A DNA stretch of 57,632 bases from an uncultured Acidimicrobiaceae bacterium (GTDB taxonomy: Bacteria > Actinomycetota > Acidimicrobiia > Acidimicrobiales > Ilumatobacteraceae), in contig CAIXIJ010000139.1 of NCBI GenBank assembly GCA_903919455.1, forward strand, positions 1 through 57,632, in the 5' to 3' direction. The first letter of the stretch is position 1, and each line of letters begins with the position of its first letter. Below, one piece after another: positions 1-57,632 of the stretch. Under the pieces are notes generated by a model. It worked only from the letters and a program-made list of their open reading frames with translations. It made no database searches and was not told the DNA's origin. The position numbers and the translations under genes are program-made.

Positions 1-42
1 AATCCCTCCCGTTCCGCCAACGCGATAGCGCGGCGCCCGGGT

Positions 43-2103
43 TCAGCCGGCGGTCAACAACGGGATGATCAGTCGCTGCGTGAGTTCGGCGGCAGTGTTG
101 CCGTGCGGATCGTCGCTGCCCAGGCTCGGATGCACGCCGTCAGGCAACAGTCGCCGCGCCTCACCACTGTTGGTCACATACGACGCGATGTCGACGATGT
201 TCACGATGCCCGGTCGCAGGCGTTGTAGTTCCTGCAGCAGTGTGTTCCAGATAGCAAACCGTTCGGGATGACTCGATGCCGGGTCCACCGGCACCGTGAG
301 CCACAGCACCTCGCGAGCGCCGGCCACGGTGACGATCTCGTCGGTGTAGGCCAGCATCTCGGCCTTCAGCCATGTCCGGTAGGTCGGCTCCGTGATGTTC
401 ATCCAGCCCCCGCCCAGGGCGGGCACCTCGCGGTCGGTCACGTCCCACGTGCCCGACCACACGACCGCCACGTCGATCTCGCCATTGCTCCTTGCGCTCT
501 CCACGATGCCGGGCTGCCAGTCGCAGGCCTTCGGCAATGTAACCACCATCGCCCCGGCGTGTTCGCGGCTCTTGCCACCACGCCCTGCAGGGCAACCGAG
601 CGGGGTGAACGACGTGCCCACCACGATCTCGGGAAAGCCACGCCTCGCCGTGCCCAAGCCCATGGCCAGCGCCTTCGAATCGCCGAAGAAGCCCACTCGA
701 ACGGGGGGACCAGCCACCGTGGTGGTGACCGGCGACAGGCCGAGATCCGCGCTGGCCCAGCGCCCCTCTGCCGACAACACTGCGGCCGGCATCGACGGCA
801 TCGCCGCAGGGGCCGCGGCGATGATGTGGTCGAGTGACGCAGCCGCCGCTTCGAAGTCTGTCGACGCCCCAGCATTGGTGACGCCGACGACACCCACCAG
901 CGGCACCACCATCGCGATACAGACTGCCGCCACGGCAAATCGTGGACCCCTCACCGCGCCGGCGCGGATGGGGCGCTCGAGCCATCGCTCCGACGCCAAC
1001 GCCAGCACCAGCGTGATGCACAGGGTTACCCACGGAACGAGCTCCGCTGGCAGGCTCAAGCGCCGCAGCGTCTGCAACAGCGGCCAGTGGAACAGGTACA
1101 CCGCGTAGGAGATCTGACCCAGCCTGGCGAGTGGCCACCAATCGATGCGGCGGCCCAATGCGGGCCACCCCACCACCGACACGATGACGGCCTCCGACAC
1201 CAGCGCGCATGCCAACAGCCCACCCCGCGAGAACAACGGATCGCTGACCTGGCGAGTGGCGGCAACCATGGTCAGCACCGCCAGCCCGAACGTGGCGACG
1301 AACACCGCCGCCCACTTGGTGAGGCGATGACCCCATTGGCGACCGTGCATCGTGAGCGCCGCCAGTGCACCCACCAACACCTCGCCGCCGCGAGTGAACG
1401 TGGAGTAGTAGCTCAGCGTGGCGGAGTCGGCCGAGCGCACAATGGCGTACACGCTGCCTGCCAAGGCCACGCCCATCAGCAGTTGGCCCCGTCGCCGCGT
1501 GCCGCACAGCAGCAACACCAGCGGCACCACTAGGTACAGCTGCTCCTCGATGGCGAGCGACCAGAAGTGCAGCAGCGGCGATGCCGACGCATCGGTGCCG
1601 TACTTCTGCCCGGTGAGGACCTGCCCCCAGTTCGCGCTCTGCCCGACGGCGAAGAACGTGCCACGGCGAAGGTCGGGCGTGAACCAACCGGCCAACGACC
1701 ATCCCACCGCCACCACGGTGATGGTGAGCAGCGCTGGCGGCACCAGGCGTCGGACGCGCCGCCGGTAGAAGCGACGGAGCGAAATGGTGCCGGTGCCCTC
1801 CAACTCGCGCAACAGGATGGAAGTGATGAGGAAGCCCGACAGGGCAAAGAACAATGAGACACCGATGAAGCCACCGGGCAACAACGTCGGCCACAGGTGG
1901 AACACCAGCACCGCTGCCACGGCCAGTCCACGAAGTCCGTCGAGGCCGTCCACCCGTTCGGCTGCGGCTGCGGCTGCGGCTGACGGTGCGAGGAGTGTGG
2001 GCAGCGCTGACGCGGGTCGGTCCACCACATCGTGCGACGTGTCCGTCGGCACATGCCCATGCCATCCGGCGGGCAGCGCTAGGTGAAAATCGTGAACGCG
2101 CAT
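43..2103 (-). CDS. Acyltransferase-3 membrane protein fused to a SGNH domain (OafA/YrhL-like)
   Basis: Predicted 686-residue integral membrane O-acyltransferase. The N-terminal half starts with GLDGLRGLAVAAVLVFHLWP, the acyltransferase-3 signature (R-G-x-A-x-x-x-V-x-x-x-H), followed by about ten hydrophobic helices. After a linker the soluble C-terminal third has FFGDSKALAMG (nucleophile-elbow Ser) and DGVHPS (Asp/His), as in SGNH hydrolases. By family knowledge such fusions O-acetylate extracytoplasmic polysaccharide or peptidoglycan, the SGNH domain completing acyl transfer; the acceptor is unknown here. The start at 2103 was chosen because a GAAGGTGG-like ribosome site precedes it and upstream residues look non-coding; 2136 is the alternative. 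It is divergent from another SGNH gene. Confidence 0.87.
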   Translation of the reverse strand: MRVHDFHLALPAGWHGHVPTDTSHDVVDRPASALPTLLAPSAAAAAAAERVDGLDGLRGLAVAAVLVFHLWPTLLPGGFIGVSLFFALSGFLITSILLRELEGTGTISLRRFYRRRVRRLVPPALLTITVVAVGWSLAGWFTPDLRRGTFFAVGQSANWGQVLTGQKYGTDASASPLLHFWSLAIEEQLYLVVPLVLLLCGTRRRGQLLMGVALAGSVYAIVRSADSATLSYYSTFTRGGEVLVGALAALTMHGRQWGHRLTKWAAVFVATFGLAVLTMVAATRQVSDPLFSRGGLLACALVSEAVIVSVVGWPALGRRIDWWPLARLGQISYAVYLFHWPLLQTLRRLSLPAELVPWVTLCITLVLALASERWLERPIRAGAVRGPRFAVAAVCIAMVVPLVGVVGVTNAGASTDFEAAAASLDHIIAAAPAAMPSMPAAVLSAEGRWASADLGLSPVTTTVAGPPVRVGFFGDSKALAMGLGTARRGFPEIVVGTSFTPLGCPAGRGGKSREHAGAMVVTLPKACDWQPGIVESARSNGEIDVAVVWSGTWDVTDREVPALGGGWMNITEPTYRTWLKAEMLAYTDEIVTVAGAREVLWLTVPVDPASSHPERFAIWNTLLQELQRLRPGIVNIVDIASYVTNSGEARRLLPDGVHPSLGSDDPHGNTAAELTQRLIIPLLTAG

Positions 2104-2199
2104 CCACACCACCTTCGAGCGATTGCTCGCTTCCATCGTCGGCGCGCGCGGTGGAGAGAAGAAGGGACTTTCGCCCATTCCTGTGTGGCTGGCCGGGCG

Positions 2200-2205
2200 T
2201 ACCAT
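2200..2205 (+). promoter_or_regulatory. -10-like TACCAT of a predicted leaderless SGNH gene
   Basis: TACCAT (TAnnnT class) ends 7 nt before the ATG at 2213 with no convincing Shine-Dalgarno between, so transcription probably starts at or next to the start codon. Confidence 0.45.
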
Positions 2206-2212
2206 CGAATCG

Positions 2213-3034
2213 ATGACGACGTCGCGTTCGAAGCGGGGTCGCGCGGTGCACGCCGCGACCGGAGGGGTGCTCGGCGCCATCGCGTTGGTGTTCCCCATCA
2301 AGTACGCGGTGGCTCACCGCAACGCGGTGCACCACCCGGCCAAACACGGCGGCAAACACTGCGAAAGCCTTGCCCATGTGGGCGATTCGCTCACCTGGCA
2401 GGCCGAGGTGGGTTTGGGGCAGCAGTACGCCCGGCGCGGCTGGAACGACGTACGCATCGACGCCAAGGGCGGGCGGGGCATCGCCAGCTTCATGTTCGAC
2501 GACATGACGGGCCTCGACGCGGTCCGCCGTATCAAGGCCACCGGGTTCGACGGCTGCTGGGTGATGGCGCTGGGCACCAACGACACGGCGAACACCGACT
2601 TCCTGGTGCACGCCCCCGAACAGCAGCATCAGTGGCGCATCGGCCTCATCCGCTCGATGATGGACGAACTCGACGGCGCTCAGGTGGTGTGGGTGAACAC
2701 CCACCTCATCAAGCCCGATATCGAGTATTCGTCGCACGATGCCGCGGCGTGGAATGCGACACTGCGCGAGGTGGCCGGTGCCTACACCAACATGCAGATC
2801 TTCGACTGGGACGCCATCGCCAATGACCACCCCGAGTGGACCAGGGGCGACTGGGTGCACGACACGCCGGAGGGCAGCGCGCAACGCGCCGAGATCGTGT
2901 CGAGAGCCGTCACGATGATGTTGAAGGGAACCCCCGACCCGATGAACCCCGAGCCCCTGCCGGCACATTCGTGGCTGCATTCATTCCGTCAAATGTTCAG
3001 CCGCGACTGGCCCACCGGCGGCGCCGGTCCATGA
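2213..3034 (+). CDS. Secreted or anchored SGNH/GDSL-family hydrolase
   Basis: 273-residue protein with one N-terminal hydrophobic segment (about residues 12-28, after a basic start), consistent with a signal peptide or anchor. Three SGNH blocks are visible: GDSLTW (block I Ser), LGTNDT (block III Asn) and DWVHDT near the C terminus (block V Asp and His). An esterase/lipase or de-O-acylase on the outer face is inferred. It diverges from an acyltransferase that carries its own SGNH domain, so the two may act on the same surface polymer. The start at 2213 is favoured because TACCAT lies 7 nt upstream (leaderless pattern). Confidence 0.75.
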   Translation: MTTSRSKRGRAVHAATGGVLGAIALVFPIKYAVAHRNAVHHPAKHGGKHCESLAHVGDSLTWQAEVGLGQQYARRGWNDVRIDAKGGRGIASFMFDDMTGLDAVRRIKATGFDGCWVMALGTNDTANTDFLVHAPEQQHQWRIGLIRSMMDELDGAQVVWVNTHLIKPDIEYSSHDAAAWNATLREVAGAYTNMQIFDWDAIANDHPEWTRGDWVHDTPEGSAQRAEIVSRAVTMMLKGTPDPMNPEPLPAHSWLHSFRQMFSRDWPTGGAGP

Positions 3035-3089
3035 CTCGGGTCGTCGTTCGCCGGCGTTCCCGGCAGCGTGAGATGAACGGGTAGGGGCG

Positions 3090-3095
3090 TAGATT
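3090..3095 (+). promoter_or_regulatory. -10-like TAGATT of a predicted leaderless MDR gene
   Basis: TAGATT ends 6 nt before the ATG at 3102. No ribosome site is present, so a leaderless transcript is predicted. Confidence 0.5.
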
Positions 3096-3101
3096 CGTCG
3101 C

Positions 3102-4265
3102 ATGAGCACCACCGACCACAACGCCACCACCGACACGCCGAGCACGATGCGCCAGCTGCGTTCGCTGGTCACCGAAGACGGTCGGTTGGAGCTGTCGATC
3201 GACACCGTGGGCGTGCCCACACCCGCCGAGGGCGAAGTGCTCGTGCGCGTGGAAGCTGCGCCCATCAACCCCAGCGACCTCGGCCTGCTGCTGGCCATGG
3301 CCGACGTGACGCAACTCGCCACTGGCGGCACCACCGAACACCCCGTCACCACTGCACCGATTCCCGCGAACGTGCTGCCCGGCCTGCGCACCCGCATCGG
3401 CGAATCGATGCCGGTTGGCAACGAGTGCTGCGGCATCGTGGTGGCCGCCGGTAGCGCGCCCGACGCGCAGCCGATGGTGGGCAAGCGCGTGGCAATGGTG
3501 GGCGGCGCCACCTACGCCGAGTACCGCAACGTCAGCACGTTCATGTGCATGGTGTTGCCCGACGACGCCACCCCGCAGCAGGGCGCCTCGTGCTTCGTGA
3601 ACCCGCTCACCGCGCTGGGCATGGTGGAGACCATGCGGATGGAGGGCCACAAGGGTCTGGTGCACACAGCCGCCGCTTCGAACCTGGGCCAGATGCTGAA
3701 CCGCATCTGCCTCGCCGACGGCGTGCCGTTGGTGAACATCGTGCGTCGCCCCGAGCAGGCAGCGATGCTGCGTGAGCAGGGTGCCATCTACGTGTGCGAC
3801 AGCAGCGCACCCACGTTCATGGACGATCTACAGGCTGCGCTGGTCGCCACCGGCGCCACCATCGCGTTCGACGCCACTGGCGGCGGTCGACTGGCTGGTC
3901 AGATCCTGGCCAGCATGGAGGCCGCCATCAACGCCAGCGCCACCAGCTACAACCGCTACGGCAGCGACGTGCACAAGCAGGTGTACATCTACGGCGGTCT
4001 GGATCGCAGCCCCACCGAGTTCCAGCGCAACTTCGGCATGTCGTGGGGCATCGGCGGGTGGTTGCTCACGCCGTTCCTCGGCAAGCTTGGCCTGGAGGGC
4101 ATGCTGCGACTGCGCGAGCGCGTGGTCACCGAACTCACCACCACGTTTGCGAGCCACTACACGAACGAGGTGTCGCTCACCGGCGCCATCGACCCGGCCG
4201 CCATCGCCGTGTACGCACAGCAGGCGACCGGCCAGAAGTTCCTCATTCGCCCCACGCTGGGCTGA
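3102..4265 (+). CDS. Medium-chain dehydrogenase/reductase (quinone-oxidoreductase-like)
   Basis: 387 residues. The N-terminal GroES-like fold shows EGEVLVRVEAAPINPSD and VGNECCGIVVAAG, the counterparts of the MDR GxExxG region. The Rossmann segment has TAAASNLGQMLNRIC followed by a basic NIVRRPEQ strand, which suggests NADP(H) use. The cysteine cluster of structural-zinc alcohol dehydrogenases is missing, so a zinc-independent quinone or enoyl reductase is more likely than an alcohol dehydrogenase. The substrate cannot be read from the sequence. It converges on add with a 15 bp gap. Confidence 0.8.
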   Translation: MSTTDHNATTDTPSTMRQLRSLVTEDGRLELSIDTVGVPTPAEGEVLVRVEAAPINPSDLGLLLAMADVTQLATGGTTEHPVTTAPIPANVLPGLRTRIGESMPVGNECCGIVVAAGSAPDAQPMVGKRVAMVGGATYAEYRNVSTFMCMVLPDDATPQQGASCFVNPLTALGMVETMRMEGHKGLVHTAAASNLGQMLNRICLADGVPLVNIVRRPEQAAMLREQGAIYVCDSSAPTFMDDLQAALVATGATIAFDATGGGRLAGQILASMEAAINASATSYNRYGSDVHKQVYIYGGLDRSPTEFQRNFGMSWGIGGWLLTPFLGKLGLEGMLRLRERVVTELTTTFASHYTNEVSLTGAIDPAAIAVYAQQATGQKFLIRPTLG

Positions 4266-4280
4266 GCAGGTGGTGGCTGC

Positions 4281-5333
4281 TCAGGCGGCCACTTCGGGCA
4301 CCGACGTCGCCCATTCGCTGAACTCGGCGAGGAGACGGGCGCGGGTGGGTTCATCAACGAACGCGACGCGCAGCGCGTGCAGGTTGCACGCCCATAGCTC
4401 GGGCAGGGTGAGGCCCAGCACGTCGATGCACGACAGCCATTCCTCCGACAGCGAGATGTCGCTGACCGTGATGTCGTCGGTGTTGATGGTGACCGGCACC
4501 CCGGCGCGCAGGAACCGCACCACCGGGTGGTCGGCGAAGGTGGCCACCGTGTCGGCCTGCACGTTGCTGGTGGGGCACAGGTCGAGCGTGATGCCGTGCT
4601 GCGCCAGGTGCGCCATCACGTCGGGCGCATCGATGGCCGGGGCTCCATGCGAGATGCGATCAGTACGCAGCACGAGCGCCCGCCGAACGAGGTCGGCATC
4701 GGGCAACTCGCCAGCGTGCACACACGTACCCAGTCCGCCCGCACGCGCCACCTCGAAGGCCGGGAGGTGCGGAGTGGGGTCGGGGTTCGCGGCTTCGTAG
4801 CCCACCAGGTCGAACCCGGTGACGCCGTAGCGGCGGTTGGCGACCGCAGCATGCGCCAGCGCCACGGTGGCCTCGGGGGCCTCGGCGCGAACTGCGGCAA
4901 CGCACAAGCGCACCTCCACACCGTGGCGAGCGCCGGCCTCAACGGCGGCAGTGCCCACGACGCGAATCACGTCATCGATGGTGAGGCCCTGCTTGCAGTG
5001 GAACTGCGGAGCCCACTTCACCTCCATGAAGCGCACGCCATCGGCCGCCTTGTCCTCCACCAGTTCAGCGGTGACGCGGGCCAGCGCGTCGGCGGTCTGC
5101 AGCAACTGCAACGGGAGGTCGAACCGCAGCAGCAGTTCGGTCTGGGAGGAACACTTGGCTGGCCCCACCAAGGCGTGGAACATGCTCTCGAACGTGGTGG
5201 GCGCTTCGATGCCCTGCTGGCGCGCGAGTTCGATGGCGGTGACCGGTCGAAGGCACCCATCGAGGTGCAGGTGCAGTTCCGCCTTGGGCATCTGCTGCAC
5301 AAGACGAACGAGAGAGGGTGAAGGGGCTGCCAC
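4281..5333 (-). CDS. add: Adenosine deaminase
   Basis: 350-residue metal-dependent deaminase converting adenosine to inosine in purine salvage. Expected motifs appear in order: AELHLHLDGCLRP (two zinc His), CVHAGELPD (zinc His and catalytic Glu), RISHGAP (catalytic His), CPTSN, and TINTDDI (zinc/catalytic Asp pair). The final motif reads DDI where most relatives have DDP, and C/S replaces usual residues near HGAP, so a related aminohydrolase specificity is possible. It lies 20 bp downstream of a membrane protein gene on the same strand and is probably co-transcribed with it. Confidence 0.88.
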   Translation of the reverse strand: MAAPSPSLVRLVQQMPKAELHLHLDGCLRPVTAIELARQQGIEAPTTFESMFHALVGPAKCSSQTELLLRFDLPLQLLQTADALARVTAELVEDKAADGVRFMEVKWAPQFHCKQGLTIDDVIRVVGTAAVEAGARHGVEVRLCVAAVRAEAPEATVALAHAAVANRRYGVTGFDLVGYEAANPDPTPHLPAFEVARAGGLGTCVHAGELPDADLVRRALVLRTDRISHGAPAIDAPDVMAHLAQHGITLDLCPTSNVQADTVATFADHPVVRFLRAGVPVTINTDDITVSDISLSEEWLSCIDVLGLTLPELWACNLHALRVAFVDEPTRARLLAEFSEWATSVPEVAA

Positions 5334-5353
5334 GACGGCAGTCTGTCAGTTCG

Positions 5354-6592
5354 TCAGTCGATAGCGGGTGCCGCGTGGCGGCCGACGTAGAGCAGACCAG
5401 CGATGCACAGGGCGCCGACGATCAGCACGGTGACCAGACCGACACCCACCGCTGCCAGCAGCAGCAACGACAGCGTGACGATGACGATGCGAGCGATCTC
5501 AGGGCGGGCGCTGATCGATGCTGTGAGCCGACTGTCGCTGCCGTCCTTACCCGGCCGCAGCAGATAGGCGATCAGTGCAACTGAGAGCGCCACGATGGCC
5601 ATCACCACGAGCGTTCGTGCCAGCGACTCGGTGAGCGATTCGGTCACCTGCACCGCAGCCACCTTGATGCCCACTTCCTCGATGGCGTGGTTGATGACCT
5701 GCACCACCTTGTCGATGCCGATGCGCAGCAGGATGGCGCCGACACCGATACCCACCATCAACTGCACCAGCGTGCGGCGCCGATCCGCCGACACCAGCAG
5801 CGCGATGGCGATGAAGATCAGCGCCAGCGCTACGAGGATGAGGGTGGCCTTCTGGAAGATGGCCATTGCCTTCTGCGCATTGGCGAGCGCAGCCTTGCCA
5901 TTAGCAAGCTGCTGCGAATCGATGATGACGATGTGGCCGAAGCCCTCCGGCACTGTGACGCCGAAGACCGAAGCGATCTTCTTCACGATGTCGTTCGACG
6001 ACGCCTGGCTGGCGATGCTCTGCACGTCGAACTTGCCCGGGATGATGCCGCGGTCCTGCATGAGCGACAGCGAGCGGGCGATCAGCGGCACCACGTCGAG
6101 CGTCACCTCGCCGTCCGTGACCGACACGATGGAGTTCGGCGAAAGACCGCCGCCGTTCAGCAGGCGAATGGCTGCGTCGTGCGCCGAACGCACCGCACCG
6201 TTCAACAGCGCCAGACCCTGCGGGCTGCCGACCACCTTGGCCACCTGCTTCTGCAGCACGTCGCGCACTGCGGCCTCTACCACCGGCGCCAGCGGGTCGA
6301 GCTTGTCGGGCAACACGCCCGACAACATGGTCTTGATGTCGACCGCCGACACGATCTCCACGGTGATGCGCTCGGCGAGCGCATCCACCACACGGGGGTC
6401 ACTGGCAGCCTTGTCGACCGCCGTCACAATGCGATCCGCGCTGAGCACGGTTCGTTTCGCCCACACACCGATGGTGGCGACCAGGAACAGCACCACGGCC
6501 AGCACCACGGCGACACCGGTGCCGACGCGGCGGCCGATCTGGCGACTCGCCTTGGGAGCTTCGACCTGAGGGGTGGACGGCACGTCAGTCAT
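5354..6592 (-). CDS. Conserved hypothetical membrane protein with large extracytoplasmic domain
   Basis: 412 residues, no recognised enzymatic motif. One helix near the N terminus (VAVVLAVVLFLVATIGVWA) is followed by about 200 mostly soluble residues rich in Asp, Val and Ala, then four hydrophobic helices and a short tail. This N-in, large loop, multi-helix layout is seen in uncharacterised actinobacterial integral membrane proteins. The start at 6592 (MTDVPSTPQ) was chosen because TAGCGT lies 8 nt upstream and the longer reading frame adds low-complexity residues. It precedes add and diverges from the DUF6325/SHOCT pair. Function unknown. Confidence 0.7.
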   Translation of the reverse strand: MTDVPSTPQVEAPKASRQIGRRVGTGVAVVLAVVLFLVATIGVWAKRTVLSADRIVTAVDKAASDPRVVDALAERITVEIVSAVDIKTMLSGVLPDKLDPLAPVVEAAVRDVLQKQVAKVVGSPQGLALLNGAVRSAHDAAIRLLNGGGLSPNSIVSVTDGEVTLDVVPLIARSLSLMQDRGIIPGKFDVQSIASQASSNDIVKKIASVFGVTVPEGFGHIVIIDSQQLANGKAALANAQKAMAIFQKATLILVALALIFIAIALLVSADRRRTLVQLMVGIGVGAILLRIGIDKVVQVINHAIEEVGIKVAAVQVTESLTESLARTLVVMAIVALSVALIAYLLRPGKDGSDSRLTASISARPEIARIVIVTLSLLLLAAVGVGLVTVLIVGALCIAGLLYVGRHAAPAID

Positions 6593-6600
6593 ATGGTGCA

Positions 6601-6606
6601 ACGCTA
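6601..6606 (-). promoter_or_regulatory. -10-like TAGCGT upstream of the membrane protein
   Basis: On the minus strand TAGCGT ends 8 nt before the ATG at 6592, compatible with a leaderless or very short-leader transcript for the membrane-protein/add unit. Confidence 0.35.
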
Positions 6607-6747
6607 AGCCCTGAGACACCGCGGAAGCGTCATCCGGGCGGGGTGATGCGGAGTCCGGATGCTGCACGCGACACTCATCATCCCCGCGTTCGCGGCGAAG
6701 CGATTCGCCAGCAGCACAGCGGGGCGCAGCACAGAGAGGAAGCCACC

Positions 6748-7161
6748 ATGGCCATCGGACCCGTCGAGTACGTCATCATCCAGTTCCCCGGCAACCAGTT
6801 CAAGGGCGAGATCATCCCCGCCCTGGAAGACCTCATCAGCAACAAGACCGTTCGCCTGGTGGACGTCGTCTTCATCACCAAGGACACCGATGGCACGGTG
6901 CTGTGGGACGAGTACGACGCCGGTGAGTCGGGCGACGGTTTCGGATTCGCTCATCTCGACGGCGAAGCCGGCCTACTGAACGAGAGCGACGTGCTGACCG
7001 CCGCCGAGGTGATGGACCCGAACTCCACCGCCGTGCTGCTGGTGTGGGAAGACCTGTGGGCGGCACCGTTCGCGCAGGCCGTGCGCAACGCCGGCGGCGA
7101 ACTCATCGCCGGTGGACGCATCCCTCACGAACTCGTCCAGATCGCCGCAGCGACCGCCTGA
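6748..7161 (+). CDS. DUF6325 family protein
   Basis: 137 residues, start fixed by an AGAGAGGA ribosome site. The sequence opens MAIGPVEYVIIQFPGNQFKG and holds DVVFITKDTDG and a late LVWEDLWAAPFAQAVR segment, as in the small cytoplasmic DUF6325 family of actinobacteria, whose members are often followed by a SHOCT protein as here (33 bp gap). No catalytic residues can be assigned. The family is sometimes linked to membrane or stress responses, but nothing in this sequence proves that. Confidence 0.75.
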   Translation: MAIGPVEYVIIQFPGNQFKGEIIPALEDLISNKTVRLVDVVFITKDTDGTVLWDEYDAGESGDGFGFAHLDGEAGLLNESDVLTAAEVMDPNSTAVLLVWEDLWAAPFAQAVRNAGGELIAGGRIPHELVQIAAATA

Positions 7162-7194
7162 CCCTTCAACCAACATCGTCACGAGGAGAACAAC

Positions 7195-7593
7195 ATGATT
7201 CGACGTGGAATCGGAGGCCGACGAGGCCCCACCCTGATCGGCACGATGGCCCGCACCGCCGTGGTCGCCGGCACCGCCAGCGCCGTCGTAGGAGGAATGC
7301 AGAACAAGCAGGCGGCTGGGGCACAGCAGGCAGCAGATGCTGCCGCCTATCAGCAGATGCAGCAGCAGGCAGCCATCGACGCCCAAGTGCAAGCCCAGGT
7401 TGCGGCGCAGATGGCAGCCCAGCAGACGCAGGCCACCATGCCTCCGCCAGCGGCGGCTCCGGCGGCTCCGGCGGCCTCTGCCGGTGGCGACGACACCCTC
7501 GCCAAGCTCCAGCAACTCGGTGAACTGAAGGCCCAGGGCATTTTGACCGACGACGAGTTCGCGGCCGCGAAGGCAAAGCTGCTCGGCCTCTAG
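7195..7593 (+). CDS. SHOCT-domain protein
   Basis: 132 residues. A short basic/hydrophobic N terminus (TMARTAVVAGTASAVVGGM) leads into a Gln/Ala-rich stretch (about residues 38-80) and a Pro/Ala linker, ending with a SHOCT domain (TLAKLQQLGELKAQGILTDD, then EFAAAKAKLLGL). SHOCT modules are short oligomerisation-type helices usually at protein ends. A GAGGAG ribosome site precedes the ATG. It forms a two-gene unit with the DUF6325 gene and is closed by a 17-bp hairpin at 7600-7652. Confidence 0.8.
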   Translation: MIRRGIGGRRGPTLIGTMARTAVVAGTASAVVGGMQNKQAAGAQQAADAAAYQQMQQQAAIDAQVQAQVAAQMAAQQTQATMPPPAAAPAAPAASAGGDDTLAKLQQLGELKAQGILTDDEFAAAKAKLLGL

Positions 7594-7599
7594 CCACAC

Positions 7600-7652
7600 C
7601 CGACGCGGGCAGGAATTCGTGCACGGGGTGCACACATTCCTGCCCGCGTCGG
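7600..7652 (+). terminator. Strong nested hairpin after the SHOCT gene
   Basis: Perfect 17-bp inverted repeat (arm CCGACGCGGGCAGGAAT at 7600-7616, complement at 7636-7652). An inner GTGCAC/GTGCAC stem sits inside the loop. No T-tract follows, typical of high-GC organisms. It starts 7 bp after the SHOCT stop and ends 11 bp before the P450 start, so it should insulate the two units. Confidence 0.75.
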
Positions 7653-7662
7653 CAGTTGGGCG

Positions 7663-8913
7663 ATGATGGTGCCGCTCATGCCCCACTTCACGCCGCTCGA
7701 CCTGCACTCCCGCGAGTTCCTCGAGGATCCCGCTCCCACGCTGGCGTGGATGCGCGAGCACGACCCGGTGCACCGCAGCGCGTACGGCTACTGGCTGCTG
7801 ACGCGCTACGACGACGTGGCAGCCGCCCTGCGAGACCCACGGCTCTCCAGCGAGTGGACGAAGAAAGGCTCGCTACCCGGTGTGAGCCAACGACACCGCG
7901 GGGCACCCGACCTCGACGATCCGTTCGTGCGTGCCCAGCAGGTGGTGCTGCATTCGTTCAACATGAAGGACGCTCCATCGCACACCCGCATCCGGGTGCT
8001 GGTGCAGCAGGCGTTCGGCCGTGCAGCGGTCGACGAGCAGCGTGGGCGCGTGACCGAATTGGTCCGCGACTGCATCGAGCACGGCATGGAGCAGGGCGCT
8101 CTCGACCTCGTCACCGAGTTGGCCTTCCCGCTCACCATCACCGTGGCCTCGGAGATGATCGGCATTCCCGCCGACGCACGCGAGCGGTTTCGCGCTTCGT
8201 TCGAAGACACCGAGCGACTGGGCGACCCCACGGCCACCGCGGAACAGCATGAGGCTGCACGACAGGCGCTGGTGTGGCAGCTGGATTTCATCGGCGAGGT
8301 GGTGGAGGAGCGTCGGCGTCATCCGCAGCACGACCTCGTCAGCGCGCTCGTGCACGCCGAAGCAAGTGGCGAGACGCTCACCAACAACGAGATCCTCGCT
8401 GCGCTGCTCACGCTCTACACGGCAGCAGGCACCACCACCGAGCGAATGATCAGTAGCGGCATGCTGTTGCTGTTGCAACATCCCGAACAGTGGTCTGCAG
8501 TACGACGCGACCCAGCGAGCATCGGTGCGGCCGTCACCGAGATCCTTCGCTACCACCACCCGAACCAGCAGACCACCACGCCTCGCTTGGCGCTGGAAGA
8601 TGTTGAGGTCCGAGGCATGGTCATCCCCACCGGCAGCACGGTGCGTGTGGCGTTGGGTGCCGCCAACCGAGACCCATCGCGGTGGGAGCAACCCGAGCGG
8701 TTCGACATCACTCGCCCCGAACTGGTGTCGCTGGGCTTCGGTCAGGGCATCCACTACTGCATCGGGGCTCCCCTGGCACGAATGCAGACGCAGGTCGCAA
8801 TCGAGTTGCTGGCAGCCGATTGCCCCGACCTGACCCTGATGGATCGCGACGTTCGGCACGATCCGCGACGCATGGACCGCTACGAGCGTGTCCTGGTCAC
8901 GCTCGGTCGCTGA
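7663..8913 (+). CDS. Cytochrome P450
   Basis: 416-residue soluble bacterial P450 mono-oxygenase. Visible landmarks: I-helix AAGTTTERMI, K-helix EILRYHHPN (ExxR), and the haem loop LGFGQGIHYCIGAPLAR with the axial Cys at about residue 366. No membrane helix is present, so it depends on a separate ferredoxin and reductase, neither of which is adjacent. The active-site helix has TTT where many have a single Thr. MPHFTPLDLHS at 7678 is an equally plausible start. The natural substrate is not predictable; the family covers fatty acid, terpenoid and xenobiotic oxidation. Confidence 0.92.
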   Translation: MMVPLMPHFTPLDLHSREFLEDPAPTLAWMREHDPVHRSAYGYWLLTRYDDVAAALRDPRLSSEWTKKGSLPGVSQRHRGAPDLDDPFVRAQQVVLHSFNMKDAPSHTRIRVLVQQAFGRAAVDEQRGRVTELVRDCIEHGMEQGALDLVTELAFPLTITVASEMIGIPADARERFRASFEDTERLGDPTATAEQHEAARQALVWQLDFIGEVVEERRRHPQHDLVSALVHAEASGETLTNNEILAALLTLYTAAGTTTERMISSGMLLLLQHPEQWSAVRRDPASIGAAVTEILRYHHPNQQTTTPRLALEDVEVRGMVIPTGSTVRVALGAANRDPSRWEQPERFDITRPELVSLGFGQGIHYCIGAPLARMQTQVAIELLAADCPDLTLMDRDVRHDPRRMDRYERVLVTLGR

Positions 8914-8994
8914 CACAGCGCATCCTCACGGTTGCATCAAGGAACCGGCGCAATCTGCCGATAGTCGTTACATGCATTCGTTGCGGGGCTGCCC

Positions 8995-10647
8995 GTGAAC
9001 ACGTTCGAAGCCCCGCCGCGCACCCTGCGCGTAGCGGACCTTCCCCCGCCGTTCACGCCGTCGCTGCCCGCTACGCCGAAGCGACCGTCGGTGGCAAGTG
9101 TGGCCAACGTCGCGACGCTGATGCCGCAGCTGGCACCGGTAGCACCGCGTGTGCCATCGCCGGCCCGACCAAGCGTCGCTGCATCTCCGTTCGCTCGCTC
9201 GGCTGCCGAGAGCACCACCGCTGTGCGCTCCGTGCAGCCGCGTCGCCGCATCGACACGAACGCCCTCAAGCGTCGCTTCGCCATGTTGCTGGTGACGCTC
9301 CTAGTGGCTGGTGGCGGCGCGTACGCCTACCAGCACTGGTTCGTTACCGGGCCACCACACCCCGATTCGTGGGACCCACGAGTGGTGCCGATCGTGCGAT
9401 TCGTGGAGCGCGAACGTGGCCTCACGTTCGACCACGCGATCTACGTCGACTTCCTCACCGACGCCGACTACCAAACCGCCGTGCGCGGCGACGCCTCATC
9501 CAGCACCGACACCACCGAGGCGCTGGCGGCGGCGAGCGACGCCAACGATCTGTTCAACGCCTTCGGCCTCGTGGGCACTACGAACGTCGCGAGAGCAGAG
9601 GCGGCCATTTCAGCTGCGGCCACGATTGGCTTCTACACACCTGCCACCGACCGCATCGCCATCCGCGGCAACCGACTCACGCCGGCGGTGCGAGTGGTGA
9701 TGGCACACGAGCTCACGCACGCACTGCAGGCTCAACACTTCGACCTCGAAGGGCTGGATGGAAGCGGCGTGGTGCGCTCGGTCGCCGAAGCCGATGCAAT
9801 GCGGATCGAGGACAGGTATCTCAACGGTCTGCTGCCCGAGGACCGCGCCGCTGCCATGGCCGACAACACCATCAGTGCGAAGGCACTGCGCGCGCTCGCA
9901 ACTGTGCCCTGGACGTTGACCGCGCTGCGCATGGCCCCCTACGAACTCGGGCCAGCGCTGGTCAACATGGTGTACGACCAGCGCGGCAACGACGGCGTGA
10001 ATCTGTTGTTCCACACCGTGCCTTCCGAAGCCCAGTTGCTCAGCCCATGGAAATGGTCACCCGGCATCGACGCCACACCGACGCAGGTAGACGCTCGAGC
10101 GCCCGAACGCACCATTGAGGCAGGGGCTAGTGCGCCGATGTCGAGGTTGCAGCTGCTGGTGATGTTCGACGCCTGGCTGCCATGGTCGATGGCGCGTGGT
10201 GCGTTGGACTCTCTGTCGGGTGCTGCATTCGTGCCATACCGCACGACTGCGGATGGGCCGTTGTGCGCAGCCGTTTCGGCGCAGTTCACCACCGATCCAC
10301 ACCGCTTCGCCGACGCCGTCACGTGGTGGGCCGGCGCCAGCGGTTCGACGGCACGCCCCACCGTGAGCGGCAACACGGTCTCGTTCGACGCCTGCCCTCG
10401 CGGCCGCACGGCGCCAACTCCGCCGAAGCCCACGGTCTCTACCACCACCGCACTTTTGGTGGAGAACGCCGCGATTCCGCACACAGTGCGCGACGCCGCG
10501 GCTGCAACGCCGTTCCTCTGCGCCGCACGCCAACTGGTGGACGACCCCAGCGGGGCCCGAGTTCTGTCCAACGCTCACCGTTCAGCAGCCGAGAAGGATG
10601 CCATCGACGCGTTCATGGCGAAGGCCCGTCGAGGTTGCGGCGGCTGA
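8995..10647 (+). CDS. Membrane-anchored HExxH putative metallopeptidase
   Basis: 550 residues, GTG start. A Pro/Ala/Ser-rich cytoplasmic-type N terminus (1-90) is followed by one helix (about 95-112, MLLVTLLVAGGGAYAYQHW) and a large outer domain. VVMAHELTHALQAQHFDLEG carries HELTH at residues 238-242, and SVAEADAMRIEDRY about 25 residues later offers a third zinc ligand, the gluzincin arrangement. The remainder is Ala/Asp/Thr-rich and unrecognised. Zinc peptidase activity is inferred only from the motif. The amidase start follows by 18 bp, so the two are probably one transcript. Confidence 0.65.
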   Translation: MNTFEAPPRTLRVADLPPPFTPSLPATPKRPSVASVANVATLMPQLAPVAPRVPSPARPSVAASPFARSAAESTTAVRSVQPRRRIDTNALKRRFAMLLVTLLVAGGGAYAYQHWFVTGPPHPDSWDPRVVPIVRFVERERGLTFDHAIYVDFLTDADYQTAVRGDASSSTDTTEALAAASDANDLFNAFGLVGTTNVARAEAAISAAATIGFYTPATDRIAIRGNRLTPAVRVVMAHELTHALQAQHFDLEGLDGSGVVRSVAEADAMRIEDRYLNGLLPEDRAAAMADNTISAKALRALATVPWTLTALRMAPYELGPALVNMVYDQRGNDGVNLLFHTVPSEAQLLSPWKWSPGIDATPTQVDARAPERTIEAGASAPMSRLQLLVMFDAWLPWSMARGALDSLSGAAFVPYRTTADGPLCAAVSAQFTTDPHRFADAVTWWAGASGSTARPTVSGNTVSFDACPRGRTAPTPPKPTVSTTTALLVENAAIPHTVRDAAAATPFLCAARQLVDDPSGARVLSNAHRSAAEKDAIDAFMAKARRGCGG

Positions 10648-10665
10648 ACCTGCGACAGTGGGGGT

Positions 10666-12120
10666 GTGGACCTCACCGAACTGGGAGCAGCAGCGCTATC
10701 GGAACGAATCCATGCGCGCGACGTGTCGTGCCGCGAGGTGATGGCTGCATTTCTCGACCGGATCGATCTGCGCAACCCCACGCTGAACGCCATCGTCAGT
10801 CGGCGAGACCGCGACACGCTGACTGCTGAGGCAGCCGTGTGCGACGAGGAGATCGTTCACGATCTCTCTCGCGGTTGGATGCATGGGTTGCCTCAGGCGA
10901 TCAAGGACCTGGCCGAGACCCGCGGCCTGCGCACCACCTCGGGCTCGCCGCTGTTCGCCGACTTCGTACCCGACTTCGACGCCCTCGTGGTGAGCCGAAT
11001 GAAGGGCGCCGGGTGCCTGGTGGTGGGCAAGACCAACGTGCCCGAATTCGGCCTCGGCTCGCACACCTTCAACCCGGTGTTCGGCGCAACTCGCAATCCC
11101 TACGACACCGGTCGCACTGCAGGCGGCAGTAGTGGCGGTGCAGCCGTGGCGCTAGCCACCCGAATGCTGCCCGTGGCCGACGGCAGCGACTACATGGGCT
11201 CGCTACGCAACCCCGCTGGGTGGAACCACATCTTCGGCTTCCGGCCCAGCCAAGGTCGGGTGCCCGGCGTTCCGGCTCGCGATCACTACTTCGCCCAACT
11301 CGGCACTGAGGGTCCCATGGGTCGAAGCGTGCTCGACGTGGCGATGCTGCTGGGCACGCAGGCAGGTTGGGACTGTCGCGACCCACTGAGCATCTCTGGC
11401 ACCCTGTCCGAGTTCGCCACCGTGGCCGATGCTCGCGCCACCCTCGACACCGATGTGGATGGTCTGCGCATCGGATGGTTGGGCGACCTCGACGGGCATC
11501 TTGCAATGGAACCCGGGATCCTCGACGTGTGCACCGACGGTCTTCGTCGTCTCGAGCGGCTCGGCTGTTCGGTAGAACCCGCAAGGTTCGCGATGTCACC
11601 CGATGAGGTGTGGCAGGCGTGGCTGGTGTGGCGGCACTTCCTGGTGTCCGCCGGTTTGGCACCGTTGGCCAAGAATCCTCAGCGACGCGAACTCTTGAAG
11701 CCCGAGGTGCTCTGGGAGATCGACCGAGGCCTTGCGCTCACCGGACCCGAGGTTGCCCAAGCAGGCGCCTCGCGCACCGCATTCCACACGGCGATGGTGG
11801 CACTGTTCTCACACTTCGATGTCCTCGCCATTCCCACGGCACAGGTGTGGCCCTTCCCCATCGAAGAGCGTTGGCCCACCCAGATCGGCGATCGGCAGAT
11901 GGACACGTACCACCGCTGGATGGAGGTCACCGCCTACGCCACCTTCGCCGGGTTGCCCGCCATCAGCGTGCCCGTGGGGTTCGACGAGCGTGGCCTGCCC
12001 ATGGGCATGCAGCTCATCGGCGCACCCCGAGCGGATGTGGACCTCCTGTGCGTCGCCCACGCCTACGAGCAAACGCTTCCCGAATGGGCTACGGGCACCC
12101 GCTCCATCGGCGCCGCCTGA
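10666..12120 (+). CDS. Amidase (amidase-signature family)
   Basis: 484 residues, GTG start. The Ser-cisSer-Lys triad can be placed: Lys80 in LPQAIKDL, cis-Ser155 in TAGGSSGGAA, and nucleophile Ser179 in GSDYMGSLRNPAG. The spacings (75 and 24) equal those of fatty acid amide hydrolase. Two positions before the nucleophile read Y-M instead of the usual T/I-G, so the substrate pocket may be unusual. It hydrolyses amides to acid plus ammonia; the substrate is unknown. GatA is unlikely since GatB and GatC are not nearby and the length fits stand-alone amidases. Confidence 0.88.
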   Translation: MDLTELGAAALSERIHARDVSCREVMAAFLDRIDLRNPTLNAIVSRRDRDTLTAEAAVCDEEIVHDLSRGWMHGLPQAIKDLAETRGLRTTSGSPLFADFVPDFDALVVSRMKGAGCLVVGKTNVPEFGLGSHTFNPVFGATRNPYDTGRTAGGSSGGAAVALATRMLPVADGSDYMGSLRNPAGWNHIFGFRPSQGRVPGVPARDHYFAQLGTEGPMGRSVLDVAMLLGTQAGWDCRDPLSISGTLSEFATVADARATLDTDVDGLRIGWLGDLDGHLAMEPGILDVCTDGLRRLERLGCSVEPARFAMSPDEVWQAWLVWRHFLVSAGLAPLAKNPQRRELLKPEVLWEIDRGLALTGPEVAQAGASRTAFHTAMVALFSHFDVLAIPTAQVWPFPIEERWPTQIGDRQMDTYHRWMEVTAYATFAGLPAISVPVGFDERGLPMGMQLIGAPRADVDLLCVAHAYEQTLPEWATGTRSIGAA

Positions 12121-12208
12121 CCGGCTGCAACGGACAGCAGAGGGCGCGTCGAACACCAATCCGTACGAATGGCAACGGGCGTGTTCTACACCTGCGAGGC
12201 TGTGCGGA

Positions 12209-13222
12209 GTGACCGAAGCACTCCATGAAGATCAGTGGCTCCTCGAAGTGGTCGAGGCGATGCCCGACGGCGTGGTCATCGTGAACGACCGTGGCGAGAT
12301 GCTGCTCGTGAACCGCGAGATGGAACGTCTGCTCGGCTTCCCCCGCGACGAGATGCTCGGCAAACCGGTGGAGATGTTGCTGACCGCCGACATCCGGCAC
12401 ATGCATCTGTCGCACCGAGAAGCCTTTCAGGCGAACCCGCGCCGTCGTTCGATGGGGGCGGGTCTCGACTTGGAAGCGCAACGCAAGGACGGGTCGGTGT
12501 TCCCCGTGGAGATCTCGCTGGCCCCTACGGAACTCGACGGCAGCAGAGTGGTGATCGCCACCATCCGCGATGTCACCGCGCACCGCCAGGCCGACGCCGA
12601 CTTGAATGCCGCACGCGAGCGCGTGCTGCTGGCCGAAGACCACGAGCGCATTGCCCGCGATCTGCACGACACCGTCATCCAGCGAATGTTCGCGTCAGGC
12701 CTATCGCTGCAGAGCATGCTGCCCACGGTGCCGGAAACGGCGAAAGTAAAGATCGAGCGCATCCTCGACGACCAAGACGACGCCATCCGCGAACTGCGCA
12801 CGGCCATCTTCGGACTTGCCAGCAAACGCAGCGCCGGTCGAACCGTGCGCGTGGTGGTGAACGACCTTGTCGATGAGTCGGCGCGCGTACTCGGCTTTCG
12901 CCCCACGCTGCACATGTCGGGCGTGCTCGACACCATCGACGAAGCCACCACCGCGGAAGTCGCTGCGGTCACCCGCGAGGCGCTGAGCAACGTGGCCCGT
13001 CATGCTCGTGCCCGCAAGGTGGAGGTGTCGTTGAAGAACGCCGACGGCGAGCTGAGCCTGGTGGTCAGCGACGATGGCGAAGGCATTCCCGCCAGCCACC
13101 GGCTGGGCAGCGGACTGCTGAACATGAACGACCGAGCAGAACGACTCGGGGGCGGCTGTGGCGTCACTTCCACAGCCGGTGCCGGCACCACCGTCCGCTG
13201 GCAGATTCCTGTCGCCGACTGA
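12209..13222 (+). CDS. PAS-domain histidine kinase (NarL/DosS type)
   Basis: 337 residues, cytoplasmic (no membrane helix). A PAS domain (about 8-115: VVEAMPDGVVIVNDRGEML, DVTAHRQ end) is followed by a HisKA_3 dimerisation helix EDHERIARDLHDTVIQRMF with phospho-acceptor His153, and a compact HATPase (EALSNVARHARA N-box, DDGEGI, GSGLLNMNDRAERLGG). The HisKA_3/ATPase half resembles mycobacterial DosS/DosT, but a single PAS replaces their haem GAF domains. The partner is almost certainly the DosR-like regulator converging on it 15 bp away. GTG start inferred from the domain boundary. Confidence 0.87.
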   Translation: MTEALHEDQWLLEVVEAMPDGVVIVNDRGEMLLVNREMERLLGFPRDEMLGKPVEMLLTADIRHMHLSHREAFQANPRRRSMGAGLDLEAQRKDGSVFPVEISLAPTELDGSRVVIATIRDVTAHRQADADLNAARERVLLAEDHERIARDLHDTVIQRMFASGLSLQSMLPTVPETAKVKIERILDDQDDAIRELRTAIFGLASKRSAGRTVRVVVNDLVDESARVLGFRPTLHMSGVLDTIDEATTAEVAAVTREALSNVARHARARKVEVSLKNADGELSLVVSDDGEGIPASHRLGSGLLNMNDRAERLGGGCGVTSTAGAGTTVRWQIPVAD

Positions 13223-13237
13223 TCGGCCCCGCCGGGT

Positions 13238-13903
13238 TCAGGACTGGGGAGTTCGGGTGGCTCCGGCCTTCACCGCGAACACGGCGGCTTCGGTGCGGCG
13301 GCTCATGCCCAGCTTCATCAGCATGTTCGACACGTAGTTCTTCACGGTCTTTTCAGCCAGGTGCAGTTCGGTGCCGATCTGGCGATTCGTGGCACCCTCA
13401 GCGATGAGGTCGAGGATCTTTCGTTCCTGCGGCGTGAGCTTCGCCAGGCGCTCGTCTTCCTCGGACGGATGACGCAAACGGTGCAGCACCTTGCTGGTGA
13501 CGGTCGGGTCGAGCAACGACTCGCCACGAGCCACGCGGCGGATGGCAGCCACGAGATCGTTGCCGCGAATCTGCTTCAGCACGTAGCCAGAGGCGCCGGC
13601 CATGATGGCTTCGAATAATGCGTCGTCGTCGCTGAACGACGTGAGCATGAGGCAGGCCAGGCCGGGCAGTTGGCTGCGAACCTCACGACACACTTCCACG
13701 CCGCTGCCGTCGGGTAGCCGAACATCCAGCACCGCCACATCGGGCCGCACAGCGGGAATGCGTTGGATGGCCTCGGCCGCCGTGGAGGCTTCGCCCACCA
13801 CAGTGAGGTCGGACTCGGCTTCGATGAGTTCGCGTACGCCGCGACGCACGATCTCATGGTCGTCGAGCAGAAAGACGCTGATGGGCTTCGATAACTCATC
13901 CAT
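13238..13903 (-). CDS. LuxR-type response regulator, DosR/DevR-like
   Basis: 221 residues. The receiver domain has acidic pair Asp14-Asp15 and phospho-acceptor Asp60 in VAVLDVRLPDGSG, with conserved T/S in LMLTSFSDD and K in YVLKQIRG. The C-terminal HTH reads LTPQERKILDLIAEGATNRQ, then EKTVKNYVSNMLMKLGMSRR. Wording such as RRGVRELIEAE and AGASGYVLK is close to DosR/DevR of mycobacteria, which controls hypoxia/dormancy genes. It lies tail to tail with the PAS kinase. A candidate half-conserved DosR-type site sits upstream at 13941-13954. Confidence 0.88.
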   Translation of the reverse strand: MDELSKPISVFLLDDHEIVRRGVRELIEAESDLTVVGEASTAAEAIQRIPAVRPDVAVLDVRLPDGSGVEVCREVRSQLPGLACLMLTSFSDDDALFEAIMAGASGYVLKQIRGNDLVAAIRRVARGESLLDPTVTSKVLHRLRHPSEEDERLAKLTPQERKILDLIAEGATNRQIGTELHLAEKTVKNYVSNMLMKLGMSRRTEAAVFAVKAGATRTPQS

Positions 13904-13940
13904 GGGGACCTAGACAATCAGAGGAAAGGGGTACCCAGCA

Positions 13941-13954
13941 GGGACCTTCGTCAC
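13941..13954. promoter_or_regulatory. Candidate DosR-like operator (partial)
   Basis: GGGACCTTCGTCAC resembles the core of the DosR consensus (GGGACTWWAGTCCC), with the left half intact and the right half degenerate. It lies between the response-regulator start and the aminopeptidase start, so autoregulation is conceivable. Weak evidence. Confidence 0.25.
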
Positions 13955-13988
13955 ATTCTCACAAAGTCACAATCCCCGCACGCACAAA

Positions 13989-13994
13989 TAGAAT
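13989..13994 (+). promoter_or_regulatory. -10-like TAGAAT for the aminopeptidase
   Basis: TAGAAT overlaps the upstream ATG (13993) and ends 7 nt before an in-frame GTG at 14002, the distance seen at other leaderless starts in this window. This argues for GTG 14002 as the true start. Confidence 0.45.
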
Positions 13995-14001
13995 GCTCGA
14001 C

Positions 14002-14982
14002 GTGCTGCAGACCGAACCCCCCGAGGTGCTTCCCCAGGCCAACGACGCCTGCTGGTGCGGCAGTGGCCGCAAGTACAAGCGCTGCCACAAGCCGCTCGAG
14101 GGTCGGGTGCTGCAAGGTGTGATCACCCCCATGCGATCGGTGCCGGCGCACATTCAACTGCCGCCGTATGCCCTCACCGGTTCGGCGCCGCGTTGGGCCG
14201 AGCCGCGGGTGAAGACACCCGAGATCATCGAGCACATGCGCCACGCCGGCGCCATGGCTGCCGAGGTGCTGCGCCTCGCCGGCGAACTCGTTCGCCCGGG
14301 CATCACCACCGACGAGATCGATGTATTCGTGCACGATGCCACCGTCGAGCGCGGCGCCTATCCGAGCCCGCTGAACTACCACGGCTACCCGAAGAGCGTC
14401 TGCACCAGCGTGAACGAGATCATCTGCCACGGCATCCCCGACAGCCGGGCGTTGCTCGAGGGCGACATCGTGAATCTCGACGTCACGTGCTACGTGAACG
14501 GCGTCCACGGCGACACCAACGCCACCTTCTTCGTCGGCGAGGTCGAACCCGACAGCCGCATGCTGGTGAAGGTCACCGAGGAGTGCCTGTGGCACGGCAT
14601 CGAGGCCGTGAAGCCCGGGCGTCCGTTGTCCGACATCGGCCGCGCCATCGAGAACCACGCCAAGAAGCACAAGCTCGGAGTAGTGCGGGCGTTCATCGGT
14701 CATGGCATCGGCGAGCAGTTCCATACCGACGTCCAGGTGCTGCACTACTACGACGAGCGGGCCAGCATGATCATGCGACCCGGCATGACCTTCACCATCG
14801 AACCGATGATCACGCTCGGTACGTGGCAGCACAAGATGGTGTTCGACGACGACTGGACCGCTGCCACCGCCGACGGCAAACGCACGGCGCAATACGAACA
14901 CACGCTGCTCGTCACCGACGATGGCGTGGATGTGCTCACCGCACCCGGCTCAGTCAGCCCCAGCGCCCCCTGGCGCCGCTGA
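14002..14982 (+). CDS. map: Methionine aminopeptidase with N-terminal SEC-C zinc motif
   Basis: 326 residues from the GTG at 14002 (329 if the ATG at 13993 is used). It removes initiator Met from nascent proteins. The N terminus has a SEC-C motif NDACWCGSGRKYKRCHKP (Cys17, Cys19, Cys28, His29), the type found on SecA tails and ribosome-linked proteins. The pita-bread catalytic domain shows the five metal ligands in LDVTCYVNGVHGDTN (two Asp), FIGHGIGEQFH (His), FTIEPM (Glu) and QYEHTLLV (Glu). This is the type I enzyme with a zinc-finger extension. The enoyl-CoA hydratase converges on it with a 5 bp gap. Confidence 0.92.
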   Translation: MLQTEPPEVLPQANDACWCGSGRKYKRCHKPLEGRVLQGVITPMRSVPAHIQLPPYALTGSAPRWAEPRVKTPEIIEHMRHAGAMAAEVLRLAGELVRPGITTDEIDVFVHDATVERGAYPSPLNYHGYPKSVCTSVNEIICHGIPDSRALLEGDIVNLDVTCYVNGVHGDTNATFFVGEVEPDSRMLVKVTEECLWHGIEAVKPGRPLSDIGRAIENHAKKHKLGVVRAFIGHGIGEQFHTDVQVLHYYDERASMIMRPGMTFTIEPMITLGTWQHKMVFDDDWTAATADGKRTAQYEHTLLVTDDGVDVLTAPGSVSPSAPWRR

Positions 14983-14987
14983 CCCGG

Positions 14988-15782
14988 TCAGTGACCGGTG
15001 AAGTGGGCGGGGCGCCGCTCGAGGAACGACGCCACGCCCTCGCGATGGTCGTCGCTGGCGAAGCACGCCGCCATTGCCGCAGTGTGCCGTTCCATGTGCT
15101 CGCCCACCGGGGCGGTCAGCCCCTGCTGCACGAGTGACTTGATGAGACCCAGGCTGTGGGGCGAGCCCGCTGCGATGGTGGCGGCCAACTCCATGGCACG
15201 CGGCAACAACTCGTCGCTGGGCACCACGTCGATCACGTAGCCCAACCGCTGCGCTTCGGCGGCGTCGATCATTGCCCCGGTGTAGAGCAGGCGCAGTGCG
15301 GGCTGCAGGCCCACGATGCGCGGCAGCAACCACGTACCGGCACCCGTGTCGGGCACCAGACCGCGGTGCACGAAGTTCCATGCGAATCGAGCATTGGGCG
15401 ACGCCAGTCGAAGGTCGCACTGCGATGTGAACTCGGCGCCCATGCCCACGGCCGGGCCGTCGATGGCACACACCGTTGGCTTACGGGCCTGGGCGATGGG
15501 CCACCACTTGTGTCGCTCTTCGGCGGTGCCGCGCAGACCGCGCTGCTCGCCCGGAATGGTGGCCAGATCGGCGAGGTCGGTGCCAGCGCAGAACGCACCC
15601 GGTACACCGGTGATCACCAAAGCCACGGTGGAGGGGTCGGCGTCGGCGCGGCCCACCGTCTCGATGAACTCCCCGAGCATGGCGTACGTCATGGCGTTGC
15701 GCTTCTCGGGCCGGTCGATGGTGATCACCCCCACCTTGCCTTCCACGTGGTGACGGATGAACGACGACGCCTGCTCGGACAT
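14988..15782 (-). CDS. Enoyl-CoA hydratase/isomerase family protein
   Basis: 264 residues of crotonase fold. ITIDRPEKRNAMTYAML and the oxyanion-hole loops GAFCAGTDLADL and AIDGPAVGMGAEFTSQCDLRLAS are clear. The acidic residue region LVPDTGAGTWLLPRIVG has D rather than E at the first hydratase glutamate and G-A-G after it, so it could be an isomerase, lyase or a hydratase with altered chemistry. The start at 15782 (MSEQASSF) is supported by TACCGT 6 nt upstream; it diverges from the MATE gene. Confidence 0.85.
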   Translation of the reverse strand: MSEQASSFIRHHVEGKVGVITIDRPEKRNAMTYAMLGEFIETVGRADADPSTVALVITGVPGAFCAGTDLADLATIPGEQRGLRGTAEERHKWWPIAQARKPTVCAIDGPAVGMGAEFTSQCDLRLASPNARFAWNFVHRGLVPDTGAGTWLLPRIVGLQPALRLLYTGAMIDAAEAQRLGYVIDVVPSDELLPRAMELAATIAAGSPHSLGLIKSLVQQGLTAPVGEHMERHTAAMAACFASDDHREGVASFLERRPAHFTGH

Positions 15783-15788
15783 GCCGGC

Positions 15789-15794
15789 ACGGTA
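15789..15794 (-). promoter_or_regulatory. -10-like TACCGT of a predicted leaderless enoyl-CoA hydratase gene
   Basis: Minus-strand TACCGT ends 6 nt before the ATG at 15782; no ribosome site is visible. Confidence 0.45.
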
Positions 15795-15840
15795 GCGAAT
15801 ACACACGTGCACCATCGGGCTGGCGTGCGAGCATGGCGTA

Positions 15841-17160
15841 ATGCCGCTCCTGCGCGACGACCTCGAACGAAAGATCGTGCGACTCGCCATCCCCGCGCTG
15901 GGAACGCTGGCCGTGGAACCCGTCTACGTACTGGTCGATACCGCCATCGTCGGCCGACTGGGCACGCCGCAACTGGCAGGCATGGCCATCGCCAGCATCA
16001 TCCTGCTGAACGTGGTGAGCGTGCTGTCGGTGCTGGAGTACGTCACCCCCGACATCGCCTTCGCCATCGGTGCCGGACGGCCCGACGACGCGAAACGCAC
16101 TGCCGCGCATGGCCTGTGGCTCTCGATGCTCATCGGCGTACCCGCCGCTGCGCTGCTGGCGTTGGTGGCGCGGCCGCTGTGCTGGCTGATCGGTGGTCGA
16201 GGCGAAGTGTTGGAGCACGCCACCACCTACCTCAGCATCTCGGCCATCGGGGTTCCGTTCGTACTGATCGCCTTTCTCGGTCACGGCGTGCTGCGTGGCT
16301 ACAACGACCTGCGCACACCGCTGAAGATCGTGGTGGTGGCCAACATCGCGAACCTGGTGCTGGAGATCGTGGCCGTGTACGGCCTGCACCTCGGCGTGGC
16401 GGGTTCGGCAGGCAGCACCGTGCTCGTGCAGGCAGTGGCTGCAGTCGTCTTCCTGGTAGCCATGCGCCAGCACCTCACCTCGGTACGACCAGCATGGCTG
16501 CACTACCGGCCACTGCTCACCAACGGCGCCCACATGGCCGTGAGGTCGGTGGCGATGTACACGGTGTGGAACGTGTCCACGATCATCGCTGCGCACCTCG
16601 ATGCACCCACGCTGGCAGCGAACCAGGTGGTCACCCAGATCTTCATGTTCCTGGCACTGATGCTCGACGCGCTCGCCGTGCCTCTGCATTCGCTGGTGGC
16701 GGGCGAGCTCGGCCAGGGCAACCCCGATGGCGCAGAACGCATCGGGCGCATCAGTGTGCGCCTTTCGCTGTTGGCCGCCGGTGTGCTGGCGGCAATCTTG
16801 CTCGCCCTCACCCCTGTGATCCCGTTGGTGTTCACCACCGATCCCGCAGTTCGTTCGCGGCTCATCGGCGCGCTGTTGGTGTTGGCGGTCATGCAGTTCC
16901 CCGGTGCAATCGCGTTCGCGCTCGACGGCGCGCTCATCGGCGCGCACGACATGGCGTGGCTGGCCCGGCAGGCCATCCGCAACCTGGTGTCGTTCGCGCC
17001 ACTCGCCATCGCCACCTTGGTGTGGCCGCGCCTCGGCCTGGCCGGCATCTGGGGTGCTCAGATGTGCTGGATGACGATGCGCGCCATGGTGAACTGGCGG
17101 CGGTGGTTGCACCTGGCGGCGCAACGCTTCGGGTTGGCGCACACTGCGGCGATTGCCTGA
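15841..17160 (+). CDS. MATE-family efflux transporter (DinF-like)
   Basis: 439 residues with about twelve hydrophobic helices. The opening IVRLAIPALGTLAVEPVYVLVDTAIVGRLGTPQLAGMAIA is diagnostic of the DinF branch of MATE antiporters, which export cationic compounds using Na+ or H+ gradients. The internal duplication typical of MATE proteins shows in a second similar helix set from about residue 220 (AVRSVAMYTVWN, LAANQVVTQIFMFLALMLDALA). The substrate is unknown. It diverges from an enoyl-CoA hydratase and converges on the methylase 6 bp away. Confidence 0.92.
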   Translation: MPLLRDDLERKIVRLAIPALGTLAVEPVYVLVDTAIVGRLGTPQLAGMAIASIILLNVVSVLSVLEYVTPDIAFAIGAGRPDDAKRTAAHGLWLSMLIGVPAAALLALVARPLCWLIGGRGEVLEHATTYLSISAIGVPFVLIAFLGHGVLRGYNDLRTPLKIVVVANIANLVLEIVAVYGLHLGVAGSAGSTVLVQAVAAVVFLVAMRQHLTSVRPAWLHYRPLLTNGAHMAVRSVAMYTVWNVSTIIAAHLDAPTLAANQVVTQIFMFLALMLDALAVPLHSLVAGELGQGNPDGAERIGRISVRLSLLAAGVLAAILLALTPVIPLVFTTDPAVRSRLIGALLVLAVMQFPGAIAFALDGALIGAHDMAWLARQAIRNLVSFAPLAIATLVWPRLGLAGIWGAQMCWMTMRAMVNWRRWLHLAAQRFGLAHTAAIA

Positions 17161-17166
17161 CGACGC

Positions 17167-18333
17167 TTAGCCGAACAGCGGCACCGACGCGAGCAGCTTC
17201 GGGTTCAGCCTCACGGTGCCTACGCCCAGCCCACTGCCGGCAGCGTGGTGATGGATCCAGTCGTTCGTCGCATCGGAGGCCAACGCGTCGAGCACCCGTT
17301 GCGGCTGGTCGGTGATGCACGTGATGACCGGCACGCCGGGCAGCCATTCGCCGCGCACGTCGTGCACGGCTTCGACGCGAGCCGTTTGATTGGCGATGAG
17401 GATCTTCGGCACCAGCCGCTGAGCTGCCCACCGCTGCAGCGCCGGGGACAGTCGCTCCAACGCCACCCGCGGCGCCGCGTACCGCTGCTTCGCGAACCGC
17501 ACCGGCTTCGACCCCCAATGACACACACCCGGGTCGATGAGCCCACACGTCACCAACGGGGGCCCACCCACATCGTCGCCCACAGCACCGACTAGCCCGT
17601 AGTACTGGTCGCGGAAGTCGGCGGTGAACGTCGCGATGTCGCCCAACACCGGGCCGTCGTGCGCGGGCAGAACACCACCTGCGATGAGGCCCGACCACTT
17701 CGATGGCGTCGGCAACGGCTCCAGCGTTTCGAACGACGGCCCATACGACCGCCGCACCATGCCCGGCTCACCGCCCACTTCCCAAACCCCCGCCCACACG
17801 CGCACGTTGGCGTCGAACATCAGCGTGTCGGTCCACCACATCCAGCGCAGCGCCGCCACGCGATCCACCTCGGCTCGGATGGCCTGCGAATCGCGCGCCG
17901 ACAGCAGCGACTGCGGCAGCACCAGACCAACTCGCCCACCGGGGCGCACCAGTCGCATGGCAAGTGCCAGAAACTCAGCGGCGGCATCCGCATACGGCCC
18001 ACCACCGAACTTCGAGCGGCCGCCGCGCGACGTGAGTGATGACAGTTGGTTCAGGTACGGCGGGTTGCCCACCAGTACGTCGAACCGTTGCTCCCCCCAC
18101 TCGCGCTGCAGCGCATCGTCATGCACGAATGCCGTGTTCGGGTCGATGTCAACGCCGGTCTGCTGCGGCAAGCCGGTAGCACGAAGGAACCGTCCATCGC
18201 CACACGCTGGGTCCAGCACGCTGATCGCGCCGGGAAAGACGGCCTCGCGAACCACGGCATCCACCAACGCTAACGGCGTGTACCACTCACCCAACTGTTT
18301 GCGCCGACGCGGCTCACGTTGGGGTTCGCTCAC
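17167..18333 (-). CDS. Orphan N6-adenine DNA methyltransferase-like protein
   Basis: 388 residues, GTG start. Near the N terminus are [17 protein letters not shown] (the GxxYTP segment of N6-methylases), the AdoMet loop [14 protein letters not shown], and catalytic motif [10 protein letters not shown]. These belong to the TaqI/Eco57I-like gamma class that methylates adenine in DNA. The C-terminal region holds a plausible target-recognition part. No restriction enzyme, specificity subunit or helicase is adjacent, so it is solitary, perhaps regulatory. A protein/RNA target is less likely given NPPY. It shares a 24-bp divergent promoter region with coaA. Confidence 0.78.
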
Positions 18334-18339
18334 GCACTC

Positions 18340-18345
18340 AGCGTA
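18340..18345 (-). promoter_or_regulatory. -10-like TACGCT of the methylase gene
   Basis: Minus-strand TACGCT ends 6 nt before the GTG at 18333. It shares its TA with the coaA -10 on the opposite strand (18344-18349). Confidence 0.45.
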
Positions 18346-18349
18346 GGGT
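18344..18349 (+). promoter_or_regulatory. -10-like TAGGGT of coaA
   Basis: TAGGGT ends 8 nt before the GTG at 18358, predicting a leaderless coaA mRNA. It overlaps the methylase -10 on the other strand, so polymerase cannot occupy both at once. Confidence 0.45.
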
Positions 18350-18357
18350 TTCGCTTC

Positions 18358-19311
18358 GTGACCGCACCGGACCCGATGCCCACGAGCGACCGCTACCTGA
18401 ACTTCGATCGCTCCGAATGGGCGGAGTTGCGCGCTGCAACTCCGCTGACGCTGCGCGAACCCGACCTCGAACAGTTGCGCGGCATCAACGATCGCATCGA
18501 TCTCGATGAGGTCGCAGCGGTGTATCTGCCGCTCACCCGACTGCTGAACCTGTACGTCGCTGCAACGCAGAACCTGCACAAGGCATCGGCGGCGTTCCTC
18601 GGCACGCTGGCTCCGAAGGTGCCGTACGTCATCGGTGTGGCGGGCAGCGTGGCCGTGGGAAAGAGCACGTTCGCCCGTTTGCTCCAAGCACTGCTGGCGC
18701 GCTGGCCAGATCACCCGAAGGTGGAACTCGTCACCACCGACGGCTTCCTGTACCCGAACCGGGTGTTGGAAGAGCGCGGCATCATGAACCGCAAGGGCTT
18801 CCCGGAGAGTTACGACACGCGTCGGCTGTTGCAGTTCCTACGCGAGTTGAAGAGCGGCGCCGCCGAGGTGAGCGCGCCGGTGTACAGCCACGTCGTGTAC
18901 GACATCGTCGACGGCGAGCACGTGACCGTGCACCAGCCCGACATCCTCATTCTCGAAGGCCTGAACGTTCTGCAGGTGGGGAACACCGCCGATGTGGCGA
19001 ACCCCGAGTTCGTGAGCGATTACTTCGACTTCTCGATCTACATCGACGCCGACGAGAGCGACATCGAAGAGTTCTACATCCAGCGGTTCCTCACACTGTG
19101 CGAGACGGTCTTCCAGAACCCCGACAGCTTCTTCCAGCACTACGCGCACCTCACGCGCGAGGAGGCCACCGAGACCGCCCGTTTCATCTGGCGCGAGATC
19201 AACGGCAAGAACCTGCGCGAGAACATCGACCCCACCAAGGGTCGCGCCGGGCTGCTGCTGCGCAAGGGCGTCGACCACCGCGTCACCAACGTCTCGCTGC
19301 GCCGGCTGTGA
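18358..19311 (+). CDS. coaA: Pantothenate kinase, type I
   Basis: 317 residues from GTG 18358 (ATG 18376 possible). Phosphorylates pantothenate, the first step of coenzyme A synthesis. It matches actinobacterial CoaA throughout: [13 protein letters not shown] opening, P-loop [12 protein letters not shown] (about 93-104), [45 protein letters not shown]. Type I enzymes are usually feedback-inhibited by CoA. The stop overlaps the next start (TGATG), so the lipoprotein gene is translationally coupled. Confidence 0.94.
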
Positions 19312-19826
19312 TGCGCCGATTCGGGTTGCTCTGCGCGGCGGCGCTGCTGCTGGTGGCGTGCGCCGACAAGCCGATCGTGGTGCAGCCCTACGACAAGGCG
19401 CCAGTGCCGCCTGTGCCCGACCGCACCATGCCCGTGCTCATCGGCAACACACCGCTGCCCGATGGCCAGTACTGGTCGGAGACCGTGGAGGTCACCGGGT
19501 TCCGATTGAAGTTCACACTGAGCCAGGCGTTCTTCGGGCCCGCCTGCGAAGCCGAACTCGGGGCTGCCGCTTGCACCGGCGACCACGGTCTGCGCACCGA
19601 CCCCTCCCGCGACATCGTGGTGGCCACTGCGGGCCGCGCCCCTATCAGCGTTGTTACCGACAAGCGGCAGAACTATGCGGTCACCTCCGATGAGATCGTG
19701 AACCTCATCGGTGGCGGCACGCCCGCGGCCGACGCACCCGAGGGGTTCACCTACCACCCCTATCCGTTCCTGCTCACGGTGCGCACCGATGAGGTCGTGG
19801 CGATCCAGCAGATCTGGACCCCCTGA
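19311..19826 (+). CDS. Small lipoprotein of unknown function
   Basis: 171 residues. Type II signal peptide [20 protein letters not shown] with lipobox LVAC, lipidated Cys17. The mature part has a Pro-rich linker (VPPVPDRTMP) and a short beta-rich domain with a Cys pair (FGPACEAELGAAACTGD) that could form a disulfide outside the membrane. No family recognised. It overlaps the coaA stop by one base, so it is co-expressed with CoA synthesis although no functional link is evident. Confidence 0.72.
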   Translation: MRRFGLLCAAALLLVACADKPIVVQPYDKAPVPPVPDRTMPVLIGNTPLPDGQYWSETVEVTGFRLKFTLSQAFFGPACEAELGAAACTGDHGLRTDPSRDIVVATAGRAPISVVTDKRQNYAVTSDEIVNLIGGGTPAADAPEGFTYHPYPFLLTVRTDEVVAIQQIWTP

Positions 19827-19852
19827 CGCCCTTGTATGCCTAGGGGCTGGAG

Positions 19853-20548
19853 TCAGAGACCGAGCCAGGCGGGGAGGTCGGCGATGGAAGCAAGTTCGGC
19901 GAAGTGCTCGTCGTGCTCCACGTGCTCTAGCTCCCACAGCAGTGGGTACGGCACGTGCACGGCCGTGCCACCGAGGGCCATCACCGGCAGGATGTCGCTG
20001 CGCACGCTGTTACCCACCATGCAGAACCGGGCCGGGGCGATGCCGCGGCCGGCGAGCACCTTGCGGTACGCCTCGGGGTCCTTCTCCAACAGAATCTCGA
20101 CATGCTCGAAGTGGTGTGCCAGGCCACTGGTCTCCACCTTGAACGTTTGGTGGATGAGGTCGCCCTTGGTGATGAGCACCATCCGGTAGGACCGACCCAC
20201 GGCAGCCAGCACTTCGGGCACGTGCGGCAGCAACCTCACCGGCGCAGTGAGGTCGGCCCGCACCAACTCCACCAACTGCGCGATCACACTGGTGGGCACG
20301 CGTCCTTCCGTGATCGTGATGGCCGCTTCCACCGCCGAAAGACCGAAGGCCTTCACGCCGTAGCCGAACGTGTGCAGGTTCTTGCGCTCTACCGCGGTGA
20401 GCGCCGCCTTCACGTCCACACCGTCGGCGGCATATGGCGACACCCACTCCGCGAACGTGGCTTCAGCCTTTGCGAACGAATCCTCGCTGTGCCACAGCGT
20501 GTCGTCGGCGTCGAAGCCGATGACGTCGAAGGACTCAGCCGCGGTCAC
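19853..20548 (-). CDS. HAD-superfamily hydrolase
   Basis: 231 residues. HAD motifs are complete: I, IGFDADDTLW (nucleophile and acid Asp); II, VLITKGD (Thr); III, Lys in LLEKDPEAYRKVL; IV, MVGNSVRSDI. The helical cap after motif I fits the phosphoglycolate-phosphatase/haloacid dehalogenase group. Probably a small-molecule phosphatase. Last gene of a tight operon: its start overlaps the stop of the HTH gene by 4 bp (ATGA). Confidence 0.85.
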   Translation of the reverse strand: MTAAESFDVIGFDADDTLWHSEDSFAKAEATFAEWVSPYAADGVDVKAALTAVERKNLHTFGYGVKAFGLSAVEAAITITEGRVPTSVIAQLVELVRADLTAPVRLLPHVPEVLAAVGRSYRMVLITKGDLIHQTFKVETSGLAHHFEHVEILLEKDPEAYRKVLAGRGIAPARFCMVGNSVRSDILPVMALGGTAVHVPYPLLWELEHVEHDEHFAELASIADLPAWLGL

Positions 20549-20913
20549 CGGTGCAGAGCGTTCAGGTAGTTGTAGACCGTGATGCGGCTGACACCCATCG
20601 CATCGGCTACGTCTTCGACGGCCCGGCGCAAGGTGAACGCACCTCGGTCGTCGAGCAGGCGAATTGCGCGTTGCTTGTCTTCACGGCTCAACGTGGGCAG
20701 CGGCGCACCGAGCTCGCGCTCGACCGATTCGATGAGGCGATCGAGCGCACCGTGCAACGGGGCAGGACGCACCGCAGCGATCACTTCGCCCTCCCACTTC
20801 AACGGCAGGTCGCCGGGCTCGCGCTCGTCGGCGGCAACCAGCGACGCACCGAGCGTCTCCACGATGGGTTTCACCGCCAGCACCAGCGGGTGACGCGGGA
20901 GCTTGCTACTCAC
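20545..20913 (-). CDS. DauR-like helix-turn-helix protein
   Basis: 122 residues. The C-terminal third, GAFTLRRAVEDVADAMGVSR followed by ITVYNYLNAL, matches the HTH that ends YheO/DauR-type regulators. The N-terminal half (HPLVLAVKPIVETLGASLVA) is too short for the full YheO-like PAS sensor, so it is a trimmed member or only an HTH with a small sensor. It overlaps both neighbours by 4 bp, sitting between the thiamine-binding-like protein and the HAD hydrolase. Confidence 0.7.
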   Translation of the reverse strand: MSSKLPRHPLVLAVKPIVETLGASLVAADEREPGDLPLKWEGEVIAAVRPAPLHGALDRLIESVERELGAPLPTLSREDKQRAIRLLDDRGAFTLRRAVEDVADAMGVSRITVYNYLNALHR

Positions 20914-21152
20914 TGGCTGTCCCCGAGTTGTTCCACGTGCAGGTTCACATGCGTAGCGCCATTGGCGAACGCGGCGGCGATGACGGCGCCCGACACCTCG
21001 TGCAGTTGCGACTGGGCAACAGTGCAGCTTGAACCGAAGGGGCCGAACTCAACCTCCACGCCCAGCGCTTCGGCGGCATCCACCGCGGCGCGCACGTGGG
21101 GCCCGGGATTGCCTTCGGTGAAAGGCTCGATGGTGAACTCCAGCAGCAGCAC
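20910..21152 (-). CDS. Thiamine-binding-like protein (MTH1187/YkoF/DUF77 fold)
   Basis: 80 residues from GTG 21152: VLLLEFTIEPFTEGNPGPHV, then VEVEFGPFGSSC and ATHVNLHVEQLG. This ferredoxin-like fold family (also called DUF77) includes thiamine-pyrimidine binders that normally form tetramers. The start is supported by TACCAT 6 nt upstream; a longer frame upstream to 21284 looks non-coding. First gene of a three-gene operon with an HTH protein and a phosphatase, which suggests ligand-responsive control, possibly of a thiamine-related metabolite (inference). Confidence 0.7.
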   Translation of the reverse strand: MLLLEFTIEPFTEGNPGPHVRAAVDAAEALGVEVEFGPFGSSCTVAQSQLHEVSGAVIAAAFANGATHVNLHVEQLGDSQ

Positions 21153-21158
21153 GCTGGA

Positions 21159-21164
21159 ATGGTA
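21159..21164 (-). promoter_or_regulatory. -10-like TACCAT of the thiamine-binding/HTH/HAD operon
   Basis: Minus-strand TACCAT ends 6 nt before the GTG at 21152. It sets the start of this short gene and predicts a leaderless operon mRNA. Confidence 0.45.
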
Positions 21165-21308
21165 GCGACCGAGCACGCTGCGACGCGCGGGCGACCCCGC
21201 CGGTGAGTTCCACGGGGCGAACATGAGGCCAGAAGGTCTCCCATTCCTCCACCGCAGCCGTCCACGCTCGTTCTGTACAGACAACGACTCATGATCCGTA
21301 CAGAGTTC

Positions 21309-21578
21309 TCAGCGGACACCCATCACTCGCTGGAGGTCGGCCGAGCGGGCGACGCAGTCGCGGCCCGCTGCGTCGAAGGCCTGGTTCAACTGACGCAGCG
21401 CGTTGCGGAACGTGGTGTTCCACGCGTGCTCGAACTGGTCGCGTGCCGGGCCCACCCAGGTGGTGCCACCGAGCGCCGACGTCACGGTGCTGAGCACGCC
21501 ATCGATGCTGGCCATCTGATGCTGCAGCGATCGACCCAGCTGCGCGAGCTGTTCAGGGTTGGCGCCATACATGGTCAT
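21309..21578 (-). CDS. WXG100-family (ESAT-6-like) protein
   Basis: 89 residues, start MTMYGANPEQL after a GGAGACC ribosome site. Two amphipathic helices flank GTTWVGPARDQFEHAW, with W-V-G as the WxG turn. WXG100 proteins are secreted as helical-hairpin dimers by type VII systems. The tail (RSADLQRVMGVR) lacks an obvious YxxxD/E export signal, so it may leave as a heterodimer or act inside the machine. It stands alone, with no EccC, EspG or second WXG100 adjacent; the nearest FtsK-type ATPase is 34 kb away at the window end. Confidence 0.85.
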   Translation of the reverse strand: MTMYGANPEQLAQLGRSLQHQMASIDGVLSTVTSALGGTTWVGPARDQFEHAWNTTFRNALRQLNQAFDAAGRDCVARSADLQRVMGVR

Positions 21579-21656
21579 CGGAAGGTCTCCTTCTGCGCCA
21601 CCCGATGCGGCGCACACCCTCACTGGGTACGGCGAGACGACCGGATCGGCAGAATC

Positions 21657-22172
21657 TCAGCGAAGGTGCAGCAACGGCAGCAGCAGCGCCACGTTGTCGG
21701 GCACGAACCGCTCGGTCGCCAGCAACGACTGCAGGCCCGCTGCATCCACCCAGCGCACCTCGGCGATCTCGCCGTCGGTGAACGTGAACGGGCCGTCGTG
21801 CACGCAGGAGTACCCGCGACCGATCAGGGCCACATCTTCATCGGTGAAACGGCCCTCGCCGAGGTACTCCATCGGGTTCGCCTCGATACCCAACTCTTCG
21901 GCCAACTCGCGACGAGCCGCATCGTCGTACTCCTCGCCGGTAGCTACCACGCCACCGGCGGCGAGATCCCACATGCCGGGCCACACATCTTTGGTGTCGG
22001 CACGGCGGTGTACCAGCAGACGACCATCGCTGCCGAACACGGCGATCGATACGGCCCGATGCTGCAACCGGTGGGCACGCATCTCGGCGCGGGTCACGGT
22101 TCGCACGACTCGATCGTCGTCGTCCACCACGTCGACGAGTTCCGCCGACGGTTCGCCTGCCGACCCCTGCAC
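21657..22172 (-). CDS. NUDIX hydrolase
   Basis: 171 residues. The full Nudix box is present: GVVATGEEYDDAARRELAEE followed by LGI (G-x5-E-x7-REUxEExGU). The preceding HRAVSIAVFGSDGRLLVHRR and DVWPGMWDLAAGG resemble the YfcD/IPP-isomerase-like subgroup, so a nucleoside-diphosphate-linked substrate is probable but unspecified. GTG 22172 is preferred; the TTG at 22196 would overlap the divergent amidohydrolase start. Confidence 0.88.
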   Translation of the reverse strand: MQGSAGEPSAELVDVVDDDDRVVRTVTRAEMRAHRLQHRAVSIAVFGSDGRLLVHRRADTKDVWPGMWDLAAGGVVATGEEYDDAARRELAEELGIEANPMEYLGEGRFTDEDVALIGRGYSCVHDGPFTFTDGEIAEVRWVDAAGLQSLLATERFVPDNVALLLPLLHLR

Positions 22173-22183
22173 ACCGTCATGCC

Positions 22184-22189
22184 TAGCAT
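22184..22189 (+). promoter_or_regulatory. -10-like TAGCAT of the M20 amidohydrolase gene
   Basis: TAGCAT ends 6 nt before the ATG at 22196 without a ribosome site, inside the short divergent gap to the NUDIX gene. Confidence 0.45.
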
Positions 22190-22195
22190 GCGCCA

Positions 22196-23413
22196 ATGGA
22201 GATCAGCACCCTGCGCGAAGAAGCCCGAGATCTGCTCGATGAGACGGTTGCTCTGCGACGCACCCTGCACCAGTGGCCCGAGCTCGGCAACGATCTGCCG
22301 GCCACCCGCGAGAACGTACTCAGTGCCCTCGACGGCCTGCCGCTCGACATCACGTTGCACGAGACCACCAGCGGCATTGCGGCAGTGCTCGATGGTGGCA
22401 AGCCTGGGCCCACGGTGCTGCTGCGCGGCGACATGGACGCTCTGCCCATGCCCGAAGACACGGGCTTGGAGTTCCAGTCGAAAGTGGATGGCGCCATGCA
22501 CGCCTGCGGCCACGACGCCCACACCGCGATGCTGGTGGGCGCGGCCAAGCTGCTCAGCGCCCGCCAGGCCGACTTGCCGGGTCGCGTGCTGTTCATGTTC
22601 CAGCCCGGCGAGGAGGGCTATGGCGGCGCCGAGTTCATGCTGAACGAGGGCCTGCTGGATCTCGGCGCTCGCGCCGACGGCTCCGAGTCGCCCATCACCG
22701 GTGCCTACGCGCTCCACATCACCGCCAACCTGCCGAGTGGCTGGATCGCCAGCAAGGGTGGCGCAGCGATGGCCTCAGCCGACCGGGTGATCATCACCGT
22801 CACCGGCCGCGGCGGGCATGCCAGCCAACCGCACGCAGCCCTCGACCCCATTCCGATCGCATGCGAGATCGTGCAGGCACTGCAGATGATGGTGACGCGC
22901 ACCATCGATGTGTTCGACCCCACCGTCGTCACGGTGGGCCGCATCACTGCCGGCACCACCAACAATGTCATCCCCGAGACCGCCGAGATCGAAGGCACCA
23001 TCCGCGCGGTCAGCGAGCGCACGCGGGCCAAGGTGCGCGACGGTATTCGTCGGGTGGCCGAGGGCGTTGCCGCCGCCCACGATGCACAGGTCGACATTGC
23101 GTTCCGCGACGGCTACCCGGTCACCGTGAACAACCCGGGTTCCGCCCAGTTCTCGATGGACGTGGCCCGCGAGGTGCTCGGCGCGAAGTCGGTCGTGGAG
23201 ATGCCGAACCCCACGATGGGTGCCGAAGACTTCAGCTACGTGCTGAACCGCATCCCCGGCAGCATGATGTTCCTCGGCGGCACTCCGCACGACCGCGATC
23301 TGTCGAAGGCGGCACCCAACCACAGCAACCGGGTGTACTTCGACGAGAACGCCATGGTCGATGGCATGGCCGTCTACTCAGCCATGGCATTGCGTCACCT
23401 CACCAAGTCCTGA
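22196..23413 (+). CDS. M20-family amidohydrolase (hippurate hydrolase-like)
   Basis: 405-residue cytoplasmic metallo-amidase. Signature segments: RRTLHQWPELG, LLRGDMDALPMPE (metal Asp), MHACGHDAHTAML (Cys/His), GEEGYGGAEFML (catalytic Glu), ALHITANLPSGW (His), MGAEDFSYVL and PNHSNRVYFDE near the end. These fit the M20D group that cleaves N-acyl or indole-acetyl amino acids such as hippurate. The lid domain (about 185-300) is intact. The stop codon lies in the first unit of a 16-bp tandem repeat. Confidence 0.9.
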   Translation: MEISTLREEARDLLDETVALRRTLHQWPELGNDLPATRENVLSALDGLPLDITLHETTSGIAAVLDGGKPGPTVLLRGDMDALPMPEDTGLEFQSKVDGAMHACGHDAHTAMLVGAAKLLSARQADLPGRVLFMFQPGEEGYGGAEFMLNEGLLDLGARADGSESPITGAYALHITANLPSGWIASKGGAAMASADRVIITVTGRGGHASQPHAALDPIPIACEIVQALQMMVTRTIDVFDPTVVTVGRITAGTTNNVIPETAEIEGTIRAVSERTRAKVRDGIRRVAEGVAAAHDAQVDIAFRDGYPVTVNNPGSAQFSMDVAREVLGAKSVVEMPNPTMGAEDFSYVLNRIPGSMMFLGGTPHDRDLSKAAPNHSNRVYFDENAMVDGMAVYSAMALRHLTKS

Positions 23414-23460
23414 CACGACCCTGTCCTGACACGACCCTGGCCTGACACGACACCGGCCTG
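23409..23460. repeat. 16-bp tandem repeat spanning the amidohydrolase stop
   Basis: Three consecutive units, CCTGACACGACCCTGT, CCTGACACGACCCTGG and CCTGACACGACACCGG, then CCTG. Each contains TGA; the first holds the real stop (23411-23413). It ends 5 bp before the mannosidase stop, so it separates two convergent genes. Looks like local slippage duplication. Confidence 0.8.
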
Positions 23461-23465
23461 CAGAA

Positions 23466-26400
23466 CTAGCACAGGCGCAGCGTCACCAGTTCGAACGGCC
23501 GCAGGGTGATGGCGACGATGCCGTCGCTGGTCTCCAGCGCGTGATCGGCCTCTTCCAGCAGATTGCAGATGCGGGCGTCGGTGATGCGCCACGGCAGCCG
23601 CACCGAGGTGGCTGCACGGTCGCCGCACGCCTCGTAGAGACGCACGATCACGTCGCCGCTGCCATCGTCGGCGGTCTTCACGGCGCTCACTTCCACGCCA
23701 GCGCCGTCGACAGTGACGAGCGGGGTCGGCAGTTCCTCGCGCGCGCCGGCTGCCACCGAACGCAACGGGAGGTTCAACGCCTCGGCCTGACGCAGCACCT
23801 CGTGCAGGCCTGGCCCGTGAGGCAGCAGACTGATGGTGACGGAGTGCTGGCCGTGGTCCTGGGTGGGATCGGGGTACTTCGCGGCCCGCAGCAACGACAC
23901 ACGAATGCCACCGTCCTGCACGCCATGCCCGTAACGCCCGTCGTTCAGCACGGCCACGCCGAACGACGGCTCGCTGAGGTCCACATAGCGATGAGCGCAG
24001 ACCTCGAACTTCGCCGCGTCCCATGACGTGCTGGCGTGGGTGGGTCGCATCACGTGACCGAACTGAATGTCGCACGCTGCCTCGCGAGCGCGCACCGCCA
24101 TCGGCACCATCAGCGTGAGCAATTGTTCGTCCTCGTGCCAGTCCATGTCGAACGTCATGTCGATGCGCGGGCTGTCGGCCCTCATGGTGATGCGCTGCGC
24201 GATGGACGAGCGGCCAAAGGCTCGCACCACCTCCATCGTGGCTATCAACGGGCCGTTGTCGAGCACCCGCACGCTCTGCACACCACCGATGGCCGAGCCA
24301 AGGCCACGGGTCCATTCCTCCACGTCCCAGGCGTCGTAGTCCACCGGTTGGTCGGGCGCGAGTTCGAGCGTGATGCGCTCGCCTGCGGGCAGCACTTCGC
24401 GGCCGGCCTTCACGTCGATGACCGACGTGATGTTGCCGTCGAGATCCCATGCAAGCGCCACGTGACGGTTGGTGAACGAGTGCTCGGTCACCACGACCGC
24501 ATCCTCGACGGGTTGGGCCCACAGCTCACCCAAGCCGCAACCCGGCGCGGCGACCATGCACGCGTAGGTGCCGTCGTGCAGTTCCTGCGTGACGCTGCCA
24601 CCCGGCGGCGGACCCGCCACCGTCATGACCTCCGTGCGCGCATGGGTAGCGGCATTGGCCACCGACGGCTTCTCGGCCGCCAGTCGCTGGAGGGCCTGCA
24701 CGATCAATGCCTCGAGTCGCTCGGCCACGCGAGCGTGTGCCGCCTCGCTGTCCTCGTAGACCCACGCGATGCTGGAGCCGGGGATGATGTCGTGGAACTG
24801 CTGCAGCAGCACTTCCTTCCACAGTTCGTCGAGCTCGGCCGCCACCTCGGCTGGCACATCGCCACCCGACGCCCACCACAACTCGGCTTCACGCAACAGC
24901 ACTTCGCAGCGGCGGTTGCCCACCTTGGTCTTGGCCTGGCTGGTGAGCGTGCCGCGATGCATTTCGAAATACAGCTCGCCGCTCCACACGGGCACAGGAG
25001 CGCCGCTCTCGATCTCGGCTTCCACCTTGTCGAAGAAGTCGTCGGTGGTGCCCATCGACAGGCGAGGAGCGCCGTCGATATCGGCGAGTCGGCGACCGCG
25101 TTCCACCATCTCTCGGGTCGGGCCTCCGCCACCGTTGCCGTGGCCATAGGGCATCAGCGACCAGTCGCTCCAGCCGTGCTCCTTGAAGTTCGTCGCGCTG
25201 AACACCATCTCCTCGCTCTTCACCTCGGCGTTGTAAGTGTCGACTGGTGGGAAGTGGGTGAGCACCTCCGAGCCGTCGAGGCCCTGCCACACGAAGGTGC
25301 TATGCGGGAAGCGGTTCTGCTTGTTCCAGCTGAGCTTCTGGGTGATGAAACGGTCGCAGCCGCCGGCGCGGAAGATCTGCGGGAGCGAGGCGGGATAGCC
25401 GAACACGTCGGGAATCCAGACCTCCTTGCAGCGCATGCCGAACCGCGATTCGAAGTAGCGCTGCCCGTGCACCAACTGCCGCACGATGCTCTCGCCGCTG
25501 GGCAGGTTCATGTCGGCTTCCACCCACATGCCGCCCACGGGCTGCCACTGACCACGCTCCACTCGCTCCTTGATGCGCTGGAACACGGTGGGGTACTTCG
25601 TCTCCATCCAGTGGTACTGCACGGCCTGCGAGCACACGAACCGATACTCGGGGTACAGGTCCATCAACTGGGTCGCGGAGGCGAAGGTGCGCGCGCACTT
25701 GCGCACGGTCTCGCGGATGGGCCACAACCATGCGCTGTCGATGTGGGCGTGGCCAACGCCAATCACATGGTGCGCGCCATCGCGGGCGTGCAGATCGAGG
25801 GCGGGGGCCAACGCAGCGCGGGCCTCCACGGCACTGCCGGCCACGTCGGCGACGTCGACGGAGTTGAACGCCTGCTCGAGCTGGCGCAGCAGCCGATGGC
25901 GACGTTTGTCGGCGACGGGCAGCGCAGCCATCAGGCCCAGCAGCACCTCCACGTCGAGCAGCAGATGGAACACGTCGTCGTTGCGCAAGGCCAACGATGC
26001 CTGGCGCAATCGATACAACGGTTGGTCACCCGAGGTCTTCAACGTGCCGAGGTGACCGAAGCGCGTTCCCATCCGAGGGAAGGCAGGGTTCGAGGCAGCT
26101 TCCACCACGATTTGCAACGGGCCTGCGACGGCCGTGGGCAAGGGAAGGCCGGTGCGGCGTGGGTGGATTCCCTGCACGGGGAAGCCCTGCCCGTCGTCGT
26201 CCGGCAGCCACACGAGGCCCTCGCTCTGGAAACCTGCCGAGTCGGGGTGGAAGCCGAGGTCGATGACAGCTTCCAGCTGCGAGCCCACCCATTCGGCGGG
26301 CACGTCGGCGGTGAAGCGGAACCAGGTGGTCCCCCACGGTCGGCTCCATTGGGCGCCGATGGCGAACGGGCGGGCAGTCTGCGCCAGGCCTTCGATCGCC

Positions 26401-26540
26401 TCCGAGTACGTGACCGGCTCACCGGGCGCGTCCCACGCCTCCACGGTCATCGGCACGCTGGCCGAATACATCGCCGGCAACAGGCGCTCTCCGAGCTCGC
26501 GACGGATGCGTCGCTCCACCAAGACCGAATCGTCGTGCAT
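23466..26540 (-). CDS. Alpha-mannosidase, glycoside hydrolase family 38
   Basis: 1024 residues, cytoplasmic (no signal peptide). Catalytic domain from about residue 240: VIGVGHAHIDSAWLWP (zinc His and Asp), GMWVEADMNLPSGES, and VWIPDVFGYPASLPQI with the nucleophile Asp. The C-terminal half is the usual beta-rich GH38 region. It should remove terminal alpha-mannosyl residues from free oligosaccharides; linkage preference is not predictable. It is a single gene without transporter or sugar regulator next to it. Start chosen by TAGCCT 7 nt upstream of ATG 26540. Confidence 0.93.
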   Translation of the reverse strand: MHDDSVLVERRIRRELGERLLPAMYSASVPMTVEAWDAPGEPVTYSEAIEGLAQTARPFAIGAQWSRPWGTTWFRFTADVPAEWVGSQLEAVIDLGFHPDSAGFQSEGLVWLPDDDGQGFPVQGIHPRRTGLPLPTAVAGPLQIVVEAASNPAFPRMGTRFGHLGTLKTSGDQPLYRLRQASLALRNDDVFHLLLDVEVLLGLMAALPVADKRRHRLLRQLEQAFNSVDVADVAGSAVEARAALAPALDLHARDGAHHVIGVGHAHIDSAWLWPIRETVRKCARTFASATQLMDLYPEYRFVCSQAVQYHWMETKYPTVFQRIKERVERGQWQPVGGMWVEADMNLPSGESIVRQLVHGQRYFESRFGMRCKEVWIPDVFGYPASLPQIFRAGGCDRFITQKLSWNKQNRFPHSTFVWQGLDGSEVLTHFPPVDTYNAEVKSEEMVFSATNFKEHGWSDWSLMPYGHGNGGGGPTREMVERGRRLADIDGAPRLSMGTTDDFFDKVEAEIESGAPVPVWSGELYFEMHRGTLTSQAKTKVGNRRCEVLLREAELWWASGGDVPAEVAAELDELWKEVLLQQFHDIIPGSSIAWVYEDSEAAHARVAERLEALIVQALQRLAAEKPSVANAATHARTEVMTVAGPPPGGSVTQELHDGTYACMVAAPGCGLGELWAQPVEDAVVVTEHSFTNRHVALAWDLDGNITSVIDVKAGREVLPAGERITLELAPDQPVDYDAWDVEEWTRGLGSAIGGVQSVRVLDNGPLIATMEVVRAFGRSSIAQRITMRADSPRIDMTFDMDWHEDEQLLTLMVPMAVRAREAACDIQFGHVMRPTHASTSWDAAKFEVCAHRYVDLSEPSFGVAVLNDGRYGHGVQDGGIRVSLLRAAKYPDPTQDHGQHSVTISLLPHGPGLHEVLRQAEALNLPLRSVAAGAREELPTPLVTVDGAGVEVSAVKTADDGSGDVIVRLYEACGDRAATSVRLPWRITDARICNLLEEADHALETSDGIVAITLRPFELVTLRLC

Positions 26541-26547
26541 GCGCGAG

Positions 26548-26553
26548 AGGCTA
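26548..26553 (-). promoter_or_regulatory. -10-like TAGCCT of the mannosidase gene
   Basis: Minus-strand TAGCCT ends 7 nt before the ATG at 26540; leaderless pattern. Confidence 0.45.
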
Positions 26554-26636
26554 GGTGACGCGACCGAACCGGGGTTGGTGCCGTCGGACGGAAACCGCGG
26601 CCACACCTAGGTCGCCCGCCACCGTTGCCGCCGTTT

Positions 26637-26680
26637 GTGTCGCGGCCCCATCACCATCGCTGGTGGTCCAGCCGCGACAC
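26637..26680. repeat. Dispersed palindromic hairpin repeat, copy A
   Basis: Outer 10-bp perfect arms GTGTCGCGGC (26637-26646) and GCCGCGACAC (26671-26680). An inner 7-bp stem (26650-26656 with 26661-26667, one wobble) closes a TCGC loop. The right half is nearly identical to copy B at 35306-35351, with equal length. Located in the divergent gap between mannosidase and MmcQ genes. Confidence 0.7.
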
Positions 26681-26755
26681 GTACGACACATCACGCGACC
26701 CGACGTCTTCCGATTCGCACTGCGCCATCCAGCGGGTGAAGGTGAGCACACGCAC

Positions 26756-26761
26756 TAACGT
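26756..26761 (+). promoter_or_regulatory. -10-like TAACGT of the MmcQ/YjbR gene
   Basis: TAACGT ends 9 nt before the ATG at 26771. The stretch from here through the start codon is almost the same as at 27164, before the next gene. Confidence 0.4.
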
Positions 26762-26770
26762 CGGCGCGCG

Positions 26771-27166
26771 ATGGACCCAACCGAGCGACCGTCGGACCCC
26801 GAGGTGTGGGCACGGCTGTCAGAGATCTGCGCCGAACTCGAGTACGTGACGGCGAAGACCAGCCACGGCGAACTGGCGTGGAGCGTGGGTCCCGGTTCGA
26901 AGCCGAAACAGTTCGCGACCACGTGGGATCATCACCACGACGAACGCAACGCTGTTCTCTTCGCCGCACCGCCCGGTGCTCAGGACACGATGATCGCAGC
27001 CAGTCCCGGCCTCTACTTTCGGCCGCCCTACGTGGGTGGCCGCGGCTGGGTGGGGATGTATCTCGACGACGGCCCGATCGACTGGGACCTCGTGGCGCTG
27101 CACCTGGCCGACGCCCACGCATACATCGCACCGCCGAACGGGAGCACCCACCGCAGTCGGGGCTAA
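26771..27166 (+). CDS. MmcQ/YjbR-family protein
   Basis: 131 residues. WARLSEICAELEYVTAKTSHGELAW followed by a YFRPPYVGGRGWVGMYLDD segment is the MmcQ/YjbR pattern, a small CyaY-like fold with DNA-binding-type surface features in some members; cellular role unknown. It may be expressed together with the CoA transferase 12 bp downstream, though that gene has its own TAACGT start region. Confidence 0.78.
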   Translation: MDPTERPSDPEVWARLSEICAELEYVTAKTSHGELAWSVGPGSKPKQFATTWDHHHDERNAVLFAAPPGAQDTMIAASPGLYFRPPYVGGRGWVGMYLDDGPIDWDLVALHLADAHAYIAPPNGSTHRSRG

Positions 27167-27169
27167 CGT
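27164..27169 (+). promoter_or_regulatory. -10-like TAACGT of the CoA-transferase gene
   Basis: TAACGT ends 9 nt before the ATG at 27179 and overlaps the MmcQ stop region. The context through the start codon mirrors that of the MmcQ gene. Confidence 0.4.
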
Positions 27170-27178
27170 CGCCGCACG

Positions 27179-28411
27179 ATGGACGAGGCAACCGACAACC
27201 GCCCACTTGCAGGCGTACGCGTGCTCGACCTCACCCGGGTGCTCGCTGGCCCGCACGCTGGGCGCATGCTGCTCGACCTCGGTGCCGAGGTCATCAAGGT
27301 GGAACCGCCCGAGGGCGACATCACCCGCACCACGTACCCGCGCGTGAACAGCATCTCCAGTTACTTCGCCCAGCAGAATGCCGGCAAGCGCTGCGTCAGC
27401 ATCGACATGGACCACGAGGCTGGCCGCGAGTTGGTGCGACAGTTGGCCGACCACTGCGACGTCGTCATCGAGAACTTCCGGCCCGGCGTGATGGATCGCC
27501 TGGGCCTCGGCTACGACGTGCTGCGCGCCCGCAACCCGAAGATCATCTACGCCAGCGCCAGCGGCTACGGGCAGACCGGGCCCTGGGTGCACCGCCGCGC
27601 GTACGCGCCGGTGGTGGGCGCCGAGAGCGGATTCACGATGGCCCAGGGCGACGCCCGCGGCGGCGATTACGCGAACGACGCGCACAGCCACGCCGACGTG
27701 TACACCGCGCTGGAGCTTGGCGCTTCCGTGCTGGCGGCGCTGTTCCAACGCGAGCGCACCGGGCGCGGTGACCGCATCGACGTGTCGATGGCGCAGACGA
27801 TGCTGTACGTGAACGAGCACGCCCACAACCACCTGTGGGACGACCCGGTTCCCGAAGGTGTCATCCGTAGCTTCCGGCCGATGGATTATCCGGTGCTCAC
27901 CGCCGCCAACGGCGAGAGTGTCATCATCAGCGGCCACCCTGCCGAGAACAAGACATTCGACTTTTACATGATGTCCATCGGACGCGACGACCTCATCGCC
28001 GACCCGCGGTTCGCCGACACCGCCGGTCGTTTGGAGCACCTCGCATCCATCTTCGCCGCGATGGACGAATGGGCCAGCGCGATGCCCGACGCCGACTCCA
28101 TCGAGGTGGCCATGTCGGCCAATAAGCTGGCCGTGGGCAAGCTGCGCTCGGTGCACGAGGTGTGCGCCACCGAATGGGCCGAGGAACGCCAGGTGGTGGC
28201 CCGAGTGCCCAACCGCGGCGACGGCACCATCCGCGTGCCGAACGCGCCGTGGCGGTTCGAGGGCTCGAACGTGCGCACCGAGGGGGTACCTCAGTACCGG
28301 GGCGAGGAGAACCGCACGGTGCTTGCCGAGTTGCTGGGTCTCGACCCCGCCGCCCTCGACGCGCTCGAAGCCGACGGCATCCTCACCAGCCGCATCCCCA
28401 AGACCCGCTGA
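27179..28411 (+). CDS. CaiB/BaiF (family III) CoA transferase
   Basis: 410 residues. Clear class III markers: VRVLDLTRVLAGPHAGRMLL, DLGAEVIKVEPPEGD, NAGKRCVSIDM, DVVIENFRPGVMDRLGLGY, IIYASASGYGQTGPW. The catalytic Asp is expected in HADVYTALELGASVLAALF, followed by GRGDRIDVSMAQTML. It moves CoA between acyl-CoA and a carboxylic acid; the acid pair is not deducible. The enzyme class is frequent in carnitine, bile-acid, oxalate and aromatic degradation. Confidence 0.92.
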   Translation: MDEATDNRPLAGVRVLDLTRVLAGPHAGRMLLDLGAEVIKVEPPEGDITRTTYPRVNSISSYFAQQNAGKRCVSIDMDHEAGRELVRQLADHCDVVIENFRPGVMDRLGLGYDVLRARNPKIIYASASGYGQTGPWVHRRAYAPVVGAESGFTMAQGDARGGDYANDAHSHADVYTALELGASVLAALFQRERTGRGDRIDVSMAQTMLYVNEHAHNHLWDDPVPEGVIRSFRPMDYPVLTAANGESVIISGHPAENKTFDFYMMSIGRDDLIADPRFADTAGRLEHLASIFAAMDEWASAMPDADSIEVAMSANKLAVGKLRSVHEVCATEWAEERQVVARVPNRGDGTIRVPNAPWRFEGSNVRTEGVPQYRGEENRTVLAELLGLDPAALDALEADGILTSRIPKTR

Positions 28412-28466
28412 CCCACTCAGTCCGCCAGCCAGCCCACCCACCTGCCAGCCCACCAGCCAGCCCATC

Positions 28467-28505
28467 CGAGTCGGGACTCCCACCCCGGGTGCGAGTCCCG
28501 ACTCG
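28467..28505. repeat. 13-bp perfect inverted repeat (terminator-like)
   Basis: Arms CGAGTCGGGACTC (28467-28479) and GAGTCCCGACTCG (28493-28505) around a 13-nt loop. Preceded (28425-28464) by repeated CCAGCCAGCCCA-type pyrimidine-rich direct repeats. It follows the CoA-transferase stop by 55 bp, and its right arm runs into the first unit of the 19-bp tandem repeat. Probably stops CoA-transferase transcription. Confidence 0.7.
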
Positions 28506-28591
28506 CATGGCGGCGTGGGACTCGCATGGCGGCGTGGGACTCGCATGGAGGCGTGGGACTCGGATGGGGACGTGGGACTCGGCAGGAGGGG
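28501..28591. repeat. 19-bp tandem repeat upstream of kynureninase
   Basis: Four full units with consensus ACTCGCATGGCGGCGTGGG (28501-28519, 28520-28538, 28539-28557, 28558-28576; the third and fourth carry one to three changes) plus a partial fifth. It ends just before the kynU -10 (28597). Period 19 is not a multiple of 3, so this is not coding repetition; it could carry spaced binding sites or be a variable-number locus. Confidence 0.85.
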
Positions 28592-28596
28592 CGGTT

Positions 28597-28602
28597 TAGA
28601 GT
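28597..28602 (+). promoter_or_regulatory. -10-like TAGAGT of kynU
   Basis: TAGAGT ends 6 nt before the GTG at 28609. Its -35 region would fall inside the last tandem-repeat units. Confidence 0.45.
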
Positions 28603-28608
28603 CGCGGG

Positions 28609-29751
28609 GTGATCTCTCGCGACGACGCCCTTGCCCTCGACGCTGCCGACCCGTTGGCGCACTTCCGCGACCGGTTCCACATTCCGAACCCCGACGTGAT
28701 CTACCTCGACGGCAACTCGCTGGGAATGCCGCCCAAGCGCACCATCGAACGCATCACCAAGATCTACAACAACGACTGGGCCAACGGCCTCATCCGCTCA
28801 TGGGACCACTGGTTAGACATGCCCCAACACGTGGGCGATGAACTCGCGCCGCTCATTGGTGCAGGCCCCGGCGAGGTGGTGGTGCACGACACCACCACCC
28901 TGAACGTGTACCAGTTGGTGCACGGCGCCATCGGCCTGCGGCCGGGCCGCACGGCGATCGCCATCAGCGAGCACGACTTCCCCACCGATCGCTACGTGGT
29001 GGATGGCATCGCCGAGGCCCTCGGCTACACGGTGCGCCACGGCTTCGACCAACTCGACGACGTAGCTGTGGTGGTGCGCAGCGTGATCGACTACCGCACC
29101 TCGGAACTCGTGGATGTGAAGGCCGAAACGGCACGCATTCACGATGCCGGTGCGCTGGTGGTGTGGGACCTGTCGCACGCCGTGGGCGCCATCGAGATCG
29201 ACCTGAACGGGTGCGGCGCACAGCTGGCCGTTGGCTGCACCTACAAGTTCCTCAACGGCGGCCCCGGCTCGCCCGCCTTCACCTATGTGGCGAAGGAACT
29301 GCAGAGCACCATCCGCCAACCCATCTGGGGGTGGTTCGCCACCGAGAACCAGTTCGCCATGGGTCCTACGTTTCAGCCGCGACCCGACATCGCCCGCATG
29401 CTGATGGGCACGCCCACCATCATGGCGTTGGCCGCATGCGAGGTAGGCGTGCAGCTGTCGGCCGAGGCCGGCATGAAGGCCATCCATGCCAAGGGCAGTG
29501 CACTCACCGGATTCGCCATCGACCTGTGCGACCAGTTCGGCCTCCCCACACCCACGCCACGCGACCCGGCACGACGCGGCAATCACGTGGCGGTGGAGCA
29601 CCCGAACGCGAAGGCGTTGGTACACGCACTGCACTCTCGCGACATCCTGTTCGACTTCCGCGAGCCCAACATCATCCGCGCCGGTTGCAGCCCGCTCACC
29701 ACTCGCTTCGCCGACCTGTTCGACGGCCTCACCGCCGTCGCGCACTCCTAG
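28609..29751 (+). CDS. kynU: Kynureninase
   Basis: 380-residue PLP enzyme cleaving kynurenine (or 3-hydroxykynurenine) to anthranilate and alanine. Typical segments: HIPNPDVIYLDGNSLGMPPK, NGLIRSWDHW, VHDTTTLNVYQLVHGA, VVWDLSHAVGAIEID (PLP-ring Asp), and CTYKFLNGGPGSPAF with the PLP Lys. GTG start next to a leaderless -10. No tryptophan dioxygenase or formamidase is adjacent, so its supply of kynurenine must come from elsewhere. Its end overlaps the convergent synthetase gene by 4 bp. Confidence 0.94.
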   Translation: MISRDDALALDAADPLAHFRDRFHIPNPDVIYLDGNSLGMPPKRTIERITKIYNNDWANGLIRSWDHWLDMPQHVGDELAPLIGAGPGEVVVHDTTTLNVYQLVHGAIGLRPGRTAIAISEHDFPTDRYVVDGIAEALGYTVRHGFDQLDDVAVVVRSVIDYRTSELVDVKAETARIHDAGALVVWDLSHAVGAIEIDLNGCGAQLAVGCTYKFLNGGPGSPAFTYVAKELQSTIRQPIWGWFATENQFAMGPTFQPRPDIARMLMGTPTIMALAACEVGVQLSAEAGMKAIHAKGSALTGFAIDLCDQFGLPTPTPRDPARRGNHVAVEHPNAKALVHALHSRDILFDFREPNIIRAGCSPLTTRFADLFDGLTAVAHS

Positions 29752-31712
29752 GACTGCAGTTCGGCTCGATCGCGGTACTGCTCCAGTGATTCGGGGTTCG
29801 CTAACGCCTCGGTGTTGCGCACGGGTCGACCGTTCACCACGTCGGCCACGGCAAGCTCGCTGATCTTGTTGCTGCGGGTGCGCGGCACATCGGTGACCTG
29901 CGCGATTCGCGCAGGCACGTGGCGCGGCGACGCGTTGTTGCGCAACTGCTTGCGGATGACGCCCTGCAGTTCGTCGGTGAGCGTCACGCCATCGGCGAGC
30001 TTCACGAACAGCACGATGCGCGTGTCGTTGTCGAACTCCTGCCCCACGGCGATGGCTTCCACGATGCCGGGTAGTTGCTCCACCTGGGCGTAGATCTCGG
30101 CGGTTCCGATGCGCACACCGCCTGCATTCAGCGTGGCGTCGCTGCGGCCATGGATGACCATGCCGCCGTGCTCGGTCCACGAGGCGAAGTCGCCGTGCGC
30201 CCAGATGCCGGGGAACCGGTCGAAGTAAGCACCGTGGAACTTGCTGCCGTCGTCGTCGCCCCAGAAACCAACGGGCACACTGGGGAACGGCTCGGTGCAG
30301 ACCAGTTCGCCTTTCACGCCGGGTTCGGTGATCGGCGTGCCGTCGATGTCGAACACACCCACAGCCATGCCCAGGGCAGCACCCTGGATCTCGCCCGCAT
30401 GCACCGGGCGAGTGGGGTCGCCACCCACGAAGCAGCCGCACAGGTCGGTCCCCCCGCTGATGGAGGCGAGGTGCACATCGGGCTTCATCGACTCGTAGAC
30501 CCACCGGAAGCCTTCGTCGCTGAGCGGCGACCCGGTGCTACACAGCGTGCGCAACGCGGACAGGTCGTGCGTGTCGCGGGGCCGCGACTCGGCCTTGATG
30601 AGCGAGTCGATGTACTTCGCCGACACACCCATCAACGACAGACGTTCCTGTTGCGCGATGTCGAACAGGATGTTCGGACTCGGGTGGAACGGGTTACCGT
30701 CGAACAGCACCACCGTGGCGCCAGAGCCGAGCACGCTGACAAGCCAGTTCCACATCATCCACCCACAGGTGGTGAAGTACATCACCCGGTCGCCGGCATG
30801 GATGTCGCTATGCAGCTGGTGTTCCTTGAGGTGCATCAGCAGCACACCGAGCGAACGATGCGTGATGCACTTCGGCTTCCCGGTGGTGCCCGAGGAGTAG
30901 AGGATGTAGAGCGGGTGGTCGCCTGGCATCCGCACGAACTCCAACGGCACACCGCGGTTGGGTTCGAGGTAGTCGTTCCACGCCACGGCGTTCGGAATGC
31001 CACTGATCTTCGGAGCGTGCGACAACACTCCCACCACCACGGTGCGAGTGACCGACGGCAGTTGCGACACGGCCTCGGCGATGCGGTCGAGGCAGCTGAA
31101 CTCCTTGCCGCCATAGCGGTAGCCATCGGCGGCAACCAGCACGGTGGGGCGGGTCTGGCCGAAGCGGTCGACCACGCCTGCGGTGCCGAAGTCGGATGAC
31201 GTGGAGGTGAACGTGGCACCGATGGCGTTCGCAGCGAGGAACGTGATGATGGTCTCGGCCACGTGCGGCATGTAGGCCGCCACACGATCACCGGGCTGCA
31301 CGCCATCGGCAGCGAGTGCCGCGGCCAGCGCCGCCACTTCGGCACGCAGTTGCGCCCACGTGTAGCTGCGGTGGTCGCCCGCCTCGGTGATGGCCACCAA
31401 CGCTTCCTCGCCCGCGCCCTCGCGCAGGGCGAGCAGGTTCTCCGCCACGTTCACCGAGGCGTTCGGGAAGAAGCGGCCGAAGCGCACGCTGCCATCCACC
31501 GGGTCGAAGTGGGTGTCGCCGCGCTCGCCGATGACACCGCAGTCGTCCCACAGCCGCCTCCAGAACTCACCCGGCTCGCGCACCGACCACTGCTGCAACG
31601 AGACCGAGTCGGTGACCTCCGGATGGTCGCGCCCGACTGCCTGCGCGAAGCGATGCATGTGCGTGCTGGCGATGCGCTCGCTCGACGGTGTCCACAGCGG
31701 GATGGAGGCCAC
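29748..31712 (-). CDS. Acetoacetyl-CoA synthetase
   Basis: 654-residue AMP-forming ligase activating acetoacetate. Adenylation motifs YILYSSGTTGKPKCITH (P-loop), SISGGTDLCGCF, WAHGDFASWTEHGGMVIHGR and final RTRSNKISELAV with the catalytic Lys are present. The N terminus ATHMHRF-like segment and AVGRDHPEV are typical of AACS rather than acetyl-CoA synthetase. GTG start with a GAGGGG ribosome site. It lies 21 bp after HMG-CoA lyase, whose product acetoacetate is its substrate. Confidence 0.93.
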   Translation of the reverse strand: MASIPLWTPSSERIASTHMHRFAQAVGRDHPEVTDSVSLQQWSVREPGEFWRRLWDDCGVIGERGDTHFDPVDGSVRFGRFFPNASVNVAENLLALREGAGEEALVAITEAGDHRSYTWAQLRAEVAALAAALAADGVQPGDRVAAYMPHVAETIITFLAANAIGATFTSTSSDFGTAGVVDRFGQTRPTVLVAADGYRYGGKEFSCLDRIAEAVSQLPSVTRTVVVGVLSHAPKISGIPNAVAWNDYLEPNRGVPLEFVRMPGDHPLYILYSSGTTGKPKCITHRSLGVLLMHLKEHQLHSDIHAGDRVMYFTTCGWMMWNWLVSVLGSGATVVLFDGNPFHPSPNILFDIAQQERLSLMGVSAKYIDSLIKAESRPRDTHDLSALRTLCSTGSPLSDEGFRWVYESMKPDVHLASISGGTDLCGCFVGGDPTRPVHAGEIQGAALGMAVGVFDIDGTPITEPGVKGELVCTEPFPSVPVGFWGDDDGSKFHGAYFDRFPGIWAHGDFASWTEHGGMVIHGRSDATLNAGGVRIGTAEIYAQVEQLPGIVEAIAVGQEFDNDTRIVLFVKLADGVTLTDELQGVIRKQLRNNASPRHVPARIAQVTDVPRTRSNKISELAVADVVNGRPVRNTEALANPESLEQYRDRAELQS

Positions 31713-31733
31713 TTCGATTCCCCTCGGAAACTC

Positions 31734-32627
31734 TTACTGATGCCGACTGCGCGGCCCGGCGTGGGCCACTCGGCTCGGTACAGCGTGGCCGATGCAACCC
31801 TCTACGAGCAATGCCGCATCGATGAGCGCTTCCACACCCAACCCGGTGCTCACACCGATGTCGTCGCACAACGCCACCAGTTCCTCGGTGGCCAGGTTGC
31901 CCGCGGCGCCGTGCGCGAAGGGCGAACCACCCAGACCGCCAACGGATGTGTCGAATCGACGCACTCCGTAGAGCATGCCGGCGTAGGCATTCACCAACCC
32001 GGTACCGCGGGTTTCGTGCAGGTGCAGGCCCACATCGGCGCCCACCACCGCCAGCACATCGGCGATGCGGCGAGGCGTGGCCATGCCGGTGGTGTCGGCC
32101 AGCGTGATGGCAGTAGCACCTTCGGCGCGCAGTCGTTCCACCAGCGTGGCCACCTGCACAGGCGTGACGTCGCCTTCGTAGGGCGAGCCGAACGCGCACG
32201 ACAGCACCGCATCCACCGGCACACCGGCACCAGCAGCCAGACGGCAGATGACGCCCACCTGTTCGATGGAGTCGTCGATGGTCATCTTCACATTGCGCTG
32301 GTTGTAAGTGGCCGAAGCGCTGACGGTGACCGTGAGTTCATCGACACCCGAAGCGAGCGCCATCTCGGCGCCGCGCACATTGGGCACCAGCACCGTGCGC
32401 ACCACGCCCTCCGGTTCGCCCAGCCGCGCCACCACCTCGGCGGCTCCAGCCATCGAGGGAACTGCAGTGGGGCTCACAAACGCCGCTATCTCGATGTGGG
32501 TGACACCGGCGGTGAGCAATGCGTCGATGAGGTCGAGTCGTTGGTCCACCGAGATCGGCGCTTCGGCCTGCAGGCCGTCGCGCGGGCCCACCTCGCGAAT
32601 CACGATCCGTTCCGGCAGCGACGACAT
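31734..32627 (-). CDS. mvaB: Hydroxymethylglutaryl-CoA lyase
   Basis: 297 residues. Cleaves HMG-CoA to acetyl-CoA and acetoacetate (leucine degradation/ketone metabolism). DRE-TIM features: VIREVGPRDGLQAE, FVSPTAVPSMAGA, CAFGSPYEGDV, and GLHLHETRGTGLVNAYAG with metal His pair, plus the C-terminal GGLGGSPFAHGAAGN loop. The usual catalytic-loop Cys of animal enzymes (GGCPYAxGAxGN) is a Ser here. The start at 32627 is fixed by TATCGT 6 nt upstream. Confidence 0.92.
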   Translation of the reverse strand: MSSLPERIVIREVGPRDGLQAEAPISVDQRLDLIDALLTAGVTHIEIAAFVSPTAVPSMAGAAEVVARLGEPEGVVRTVLVPNVRGAEMALASGVDELTVTVSASATYNQRNVKMTIDDSIEQVGVICRLAAGAGVPVDAVLSCAFGSPYEGDVTPVQVATLVERLRAEGATAITLADTTGMATPRRIADVLAVVGADVGLHLHETRGTGLVNAYAGMLYGVRRFDTSVGGLGGSPFAHGAAGNLATEELVALCDDIGVSTGLGVEALIDAALLVEGCIGHAVPSRVAHAGPRSRHQ

Positions 32628-32633
32628 GTCCGC

Positions 32634-32639
32634 ACGATA
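32634..32639 (-). promoter_or_regulatory. -10-like TATCGT of the HMG-CoA lyase operon
   Basis: Minus-strand TATCGT ends 6 nt before the ATG at 32627; leaderless pattern in a 45-bp divergent gap shared with the SDR gene. Confidence 0.45.
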
Positions 32640-32659
32640 GCCACGACGACGAAGCCGGA

Positions 32660-32665
32660 TACCGT
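32660..32665 (+). promoter_or_regulatory. -10-like TACCGT of the SDR gene
   Basis: TACCGT ends 7 nt before the ATG at 32673; leaderless pattern. Confidence 0.45.
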
Positions 32666-32672
32666 GCAGGCC

Positions 32673-33416
32673 ATGGATCTCGGACTTCATGGACGCAGGG
32701 CGCTGGTCACCGGTGCATCGAGTGGCTTGGGCCTGGGCACGGCGCGCGCCTTGGTTGCGGCCGGTGCCAGCGTGGTGCTGGTGGCGCGTTCCCAGGAACG
32801 CCTCAACGAAGCAGCGGCAAGCCTGGATGGCGACGTACACACTCTCGTTGCCGACGTCAGCGACACCACCCACGTGGCCGACATGGTGGCGCAGGCCGAA
32901 GCGATGCTCGGCGGCATCGACATCCTCATCGCCAACGCTGGCGGTCCTCCTGCCGGCACGTTCGAGACCACCGATCTGGACGCGTACCTTCCAGCGCTGC
33001 AGCTGAACCTGCTGTCCTCCGTGGCCATGTGCAAGGCCGCCGTGCCCGCCATGTGCGAACGGGGCTGGGGTCGCGTCGTCGCCATCACCTCGGTGTCGGT
33101 GCGTCAGCCCATCCCGCATCTCATCCTGTCGAACACCGCTCGCGCCGGCCTGACGGGATTTCTGAAGACGTTGGCGCTGGAAGTGGCGTCGAAGGGCGTG
33201 ACCGTGAACTCCGTGCAACCGGGTCTGCACCGCACCGACCGGCTGGTGGGTCTGTACGACAACCCCGATTCGGTGGCGCAGAGTGTGCCCGCCAAGAAGC
33301 TCGGCGATCCCGACGACTTCGGCCGAGTCGCGGCGTTCCTCTGCAGCGAGTCCGCCCAGTTCATCACCGGTGCCGCCATCCCCGTGGACGGCGGCGCCTA
33401 CAGCGGCCTGCAATGA
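32673..33416 (+). CDS. Short-chain dehydrogenase/reductase lacking the catalytic Tyr-Lys pair
   Basis: 247 residues. Rossmann motif VTGASSGLGLGTARAL, NAGG loop IANAGGPPAG and late GAAIPVDGGAYSGLQ are standard for the classical SDR fold. The active-site helix reads SVSVRQPIPHLILSNTARAG, so the YxxxK motif is replaced by an LSNxxR pattern. This subgroup is known among proteins annotated as oxoacyl reductases, but its chemistry is unclear. NADP preference is likely from VARSQERL. It diverges from HMG-CoA lyase, suggesting a CoA-thioester or branched-chain role. Confidence 0.85.
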   Translation: MDLGLHGRRALVTGASSGLGLGTARALVAAGASVVLVARSQERLNEAAASLDGDVHTLVADVSDTTHVADMVAQAEAMLGGIDILIANAGGPPAGTFETTDLDAYLPALQLNLLSSVAMCKAAVPAMCERGWGRVVAITSVSVRQPIPHLILSNTARAGLTGFLKTLALEVASKGVTVNSVQPGLHRTDRLVGLYDNPDSVAQSVPAKKLGDPDDFGRVAAFLCSESAQFITGAAIPVDGGAYSGLQ

Positions 33417-33440
33417 ACTAACCCCGCACGACGGGGAAGG

Positions 33441-35210
33441 TCACCAACTGCCGGAGCTACCGCCACCACCGCCGCCACCAACGCTGCCGCCGGAGAAGCC
33501 TCCGGAGAAGCCGCCCGAGCTGCTGCTGCCGCTGGCGGGTGCCGGTGTGGTGTAGGTGGACGCAAACGCGCTGGCATGGGTGTACATCAGCAAGGGCATC
33601 GTGTTCAGGCTCACCTCGGGCGGCGGCACAGCACTCGAGGCGATGGCCCGACCCCAGGCTGCCGCAGCACCCAGCGACACCGCCCAGGCGCTGTACTCGC
33701 GCAGCACGCCGTGCTCCCAGGCCCAATCAACGTGCTTGCCCTCACTGGCCTCGAGGAACCGGCGGAACGACTCCACCTGCAGTGCTGCGGCGCTACCGGT
33801 TGCGCTGCGTCGCGGCAGCAGACGGCGATAGGCCACCACCGCCACCACGAGCGGCAACACGACGGCGGCCAGCGCGGTGGCCAGGAACGAGTGTCGCATT
33901 CCGAACGCCCACGCCACACCGAACACGACGACCACCATGATGCCGAACGACACCAACGACGGCAGTAGCGGGTCGGCTGGGTTGCCCGGCGCGTGGCGAT
34001 CCCACCAGCCGGACCCCTTGGCGGCCACCACCTGCTCGGCCTCCACTTGCTTCCACAGAGTCCGCAGACGCGGCTCGAAGCTGCCCAAGGCCACTTCACC
34101 GTTGTCGCCGAGCAGCGCTGTGATGCGCTCGCGGGTGATGGGAGGGGCGGTCTCGAGGTGGGGCCCGGCCACGAGTGCCTCACCGTTCCCTCGCACCTGC
34201 AGCACACCCTGGGCGATCTGGTCGGAGAACCAGGCCGAGACCGTGTCGTGGTCGATGGCTTCGTGCAGGAGCATGGCGCCGTGCCATGGCCGCATGCCGC
34301 GCGGGGCCTCGAACTCGGTGGTGGCCATCGCGTCGAGCTGCCGATCGGTGACCAGCCGCGTCGCGCCTACCACCGCACCGCTGCCAAATGCAGCGTCGGC
34401 TGCGGTGATACCACCCACCACATTGCGGCCCCTTCGACGCATGACACCAAACGTGCCGACCGAAGCGAGCAGACCCAGCAGCGCAGCGATGGCGGTCATG
34501 ACCCCGCGGCGCGACGTGCGGCGAGTGGGAATAGCCGGGGTGGGCACTGCGGCCGGCGACGACACGTTGGTGATGGTGCCACCGATGGTGATGCCCTGGC
34601 CCGCGGCCAGCGGGCTGATGACGACGCGGTAGACATCGCCATCGCGTGCCAGCGTGCAACCACCGGAGGCACCGGCCGCACCCACACTGCAGGTGGGATC
34701 GGTGAGTTCCATGCCTGCGACCACCACCTCGAACCGGCCGGTGTCGAACTCTTCTTGGTTGCCGATGATGTCGAGCGCCAGCACCCCCTTCGACACTTGG
34801 GCCTCGGGCAGGGTGTAGTCGAGTTCGTAGCGATGCTGCCCTGTGACGGTGACGTTCGGGTCGCCCACCCGAATGGCGATCTCGTACTGGAGGCTCACGG
34901 CGTTGAACTCGGGTTGCTCGCTCACATCGGCCGGCGCGTCGGGTGAGGAAGCGGTGATGTCGATGGGCTGGCCGAAATCGACCGGGACACGGCGGATGTA
35001 CCCGTGGCGACGCTCGTTGCCGAAATCGATGTCGTCCACCTCGTGGATGTGGATCCCGTCGGCACTGCCGGGCGTGACGACGATCTGCTTCGCCTCGAAG
35101 CGTTCGCTGTACTGGCCGTCACCTGCGATGCCCATCACCACCAGCAATGGCACGAAGGCAGCAGCGGCGGCAACGACGGCGTGATGCCATTTCGAGACAG
35201 GGTTCAGCAC
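33441..35210 (-). CDS. DUF2207 membrane protein
   Basis: 589 residues, GTG start. N-terminal signal/anchor helix (VVAAAAAFVPLLVVMGIAG), then an outer beta-rich DUF2207 domain (about 35-240; HRYELDYTLPEAQVSKGVLA, with a disulfide-capable Cys pair), one helix near 265, a cytoplasmic-type segment, two helices near 420-460, and a Gly/Ser-rich tail ending in a run of Gly then SSGSW. This layout is classical for DUF2207, an uncharacterised envelope family. Confidence 0.85.
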   Translation of the reverse strand: MLNPVSKWHHAVVAAAAAFVPLLVVMGIAGDGQYSERFEAKQIVVTPGSADGIHIHEVDDIDFGNERRHGYIRRVPVDFGQPIDITASSPDAPADVSEQPEFNAVSLQYEIAIRVGDPNVTVTGQHRYELDYTLPEAQVSKGVLALDIIGNQEEFDTGRFEVVVAGMELTDPTCSVGAAGASGGCTLARDGDVYRVVISPLAAGQGITIGGTITNVSSPAAVPTPAIPTRRTSRRGVMTAIAALLGLLASVGTFGVMRRRGRNVVGGITAADAAFGSGAVVGATRLVTDRQLDAMATTEFEAPRGMRPWHGAMLLHEAIDHDTVSAWFSDQIAQGVLQVRGNGEALVAGPHLETAPPITRERITALLGDNGEVALGSFEPRLRTLWKQVEAEQVVAAKGSGWWDRHAPGNPADPLLPSLVSFGIMVVVVFGVAWAFGMRHSFLATALAAVVLPLVVAVVAYRRLLPRRSATGSAAALQVESFRRFLEASEGKHVDWAWEHGVLREYSAWAVSLGAAAAWGRAIASSAVPPPEVSLNTMPLLMYTHASAFASTYTTPAPASGSSSSGGFSGGFSGGSVGGGGGGGSSGSW

Positions 35211-35216
35211 GTGGTC

Positions 35217-35222
35217 AACGTA
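35217..35222 (-). promoter_or_regulatory. -10-like TACGTT of the DUF2207 gene
   Basis: Minus-strand TACGTT ends 6 nt before the GTG at 35210; leaderless pattern. Confidence 0.45.
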
Positions 35223-35305
35223 GCGGTGGAACCCTCGAAAAAGCCTCGGTCAGCAGGGCGCACCAATCTGCCGAAACCAGGAACCCCGCCCCCGAACTCC
35301 TCGAA

Positions 35306-35351
35306 CTTGTCGCGGGATCATCCCCAGCGGTGGTGGTCGAGCCGCGACAAG
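35306..35351. repeat. Dispersed palindromic hairpin repeat, copy B
   Basis: Arms CTTGTCGCGG (35306-35315) and CCGCGACAAG (35342-35351). Between them TGGTGGTCGAGCCGCGACAA matches copy A (26661-26680) at nearly every base. It lies in the 200-bp gap between the FAD-oxidoreductase stop and the DUF2207 start. Confidence 0.7.
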
Positions 35352-35410
35352 AACGAAGAAGTGCGGGATGGAGGTGGAGGTGGGCGCAGGGAGGCGAGGG
35401 GCGGCGGCCG

Positions 35411-36796
35411 TCAGCCGTGAAGGCCCGCCAGGTGGCCGGCCATGCGGCCGAGCCAGCACGTCTCGGTGCTGCCACGCCATTCCTCCCACGCGTCGGCCAC
35501 GCGGAACAGTCGGTACATGGTGTGCACGCCGGTCCACCGGATGGGTTCGGGCTCCCACGACCGAGAGCGATAGCCCACCCAGGGCAACGTGGTGTGCGGA
35601 GTGTGAAGGCCCAGGGCGAGGTCGGCGAGCGACTTCGTGGCCGAGTACGCGGTGGTCACTCCGTGGCCTGCATAGCCGAGCGAGTGGCCCAACCCGGTGG
35701 TTGGGTCGAACGACACCGACGTGCACCAATCGCGTGTCACACCCATTACCCCGCTCCAGGCGTGCTCCACCGTGGTGTCGACCGACGGGAAGTACTCGCG
35801 CAGACGCGTACTGAGCAGTTCGATGGTGGCCTCCGGGGTGTGGCCGTTGCCGCCGGTTCCCGATCGGAAGCGATACGGGTTGCCGCGTCCGCCGATGGCG
35901 ATGCGACCGTCGGCCGTGCGCTGCGCATAGATGAACGTGTGAGCCGCATCGCTGAGGCAGTCGAGGCCGGCCCATCCGATGCGCGCCCACTCGTCGTCGC
36001 TGAGACGCCGCGTGGCCACCATCGAGCTGTTCACGGGGATGATGCGGCGCGCACCCATCAGTGGCCCGCTGTACCCCTCGGTGCAGACCAGCACCGTCGC
36101 CGCACTGACGATGCCATCCGCTGTCTCCACTCGACGCGGTTGCACCGAGGTGGCGCGAGTGCGTTCGTGGATGATCACCCCACGAGCCTCCACGATGCGC
36201 GCCAGACCCCGTACGAGCTTCGCAGGGTTGATCCGCGTGACGTCGGGGTAGCGCAGCCCGCCGAGGACGCCGTGCACGTCGATGTGCTCGGCCACCTGTG
36301 CGGAATCCAACGACTGCACGCTGGCGGTAGGCAGGCCGTGGTGCAGGTCGGCCGCCATTCGCGCGTGCAATCGCGCCACGCCCGCCTTCGTGGTGGCCAC
36401 CACCAGGTTGCCGCCGCGGTGGGCATCGATGGGGAGGTCGTGTTCGGCGGCCACGCGCACCACATCGGTGATGCCGGCGAGCATCGCCTGCTGCAGCCGG
36501 GTCACACCCGCAGCACCCTCGGGCCCAGCCGCGTACTTCACGCGGTTCCCAGGGATCAGTTGCGACAGCCACCCGCCGTTGCGGCCCGAGGCACCCCAGC
36601 CCACGCGTTCGGCCTCGAGCACCACGACCCGCAGATCGGGCTGCGCCTCGGTGAGGTGGTAGGCCGCCCAAAGACCCGACATACCGGCGCCGATGATGGC
36701 GATGTCGAAGGTCGCATCACCACGCAACGGCGCCCGTTCGGGTTCGGTCGGCTGCTCGCGCATCCAGAACGACACGCCACCATTCACCACGCTCAT
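35411..36796 (-). CDS. FAD-dependent amine/amino-acid oxidoreductase (DAO family)
   Basis: 461 residues. The Rossmann loop FDIAIIGAGMSGLWAAYHL, VVVLEAERVGWGASGRNGGW and the C-terminal IGYAG-type FAD contact (SLGYAGHGVTTAYSATKSLA) place it in the DAO family near gamma-glutamylputrescine oxidase (PuuB). It probably oxidises a primary or secondary amine with FAD, giving H2O2 or reducing a carrier. No puu genes are nearby. Start MSVVNGGVSFW at 36796; divergent from modA. Confidence 0.86.
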   Translation of the reverse strand: MSVVNGGVSFWMREQPTEPERAPLRGDATFDIAIIGAGMSGLWAAYHLTEAQPDLRVVVLEAERVGWGASGRNGGWLSQLIPGNRVKYAAGPEGAAGVTRLQQAMLAGITDVVRVAAEHDLPIDAHRGGNLVVATTKAGVARLHARMAADLHHGLPTASVQSLDSAQVAEHIDVHGVLGGLRYPDVTRINPAKLVRGLARIVEARGVIIHERTRATSVQPRRVETADGIVSAATVLVCTEGYSGPLMGARRIIPVNSSMVATRRLSDDEWARIGWAGLDCLSDAAHTFIYAQRTADGRIAIGGRGNPYRFRSGTGGNGHTPEATIELLSTRLREYFPSVDTTVEHAWSGVMGVTRDWCTSVSFDPTTGLGHSLGYAGHGVTTAYSATKSLADLALGLHTPHTTLPWVGYRSRSWEPEPIRWTGVHTMYRLFRVADAWEEWRGSTETCWLGRMAGHLAGLHG

Positions 36797-36841
36797 AGAT
36801 CGATCATGCCACGCGCATCGCTCCACAATCGCGGGAGGAGG

Positions 36842-36872
36842 TTGACGCCAATAGTCATTACGTGACTATTGT
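36842..36872 (+). promoter_or_regulatory. modA promoter, predicted leaderless
   Basis: -35-like TTGACG (36842-36847) and -10 TATTGT (36867-36872, 19-bp spacer), which ends 7 nt before the modA ATG at 36880. No ribosome site is present. The palindrome at 36850-36870 lies inside this promoter. Confidence 0.55.
36850..36870. promoter_or_regulatory. Palindromic operator overlapping the modA promoter
   Basis: Perfect 8-bp arms AATAGTCA and TGACTATT separated by TTACG, covering the spacer and part of the -10. A repressor here would block modABC. It does not match the E. coli ModE site, so the binder may be the PadR-family gene after modC or another regulator. Confidence 0.6.
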
Positions 36873-36879
36873 GCGGATC

Positions 36880-37674
36880 ATGAACAAGGCCTCACATCTC
36901 CTGCTCGCGACGGTCGCATTGCTCTGCCTCTTCGCCGCGGCCTGCGGCTCCGACAGCACCGCGGCAACTGCCACTACTGCAGCGGACTCCACCACCGTGT
37001 CGGGCGAAATCGTCGTGTTCGCCGCCTCGTCGCTCACCGGCGCATTCACCGAGATCGGCGACGCGTTCACCACCGCCAACCCCGACGCCAAGGTGACGTT
37101 CAGCTTCGCCGCCTCGAGCGAACTGGTCACGCAGATCGACCAGGGTGCGCCCGCCGACGTGTTCGCTTCGGCCGACATGAAGAACATGACCAAGCTCAGC
37201 GACAAGAGCGAGATCGCCGGCGAGCCCACCGTGTTCGCCACGAACATGCTGCAGATCATGGTGGGGTCGGGCAACCCGAAAGGCATCGCTGGCGTAGAGG
37301 ATCTGGCGAACCAAGATCTCATCGTGGTGGCGTGCGATCCCGAGGTGCCATGCGGCAAGTACACGACGCAGTTGTTCACCAACGCTGACGTTGCCGTGAC
37401 ACCGAAGTCGCTGGAGCAGAACGTGAAGGCCGTCGTTACCAAGGTCACCTCGGGTGAAGCGGATGCAGGCATCGTCTACATCACCGACGTACTCGCCGCA
37501 GGCGACAAGGCCGCTGGGGTGGACATTCCTGCCGACGTGAACGTGAAGGCCGAGTATCCGATCGGCGTCACGGCCGCTGCTCCGAATGCCAGCGGCGCCC
37601 AGGCCTTCGTCGATTTCGTGAACTCGGCCGAGGGCCGGAAGATCCTCACCTCCTTCGGGTTCGGAGCACCGTGA
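36880..37674 (+). CDS. modA: Molybdate ABC transporter, substrate-binding lipoprotein
   Basis: 264 residues. Lipobox LFAAACGSDS with lipidated Cys22, Thr/Ala linker, then the ModA fold: VVFAASSLTGAFTEIGDAF, ASSELVTQIDQGAPADVFAS, and KAVVTKVTSGEADAGIVYITD. It captures molybdate/tungstate outside the membrane. Followed by modB (GTGA overlap) and modC, an intact importer. Start at 36880 chosen by lipobox spacing and the leaderless promoter. Confidence 0.94.
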   Translation: MNKASHLLLATVALLCLFAAACGSDSTAATATTAADSTTVSGEIVVFAASSLTGAFTEIGDAFTTANPDAKVTFSFAASSELVTQIDQGAPADVFASADMKNMTKLSDKSEIAGEPTVFATNMLQIMVGSGNPKGIAGVEDLANQDLIVVACDPEVPCGKYTTQLFTNADVAVTPKSLEQNVKAVVTKVTSGEADAGIVYITDVLAAGDKAAGVDIPADVNVKAEYPIGVTAAAPNASGAQAFVDFVNSAEGRKILTSFGFGAP

Positions 37675-38491
37675 TCGACGAGCGCCGGCGCGGGCGATCC
37701 CCAGTCCCTGCTCCGGTGCTCGTTCTTGCTGCCCTCGCTACGGCGTTCTTCGCGCTGCCACTGGCTGGCCTGCTGTGGCGGGCGCCGTGGTCGAAGGCAT
37801 GGCAGTACCTCACCTCCGACGATGCACTCACGGCGCTGCGGCTGTCGTTGGTGTGCTCGCTGTGGGCCACCGCCATCTCGTTCGTGCTCGGCGTTCCGCT
37901 GGCCTGGGTGCTGGCTCGGGTCGACTTTCCCGGCCGCAGCGCGGTGCGCGCACTGTGCACGCTGAGCATGGTGATTCCACCCGTCGTAGGTGGCGTGGCG
38001 TTGTTCTTCGCACTCGGTCGTCGCGGCATCGTGGGCCAGTACCTCGATCAGTGGTTTGGCATCCGTCTGCCGTTCACCACGGCAGGCGTGGTGGTGGCCC
38101 AGACATTCGTGGCGATGCCGTTCCTGATCATCACGGTGGAGGCTGCATTGCGGCAGATGGACCAGCGCGTCGAAGACGCTGCCCGCACGCTCGGCGCCAG
38201 TAGTTGGTACACCTTCCGCCGCGTCACGCTGCCCGCTATCCGGCCCGCGTTGATGGCCGGTGGGGTGCTGGCGTGGGCACGTGCCCTCGGCGAGTTCGGC
38301 GCCACCATCACGTTTGCCGGCAACTTTCCGGGCACCACGCAGACGCTGCCACTCGCCGTGTATCTGGGTCTGGAGACCAACCCCGAGGAAGCCATCGTTC
38401 TATCGCTGGTGCTCATCGCCATCTCGTTCGCAGTGCTCGTGGGGCTGCGCGACCGTTGGTTCGGCCAGGGCAACCGCACGGAGCTCCTGAC

Positions 38492-38495
<4 letters not shown>
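37671..38495 (+). CDS. modB: Molybdate ABC transporter, permease
   Basis: 274 residues with five to six helices. The EAA-type cytoplasmic loop EDAARTLGASSWYTFRRVTLP and the ModB-specific EFGATITFAGNFPGTTQTLP identify the molybdate permease. Its GTG start overlaps the modA stop by 4 bp, and its own stop overlaps modC. Confidence 0.93.
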
Positions 38496-39547
<1,052 letters not shown>

Positions 39548-39569
39548 CGCCAGGTGTGAGGATGTACGG

Positions 39570-40094
39570 GTGGCGCGCACCGCTGAACACCAGCTTCTTC
39601 TCGGCGAATGGGCCTGCCTGGGCATTCTGTGTGCCAAGCCCTCACACGGCTTCGCCATCGCAGCGCAACTGAAACCCGAGGGCGAGGTGGGGCGAGTGTG
39701 GTCGCTGTCGCGTGCCCTCACCTATCGGGCACTCGATCAGCTGACGCAGCGCGACTATGTGCAGCCGAAGGGCGAGGAGCCCGGCATTGCCGGCGGCAAC
39801 CGAACCATCTTGGCCCCCACTCGCAGCGGCAGGGCACACCTCAAAAAGTGGCTCGACCAGCCCGTGGGTCACCTACGCGACGTGCGCAGCGAGCTGCTGT
39901 TGAAGGTGGTGTTGGCCGACATGAATGGCGTAGACGCCACGGCAATGCTGGTGGCCCAGCGCGATTCGTTCGCTCCGATGGCCGCACGCCTCGCCGCTCA
40001 CGATGACACCACGGACCCGGTGGCGATGTGGCGCATCGAGAGCTCTCAGGCAGCCGTTCGGTTCGTCGAACGGCTGCTTGCCGCACGCGAATGA
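39570..40094 (+). CDS. PadR-family transcriptional regulator
   Basis: 174 residues, GTG start. The winged HTH includes LGEWACLGILCAKPSHGFAI, WSLSRALTYRALDQLTQRDYV and a wing with GGNRTILAPTRSGRAHLKKW; the C-terminal helices (LLLKVVLADMNGV, SSQAAVRFVERLL) dimerise. Located 22 bp after modC, so it may control molybdate uptake or the downstream operon. Ligand unknown. Confidence 0.82.
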   Translation: MARTAEHQLLLGEWACLGILCAKPSHGFAIAAQLKPEGEVGRVWSLSRALTYRALDQLTQRDYVQPKGEEPGIAGGNRTILAPTRSGRAHLKKWLDQPVGHLRDVRSELLLKVVLADMNGVDATAMLVAQRDSFAPMAARLAAHDDTTDPVAMWRIESSQAAVRFVERLLAARE

Positions 40095-40166
40095 TGACCC
40101 GTGAACTATTGATGGACGGCTGGAGAGAAACCAACTAGTCTCCCGATCGACCAAAGGGGGAATGTC

Positions 40167-41105
40167 ATGGGTTTGACGTCATTGCTCGATCTGGAACTCG
40201 CCGTACCGCGACCCGAAGAACTGCAGCAGTTCTGGACGGATCACGGCATGCAACTCACCACCGCTGGCACGCTCGGCACCACCGACCGCCCGTCGCAACT
40301 TCGCCTTCGCGAAGGCGGCTACCGCCACGTCAGCGAACTTCGCGTGGAGTGCGAAACCGAGGCCGACCTCGTGGCCATCGCTTCCAGGCTTGACGCCCTC
40401 GGCATTGCGTCCGCCATCGGCGACGGTGTGCTGCGGTGCGCCGACCCTGTGCTCGACCACGACGTAGTGGTGCAGGTGCGTGGTGCAGCGCCCATCACGC
40501 CCGCTGCGCCCCGTCAGTGGAACTTGCCCGGCGCCTACGAGCGCATCGGCCAGCGTTCACCCGCCTGCATCTCCGAGCAGCCGCACAGTCCTCGGCGCCT
40601 GGGCCACGTCGTGTTCGGCACCAGCGACGTGGAGGCCAGCCGCGCCTTCTTCGTAGATGGCCTCGGCTTCAAGGTCTCCGATTCGTTCGGTGAGTTCGCC
40701 TACTTCCTGCGCTGCTCCAACGACCACCACAACCTGCTCATCACCCCTGCCGCAGTGCCGAATCTGAACCACTACGCGTTGGAGATGGACGGCATCGACG
40801 CCATCGGTCTGGCCGGCCAGAAGATCGTGGCCGAACGTCCCGATTGCTCGGTCACCGGCGTGGGCCGCCACGTGGTGGGTGCGAACATGTTCTGGTACCT
40901 GCTCGACCCCGCAGGCGGCATGTTCGAGCTGTACTCCGACATGGACCAGATCGTCGACGACGAGAAGTGGGCAGCGGAGAACCACCGCACCGACTGGAAC
41001 CCGTTCGAGGTGGCCGCGTGGAACTCCACCGCCATCAAGCCCGACTTCTTCGAGCCGGTCGACATCGCCGACATCGCCAAGGGTCGCGAAGCGGCGGGCC
41101 GCTGA
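40167..41105 (+). CDS. Extradiol ring-cleavage dioxygenase-like VOC protein
   Basis: 312 residues made of two VOC/glyoxalase modules. The C-terminal module keeps the type I extradiol Fe ligands in order: His in RRLGHVVFGT, His in NLNHYALEM, Glu in GGMFELYSDMD. The N-terminal module is degenerate, as usual. Strong AAAGGGGG ribosome site. It should open catechol-type rings; the exact substrate (biphenyl, steroid or other) cannot be read. First gene of a tight operon with SDR, FAD hydroxylase and TetR. Confidence 0.83.
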   Translation: MGLTSLLDLELAVPRPEELQQFWTDHGMQLTTAGTLGTTDRPSQLRLREGGYRHVSELRVECETEADLVAIASRLDALGIASAIGDGVLRCADPVLDHDVVVQVRGAAPITPAAPRQWNLPGAYERIGQRSPACISEQPHSPRRLGHVVFGTSDVEASRAFFVDGLGFKVSDSFGEFAYFLRCSNDHHNLLITPAAVPNLNHYALEMDGIDAIGLAGQKIVAERPDCSVTGVGRHVVGANMFWYLLDPAGGMFELYSDMDQIVDDEKWAAENHRTDWNPFEVAAWNSTAIKPDFFEPVDIADIAKGREAAGR

Positions 41106-41106
41106 C

Positions 41107-41886
41107 ATGGACCTCGGCATCCAGGGCCGCACCGCCATCGTCTGCGGGTCCAGTCGCGGCTTGGGCCGCGCCTGCGCCGAGTCGCTCGCCAACGAAGGTG
41201 TGCACATCGTGCTCAACGGGCGCAACGCCGACACGCTCGATGCCACGGCCGCCCACATCGCCAACAAGTACGGCGTGAACGTGCTGCCCGTGTTGGCCGA
41301 CGTGGATACCGAAGAAGGGCGCGCTGCGCTCCTCGCTGCCGTGCCTGAGGTCGACATCCTCGTCACCAACAATGCCGGCCCCCGACCAGCCGACTTCGCC
41401 ACCATCGAACTCGACACCTGGCGTGCCGCAGTCGACAGCAACATGCTGGCCCCACTCATGCTCATCCAAGGAGTGCTGCCCGGCATGCGCGAGCGCAAGT
41501 TCGGCCGCATCGTGAACATCACCTCCGCCATGGTGAAATCCCCCAACCCGCTGATGGCCTTGTCCATTGGTGCTCGCACCGGGCTCACCGGTGTCACCAA
41601 GGCACTCTCGAAGCAAGTGGTGGTCGACAACGTCACCATCAACAACTTGCTGCCCGAGCGCTTCGACACCGACCGTCAGCGCTACATGGCCGATCTGGCA
41701 ATGAAGCTCACCGGCTGCACGTACGAAGAGGCCCGCGCCCAGCAGGTGGCCACCATCGCCGCCGGGCGATTGGGTGAGCCGAAGGAGTTCGGCGACATGT
41801 GCGCCTACCTGTGCAGCGCTCAGGCGTCGTACGTGAGTGGCCAGAACATCGGCCTCGACGGCGGTAGTTACGAAGGCCTGATCTGA
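41107..41886 (+). CDS. Atypical SDR in the ring-cleavage operon
   Basis: 259 residues, starting 1 bp after the dioxygenase stop. VCGSSRGLGRACAESL, ILVTNNAGPRPAD and SGQNIGLDGGSYEGLI mark the SDR fold. The YxxxK site is replaced (AMVKSPNPLMALSIGARTGL), as in the SDR at 32673. The ring-cleavage context suggests a dihydrodiol dehydrogenase or a keto-acid reductase, but the missing Tyr makes the chemistry doubtful. Confidence 0.83.
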   Translation: MDLGIQGRTAIVCGSSRGLGRACAESLANEGVHIVLNGRNADTLDATAAHIANKYGVNVLPVLADVDTEEGRAALLAAVPEVDILVTNNAGPRPADFATIELDTWRAAVDSNMLAPLMLIQGVLPGMRERKFGRIVNITSAMVKSPNPLMALSIGARTGLTGVTKALSKQVVVDNVTINNLLPERFDTDRQRYMADLAMKLTGCTYEEARAQQVATIAAGRLGEPKEFGDMCAYLCSAQASYVSGQNIGLDGGSYEGLI

Positions 41887-43583
41887 TGCGTTTCGAAGAG
41901 ATTCCCGATCAGACCACCGTGCTGGTGGTGGGTGCCGGCCCCATCGGGCTGCTGGCTTCGGTGCTGTTGCAACAACAGGGCATCGACCACGCGCTCATCG
42001 AGCGGCGCGACGAGGTGCAGCAAGCACCGGCTGCGCATGTGGTGAACGCCCGCACGTTCGAGATCATGCGCGCAGCGGGCATCGACATGGACCGTCTGCT
42101 TGCGGCGTGTCGGCCGACCGCCGATGGCTGGACCCGCTGGGTCACCACGCTCACCGGCGAGGAACTCGGCTGCCTCGAGTACGAGCGGCAGCAGCAAGTC
42201 GAAGATCTCTACGACATCACACCGAATCCGCTCCGCAACCTCTCCCAACACCTGCTGGAACCCATCCTTCGCGACCATGCGTCACAACTGGTCACCGGCA
42301 CCGAATGGCAGAGCGCAGCGCTGGACGACAGCGGCATCGTCACCACGATCCGCAACGTTGCCGACGGCACCGAACGCAGCATTCGCAGTCGCTACGTCAT
42401 CGCCGCCGACGGAGCCGGCAGCCGCGTGCGCAAGTGGACCGGCATCGAGATGGAAGGCCCGCAGCGGCTGCAGGCGTTCATCGCCATCCACGTGGCCGCC
42501 GACCTGCGCCACCTCGTGGCTCACCGGCCCGCCACCCTGTACTGGATGATCGATCCTGAGATCGGTGGCACCTACCTCGCCCACGACATCGACGGCACGT
42601 GGGTGTACATGACCACCTGGGACCCCGATACCGAGAGCATCGAGGACTACACCGAAGAGCGCTGTCTGGCGATGTTCCGCCGCGGCATCGGCGCGGAGGT
42701 AGCCAACCTGGAACTGCGCACGGTCAGCTCGTGGAACATGTCGTCACAGATCGCCGCGACGTATTCGCAGGACAACGTGTTCCTTGCTGGCGACGCCGCA
42801 CACCGCTTCCCGCCCACGGGCGGCATGGGCCTCAACACCGGCGCTGCGGATGTGCAGAACCTGGTGTGGAAGCTGGCCGCCGTGGAGCACGGTTGGGCCG
42901 CACCGTCGCTGCTGCAGACATATGGTCCCGAACGGCGTCGAGTTGCCGAGGTGAACGCCGAGAAGAGCCTCAACAACGCAATGAAGATGTTCGAGGTGAT
43001 CATGGCGCTGGGCGCCGACCCAGACCCTGCCGTGTCCAAGGCGAACTACGAGCGTGCCATCAGCACCACCGAAGGGCGCGCTGCGCTGAGCGCCGCCATC
43101 GAGAACCAGGCCGAGCACTTCGACATGCTCGGCCTGCAGCTGGGTTTCGCCTATCCGGCTGAGGCTGGCATCACCATCGACGACAACACCGAACTCCCGG
43201 TGCCCAACGACATCGTGCGCGGGTACCTACCCACCACACACCCCGGGGCGCGTCTGCCGCATGCGTGGGTGCAGCGCAACGGCGAACGAATCTCCACCCT
43301 CGACCTGGTGCCGCTCGATCGCTTCGTGCTGCTCACCTCGTCGCCAGCGTGGGCCGATGCCGCTCGCGCCATCACCGGCGGCCCCATTCCGCTCGACGTG
43401 GTGCTCATCGGTAACGACGTGAACGACACGGAAGGCCACTGGGCACGCGTATCCGACCTGCCCATTGATGGCGCCATCGTCATTCGGCCCGACCAGCACG
43501 TGGGCGCCCGCTTCGCACACGAGTCTGGCGACATGCCCCAGCTGATTCACCACGCACTCGATCGGATGACCGGGGCCGTATGA
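41886..43583 (+). CDS. FAD-dependent aromatic mono-oxygenase (PheA/TetX-like)
   Basis: 565 residues. Class A flavoprotein hydroxylase: VLVVGAGPIGLLASVLLQQQ (GxGxxG), VIAADGAGSRVR (DG motif), and FLAGDAAHRFPPTGGMGLNTG (GD motif). The C-terminal thioredoxin-like extension (about 440-560) is that of the phenol hydroxylase subgroup. It ortho-hydroxylates an aromatic ring with NAD(P)H and O2, likely feeding the extradiol enzyme. Starts by TGATG overlap with the SDR; ends ATGA into tetR. Confidence 0.91.
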   Translation: MRFEEIPDQTTVLVVGAGPIGLLASVLLQQQGIDHALIERRDEVQQAPAAHVVNARTFEIMRAAGIDMDRLLAACRPTADGWTRWVTTLTGEELGCLEYERQQQVEDLYDITPNPLRNLSQHLLEPILRDHASQLVTGTEWQSAALDDSGIVTTIRNVADGTERSIRSRYVIAADGAGSRVRKWTGIEMEGPQRLQAFIAIHVAADLRHLVAHRPATLYWMIDPEIGGTYLAHDIDGTWVYMTTWDPDTESIEDYTEERCLAMFRRGIGAEVANLELRTVSSWNMSSQIAATYSQDNVFLAGDAAHRFPPTGGMGLNTGAADVQNLVWKLAAVEHGWAAPSLLQTYGPERRRVAEVNAEKSLNNAMKMFEVIMALGADPDPAVSKANYERAISTTEGRAALSAAIENQAEHFDMLGLQLGFAYPAEAGITIDDNTELPVPNDIVRGYLPTTHPGARLPHAWVQRNGERISTLDLVPLDRFVLLTSSPAWADAARAITGGPIPLDVVLIGNDVNDTEGHWARVSDLPIDGAIVIRPDQHVGARFAHESGDMPQLIHHALDRMTGAV

Positions 43584-44206
43584 CGGTCGAGACCAGAGGC
43601 CGCCCGCGCATCCATGCGGACGAAGAGATTCTCACCGCAGCCCTGCGCGCCTTTGCCGTGCAGGGCTACGACGCCATGTCGTTGCGCGCATTGAACTCCG
43701 AGCTCGGGCTTGCCCACGGCACCATCAACCAGCGATTCGGTTCGAAGGAGCGCCTGTACTTCGCTGCCGTCGATCACGGTTTCGCCACGTTCCTGGCCGA
43801 GATCAACCAGCAGCGCGCAGCGCGCCCGAAACCGACGAGCGATCTCGACGATCTCGCCGAGTTGGTACGCGCCTTCCTGCTGGCCAACATCGAACGGCCC
43901 GAGCTCTGCCGGTTGATGAACACCGAGGGCCTCCAGCACAGCGACCGCCTCGACCACATCGTTCGCACCGTGGTGGAGCCAGCGTTCATGCCGGCCGCAC
44001 GCACGCTGCGCCGACTCGTGAAGGCCGGCACGATTCGCCCCATCACCGGACGAGCGTTGTTCTTCCTCGTGGCACACGGCGCAGAGGCCCCGTACACGTT
44101 GGTGGCGCTGTCGAGTGCGTTCGACGCCGAGGACGGACCGCTCGATGCCGTGGAGCATGCCGAGCAGATGACGGCATTCATCATGCGCGGTCTACGACCC
44201 GACTGA
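43580..44206 (+). CDS. TetR-family repressor of the ring-cleavage operon
   Basis: 208 residues. The HTH is EEILTAALRAFAVQGYDAMS followed by LGLAHGTINQRFGSKERLYF; the rest is a helical ligand domain. Last gene of a translation-coupled four-gene operon, so it probably autoregulates the operon, its ligand being a pathway intermediate. A candidate operator lies immediately downstream at 44235-44253. Confidence 0.86.
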   Translation: MTVETRGRPRIHADEEILTAALRAFAVQGYDAMSLRALNSELGLAHGTINQRFGSKERLYFAAVDHGFATFLAEINQQRAARPKPTSDLDDLAELVRAFLLANIERPELCRLMNTEGLQHSDRLDHIVRTVVEPAFMPAARTLRRLVKAGTIRPITGRALFFLVAHGAEAPYTLVALSSAFDAEDGPLDAVEHAEQMTAFIMRGLRPD

Positions 44207-44234
44207 TCGGGCGGCGCCCAACGCAGTGCTCGGT

Positions 44235-44253
44235 GGTGAACAATGTGTTCACC
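44235..44253. promoter_or_regulatory. 19-bp palindrome between tetR and the propeller-like gene
   Basis: GGTGAACAATGTGTTCACC: perfect 8-bp arms around ATG. Too short and A+T-rich for a terminator and of typical TetR-operator size, so it may be the site through which the upstream repressor controls the next gene. Confidence 0.5.
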
Positions 44254-44291
44254 GCCGTGATCGACCGGCGCCACCGATGCGAGGAGGGACG

Positions 44292-45971
44292 ATGGACGAC
44301 GAACCCCACGCACACGACCCGTGGCTGCTGTCCTCGTCGATGCCGTCCGAGCCATTACCACCCACGATTGAACGGCCCGCATGGCAGCGAGCCTTAGCGG
44401 TCACTGCAGCCGTCGCCGTGGTGCTCGGCGGGGTGGTCTTGCTGACGCGAGGTACGGGCACGCAGCACGCCGCACCACCGTCCACGAACCCGTCGACGAG
44501 TTCGCCGACGCCAAGCACCGAACCCGCCACGTCGACGGATGGCGCGTGGATCGCAACAGCACCCAGTCCGTTGTCGCCGCGCAACCACAGCCAGGGTGTC
44601 TGGACCGGCAGTGAGGTGGTGGTGTTCGGTGGCACCACCCAGCCCGACTGCCCGGCGTGCGACTACTACGGATACGGCGACACCCTCCACGACGGCGCCA
44701 TCTACAGCCCCATCGACGACACCTGGAGAGCAATGTCCCCTCTACCGGACGAAGCCTCGTACGTGGGTCAGTCGGTGGCATTCCCGCGCGACGTGTACTT
44801 CTACTCGCTGTTCCAGCCCGACGTGACAGCGTCAGTACAGACCTACCGCCTGTGGCACTACTCGGTCGCCAACGATGAGTGGACCGAGGTGCCGCTGCCC
44901 TCGCAGGTGCCACAGGCGTTCGCACTCACCACCCGCAGCAATGCACTGCTGCTGTACTCCGCAACCGACGAGTTCGGCCTGGCGCCCGACTGGTCGTTCG
45001 ACCCCACCACGAACGAATGGACGGCACTCCCCGACGACGGTTTCGACGCATCGTTCGACCGCCAGATCCTGGAGGTGGGTGGGAACTTGATGCTCTTCAA
45101 TCACTCCATCGCGCTCGTACAGAACGGCGTCACATCGATACCGACGCGCATGGCCAGGTTCGATGACGCCACGCAACAGTGGACCCAACTGCCGGAGAAC
45201 GTCGAGGTGCAGTCGCTGTGGTTCGCCGATGGCTCGTGGGTGGTCAGCCCCCAGTTCGGCGTGTACGACGCCCGCTTCGACATGTGGCGGCCGGGTCCGG
45301 CGAACCCGCCCGATGACGTGATGGGTGCCATCGGGCCGTCGGTGTCGTACTTCGGCGGCGTGCGCGGTGCGGTGCTCGATATGCGCACCAATACATGGAT
45401 CAGGATCCCCACCCTGCCCGACGGGCTCGACGACGAGAGCGGCGCCACCACGGTCACCGCTGGCCGCGACGCGTTCACGTTCGGCGGCACCACCGGGATG
45501 CAACCGAACGACCCGGTACACAACCAGTCGTACATCTGGCACGCGCCCGCACCGCCTGCCCCGCATGTGGCGGAGACCGACCAGACCGGACTCGACGCAG
45601 CCCTCATCGATCTCGGCATCGACCGCGGCGCCGCACCAACCGAAGTGGTGCAGCTCGGCGACGCGATCTTCTGCGGTTACGAGGACAACGGCATCAGCGG
45701 CGACGACGACGTGCAGGAATCGGCCCGCCGTTGCTTCGTCGACCGACTCGCCAAGCACGAGCCAGCCATGTTCATCACTCAGCGCCCCACAACGGAAGGC
45801 GATCCCGTCGCCACGGTGTTCGTCACCGGTCACGACGGCACCGTGCGCACCTACATCGACGCCACACGCGACACGTTCGGCTCCGGGAGATGGGACGTTG
45901 TGGACTGCACGCCGTTCAGCGCATCCGACTCGGGTACCCACCTCGACTTCGCCTGCGCCCAAGCCATCTGA
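44292..45971 (+). CDS. Anchored Kelch-like beta-propeller protein
   Basis: 559 residues. After a short cytoplasmic N terminus a single helix (about 33-52, AVTAAVAVVLGGVVLLTRG) and a Thr/Ser/Pro spacer lead to repeated blades of the form VVVFGGTT..., WHYSVANDEWTEVPLPS, SFDPTTNEWTALPDDG, VYDARFDMWRPGP, each with Trp and a Gly pair, i.e. a Kelch-type propeller outside the cell. The last 120 residues have two Cys and are unrecognised. GAGGAGGG ribosome site. Function unknown. Confidence 0.72.
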   Translation: MDDEPHAHDPWLLSSSMPSEPLPPTIERPAWQRALAVTAAVAVVLGGVVLLTRGTGTQHAAPPSTNPSTSSPTPSTEPATSTDGAWIATAPSPLSPRNHSQGVWTGSEVVVFGGTTQPDCPACDYYGYGDTLHDGAIYSPIDDTWRAMSPLPDEASYVGQSVAFPRDVYFYSLFQPDVTASVQTYRLWHYSVANDEWTEVPLPSQVPQAFALTTRSNALLLYSATDEFGLAPDWSFDPTTNEWTALPDDGFDASFDRQILEVGGNLMLFNHSIALVQNGVTSIPTRMARFDDATQQWTQLPENVEVQSLWFADGSWVVSPQFGVYDARFDMWRPGPANPPDDVMGAIGPSVSYFGGVRGAVLDMRTNTWIRIPTLPDGLDDESGATTVTAGRDAFTFGGTTGMQPNDPVHNQSYIWHAPAPPAPHVAETDQTGLDAALIDLGIDRGAAPTEVVQLGDAIFCGYEDNGISGDDDVQESARRCFVDRLAKHEPAMFITQRPTTEGDPVATVFVTGHDGTVRTYIDATRDTFGSGRWDVVDCTPFSASDSGTHLDFACAQAI

Positions 45972-46093
45972 CGCGAGCGTGCCCGTCGAACCAGGGATAC
46001 CGGGCCGTTCGACTGGGTTCGCGACGGGTCGGTCGGGATATCGTCCGACGTCGTTCCTGCGGCCCGTCGGCCGCCCCTGAGGAGGTCCCCACC

Positions 46094-47341
46094 ATGTCCG
46101 AAGCATTCATCATCGATGCCGTCCGCACCCCTCGCGGCATCGGCAAGGTCGGCAAGGGCGCCCTCGCCGACATCCACCCGCAGCAGCTGGGCGCCACCGT
46201 GCTCTCCGCCCTGCGCGACCGCAACGACCTCGACACTTCGGCCGTCGACGACGTGATCTTCGGCACCAGCATGCAGGTGGGCACCCAGGGCGGCGACCTC
46301 GCCCGCATGGCACTGCTCGATGCCGGCTACGACGTGCGCGCGTCGGGCGTGACGCTCGACCGTTTCTGCGGCTCGGGCATCACCACCACCAACATGGCCG
46401 CCGCCAGCGTGATGGCCGGCATGGAAGATGTGGTCATCGCCGGTGGCTGCGAGATGATGAGCCTTCACCCGGCCCTCGGTGCCGCTCAGGCTGGCGTGCG
46501 CGCCCCGCTGATGGACGCCGGCAACTTGCGCCTGCGTGCCCGTCACCCGCAGACCCACCAGGGTGTGGCCGCCGATGCCATCGCCTCGCTGGAAGGCATC
46601 CCGCGTGAGGCACTCGACCACCTGGCCTACGTGTCGCAGCAGCGCGCCGCCCGCGCCATCGCCGAGGGCCGCTTCGACAAGAGCCTCGTGCCGGTCTACA
46701 AGGAGGACGGCACGCTCGCCCTCGACCGCGAAGAGTTCCCCCGTCCGCAGACCACGCTCGAGGGCTTGGCTCAGCTGGCCCCGTCGTTCGGCGGCATGGC
46801 CGACTTCCCGCTCGACGAGAGCGGCATCACGCTGCGCTCGATGGTGCTGGCCCGCTACCCCGGCCTCGACATCACCCACGTGCACCACGCCGGTAACAGC
46901 TCTGGCGTGGTCGACGGTGCAGCCGCCATCCTGGTGGCCAGCGCCGGCGCCGTGAAGGCCAACGGCTGGACCCCGCGTGCCCGCATCGTGGCCGCCGCCA
47001 ACATGGGCGACGACCCGACGCTCATGCTCAACGCCCCGGTGCCGGCCGCCAAGAAGGTGCTCGCCAAGGCCGGTCTCAGCATCGACGACATCGACCTGTT
47101 CGAGATCAACGAAGCGTTCTCGGTGGTGGCGGAGAAGTTCATCCGCGACCTCGACCTCGACCGCGACAAGGTGAACGTGAACGGCGGCGCCATGGCGCTG
47201 GGTCACCCCATCGCCGCGACCGGCGCGATGCTCATTGGCACCGTGCTCGACGAGCTCGAGCGCACCGGTGGCCGCTACGGCCTGGTCACCATGTGCGCCG
47301 CCGGCGGCATGGCCCCCGCCATCATCATCGAACGCATCTGA
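46094..47341 (+). CDS. Thiolase (acetyl-CoA acyltransferase)
   Basis: 415 residues. Active-site Cys in LDRFCGSGITTTNMA, His in GGAMALGHPIAATGAM, second Cys in VTMCAAGGMAPAI; NEAFSVVAEKF is the NEAF motif. It condenses or cleaves 3-ketoacyl-CoA. The GAGGAGGT ribosome site is an almost perfect anti-16S match and codon use is the most biased in the window, so it should be highly expressed. No beta-oxidation partner is adjacent. Confidence 0.92.
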   Translation: MSEAFIIDAVRTPRGIGKVGKGALADIHPQQLGATVLSALRDRNDLDTSAVDDVIFGTSMQVGTQGGDLARMALLDAGYDVRASGVTLDRFCGSGITTTNMAAASVMAGMEDVVIAGGCEMMSLHPALGAAQAGVRAPLMDAGNLRLRARHPQTHQGVAADAIASLEGIPREALDHLAYVSQQRAARAIAEGRFDKSLVPVYKEDGTLALDREEFPRPQTTLEGLAQLAPSFGGMADFPLDESGITLRSMVLARYPGLDITHVHHAGNSSGVVDGAAAILVASAGAVKANGWTPRARIVAAANMGDDPTLMLNAPVPAAKKVLAKAGLSIDDIDLFEINEAFSVVAEKFIRDLDLDRDKVNVNGGAMALGHPIAATGAMLIGTVLDELERTGGRYGLVTMCAAGGMAPAIIIERI

Positions 47342-47369
47342 GCGTTCTCACCTCCGGAGTGCCGATCGT

Positions 47370-47407
47370 GGGCACCGGATGCATCCTCGGGGACGCATCT
47401 GGTGCCC
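47370..47407 (+). terminator. Hairpin after thiolase
   Basis: GGGCACCGGATGC (47370-47382) pairs with GCATCTGGTGCCC (47395-47407), 13 bp with one G-T wobble and a 12-nt loop. Begins 28 bp after the stop; likely thiolase terminator. Confidence 0.7.
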
Positions 47408-47470
47408 GCGTCGCGTGTCGGGGGCTCAGCAAGGCCACGTCGGCGGGCATACTGGTGCGCGTTATCGTGC

Positions 47471-47514
47471 GGGTTTCCTCGCGCGCCCGCCCCTCTGGGG
47501 GCGGCGCGAAACCC
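47471..47514. terminator. Second hairpin (GGGTTT...AAACCC)
   Basis: Nested arms GGGTTT/AAACCC, CGCG/CGCG and CCGCCCC/GGGGCGG with small bulges. Function undetermined: a backup terminator or part of an untranslated RNA. Confidence 0.5.
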
Positions 47515-47618
47515 AGACGCCCAGCGTACGCAAGGGCCAGCGAGTCGGCGGGTTACGCGAAGTGAGTCGATCGGTTACGTGGCTCCGGTCCTGCCCTTCG
47601 CCGTGCCCTGCAGGCGAT

Positions 47619-47639
47619 GGCGGCACCGGTAGTGCCGCC
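47619..47639. terminator. Third hairpin (GGCGGCAC/GTGCCGCC)
   Basis: Perfect 8-bp arms around CGGTA, 19 bp before the -35 element of the next gene. Confidence 0.5.
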
Positions 47640-47657
47640 CCACCTGCACTCACACTA

Positions 47658-47685
47658 TTGACACCTTCCTGACGCGGAGTACTGT
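47658..47685 (+). promoter_or_regulatory. Sigma-70-like promoter of the lipoprotein/PG-binding pair
   Basis: -35 TTGACA (47658-47663, perfect consensus), 16-bp spacer, -10 TACTGT (47680-47685). The predicted transcript starts near 47692 and carries a GAGGGGGAG ribosome site before ATG 47720, unlike the leaderless style of most neighbours. Confidence 0.6.
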
Positions 47686-47719
47686 GGAAAGTCAACGCCC
47701 GCCAAAGAGGGGGAGTCCG

Positions 47720-48343
47720 ATGCCATCAGGGATCTGTCGCTGGTCTTCAATGCCTCGTCATTTGCGCTGGCTCTCTCCGTTGGCGCTCTTGTTATCGGCC
47801 TGTGGAAATCCACACGGTGTCGAACCGGCACACGACGATTCTGCTGTTCGGACACTGGGTTCGGTACTCACGACGGAGAGCGCTTTGGCGCACACGTCCG
47901 ATCCGGTCACCGTGGGTTCAACGCCAACCGCCTCGACGGTATCCTCCGCATTTCGCACCATCCCTACAGAGATCGGGACCATCTCCTATTCGCTCCCAAA
48001 GGGCGCAACTGCCGATCCGGTCCGTCCACCGCCAATTCCGGACTTCGGGCTGGCGATCGAGCAATGGATCGTTCCCAACTGTTGCCGACTCATGATCACC
48101 TTGCAAAAGGTCCAACCGCTCCTTCCTGACACTCAGCTGGTCTCGGAGCAGGAAGTGAACGGGATCATCTGGCGGACATACGGTATTGGGCCCGAGGATG
48201 GAAGCCAGATCACTGCAGTTGGGATGAAGGGGGCTCTCTCTGTCCTGGTTAGTACACAGACATCGTCGGGGGACCGATCGGGTGCCGCCGCCTCCGTGTC
48301 AGTGGTCGCCGACCTGCTTCAGTCAATCACGTTTACCGGATAG
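47720..48343 (+). CDS. Lipoprotein of unknown function, atypical composition
   Basis: 207 residues. Basic start, hydrophobic core and lipobox LLLSACGN (Cys28). The mature part contains FRTIPTEIGTISYSLPKG and WIVPNCCRLMITLQKV, and ends VSVVADLLQSITFTG, resembling small extracytoplasmic domains, but no family is recognised. Many third positions are A or T, unlike neighbours, suggesting transfer. 12 bp upstream of the PG-binding gene and probably co-transcribed. Confidence 0.68.
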   Translation: MPSGICRWSSMPRHLRWLSPLALLLSACGNPHGVEPAHDDSAVRTLGSVLTTESALAHTSDPVTVGSTPTASTVSSAFRTIPTEIGTISYSLPKGATADPVRPPPIPDFGLAIEQWIVPNCCRLMITLQKVQPLLPDTQLVSEQEVNGIIWRTYGIGPEDGSQITAVGMKGALSVLVSTQTSSGDRSGAAASVSVVADLLQSITFTG

Positions 48344-48355
48344 TGAGGTCGATAG

Positions 48356-48922
48356 GTGAGCACGGCACGAAAGACGAAGGCGACACTGCTCGCAACTATT
48401 GCAATCTTGTCCTCTTTGGCTGCAACGGGCCGACCCGCATATGCCGGGACAGGATTCAATCACTTCTGGTGGGCCGACTCGGGAATTACCTTGAGCCAGA
48501 CCAGCTACAAGTACTCGAACATGAGTGCCTTCTGGCAGGCCATCGTGAATGCGGACGGTTGCATCATTCCAGTCGATGGCGTCTATGGACCAACGACCAC
48601 CTGGTACACAGCGACGTTCCAGAACCATCTTTTCTCGACCAACAACGGTGGCGTCATGACGCCTGGATGGCTGAACTACTTCCAGTTGGCAACGGACACG
48701 ACCCCTGGGCACTACCCGCGGCTTCGACAGACCGGATTCATCGATGGTTACGGCACGGTTCACTATGGCTACTACGCCGGCCAAGAAAGCTTTACCACAG
48801 AATTGGGCTGGAACCCGATTTCGGCTCAGTGGCTCTTCTCTCAGTACCCCATCTCCAACCCACACGCCCTCATCCCCGCCACGCCTAGTCGAACCGTGGG
48901 CTCCGTTTCTGCATGTGCATAG
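48356..48922 (+). CDS. Secreted protein with a peptidoglycan-binding-like repeat
   Basis: 188 residues, GTG start. Signal peptide ends AATGRPAYAGTG (AxA cleavage near residue 30). The mature region has FWQAIVNADGCIIPVDGVYG and TTTWYTATFQNHL, the DG-x-G-x-x-T pattern of PG_binding_1 modules, followed by an aromatic-rich beta region (GTVHYGYYAGQESF). It probably attaches to cell wall. Balanced codon use as in the lipoprotein before it. No catalytic domain. Confidence 0.68.
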   Translation: MSTARKTKATLLATIAILSSLAATGRPAYAGTGFNHFWWADSGITLSQTSYKYSNMSAFWQAIVNADGCIIPVDGVYGPTTTWYTATFQNHLFSTNNGGVMTPGWLNYFQLATDTTPGHYPRLRQTGFIDGYGTVHYGYYAGQESFTTELGWNPISAQWLFSQYPISNPHALIPATPSRTVGSVSACA

Positions 48923-49171
48923 GTCAGAACGTGGCGGTCTCGATGGAGCTCAGCTCGGCACCAGCTGTCTGACGTCCACAACCGCCGCCAGATGGCCGAA
49001 TCACTGAACTCGTGGATCAAGGCCCACCTGCCCGGCAGGCGAGCACGCAGCTACGGCCAGGACAACCAACACCTCGACCTGCTGTTCATGGGCATCGCCC
49101 GCAACACGCTGTCCGCGCTACACCACCGCGACCGAAACGCCCAGGCACCACCGGGCACCACCGCCGCCTGA
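48923..49171 (+). pseudogene. Probable transposase C-terminal remnant
   Basis: An open frame without its own start runs from the previous stop to TGA 49169-49171. It reads RRQMAESLNSWIKAHLPGRR, then RSYGQDNQHLDLLFMGIARN and TLSALHHR. The ESLNxxIKxxLP...LDLL...ARNTL pattern looks like the end of a DDE transposase. All upstream catalytic parts are missing. Identification rests on pattern memory, so it is tentative. Confidence 0.4.
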
Positions 49172-49189
49172 CCGGCCCAGATCAACCCA

Positions 49190-49207
49190 GCCGCCCCACG
49201 GGGCGGC
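49190..49207. terminator. Tight GC hairpin after the transposase remnant
   Basis: GCCGCCCC and GGGGCGGC separated by AC: 8 perfect base pairs. Lies 18 bp after the remnant's stop. Confidence 0.55.
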
Positions 49208-49234
49208 ATCGCCGCGCCCGGAAACCGGCGACGA

Positions 49235-49262
49235 GTTCAGTTCGCACGAACTGAACAGTTCG
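49235..49262. repeat. Overlapping CAGTTCG palindromes
   Basis: GTTCAGTTCG and CGAACTGAAC around CA form a perfect 22-bp palindrome (49235-49256). CGAACTG (49247-49253) also pairs with CAGTTCG (49256-49262), so CAGTTCG appears three times in alternating orientation. A fourth copy (CAGTTCGTAC) lies near 49293. May be an operator cluster or the terminal structure of a mobile element. Confidence 0.6.
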
Positions 49263-49320
49263 ACCGCCCGAAACGGCAACTAGCCTGCCAGTTCGTACAA
49301 ACAGGGCGGCGTTCGCTCCC

Positions 49321-49337
49321 CCGCGACAGTTTCGCGG
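49321..49337. repeat. Small hairpin before tRNA-Lys
   Basis: CCGCGA and TCGCGG around CAGTT, 20 bp upstream of the tRNA. Possible processing or promoter-proximal structure. Confidence 0.35.
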
Positions 49338-49357
49338 CGGGTTCTGCACCGCCCCCC

Positions 49358-49433
49358 GCCCCTCTAGCTCAATGGTTAGAGCAGTGGACTTTTAATCCAT
49401 TGGTTCAGGGTTCGAGTCCCTGGGGGGGCACCA
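49358..49433 (+). tRNA. tRNA-Lys (anticodon UUU)
   Basis: Complete cloverleaf: acceptor GCCCCTC/GGGGGGC with one wobble, D stem GCTC/GAGC, anticodon stem GTGGA/TCCAT with loop CTTTTAA (anticodon TTT at 49391-49393), T arm CAGGG-TTCGAGT-CCCTG, discriminator A, and an encoded CCA (49431-49433). Decodes AAA/AAG. The 3' side is followed at once by the SnoaL-like gene, with no duplicated tRNA end seen in this window. Confidence 0.95.
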
Positions 49434-49456
49434 CGCCAACCACCGGCAGTGCCGGG

Positions 49457-49846
49457 TCAGTCTGCGGCGTACAGCACCATCGCCTGGCGGGTGTCGAGGT
49501 ACTCCTCGAGCCGGGTGATGCGGCCGCCCTCCACCCAGAACCGGATCATCGCCGGCATCTTCAGCGGGCCTCCTCTGGCATCGCCGGTGAGCACGTGTTG
49601 CTGCACGAAACCATCGGGTGCGACGAAGCGACGGATCTCGGTGTACTGCAGGTTGCTGGCCCGCCGATGCAGGTCGACCAACGTGAGCAGGTTCTCGTCG
49701 GGTGACTGATCGCGCTGGTCGAAGTTGTGCCAAATGGTGGCATCGGGCGCGTAGATGGCCCGCACGCCCTCCACGTCGCCAGCCGCGATGGCGGCCACCA
49801 ATCGGTCGCCGATGTCGTGCATCGCTGCCTCGGTCAGTTCGCTCAT
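49457..49846 (-). CDS. SnoaL-like / NTF2-fold protein
   Basis: 129 residues. GDRLVAAIAAGDVEGVRAIYAPDATIWHNFD opens the NTF2-like cone; LVDLHRR, IRFWVEGGRITRLEEYLD closes it, as in SnoaL and ketosteroid-isomerase-like proteins. Such small proteins are isomerases, cyclases or dehydratases, and the residues here do not settle which. Start at 49846 is supported by TACTCT 6 nt upstream. Confidence 0.8.
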   Translation of the reverse strand: MSELTEAAMHDIGDRLVAAIAAGDVEGVRAIYAPDATIWHNFDQRDQSPDENLLTLVDLHRRASNLQYTEIRRFVAPDGFVQQHVLTGDARGGPLKMPAMIRFWVEGGRITRLEEYLDTRQAMVLYAAD

Positions 49847-49852
49847 GTCCGC

Positions 49853-49858
49853 AGAGTA
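49853..49858 (-). promoter_or_regulatory. -10-like TACTCT of the SnoaL-like gene
   Basis: Minus-strand TACTCT ends 6 nt before the ATG at 49846; leaderless pattern. Confidence 0.45.
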
Positions 49859-49885
49859 GTGGGATGCGAGTGGCACACTCGTCGG

Positions 49886-50809
49886 GTGGGTCACGACCAC
49901 TCCAACCACCACTCGCACGGGCACGCGTCGCTGCGCGCCGGGGCCCGACACCTTGGTCGGTTGAAGATCGCATTCGCACTCATCGTCGGCTTCTTCTTGG
50001 TGCAGGTGGTGGTGGGCCTGGCCACCAACTCCCTCGCCTTGCTGAGCGACGCCGGCCACATGGCCACCGACGCACTGGGGTTGGGCATGGCCCTGGCCGC
50101 CATCACTGCCGCGAACCGTGCCGACCACTCCAGCCATCGCACCTTCGGTCTGTACCGACTGGAGATCCTGGCAGCGCTGGCCAACGCGGTGCTGCTGTTC
50201 GCCGTCGCCATCTATGTGCTCGTGGAAGCGATTCTTCGCCTCCGCGACCCGGCCGAGGTGCACTCCACACCCGTGCTGGTGGTCGGCATCATTGGGCTCG
50301 TCGTGAACGTGATCGCGTTCCTTCTGCTGCGCGAGGGCGCACAGGAGAGCATGAACATGCGCGGCGCCTACCTCGAGGTGGTGAGCGACATGCTCGGCTC
50401 CGTCGGTGTCATCGTGTCGGCCATCGTGTTGAGCGTCACGGGCTGGAGCTGGGTAGACCCGATCGTCGGTGCCGGCATCGGCCTGTTCATCCTTCCCCGG
50501 GCGTATCGCCTTGGTCGCGACGCGGTGCGGGTGCTGGTGCAAGCGGCACCACACGAACTCGACGTCCACGACATCGAGCAAGCACTACTGGAACTCGACC
50601 ATGTGGTGGGCGTGCACGATCTGCACGTGTGGACGCTCACCAGTGAGATGCACGTGCTGTCCGCGCACGTGCAGGTGAGCGACGACCCGGCCATGCGGGG
50701 CGTGCTGCCCGCTGCGCAAAAGCTGCTGACCGAGCGCTTCGGCCTGGACCACTCCACGCTGCAGATCGAAGTGGCTGGCGAACCCGACTGCCCCGACATC
50801 GGCTGGTGA
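49886..50809 (+). CDS. Cation diffusion facilitator (Zn2+/metal exporter)
   Basis: 307 residues, GTG start. A His-rich N terminus (GHDHSNHHSHGH) is followed by six helices. Helix II metal site NSLALLSDAGHMATDALG and helix V VSDMLGSVGVI hold the HxxxD / DxxxD residues of CDF proteins. The C-terminal ferredoxin-like domain (DVHDIEQALLELDHVVGVHD) ends with a likely regulatory zinc-binding part. Exports zinc or similar metals by proton antiport. Upstream of the copper module but separated by the hydratase gene. Confidence 0.91.
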   Translation: MGHDHSNHHSHGHASLRAGARHLGRLKIAFALIVGFFLVQVVVGLATNSLALLSDAGHMATDALGLGMALAAITAANRADHSSHRTFGLYRLEILAALANAVLLFAVAIYVLVEAILRLRDPAEVHSTPVLVVGIIGLVVNVIAFLLLREGAQESMNMRGAYLEVVSDMLGSVGVIVSAIVLSVTGWSWVDPIVGAGIGLFILPRAYRLGRDAVRVLVQAAPHELDVHDIEQALLELDHVVGVHDLHVWTLTSEMHVLSAHVQVSDDPAMRGVLPAAQKLLTERFGLDHSTLQIEVAGEPDCPDIGW

Positions 50810-50838
50810 CGACGTCCGCGCAGTGCGAGAATGACGGG

Positions 50839-51606
50839 GTGACGTACACGCACCTCATCGTCGAGACCGACGGCCCGTTCACCACCATCACCCTCAATCG
50901 TCCCGAGAAGCGCAACGCCCTCGCACTCGACGTGATGCTGGAACTCACCCAGGCCTTCCGCGATGTGGGCGCCAGCAACGCGACCGGCGTGATCCTCGCG
51001 GCCAACGGTCCGGTGTTCTCCGCCGGCCACAACTTCGGCGACATGGCAGGCGCCACGTTCGAACAGGCCAAACATCTCTTCGACGTGTGCACCGAGATGA
51101 TGGACACCGTGCAATCGATCCCCCAGGTGGTCATCGCCCGCGTGCATGCGCTCGCCACCGCGGCGGGCTGCCAGCTGGTGGCCACCTGCGACCTGGCGGT
51201 GGCCGCCAACAGCGCCGGCTTCGCCATCCCCGGCGGCAAGGGCGGCCTGTTCTGCCACACCCCACTCGTTGCCGTGGCCCGCAACGTGGGCCGCAAGCGC
51301 GCCATGGAGATGGCCCTCACCGGCGATGCCATCGACGCCGCCACGGCTCAGGAATGGGGCCTCATCAACCGCGCCGTGCCCGACGAGGAACTGCACACCG
51401 CCACCCACGACCTGCTGGCCCGGGCCACCCGCGGCAGCGCCACCAGCAAGGGGCTCGGCAAGCGCGGCTTCTACGCGCAGGCGGGATTAGACCAGACCCA
51501 GGCGTACGAGTTCGCCGTGCACACCATGGCCAGTGCCGCCGTCACCCCCGACGCCCAGGAGGGCATCGCTGCATTCCTCGAGAAGCGACGGCCGAACTTC
51601 GGGTGA
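50839..51606 (+). CDS. Enoyl-CoA hydratase-related protein (ECHDC3-like)
   Basis: 255 residues from GTG 50839 (GTG 50806, overlapping the CDF stop, is possible). Crotonase loops: ITLNRPEKRNALALDVML, FSAGHNFGDMAG (oxyanion hole), ATAAGCQLVATCDLAVA. Where hydratases have catalytic Glu pairs it reads PGGKGGLFCHTP, so classical hydration chemistry is doubtful, as in the ECHDC3 branch. Followed by a terminator-like hairpin at 51611. Confidence 0.85.
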   Translation: MTYTHLIVETDGPFTTITLNRPEKRNALALDVMLELTQAFRDVGASNATGVILAANGPVFSAGHNFGDMAGATFEQAKHLFDVCTEMMDTVQSIPQVVIARVHALATAAGCQLVATCDLAVAANSAGFAIPGGKGGLFCHTPLVAVARNVGRKRAMEMALTGDAIDAATAQEWGLINRAVPDEELHTATHDLLARATRGSATSKGLGKRGFYAQAGLDQTQAYEFAVHTMASAAVTPDAQEGIAAFLEKRRPNFG

Positions 51607-51610
51607 ACCT

Positions 51611-51642
51611 TGCGACCCATCCGTGTCGGGTGGGTTGTCGCA
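51611..51642. terminator. Nested hairpin between enoyl-CoA hydratase and copper module
   Basis: TGCGAC (51611-51616) pairs with GTCGCA (51637-51642); inside, CCATCC pairs with GGGTGG (one wobble) around GTGTC, with a GTT bulge. Begins 5 bp after the hydratase stop. Confidence 0.6.
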
Positions 51643-51745
51643 GTGCTCCCCGCGCCTGCAACATGTGAGATAGAGAAGCGTTGCATGTCGTCCGCCGGGA
51701 ACTCTGCGAGCCTCGGGCACGACCTGATCACGGACGAGGAAAGGT

Positions 51746-51958
51746 ATGCCGACGATGAGTGAGATCCAGTTCCACGTGCCGGGCATGAGCTGCGGTCACT
51801 GCGAAACCGCCGTGAAGAGCGAAGTGGGCAAGGTGGCGGGCGTCGCAGGCGTGGCCGTCGACCTGGAGACCAAGATCGTCACCGTCACCGGCGAAGCCTT
51901 CGAGCGCGATGCCATCGTGGCCGCCATCGACGAAGCCGGTTACGAAGTCGTCGTCTGA
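51746..51958 (+). CDS. copZ: CopZ-like heavy-metal-associated metallochaperone
   Basis: 70 residues, a single HMA domain with FHVPGMSCGHCETAVKSEVG (MxCxxC copper site). A GAGGAAAGG ribosome site favours ATG 51746; ATG 51755 is possible. It should carry Cu(I) to the ATPase encoded two genes downstream. One base separates its stop from the next start. Confidence 0.87.
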   Translation: MPTMSEIQFHVPGMSCGHCETAVKSEVGKVAGVAGVAVDLETKIVTVTGEAFERDAIVAAIDEAGYEVVV

Positions 51959-51959
51959 C

Positions 51960-52751
51960 ATGTCGGTGTGGGCGCGGCTCGGCGCATTTGTGGTGGTGCT
52001 GTTGGGCACCTTCGGCACGGCCTACGCCATGGGCGAACGCATGCCTGGCCACACCCACTCCGGCCACAGCCACTCGCATGTCGCTCCGCTGGTGCCACCT
52101 GCATTCGAATCGGGCAACTACCGCCTCCTCACCGACAGCGTGGTGGGGGCCAAGGGCGAGCCGCGGGTCGTTTCGTTCCATCTGCAGACGATCGATATGG
52201 AGGAGCGCGTCACCGAGTTCCAGATGGTCCACGAGGCACTGCTTCACGCAGTGATGATTCGGCCCGACCTGAGCGGTTACGAGCACTTCCACCCCACCAT
52301 CTCAGATCGTGGTTCGTGGGAGGTCACCCTCGACGAACCCGGCCAGTGGCACCTGATCTTCGACAGCACACCGAAGGGCGAGAGTGCGCCCATCGTGCTC
52401 AGCGCAAACCTCGACGACGAAGTCTCGGTCGAGCCGGTACCGCTGCCCGCCCCCGACGACGACGTGGTGGTGGATGGGCTGCACCTCATTCGCAGTGGCC
52501 TGAACTTCAACGTCTACAACGAGGACGGCACGCCAGCCACGGGCCTCGAGCCATACCTAGGCCAACCCGCCCACCTCGTGGCCATCCGCCAGGGCGATCT
52601 GTCGTACGTGCACCTGCATGCAATGAGCGAGATGGACGGCATGTTCATGTTCGGCGACACGTTGCCGCAACCCGGCACGTACCGGCTATTCCTGCAGTTC
52701 GGCCACAACGGCACGTTGCTCACCATCCCGTTCACCGTGGCGCAGCCATGA
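51960..52751 (+). CDS. Copper-module extracytoplasmic protein of unknown function
   Basis: 263 residues, first helix SVWARLGAFVVVLLGTFGTAYA as signal/anchor. A His-rich stretch PGHTHSGHSHSH follows. The body has two similar beta-rich halves, with HEALLHAVMIRPDLSGYEHFHP and HLHAMSEMDGMFMFG, both rich in His/Met. The layout suggests Cu binding outside the membrane. It lies between copZ and copA with 1 bp and 4 bp (ATGA) joints, so it belongs to the same response. I do not recognise a named family. Confidence 0.68.
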   Translation: MSVWARLGAFVVVLLGTFGTAYAMGERMPGHTHSGHSHSHVAPLVPPAFESGNYRLLTDSVVGAKGEPRVVSFHLQTIDMEERVTEFQMVHEALLHAVMIRPDLSGYEHFHPTISDRGSWEVTLDEPGQWHLIFDSTPKGESAPIVLSANLDDEVSVEPVPLPAPDDDVVVDGLHLIRSGLNFNVYNEDGTPATGLEPYLGQPAHLVAIRQGDLSYVHLHAMSEMDGMFMFGDTLPQPGTYRLFLQFGHNGTLLTIPFTVAQP

Positions 52752-54976
52752 GCCTCGACGCCAACACACCCGTCATCGCCATCCCGCCGGGGCTGGATCA
52801 ACTCGACCTCGAACTCACGGGCATGACCTGCGCGTCGTGCGCAGGTCGCATCGAGAAGAAACTCAACCGACTCGCCGGCGTGACCGCCTCCGTGAACTAC
52901 GCCACCGAGAAGGCGAGCGTGTCGTTCGATGCCGCCAAGGTGAGCACCGACCAACTGGTCGCAGCCGTGGAGAGCATCGGGTACGGCGCCATCGTGCCGA
53001 CCGATGAACCCAGCGACGAACCCGACCCCAACGAGGTCCGTCTGGCCGACCTGCGCCGCCGACTGGTGCTCGCCACGGTGCTGGGCGTGCCCGTACTGCT
53101 CCTCAGCATGGTGCCGGCGTTCCAGTTCCGCGGATGGCAGTGGGTGTGCCTTGTCTTGGCCACACCGGTCGCTGCGTGGTCGGCCCTCCCCTTTCACCGG
53201 GCGGCATGGAAGAACCTCCGCCAGGCCGAAGCGAGCATGGACACGTTGGTGTCGGTGGGCGTCATCGCGGCCTACGGCTGGAGCCTCTACGCGTTGCTCA
53301 CCACCTCCGCTGGCGACCTGGGCATGAAGATGCCAATGTCGCTCAGCCCGGCACGCGGCGAGAACCATCACCTCTACTTCGAGGTGGCCAGCACCACCGT
53401 CGCCCTCATCCTCGCCGGCCGTTACTTCGAGGTGAAGGCCAAGCGTCGCGCCGGTGGTGCACTGAAGGCTCTGCTCGCCCTCGGGGCCGACACCGCCAAC
53501 GTGCTGCAGGCCGACGGCACCGAACTCATCCGACCCGCGAGCGTGCTCAAGGTCGGTGACCGCTTCGTCGTGCGCCCCGGCGACCGCATCGCCACCGACG
53601 GCGAAGTGGAAGAGGGCACATCGGCAGTCGACATGAGCCTGGTCACGGGCGAGAGCGTGCCGGTGGACGTGGCCCCCGGCAGCGGCGTCACTGGCGCCAC
53701 CATCAACACCAATGGGCGCCTCGTGGTGCGTGCCACCCGCGTGGGTAAGGACACCGCCCTCGCTCAGATGGCCCGGTTGGTGGAGGCCGCTCAGAGCGGC
53801 AAGGCACCCGTGCAGCGTCTCGCCGACCAGATCGCCGGCGTGTTCGTGCCCATCGTCATCGTGCTCGCCGCCGCCACGTTGGGCTTCTGGTTCTCTCGCT
53901 CGGGCAGCTTCACCGAAGCCATCGGCCCGGCCGTGGCCGTGCTCATCATCGCCTGCCCCTGCGCACTCGGCCTCGCCACCCCCACGGCGCTGCTGGTGGG
54001 CACCGGCCGCGGCGCACAACTCGGCATTCTCATCAAGGGTCCCGAGGTGTTGGAGAGCACCCGCCAGGTCGACACCGTCGTGCTCGACAAGACGGGCACC
54101 GTCACCACCGGCCAGATGGAAGTGGTGGGTGTCACCCCGGTGGGCGATGCCGATGCCAACGAAACCCTTCGCCTCGCCGCAGCCGTGGAACGCGCGAGCG
54201 AACACCCCATCGCCAAAGCCGTGGTGCGCGCCGCCGACGCCGCAGCACTCCCTGCCACACCCGTCAACGACTTCACCTCCCAGATGGGCGTGGGTGCCAC
54301 CGGCACCGTCGAAGGCCACACCGTGTGGGTGGGTCGCGCCGAGGCTGCCGACGTGCCCGTGCACAGCGAAGGCCGCACCGTCATCTCGGTGAAGGTGAAC
54401 GGCGCTCTGGTCGGCACCATCGCCATCGCCGACACCGTGAAGCCCACCAGCGCAGAAGCCATCGCCCGGTTCCGGCGACTCGGGCTGCGGCCCGTGTTGC
54501 TCACCGGCGACAACCGCGCCACCGCTGAAGCCGTCGCCGACCAGGTGGGCATCGAATCCAGCGATGTCATCGCAGGCGTGCTACCCGATCAGAAGGTGGC
54601 CGAGATTCAACGCCTCCAGGCCGAAGGCCGCGTGGTGGCAATGGTGGGCGATGGCGTGAACGATGCTGCCGCCCTGGCGCAGGCCGACCTCGGCATTGCG
54701 ATGGGCACCGGCACCGATGTGGCCATCGAAGCCAGTGAGCTCACGCTGGTGCGCGCCGACCTGAACGCCGCAGCCGATGCCATTCGCCTCAGCAGGCACA
54801 CGCTCCGCATCATCAAGGGCAACCTGTTCTGGGCCTTCGCCTACAACGTGGCTGCAATCCCGTTGGCGATGTCGTGGCGCCTCTCACCCGTGGTGGCCGG
54901 TGCCGCCATGGCCTTCAGCAGTGTGTTCGTGGTGAGCAACAGCCTGCGGCTGCGCCACTTCAAACCCGGCCACTGA
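52748..54976 (+). CDS. copA: Copper-transporting P1B-type ATPase
   Basis: 742 residues, exporting Cu(I) from the cytosol. One N-terminal HMA domain (GMTCASCAGR, Cys28/Cys31), then helices with the metal-site Cys403-Pro-Cys405 (ACPCALGLATPTALLVG). Phosphorylated Asp447 in LDKTGTVTTG; HP motif SEHPIAKA; MVGDGVNDAAALAQADLGIA near the end. The last helices carry YNVAAIPLA and MAFSSVFVVSNSLRL, as in Cu(I) P1B-1 pumps. Translationally coupled to the preceding gene. Confidence 0.94.
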   Translation: MSLDANTPVIAIPPGLDQLDLELTGMTCASCAGRIEKKLNRLAGVTASVNYATEKASVSFDAAKVSTDQLVAAVESIGYGAIVPTDEPSDEPDPNEVRLADLRRRLVLATVLGVPVLLLSMVPAFQFRGWQWVCLVLATPVAAWSALPFHRAAWKNLRQAEASMDTLVSVGVIAAYGWSLYALLTTSAGDLGMKMPMSLSPARGENHHLYFEVASTTVALILAGRYFEVKAKRRAGGALKALLALGADTANVLQADGTELIRPASVLKVGDRFVVRPGDRIATDGEVEEGTSAVDMSLVTGESVPVDVAPGSGVTGATINTNGRLVVRATRVGKDTALAQMARLVEAAQSGKAPVQRLADQIAGVFVPIVIVLAAATLGFWFSRSGSFTEAIGPAVAVLIIACPCALGLATPTALLVGTGRGAQLGILIKGPEVLESTRQVDTVVLDKTGTVTTGQMEVVGVTPVGDADANETLRLAAAVERASEHPIAKAVVRAADAAALPATPVNDFTSQMGVGATGTVEGHTVWVGRAEAADVPVHSEGRTVISVKVNGALVGTIAIADTVKPTSAEAIARFRRLGLRPVLLTGDNRATAEAVADQVGIESSDVIAGVLPDQKVAEIQRLQAEGRVVAMVGDGVNDAAALAQADLGIAMGTGTDVAIEASELTLVRADLNAAADAIRLSRHTLRIIKGNLFWAFAYNVAAIPLAMSWRLSPVVAGAAMAFSSVFVVSNSLRLRHFKPGH

Positions 54977-54984
54977 CACCCACC

Positions 54985-55746
54985 TCACGCTGCCGCCAGC
55001 ACACGGGCGGTCTGACGCAGTCGCGACACCAACGCATTGCGGTGGTTACTGACGGAACGCACGCTCACGCGCATCGCTGCGGCCACCTCGGTAGGTGACC
55101 GACTGTCGAGCAGCAACGACAGAAGTTGCAGGTCCCGTTCACTGAGCACGGAACTGCGCGCCGCCATCACCAACTCGGCGAGTTCCACACCGGAGTCGCG
55201 GGGCTGATCATCCGGGTGCACGGCAAAGTGATCGAGATCGAACGCGTCGCTCGGCACCAACTCGTGCACCGAAGCGCGACGACGCTGTCGAAGGAAGGCG
55301 TGGTACTCCGCATCGCGCAGCAGTTGGGCCGCAAGGTGACCCGGTCGGCGTTCCACCGGATAGGTGCGGATGACGAACCAAGCGGCACCGATGAGCTCCT
55401 CCACTGGGTCGGTGCTGTCGGAACGCCGCGCCCACCGACGGGCGATCGCGGCCAGCCCGGGCAGCATGCGCTGCAACACTGCCCGCGCAGCAAGGTCGTC
55501 GAGGCGCGCGATCAGCAGCAATCGGTACAGCACATCGTTGCCCGCTTCACTCGGTTCGCCGGCTTCCCCACCAGCCGCACGAAAGCCGGTGGCCAGCACC
55601 ACGTCGTCGAGCGAGCGAACCGGCACGCCCAGCTCCCAACGCACTGCCTGGCGAACCAGCGCCCGTCGAGTGGAGAGCACCTGCCACTCACGGCTGAGGC
55701 GGGCGAGTGCGGATGCGGACGACGGAGCAAGCAAGGAAGTAGTCAT
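54985..55746 (-). CDS. HTH regulator (sigma-70 region 4 / LuxR-like)
   Basis: 253 residues. Only the C terminus is recognisable: LSERDLQLLSLLLDSRSPTE, VAAAMRVSVRSVSNHRNALV, a sigma-70 region-4 or LuxR-type HTH with a final basic helix. The middle (LAAIARRWARRSDSTDPVEELIGAAWFVI and the RRPGHLAAQLLRDAEYHAFLRQ segment) has the length and charge of sigma region 2, so a divergent ECF-like sigma factor is possible. A longer frame upstream overlaps the FHA-FtsK gene and is a shadow. It diverges from that gene. Confidence 0.65.
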   Translation of the reverse strand: MTTSLLAPSSASALARLSREWQVLSTRRALVRQAVRWELGVPVRSLDDVVLATGFRAAGGEAGEPSEAGNDVLYRLLLIARLDDLAARAVLQRMLPGLAAIARRWARRSDSTDPVEELIGAAWFVIRTYPVERRPGHLAAQLLRDAEYHAFLRQRRRASVHELVPSDAFDLDHFAVHPDDQPRDSGVELAELVMAARSSVLSERDLQLLSLLLDSRSPTEVAAAMRVSVRSVSNHRNALVSRLRQTARVLAAA

Positions 55747-55860
55747 GGCTGCAGCGTCCGCGCGGCCGCTCTCCGGAGCGTTCACTCCCCGCCTCACCGT
55801 GCCGCTCACCTGCAGCTTTTCTCTGCAGAAGCGCCGATGCCGTCGTACCCAGTGAGATCG

Positions 55861-57632
55861 ATGGACACTTCGACGCACTGGCGATGCACGTGGCGCACCG
55901 GGCCCGACACCGGCGCAACCACCACACTCACCATTGGGCGCCACGTCGTTGGCCGAGCACCCCGAGCCGCCGTGAGGTGCGACGACACCGCACTGGAACC
56001 CCACCATCTGTTGCTGGAGGTTCACGACGACGGCCGCCTCACGGCCACCCAACTCGCGGGTCGTGTTCCGGTACGCAGCGGTGACGGAGCCGTGGTGGAT
56101 GGCAAAAGCCCGATCGCGTCGGACACCGCGCTGGAGATCGGGTCGAGCACGCTGTGGTGCACACGTTCGGCTGCCGTCGAGGCAACCACCAACGTTCGAG
56201 CCGACGGCGCCGTCACCCGCCGACCACGCGCGGTACCCACGTGGCAGCCTGCCGACCTCGCCGCACCGAGCGAGCCCGATCTGCATCGCCAACCGCCCGG
56301 CGGCTTGGTACCTGCGCTGCTCGGCCTCGTGGGTGCCGGCGTGATGGCCGCCGTGCTGCACCAGATGATGTTCGTGGTGTTCGGCGCGATGGGCGCGTTC
56401 ATGGCCGTGGCCAGTTGGGCGACACAACACGCTGCCGACCATCGGCGCCGGGCAGCGGCGCGCTCGGACTACGCCAACGCCGTGGCTGCTCACACCACCG
56501 CATTGCAGGCCGACCGAGCCGCTTTCGCAATTGCCCACCTCTCGGCCACACCCACCACGGCCGCGGCACGACAGTCTGCCGACGAGCGAACCGGGCTGTG
56601 GGAGCGTCGGTCGGCGCAGGCCGACGCGTGGTGGGTGAGCATCGGCATCGGCCCGGTTGCGTGGCGTAGCGGCACCGAGCTCTCGGCGCATCTGCCCGAC
56701 ATGCCAGTGCCGGCCGTGCTGGGACCGGACCAACGCGTGGTCGTAGCAGGCACCGGCGCCGACGCTGTCGCCCGCGCCTGGTTGGTGCAGCTTGCCACGA
56801 CGTGCGGCCCGGCCGACCTACGCATCGTGGTGGCAACCGCACACCCCGAGCGGTGGCAGTGCTTTCGCGGCCTGCCGCACCTTGCGGCACCTGATGGCAC
56901 TGAGGCCGTTGTGTCGCACGATGACCTGCCACTGGTGTTCGAGCAGTTCGGCGACCACGGCCACCACATCGTCCTGGTCACCGACGACGCCGACGCGCTG
57001 GCCACGCGCACCAGTTCGGTGCGCCGGGTGCTGACACGCCACCAACCGGCACTCCTGGCCGTGCTGCCGGACGACCGCGAGGTGCCAGCGGTGTGTGGCG
57101 CATCGCTCACGTTGCAGCGAGGGCCGATGGCGCGCTGGGTGGAAGACACGGCCACCACCCTGCTGCCGGTGCAGGTGCGCGTTGCGGGCATGAGTGCGGC
57201 GTCCACGTGCTCCGTGGTTGCTGCGCTCGCACCGCTGCAGGACCCGGAAGACACCCTCGCCACCGGGCGCATGCCGAACGATGTGCGTTGGGCAGAGATC
57301 ATGGGACCGATCGATGCCGATGCGATCGCGGCTGCCTGGACCCTCGACGCACACCGCTCTGCGCCGCGCGCACCCATCGGTATGGCTGCCGACGGCGTGG
57401 TCGACATCGACCTCGTGCGTGACGGCCCTCATGGGCTGCTGGCTGGCACCACCGGGGCAGGCAAGAGCGAACTCCTCCGCACTCTCGTGGCCGGTCTCGC
57501 TGTTCGGAACAGTCCGGCGCAACTGCAGTTCGTGCTCATCGATTACAAGGGTGGCGCCACGTTCGATGCACTCATCGGGTTACCGCACGTAACGGGAGTG
57601 ATCACCGACCTCGATGCCCATCTCGCCGATCG
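55861..57632 (+). CDS. FHA-FtsK/SpoIIIE ATPase of a type VII-like secretion system (partial)
   Basis: At least 590 residues, open at the window end. An N-terminal FHA-like domain (about 1-95: TLTIGRHVVGRA, LEPHHLLLEV) is followed by two adjacent helices (about 149-190, LVPALLGLVGAGVMAAVLHQ and the MFVVFGAMGAFMAV segment). A cytoplasmic domain then has GLLAGTTGAGKSELLRTLV with Walker A GTTGAGKS at 529-536 and LIDYKGGATFDAL, the EssC/EccC ATPase pattern. FHA plus two helices plus FtsK resembles EssC of firmicutes more than mycobacterial EccC. ATG 55861 or GTG 55852 as start. Confidence 0.82.
   Translation, partial: MDTSTHWRCTWRTGPDTGATTTLTIGRHVVGRAPRAAVRCDDTALEPHHLLLEVHDDGRLTATQLAGRVPVRSGDGAVVDGKSPIASDTALEIGSSTLWCTRSAAVEATTNVRADGAVTRRPRAVPTWQPADLAAPSEPDLHRQPPGGLVPALLGLVGAGVMAAVLHQMMFVVFGAMGAFMAVASWATQHAADHRRRAAARSDYANAVAAHTTALQADRAAFAIAHLSATPTTAAARQSADERTGLWERRSAQADAWWVSIGIGPVAWRSGTELSAHLPDMPVPAVLGPDQRVVVAGTGADAVARAWLVQLATTCGPADLRIVVATAHPERWQCFRGLPHLAAPDGTEAVVSHDDLPLVFEQFGDHGHHIVLVTDDADALATRTSSVRRVLTRHQPALLAVLPDDREVPAVCGASLTLQRGPMARWVEDTATTLLPVQVRVAGMSAASTCSVVAALAPLQDPEDTLATGRMPNDVRWAEIMGPIDADAIAAAWTLDAHRSAPRAPIGMAADGVVDIDLVRDGPHGLLAGTTGAGKSELLRTLVAGLAVRNSPAQLQFVLIDYKGGATFDALIGLPHVTGVITDLDAHLAD

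Follow-up and report, generated by a model that had tools for sequence, protein, structure and literature searches.

A probable small cargo transposon at the start of a tRNA-Lys gene in an Acidimicrobiaceae genome, and a putative family of elements directed to tRNA 5' ends

How did two genes of deviant composition come to lie next to a tRNA-Lys gene of an uncultured Acidimicrobiaceae bacterium? In the window (the whole analysed stretch of 57,632 nucleotides), the GC content of the two-gene stretch was 57.9% compared to 66.7% for the window, and the GC3 values of the two genes were 0.64 and 0.69 compared to 0.82-0.91 in the six measured neighbour ORFs. The original prediction, made from the sequence alone, described positions 47690-49357 as an atypical patch of A/T-tolerant codon use beside the tRNA, acquired from elsewhere and carrying a lipoprotein, a secreted protein, a transposase scrap and a hairpin. 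This observation was confirmed, and all the named parts were found:

47720..48343, plus strand: cargo gene 1, a lipoprotein of 207 aa with a lipobox LSAC (identified by eye) and a predicted PsbP/Mog1/Tsi3-like fold in model residues 75-207
48356..48922, plus strand: cargo gene 2, a secreted protein of 188 aa with a GTG start, a divergent PG_binding_1-like domain and a conserved C-terminal part
48965..49171, plus strand: C-terminal remnant of a DDE transposase, about 68 codons (similarity starts at 48965; stop codon at 49169-49171)
49235..49256, no strand: perfect hairpin with a 10-bp stem, between the transposase remnant and the right end of the element

A canonical promoter had been proposed as well. 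The hexamer TTGACA is exact (47658-47663), but the best -10 hexamer found by eye, TACTGT (16 bp on), has only 3 of 6 matches, and a promoter scanner reported no promoter.

The limits of the inserted DNA were given by an empty site in a different species of the same genus (locus L090 of genome G007), where the insert is absent and the target is present in a single copy; the flanks of this site are 98.6% and 95.9% identical to the window, one value per side. The insert spans 47497-49356 (1,860 bp), with the ends placed to within a base or two. Therefore, the left end lies 193 bp beyond the predicted start at 47690. The ends and the target are as follows:

47488..47496, no strand: left copy of the target duplication, CGCCCCTCT, 9 bp, identical to 49357-49365; single in L090 of G007
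47497..47514, plus strand: left terminal inverted repeat, GGGGGCGGCGCGAAACCC, pairing with the right end at 15 of 18 positions; elements of G003 and G010 begin identically
47550..47557, plus strand: subterminal repeat 1 of the left end, GGGTTACG, element position 54
47572..47579, plus strand: subterminal repeat 2 of the left end, CGGTTACG, element position 76, 22 bp past the first
49339..49356, minus strand: right terminal inverted repeat; G003 and G010 have homologs of this end
49357..49365, no strand: right copy of the target duplication, equal to tRNA-Lys bases -1 to +8
49358..49433, plus strand: tRNA-Lys(ttt), the target gene, kept intact by the duplication

The inverted repeats (18 bp, 15/18 complementary) bracket the passenger genes, and the 9-bp target-site duplication consists of the first bases of tRNA-Lys; both traits are those of mobile insertion cassettes. 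The window contains 16,371 pairs of exact nine-mer direct repeats separated by 300-20,000 bp; the target duplication is the only one of them to enclose an inverted repeat matching at 14 or more of 18 positions. An Rfam scan of 45900-51000 found the tRNA alone above the gathering score. Judged from its sequence, 47497-49356 is very probably a small IS-like cargo transposon whose insertion point coincides with the start of tRNA-Lys. Acquisition of cargo at the tRNA is strongly supported by the empty site in another species, the terminal inverted repeats and the target duplication.

It had been stated in advance that the presence of both genes in all close relatives would speak against acquisition. 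We found the intact pair in none of the 14 other genomes of the genus that were searched, which were 63-99% complete. That there was no insertion at all, the genes being either inherited vertically or joined in an assembly chimera, is very unlikely. The window genome is a draft of 150 contigs (97% complete, 2% contaminated), probably metagenomic, and in one genus mate the C-terminal portion of the secreted protein survives as a remnant. Against this stand the missing intact pair, the matching inverted repeats and duplication, and the empty site with its single target copy and sides 96-99% identical, so that this reading is already contradicted by the evidence.

The transposase remnant is 69% identical to residues 415-475 of a 482-aa transposase of G003, and matches the profile of the transposase family with E about 2e-21; its match to Pfam DDE_Tnp_1 (E 0.0021) is under the cut-off. 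Since only the last 68 or so codons are left, the window element is non-autonomous; the absence of a functional transposase gene inside it is another trait of mobile insertion cassettes. The family itself stayed under all the curated cut-offs tried, those of Pfam as well as those of NCBIfam. For the DDE_Tnp_1 clan, the best score was 18.3 bits compared to the cut-off of 23; PF01609 was matched at E up to 0.1 by 6 of 9 members, and three plasmid relatives matched no Pfam family. Residues D161, D261 and E421 are invariant in all five full-length transposases, which suggests that they are catalytic and that the enzyme uses DDE chemistry. Six plasmid relatives were found, all six with the transposase annotated as ‘hypothetical protein’, and none was found in phages. 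The parts of the open PubMed Central literature that were covered gave no description of a transposon family inserting at tRNA gene starts; such a family is apparently undescribed.

Directly upstream of the transposase, we observed a tyrosine-recombinase-like partner gene in 19 of 21 distinct cases (where an N-terminus and room for the partner were required), and no partner in the other two. Nine of the 19 partners were used to build the profile; therefore, the independent count is 10/12. When 12 partners were aligned to one canonical recombinase, the column of the catalytic tyrosine held I, V or L in all, and the histidines of HxxR and of LGH were changed in all. The arginine of HxxR was kept in 5/12, a tyrosine stood two columns away from the catalytic one in 4/12, and the alignment column of the first catalytic arginine was too unreliable to read. 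The G003 partner scored 16.5 bits against PF00589, compared to the cut-off of 27.1; this family was matched at E up to 0.1 by 3 of 9 partners and by none of three plasmid partners, one of which passed PF02899 (the N-terminal domain). By these alignments, partner and transposase form a conserved two-gene module whose partner appears devoid of the catalytic tyrosine and histidines. No partner remnant was seen in the window, where the best profile match (E 0.37) lay outside the element.

The insertion at a tRNA gene recurs across the family. A same-strand tRNA gene was located 167-281 bp downstream in 31 of 44 distinct transposase relatives, and the target tRNA genes were diverse. In the controls, a tRNA was likewise near at 5 of 78 loci (42 + 36 non-transposase loci fetched for other genes, with the target's own efflux and thiolase loci among them, and unmatched for length), four of the five being the very tRNA-Lys locus at which the window element sits; L001, L005, L007-L014 and L023 were excluded from the controls as the window itself or as larger or repeated cargo-pair loci. 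Among the 13 relatives without a tRNA within 300 bp, three are internal to arrays, L099, L137 and L183 resemble array junctions by eye, and L171 has a tRNA-Lys at 599 bp. The remaining L095, L103, L165, L166, L168 and L188 fit none of these cases. Three plasmid loci that were inspected had no tRNA in the 13 kb fetched.

The start of the tRNA is exactly duplicated, with the inverted end right behind the duplicate, for 6 of 21 elements (those of the window, G003, G616, G092, G065 and G142), compared to 3 of 4,200 random targets. For the other 15, no left end was found within the fetched sequence; many of the compared genomes are fragmented. Two left-end candidates that had emerged under looser scoring, L148 and L150, were dropped by this exact test with its random-target control. 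Right and left ends homologous to those of the window occur at tRNA-Lys in G003 and G010. In G003, elements are stacked in tandem at tRNA-Lys with 9-bp ATGCCCCTC spacers between them. Upstream of tRNA-Lys in G008, beside the efflux gene, lies a right end that is decayed but similar (79% over 208 columns). Paired subterminal repeats near positions 54 and 76 were present in 6 of 11 left ends, a single copy in three and none in two, for a pattern picked after the ends had been viewed. At the sequence level, the left end of the window copy, with its two repeats 22 bp apart, and its right end are both typical of the family.

The right end also carries a candidate replacement promoter:

49281..49286, plus strand: -10-like hexamer TAGCCT, facing outward towards the tRNA, of the pattern [CG]TAGNNT

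In 18 of 31 right ends this pattern, chosen once the ends had been viewed, lay at -95..-40, compared to 104 of 6200 control windows.

Taken together, 47497-49356 is very probably an IS-like cargo transposon that cannot move by itself and is mobilised in trans by a family of DDE transposases inserting at tRNA 5' ends. The dead recombinase-like partner would recognise the tRNA gene and direct the DDE transposase to it, the 9-bp duplication would leave the tRNA coding sequence whole, and the right end of the element would provide the tRNA with an outward-facing promoter in place of its own. Most of the transposition module of the window copy seems to have given way to cargo. The genome of the window yielded no autonomous copy, so mobilisation in trans is presumed. 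Homologous ends together with a complete partner-transposase module are present in G003.

Could the element instead be mobilised by tyrosine recombination? Tyrosine integrases frequently use tRNA genes. An integrative element of this kind would have the 9-bp spacer as its att crossover core, the inverted GGGGGCGG arms as core sites and the DDE gene as a passenger. The tandem junctions of the form CCGCCCCC-9bp-GGGGGCGG do resemble an attP core with inverted arms, the recombinase-like gene belongs to the module, and the HxxR arginine and displaced tyrosine kept in some partners could be read in the same direction. We consider this reading improbable: in all 12 partners the catalytic tyrosine and both histidines are replaced, and the partners score under the PF00589 cut-off, while D, D and E are invariant in the five transposases. 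Moreover, the window copy retains transposase sequence without any partner remnant, and insertion at a tRNA 5' end between terminal inverted repeats argues against it too. Transposition by the DDE enzyme is the reading that we retain.

What the element carries is a separate question. Relatives of the lipoprotein were found at L012 (4295-4978) and L008 (921-1562). Its structure model, built from three input sequences with a mean pLDDT of 67.7, matched Tsi3, as 3wa5_B with a Foldseek E of 8e-4 and as 4n7s_B with a VIA Z of 10.9 over 109 residues at an rmsd of 3.0. The predicted fold is that of Tsi3-type immunity lipoproteins, and is also common to non-immunity proteins; it is found in PsbP, Mog1, mycobacterial lipoproteins, LpqN, MTC28, Apa and DcrB. 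Several of the best solved matches were immunity proteins, namely Tsi3, TplEi and PA3488 (the last of which we take to be one), and the top aligned chain was BT_1490. The best PHROGs match was at E 0.079 only. An NCBIfam lipoprotein model was rejected for this gene, as the signal region alone aligned (16.4 bits compared to the cut-off of 200).

The secreted protein had been proposed to target the cell wall. Its family does have a peptidoglycan-binding domain, but the window protein itself matched no Pfam family. With PF01471 (cut-off 23), the homolog at L014 scored above the cut-off (30.2 bits), that at L013 below it (20.4), and that at L012 remained unmatched even with E allowed up to 1; the family profile matched 1lbu with E 4.7e-6. 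Across four sequences, not one His, Cys, Asp or Glu of the C-terminal part is invariant, so it is no obvious enzyme. The protein was present in 4 of 149 genomes, its own included, one of the four as a remnant. It had no match in PHROGs, and no relatives among the phages, plasmids and viral contigs searched. A structure model from four sequences was set aside at pLDDT 35. A phylum-wide profile search matched 146 of 396 genomes and was rejected as evidence of family spread, because the matches listed outside the window mostly cover the peptidoglycan-binding stretch alone; 8 of 11 loci from another search were likewise set aside.

Whether the two genes travel together had also been asked, and they do. 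Where the secreted protein has an intact homolog (four loci), a lipoprotein-like gene always lies directly upstream, in one case without detectable BLASTP similarity. Within the sequence fetched for L012, L013 and L014, no family ends turned up on either side of the pair; therefore, the pair also occurs outside the tRNA-start element type. At L012, the pair adjoins TIR and pYEATS genes. PADLOC matched neither protein.

The original prediction of an antagonism or phage-resistance factor is consistent with these data in its first half: the immunity-like fold of the lipoprotein and the peptidoglycan-binding family of its partner fit an antagonism cassette, without proving either role. With rather low confidence, we take the most likely cargo to be an effector directed at the cell wall together with an immunity lipoprotein anchored at the surface, a pair made plausible by the fact that immunity proteins, Tsi3 for one, are among the structures that the lipoprotein model resembles. 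It is quite possible that the pair serves cell-envelope maintenance or surface adhesion instead. The breadth of the lipoprotein fold, BT_1490 as the top chain, the C-terminal part without invariant catalytic-type residues and the lack of a PADLOC match all accord with such a role; its carriage on a mobile element, the rarity of the secreted protein and the immunity proteins among the best lipoprotein matches argue against it. A role in superinfection exclusion, by blocking phage adsorption or DNA entry, seems unlikely. The pair is surface-located and mobile, the stacked G003 elements hold restriction- or defence-like genes (by eye), and the neighbours at L012 would suit this reading, but PADLOC and the searches of phages, plasmids and viral contigs offer nothing for it.

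Tyrosine integrases are usually regarded as the source of genomic islands at tRNA genes, the typical site being the tRNA 3' end. If our interpretation is correct, the present family builds genomic islands at tRNA 5' ends through DDE transposition, an integrase fold has apparently been reused as a pure targeting module, and stacked copies make up islands whose cargo is metabolic and defence-like. The family offers a rule for locating cargo islands of Actinomycetota missed by annotation, and its short defined ends, two-gene module and defined target might give a compact tool for site-directed insertion. The full proposal is a tentative one, to which we give slightly less than an even chance: a new class of transposons in bacteria, where a dead recombinase-like guide takes a DDE transposase to tRNA 5' ends, the outward promoter of the element restores tRNA expression, cargo islands are stacked, and the window copy is a stripped, trans-mobilised carrier of an effector and its immunity protein.

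Among known systems, Tn7 makes a 5-bp duplication with its TnsABC machinery, compared to 9 bp for the window element. Tn7-like and CAST elements (type I-B2, I-D, V-K) are described, in the portion of the source used here, as transposing beside tRNA genes via a separate target-selecting factor (PMC11406308). Insertion adjacent to tRNA genes is thus shared, and a separate target selector would be too; by description, the selectors differ, being TniQ/TnsD or guide RNAs there (PMC11406308, same portion) and, in our proposal, a dead recombinase-like protein next to a single DDE-like gene here. The Dada DNA transposons of eukaryotes are likewise DDE elements with family-specific tRNA or snRNA gene targets, which resembles the targeting of tRNA genes in our family; in contrast, the excerpted account has them inserting inside genes with 6-7 bp duplications and mentions no recombinase-like partner (PMC3706591). 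Mobile insertion cassettes, such as MIC231 of Bacillus cereus and mic-qnrD, have inverted repeats around cargo and a target duplication, lack a functional transposase and are mobilised in trans, and MIC231A1 carries a D-stereospecific endopeptidase gene, according to the sections consulted (PMC3913671). The window element too has cargo, inverted repeats, a target duplication and no functional transposase. It differs in retaining a transposase remnant and in its 9-bp duplication at a tRNA 5' end, compared to 2 bp and no mention of a tRNA target for mic-qnrD in the same sections (PMC3913671). The similarity to IS1182 is weak and C-terminal, and assignment to this family (NF033551, cut-off 270 bits) was dropped at NCBIfam scores of 15.1 bits for the full-length 482-aa relative and 11.4 for the window scrap. 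To our knowledge, neither a two-gene module nor a tRNA target is a feature of IS1182. For the cargo, the closest parallel is Tse3-Tsi3. Tse3 is titled a peptidoglycan muramidase effector, and Tsi3 is among the solved structures nearest to the lipoprotein model (Z 10.9); the likeness is one of fold alone, and the secreted partner in our pair has a peptidoglycan-binding domain with no recognised catalytic domain.

The two cargo genes beside tRNA-Lys were found to be part of an element inserted at the start of the tRNA. All the components named in the original prediction (the lipoprotein and secreted-protein ORFs, a transposase C-terminal scrap, a hairpin and tRNA-Lys) were present in the patch at 47690-49357, with the transposase end and the hairpin situated between the secreted ORF and the tRNA:

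47720-48343, lipoprotein ORF, cargo
48356-48922, secreted-protein ORF, cargo, starting 12 bp past the lipoprotein ORF
49358-49433, tRNA-Lys(ttt)

The GC content of the two-gene stretch was 57.9% compared to 66.7% in the window, and the GC3 values of the cargo genes were 0.64 and 0.69 compared to 0.82-0.91 in six neighbor ORFs, in agreement with the predicted A/T-tolerant codon use. As for the canonical promoter proposed for the pair, its TTGACA was exact, but the -10 was poor and a promoter scan reported none.

A search of 15 genomes of the genus (own genome included) produced an empty site in G007. In this genome, a thiolase gene at left and a cation-efflux gene at right, each listed with 100% protein identity, are separated by ~680 bp compared to 2,550 bp in the window. 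G007 aligned to window positions 45999-47496 at 98.6% (93.3% farther left) and to 49355-53448 at 95.9%, and lacked all the sequence between these flanks. The insert delimited by this alignment is 47497-49356 (1,860 bp); its termini are inverted repeats (15/18), and a 9-bp direct repeat, CGCCCCTCT, borders it on both sides (11 bp when ambiguous bases are included). The window contains 16,371 exact nine-mer direct-repeat pairs with a spacing of 300-20,000 bp, and only the pair of the insert encloses an inverted repeat of at least 14/18. In G007 the junction sequence occurs once, at the tRNA-Lys start; together with the inverted repeats and the 9-bp duplication in the window, this strongly supports the predicted acquisition at the tRNA.

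Six places in G003 and G010, both of the same genus, matched the transposase remnant at 57-73% identity; in each genome a homologous right end (the terminus adjoining the tRNA) abuts the 5' end of one tRNA-Lys(ttt). Contig C21 of G003 has four right ends. After each of them come the same nine bases, ATGCCCCTC, and next either a further left end (at three junctions) or the remainder of tRNA-Lys. This is a tandem array of elements of 2,487, 17,352 and 17,329 bp behind one further right end, an island built up by stacking of tRNA-Lys elements. The last element codes for a full 482-aa transposase with a 328-aa recombinase-like gene directly before it. Inspection by eye of the array cargo (L116-L118, 43 kb) showed ATPases resembling DUF4143, Fic-like proteins, a catabolic/ABC-transport cluster, an SMC-like ATPase, an EcoRI-like methylase and a DUF262/HNH-like protein. 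The same tRNA-Lys locus was apparently hit by a family element in G008 as well (L059, about 1105-1337, contig C29): the neighbor of this tRNA is the efflux gene also present there in the window, and the bases upstream of the tRNA aligned at 79% to the window right end over 208 columns (tRNA included), with a decayed terminus.

In three overlapping sets, transposase matches were detected in 15 of 149 relatives (E-value 1e-3), 14 of 298 genomes of the order (1e-10) and 19 of 396 genomes of the phylum (1e-15). Forty-four distinct transposase genes had a confirmed C-terminus and 300 bp or more of downstream sequence; in 31 of them a same-strand tRNA (Lys, Arg, Thr, Ala or Phe) was located 167-281 bp beyond the match end. 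The other 13 include three array-internal copies in G003 and G010, three loci (L099, L137, L183) with junctions of right end, tRNA start and left end that look similar by eye, L171 with tRNA-Lys at 599 bp, and six that are unexplained. Among control loci fetched for other genes, a tRNA was present in 5/78 (0/42 and 5/36); three of these five were the target locus itself (window, G007), one was the G008 locus and one a tRNA-Pro. We also observed that at L183 (G337) and L166 (G196), downstream of the transposase, the right end is followed by several repeats of the tRNA-start sequence (units of GCCCTGG or GGCCAGG), a pattern that resembles an expanded target duplication.

A left end was accepted where an exact 8-10-base match to the tRNA start had 7 or 8 of the first eight bases of the inverted right end directly after it. 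Six of 21 elements had one (window, G003, G616, G092, G065, G142), compared to 3/4,200 random targets drawn from the same sequences, and the remaining 15, several of them on short contigs, yielded none by this rule. A duplication of exactly 9 bp was evident in the window and in the G003 array; the other elements had a copy of 8-10 bases. Near positions 54 and 76, the left ends have a motif resembling CGGTTACG. Against a background of 0.024 per 154 bp, the pattern matched two copies in six of 11 printed left ends (window included), one in three and none in two; in the last two, variants could be seen by eye. At the right ends, an outward -10-like [CG]TAGNNT, a pattern picked after inspection of the ends, occurred 40-95 bp before the tRNA in 18/31 cases compared to 104/6,200 random windows of the same loci. 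Since insertion cuts the tRNA off from its own upstream region, this motif suggests that the right end may supply a replacement promoter.

Residues D161, D261 and E421 were invariant across five full-length transposases. The transposase matched DDE Pfam families below cut-off only, and the 482-aa protein of G003 scored 15.1 bits against NCBIfam IS1182 (cut-off 270). Where the N-terminus was confirmed and there was room upstream, a profile of the recombinase-like partner matched directly upstream, in the same orientation, for 19 of the 21 distinct transposases; leaving out the nine partners from which the profile was built gives 10/12. The partners matched phage-integrase families weakly. In an alignment to one canonical recombinase, in which the first arginine was unreadable, the catalytic tyrosine column was I, V or L and both catalytic histidines were altered in 12/12 partners; the HxxR arginine was retained in five and a Tyr stood two columns off the catalytic column in four. 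Such a dead integrase fold might choose the tRNA gene. The partner profile found no partner remnant in the window element, and no second transposase copy was found in the window's genome. In plasmid records from Streptomyces and Mycobacterium, three of six inspected, the transposase is annotated as a hypothetical protein and the partner, whose gene overlaps it (three records), as integrase, site-specific integrase or hypothetical protein. These plasmids (L157, L158, L159) have a helix-turn-helix regulator near the pair and no tRNA in 13 kb, and are perhaps its vehicle between hosts.

Intact homologs of the secreted protein were found in three other genomes, with identities of 56% (L012, Ilumatobacter sp. 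MO_167.B34), 43% (L008/L013) and 30% (L009/L014). A C-terminal remnant in the genus mate G005 (L010 442-590, contig C41) suggests an earlier arrival followed by decay. On whether the two genes travel together, a lipoprotein-like gene was immediately 5' of the secreted gene in all four intact loci (gaps of 12 and 4 bp, overlaps of 4 and 32 bp), with similarity detectable among three lipoproteins and not for that of L009. A single-sequence search of 149 genomes with the lipoprotein matched the window's own genome only and missed those beside the L012, L008 and L009 homologs. The genome has a second, divergent lipoprotein copy (contig C16, L011 4876-5725, minus strand), with signal and matching domain in different frames; no secreted partner was seen near it. 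At L012 (5582-7170, minus strand), a pYEATS-TIR gene and a second TIR gene adjoin the best relative of the pair, possibly a defense neighborhood.

The secreted family includes a PG_binding_1 domain, with the L014 homolog above the Pfam cut-off, L013 just under it, and no Pfam match to this domain for the window and L012 proteins; with the family profile, 1lbu was matched (E-value 4.7e-6). The lipoprotein model, made from a 3-sequence alignment, has a mean pLDDT of 67.7, with most block means at 80-90 in residues 81-207, and matches folds of the PsbP and Mog1 type. Its VIA list was led by BT_1490 (Z 12.4) and Tsi3 (10.5-10.9), and also had Apa (10.4), TplEi (9.9), Mog1 (9.6), LpqN (9.2) and PA3488 (8.1). 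These matches of a predicted structure favor, without proving, an effector-immunity reading of the pair. PADLOC returned no match for either protein.

A literature search of open PubMed Central papers found no prior account of the transposase family. Transposons aimed at tRNA genes are described among Tn7-like elements (PMC11406308) and in the eukaryotic Dada elements (PMC3706591), and cargo cassettes without a transposase are already known (PMC3913671). What appears to be new is that tRNA-directed transposition is combined with a dead recombinase-like partner, insertion at the 5' end, replacement of the promoter and stacking in tandem.
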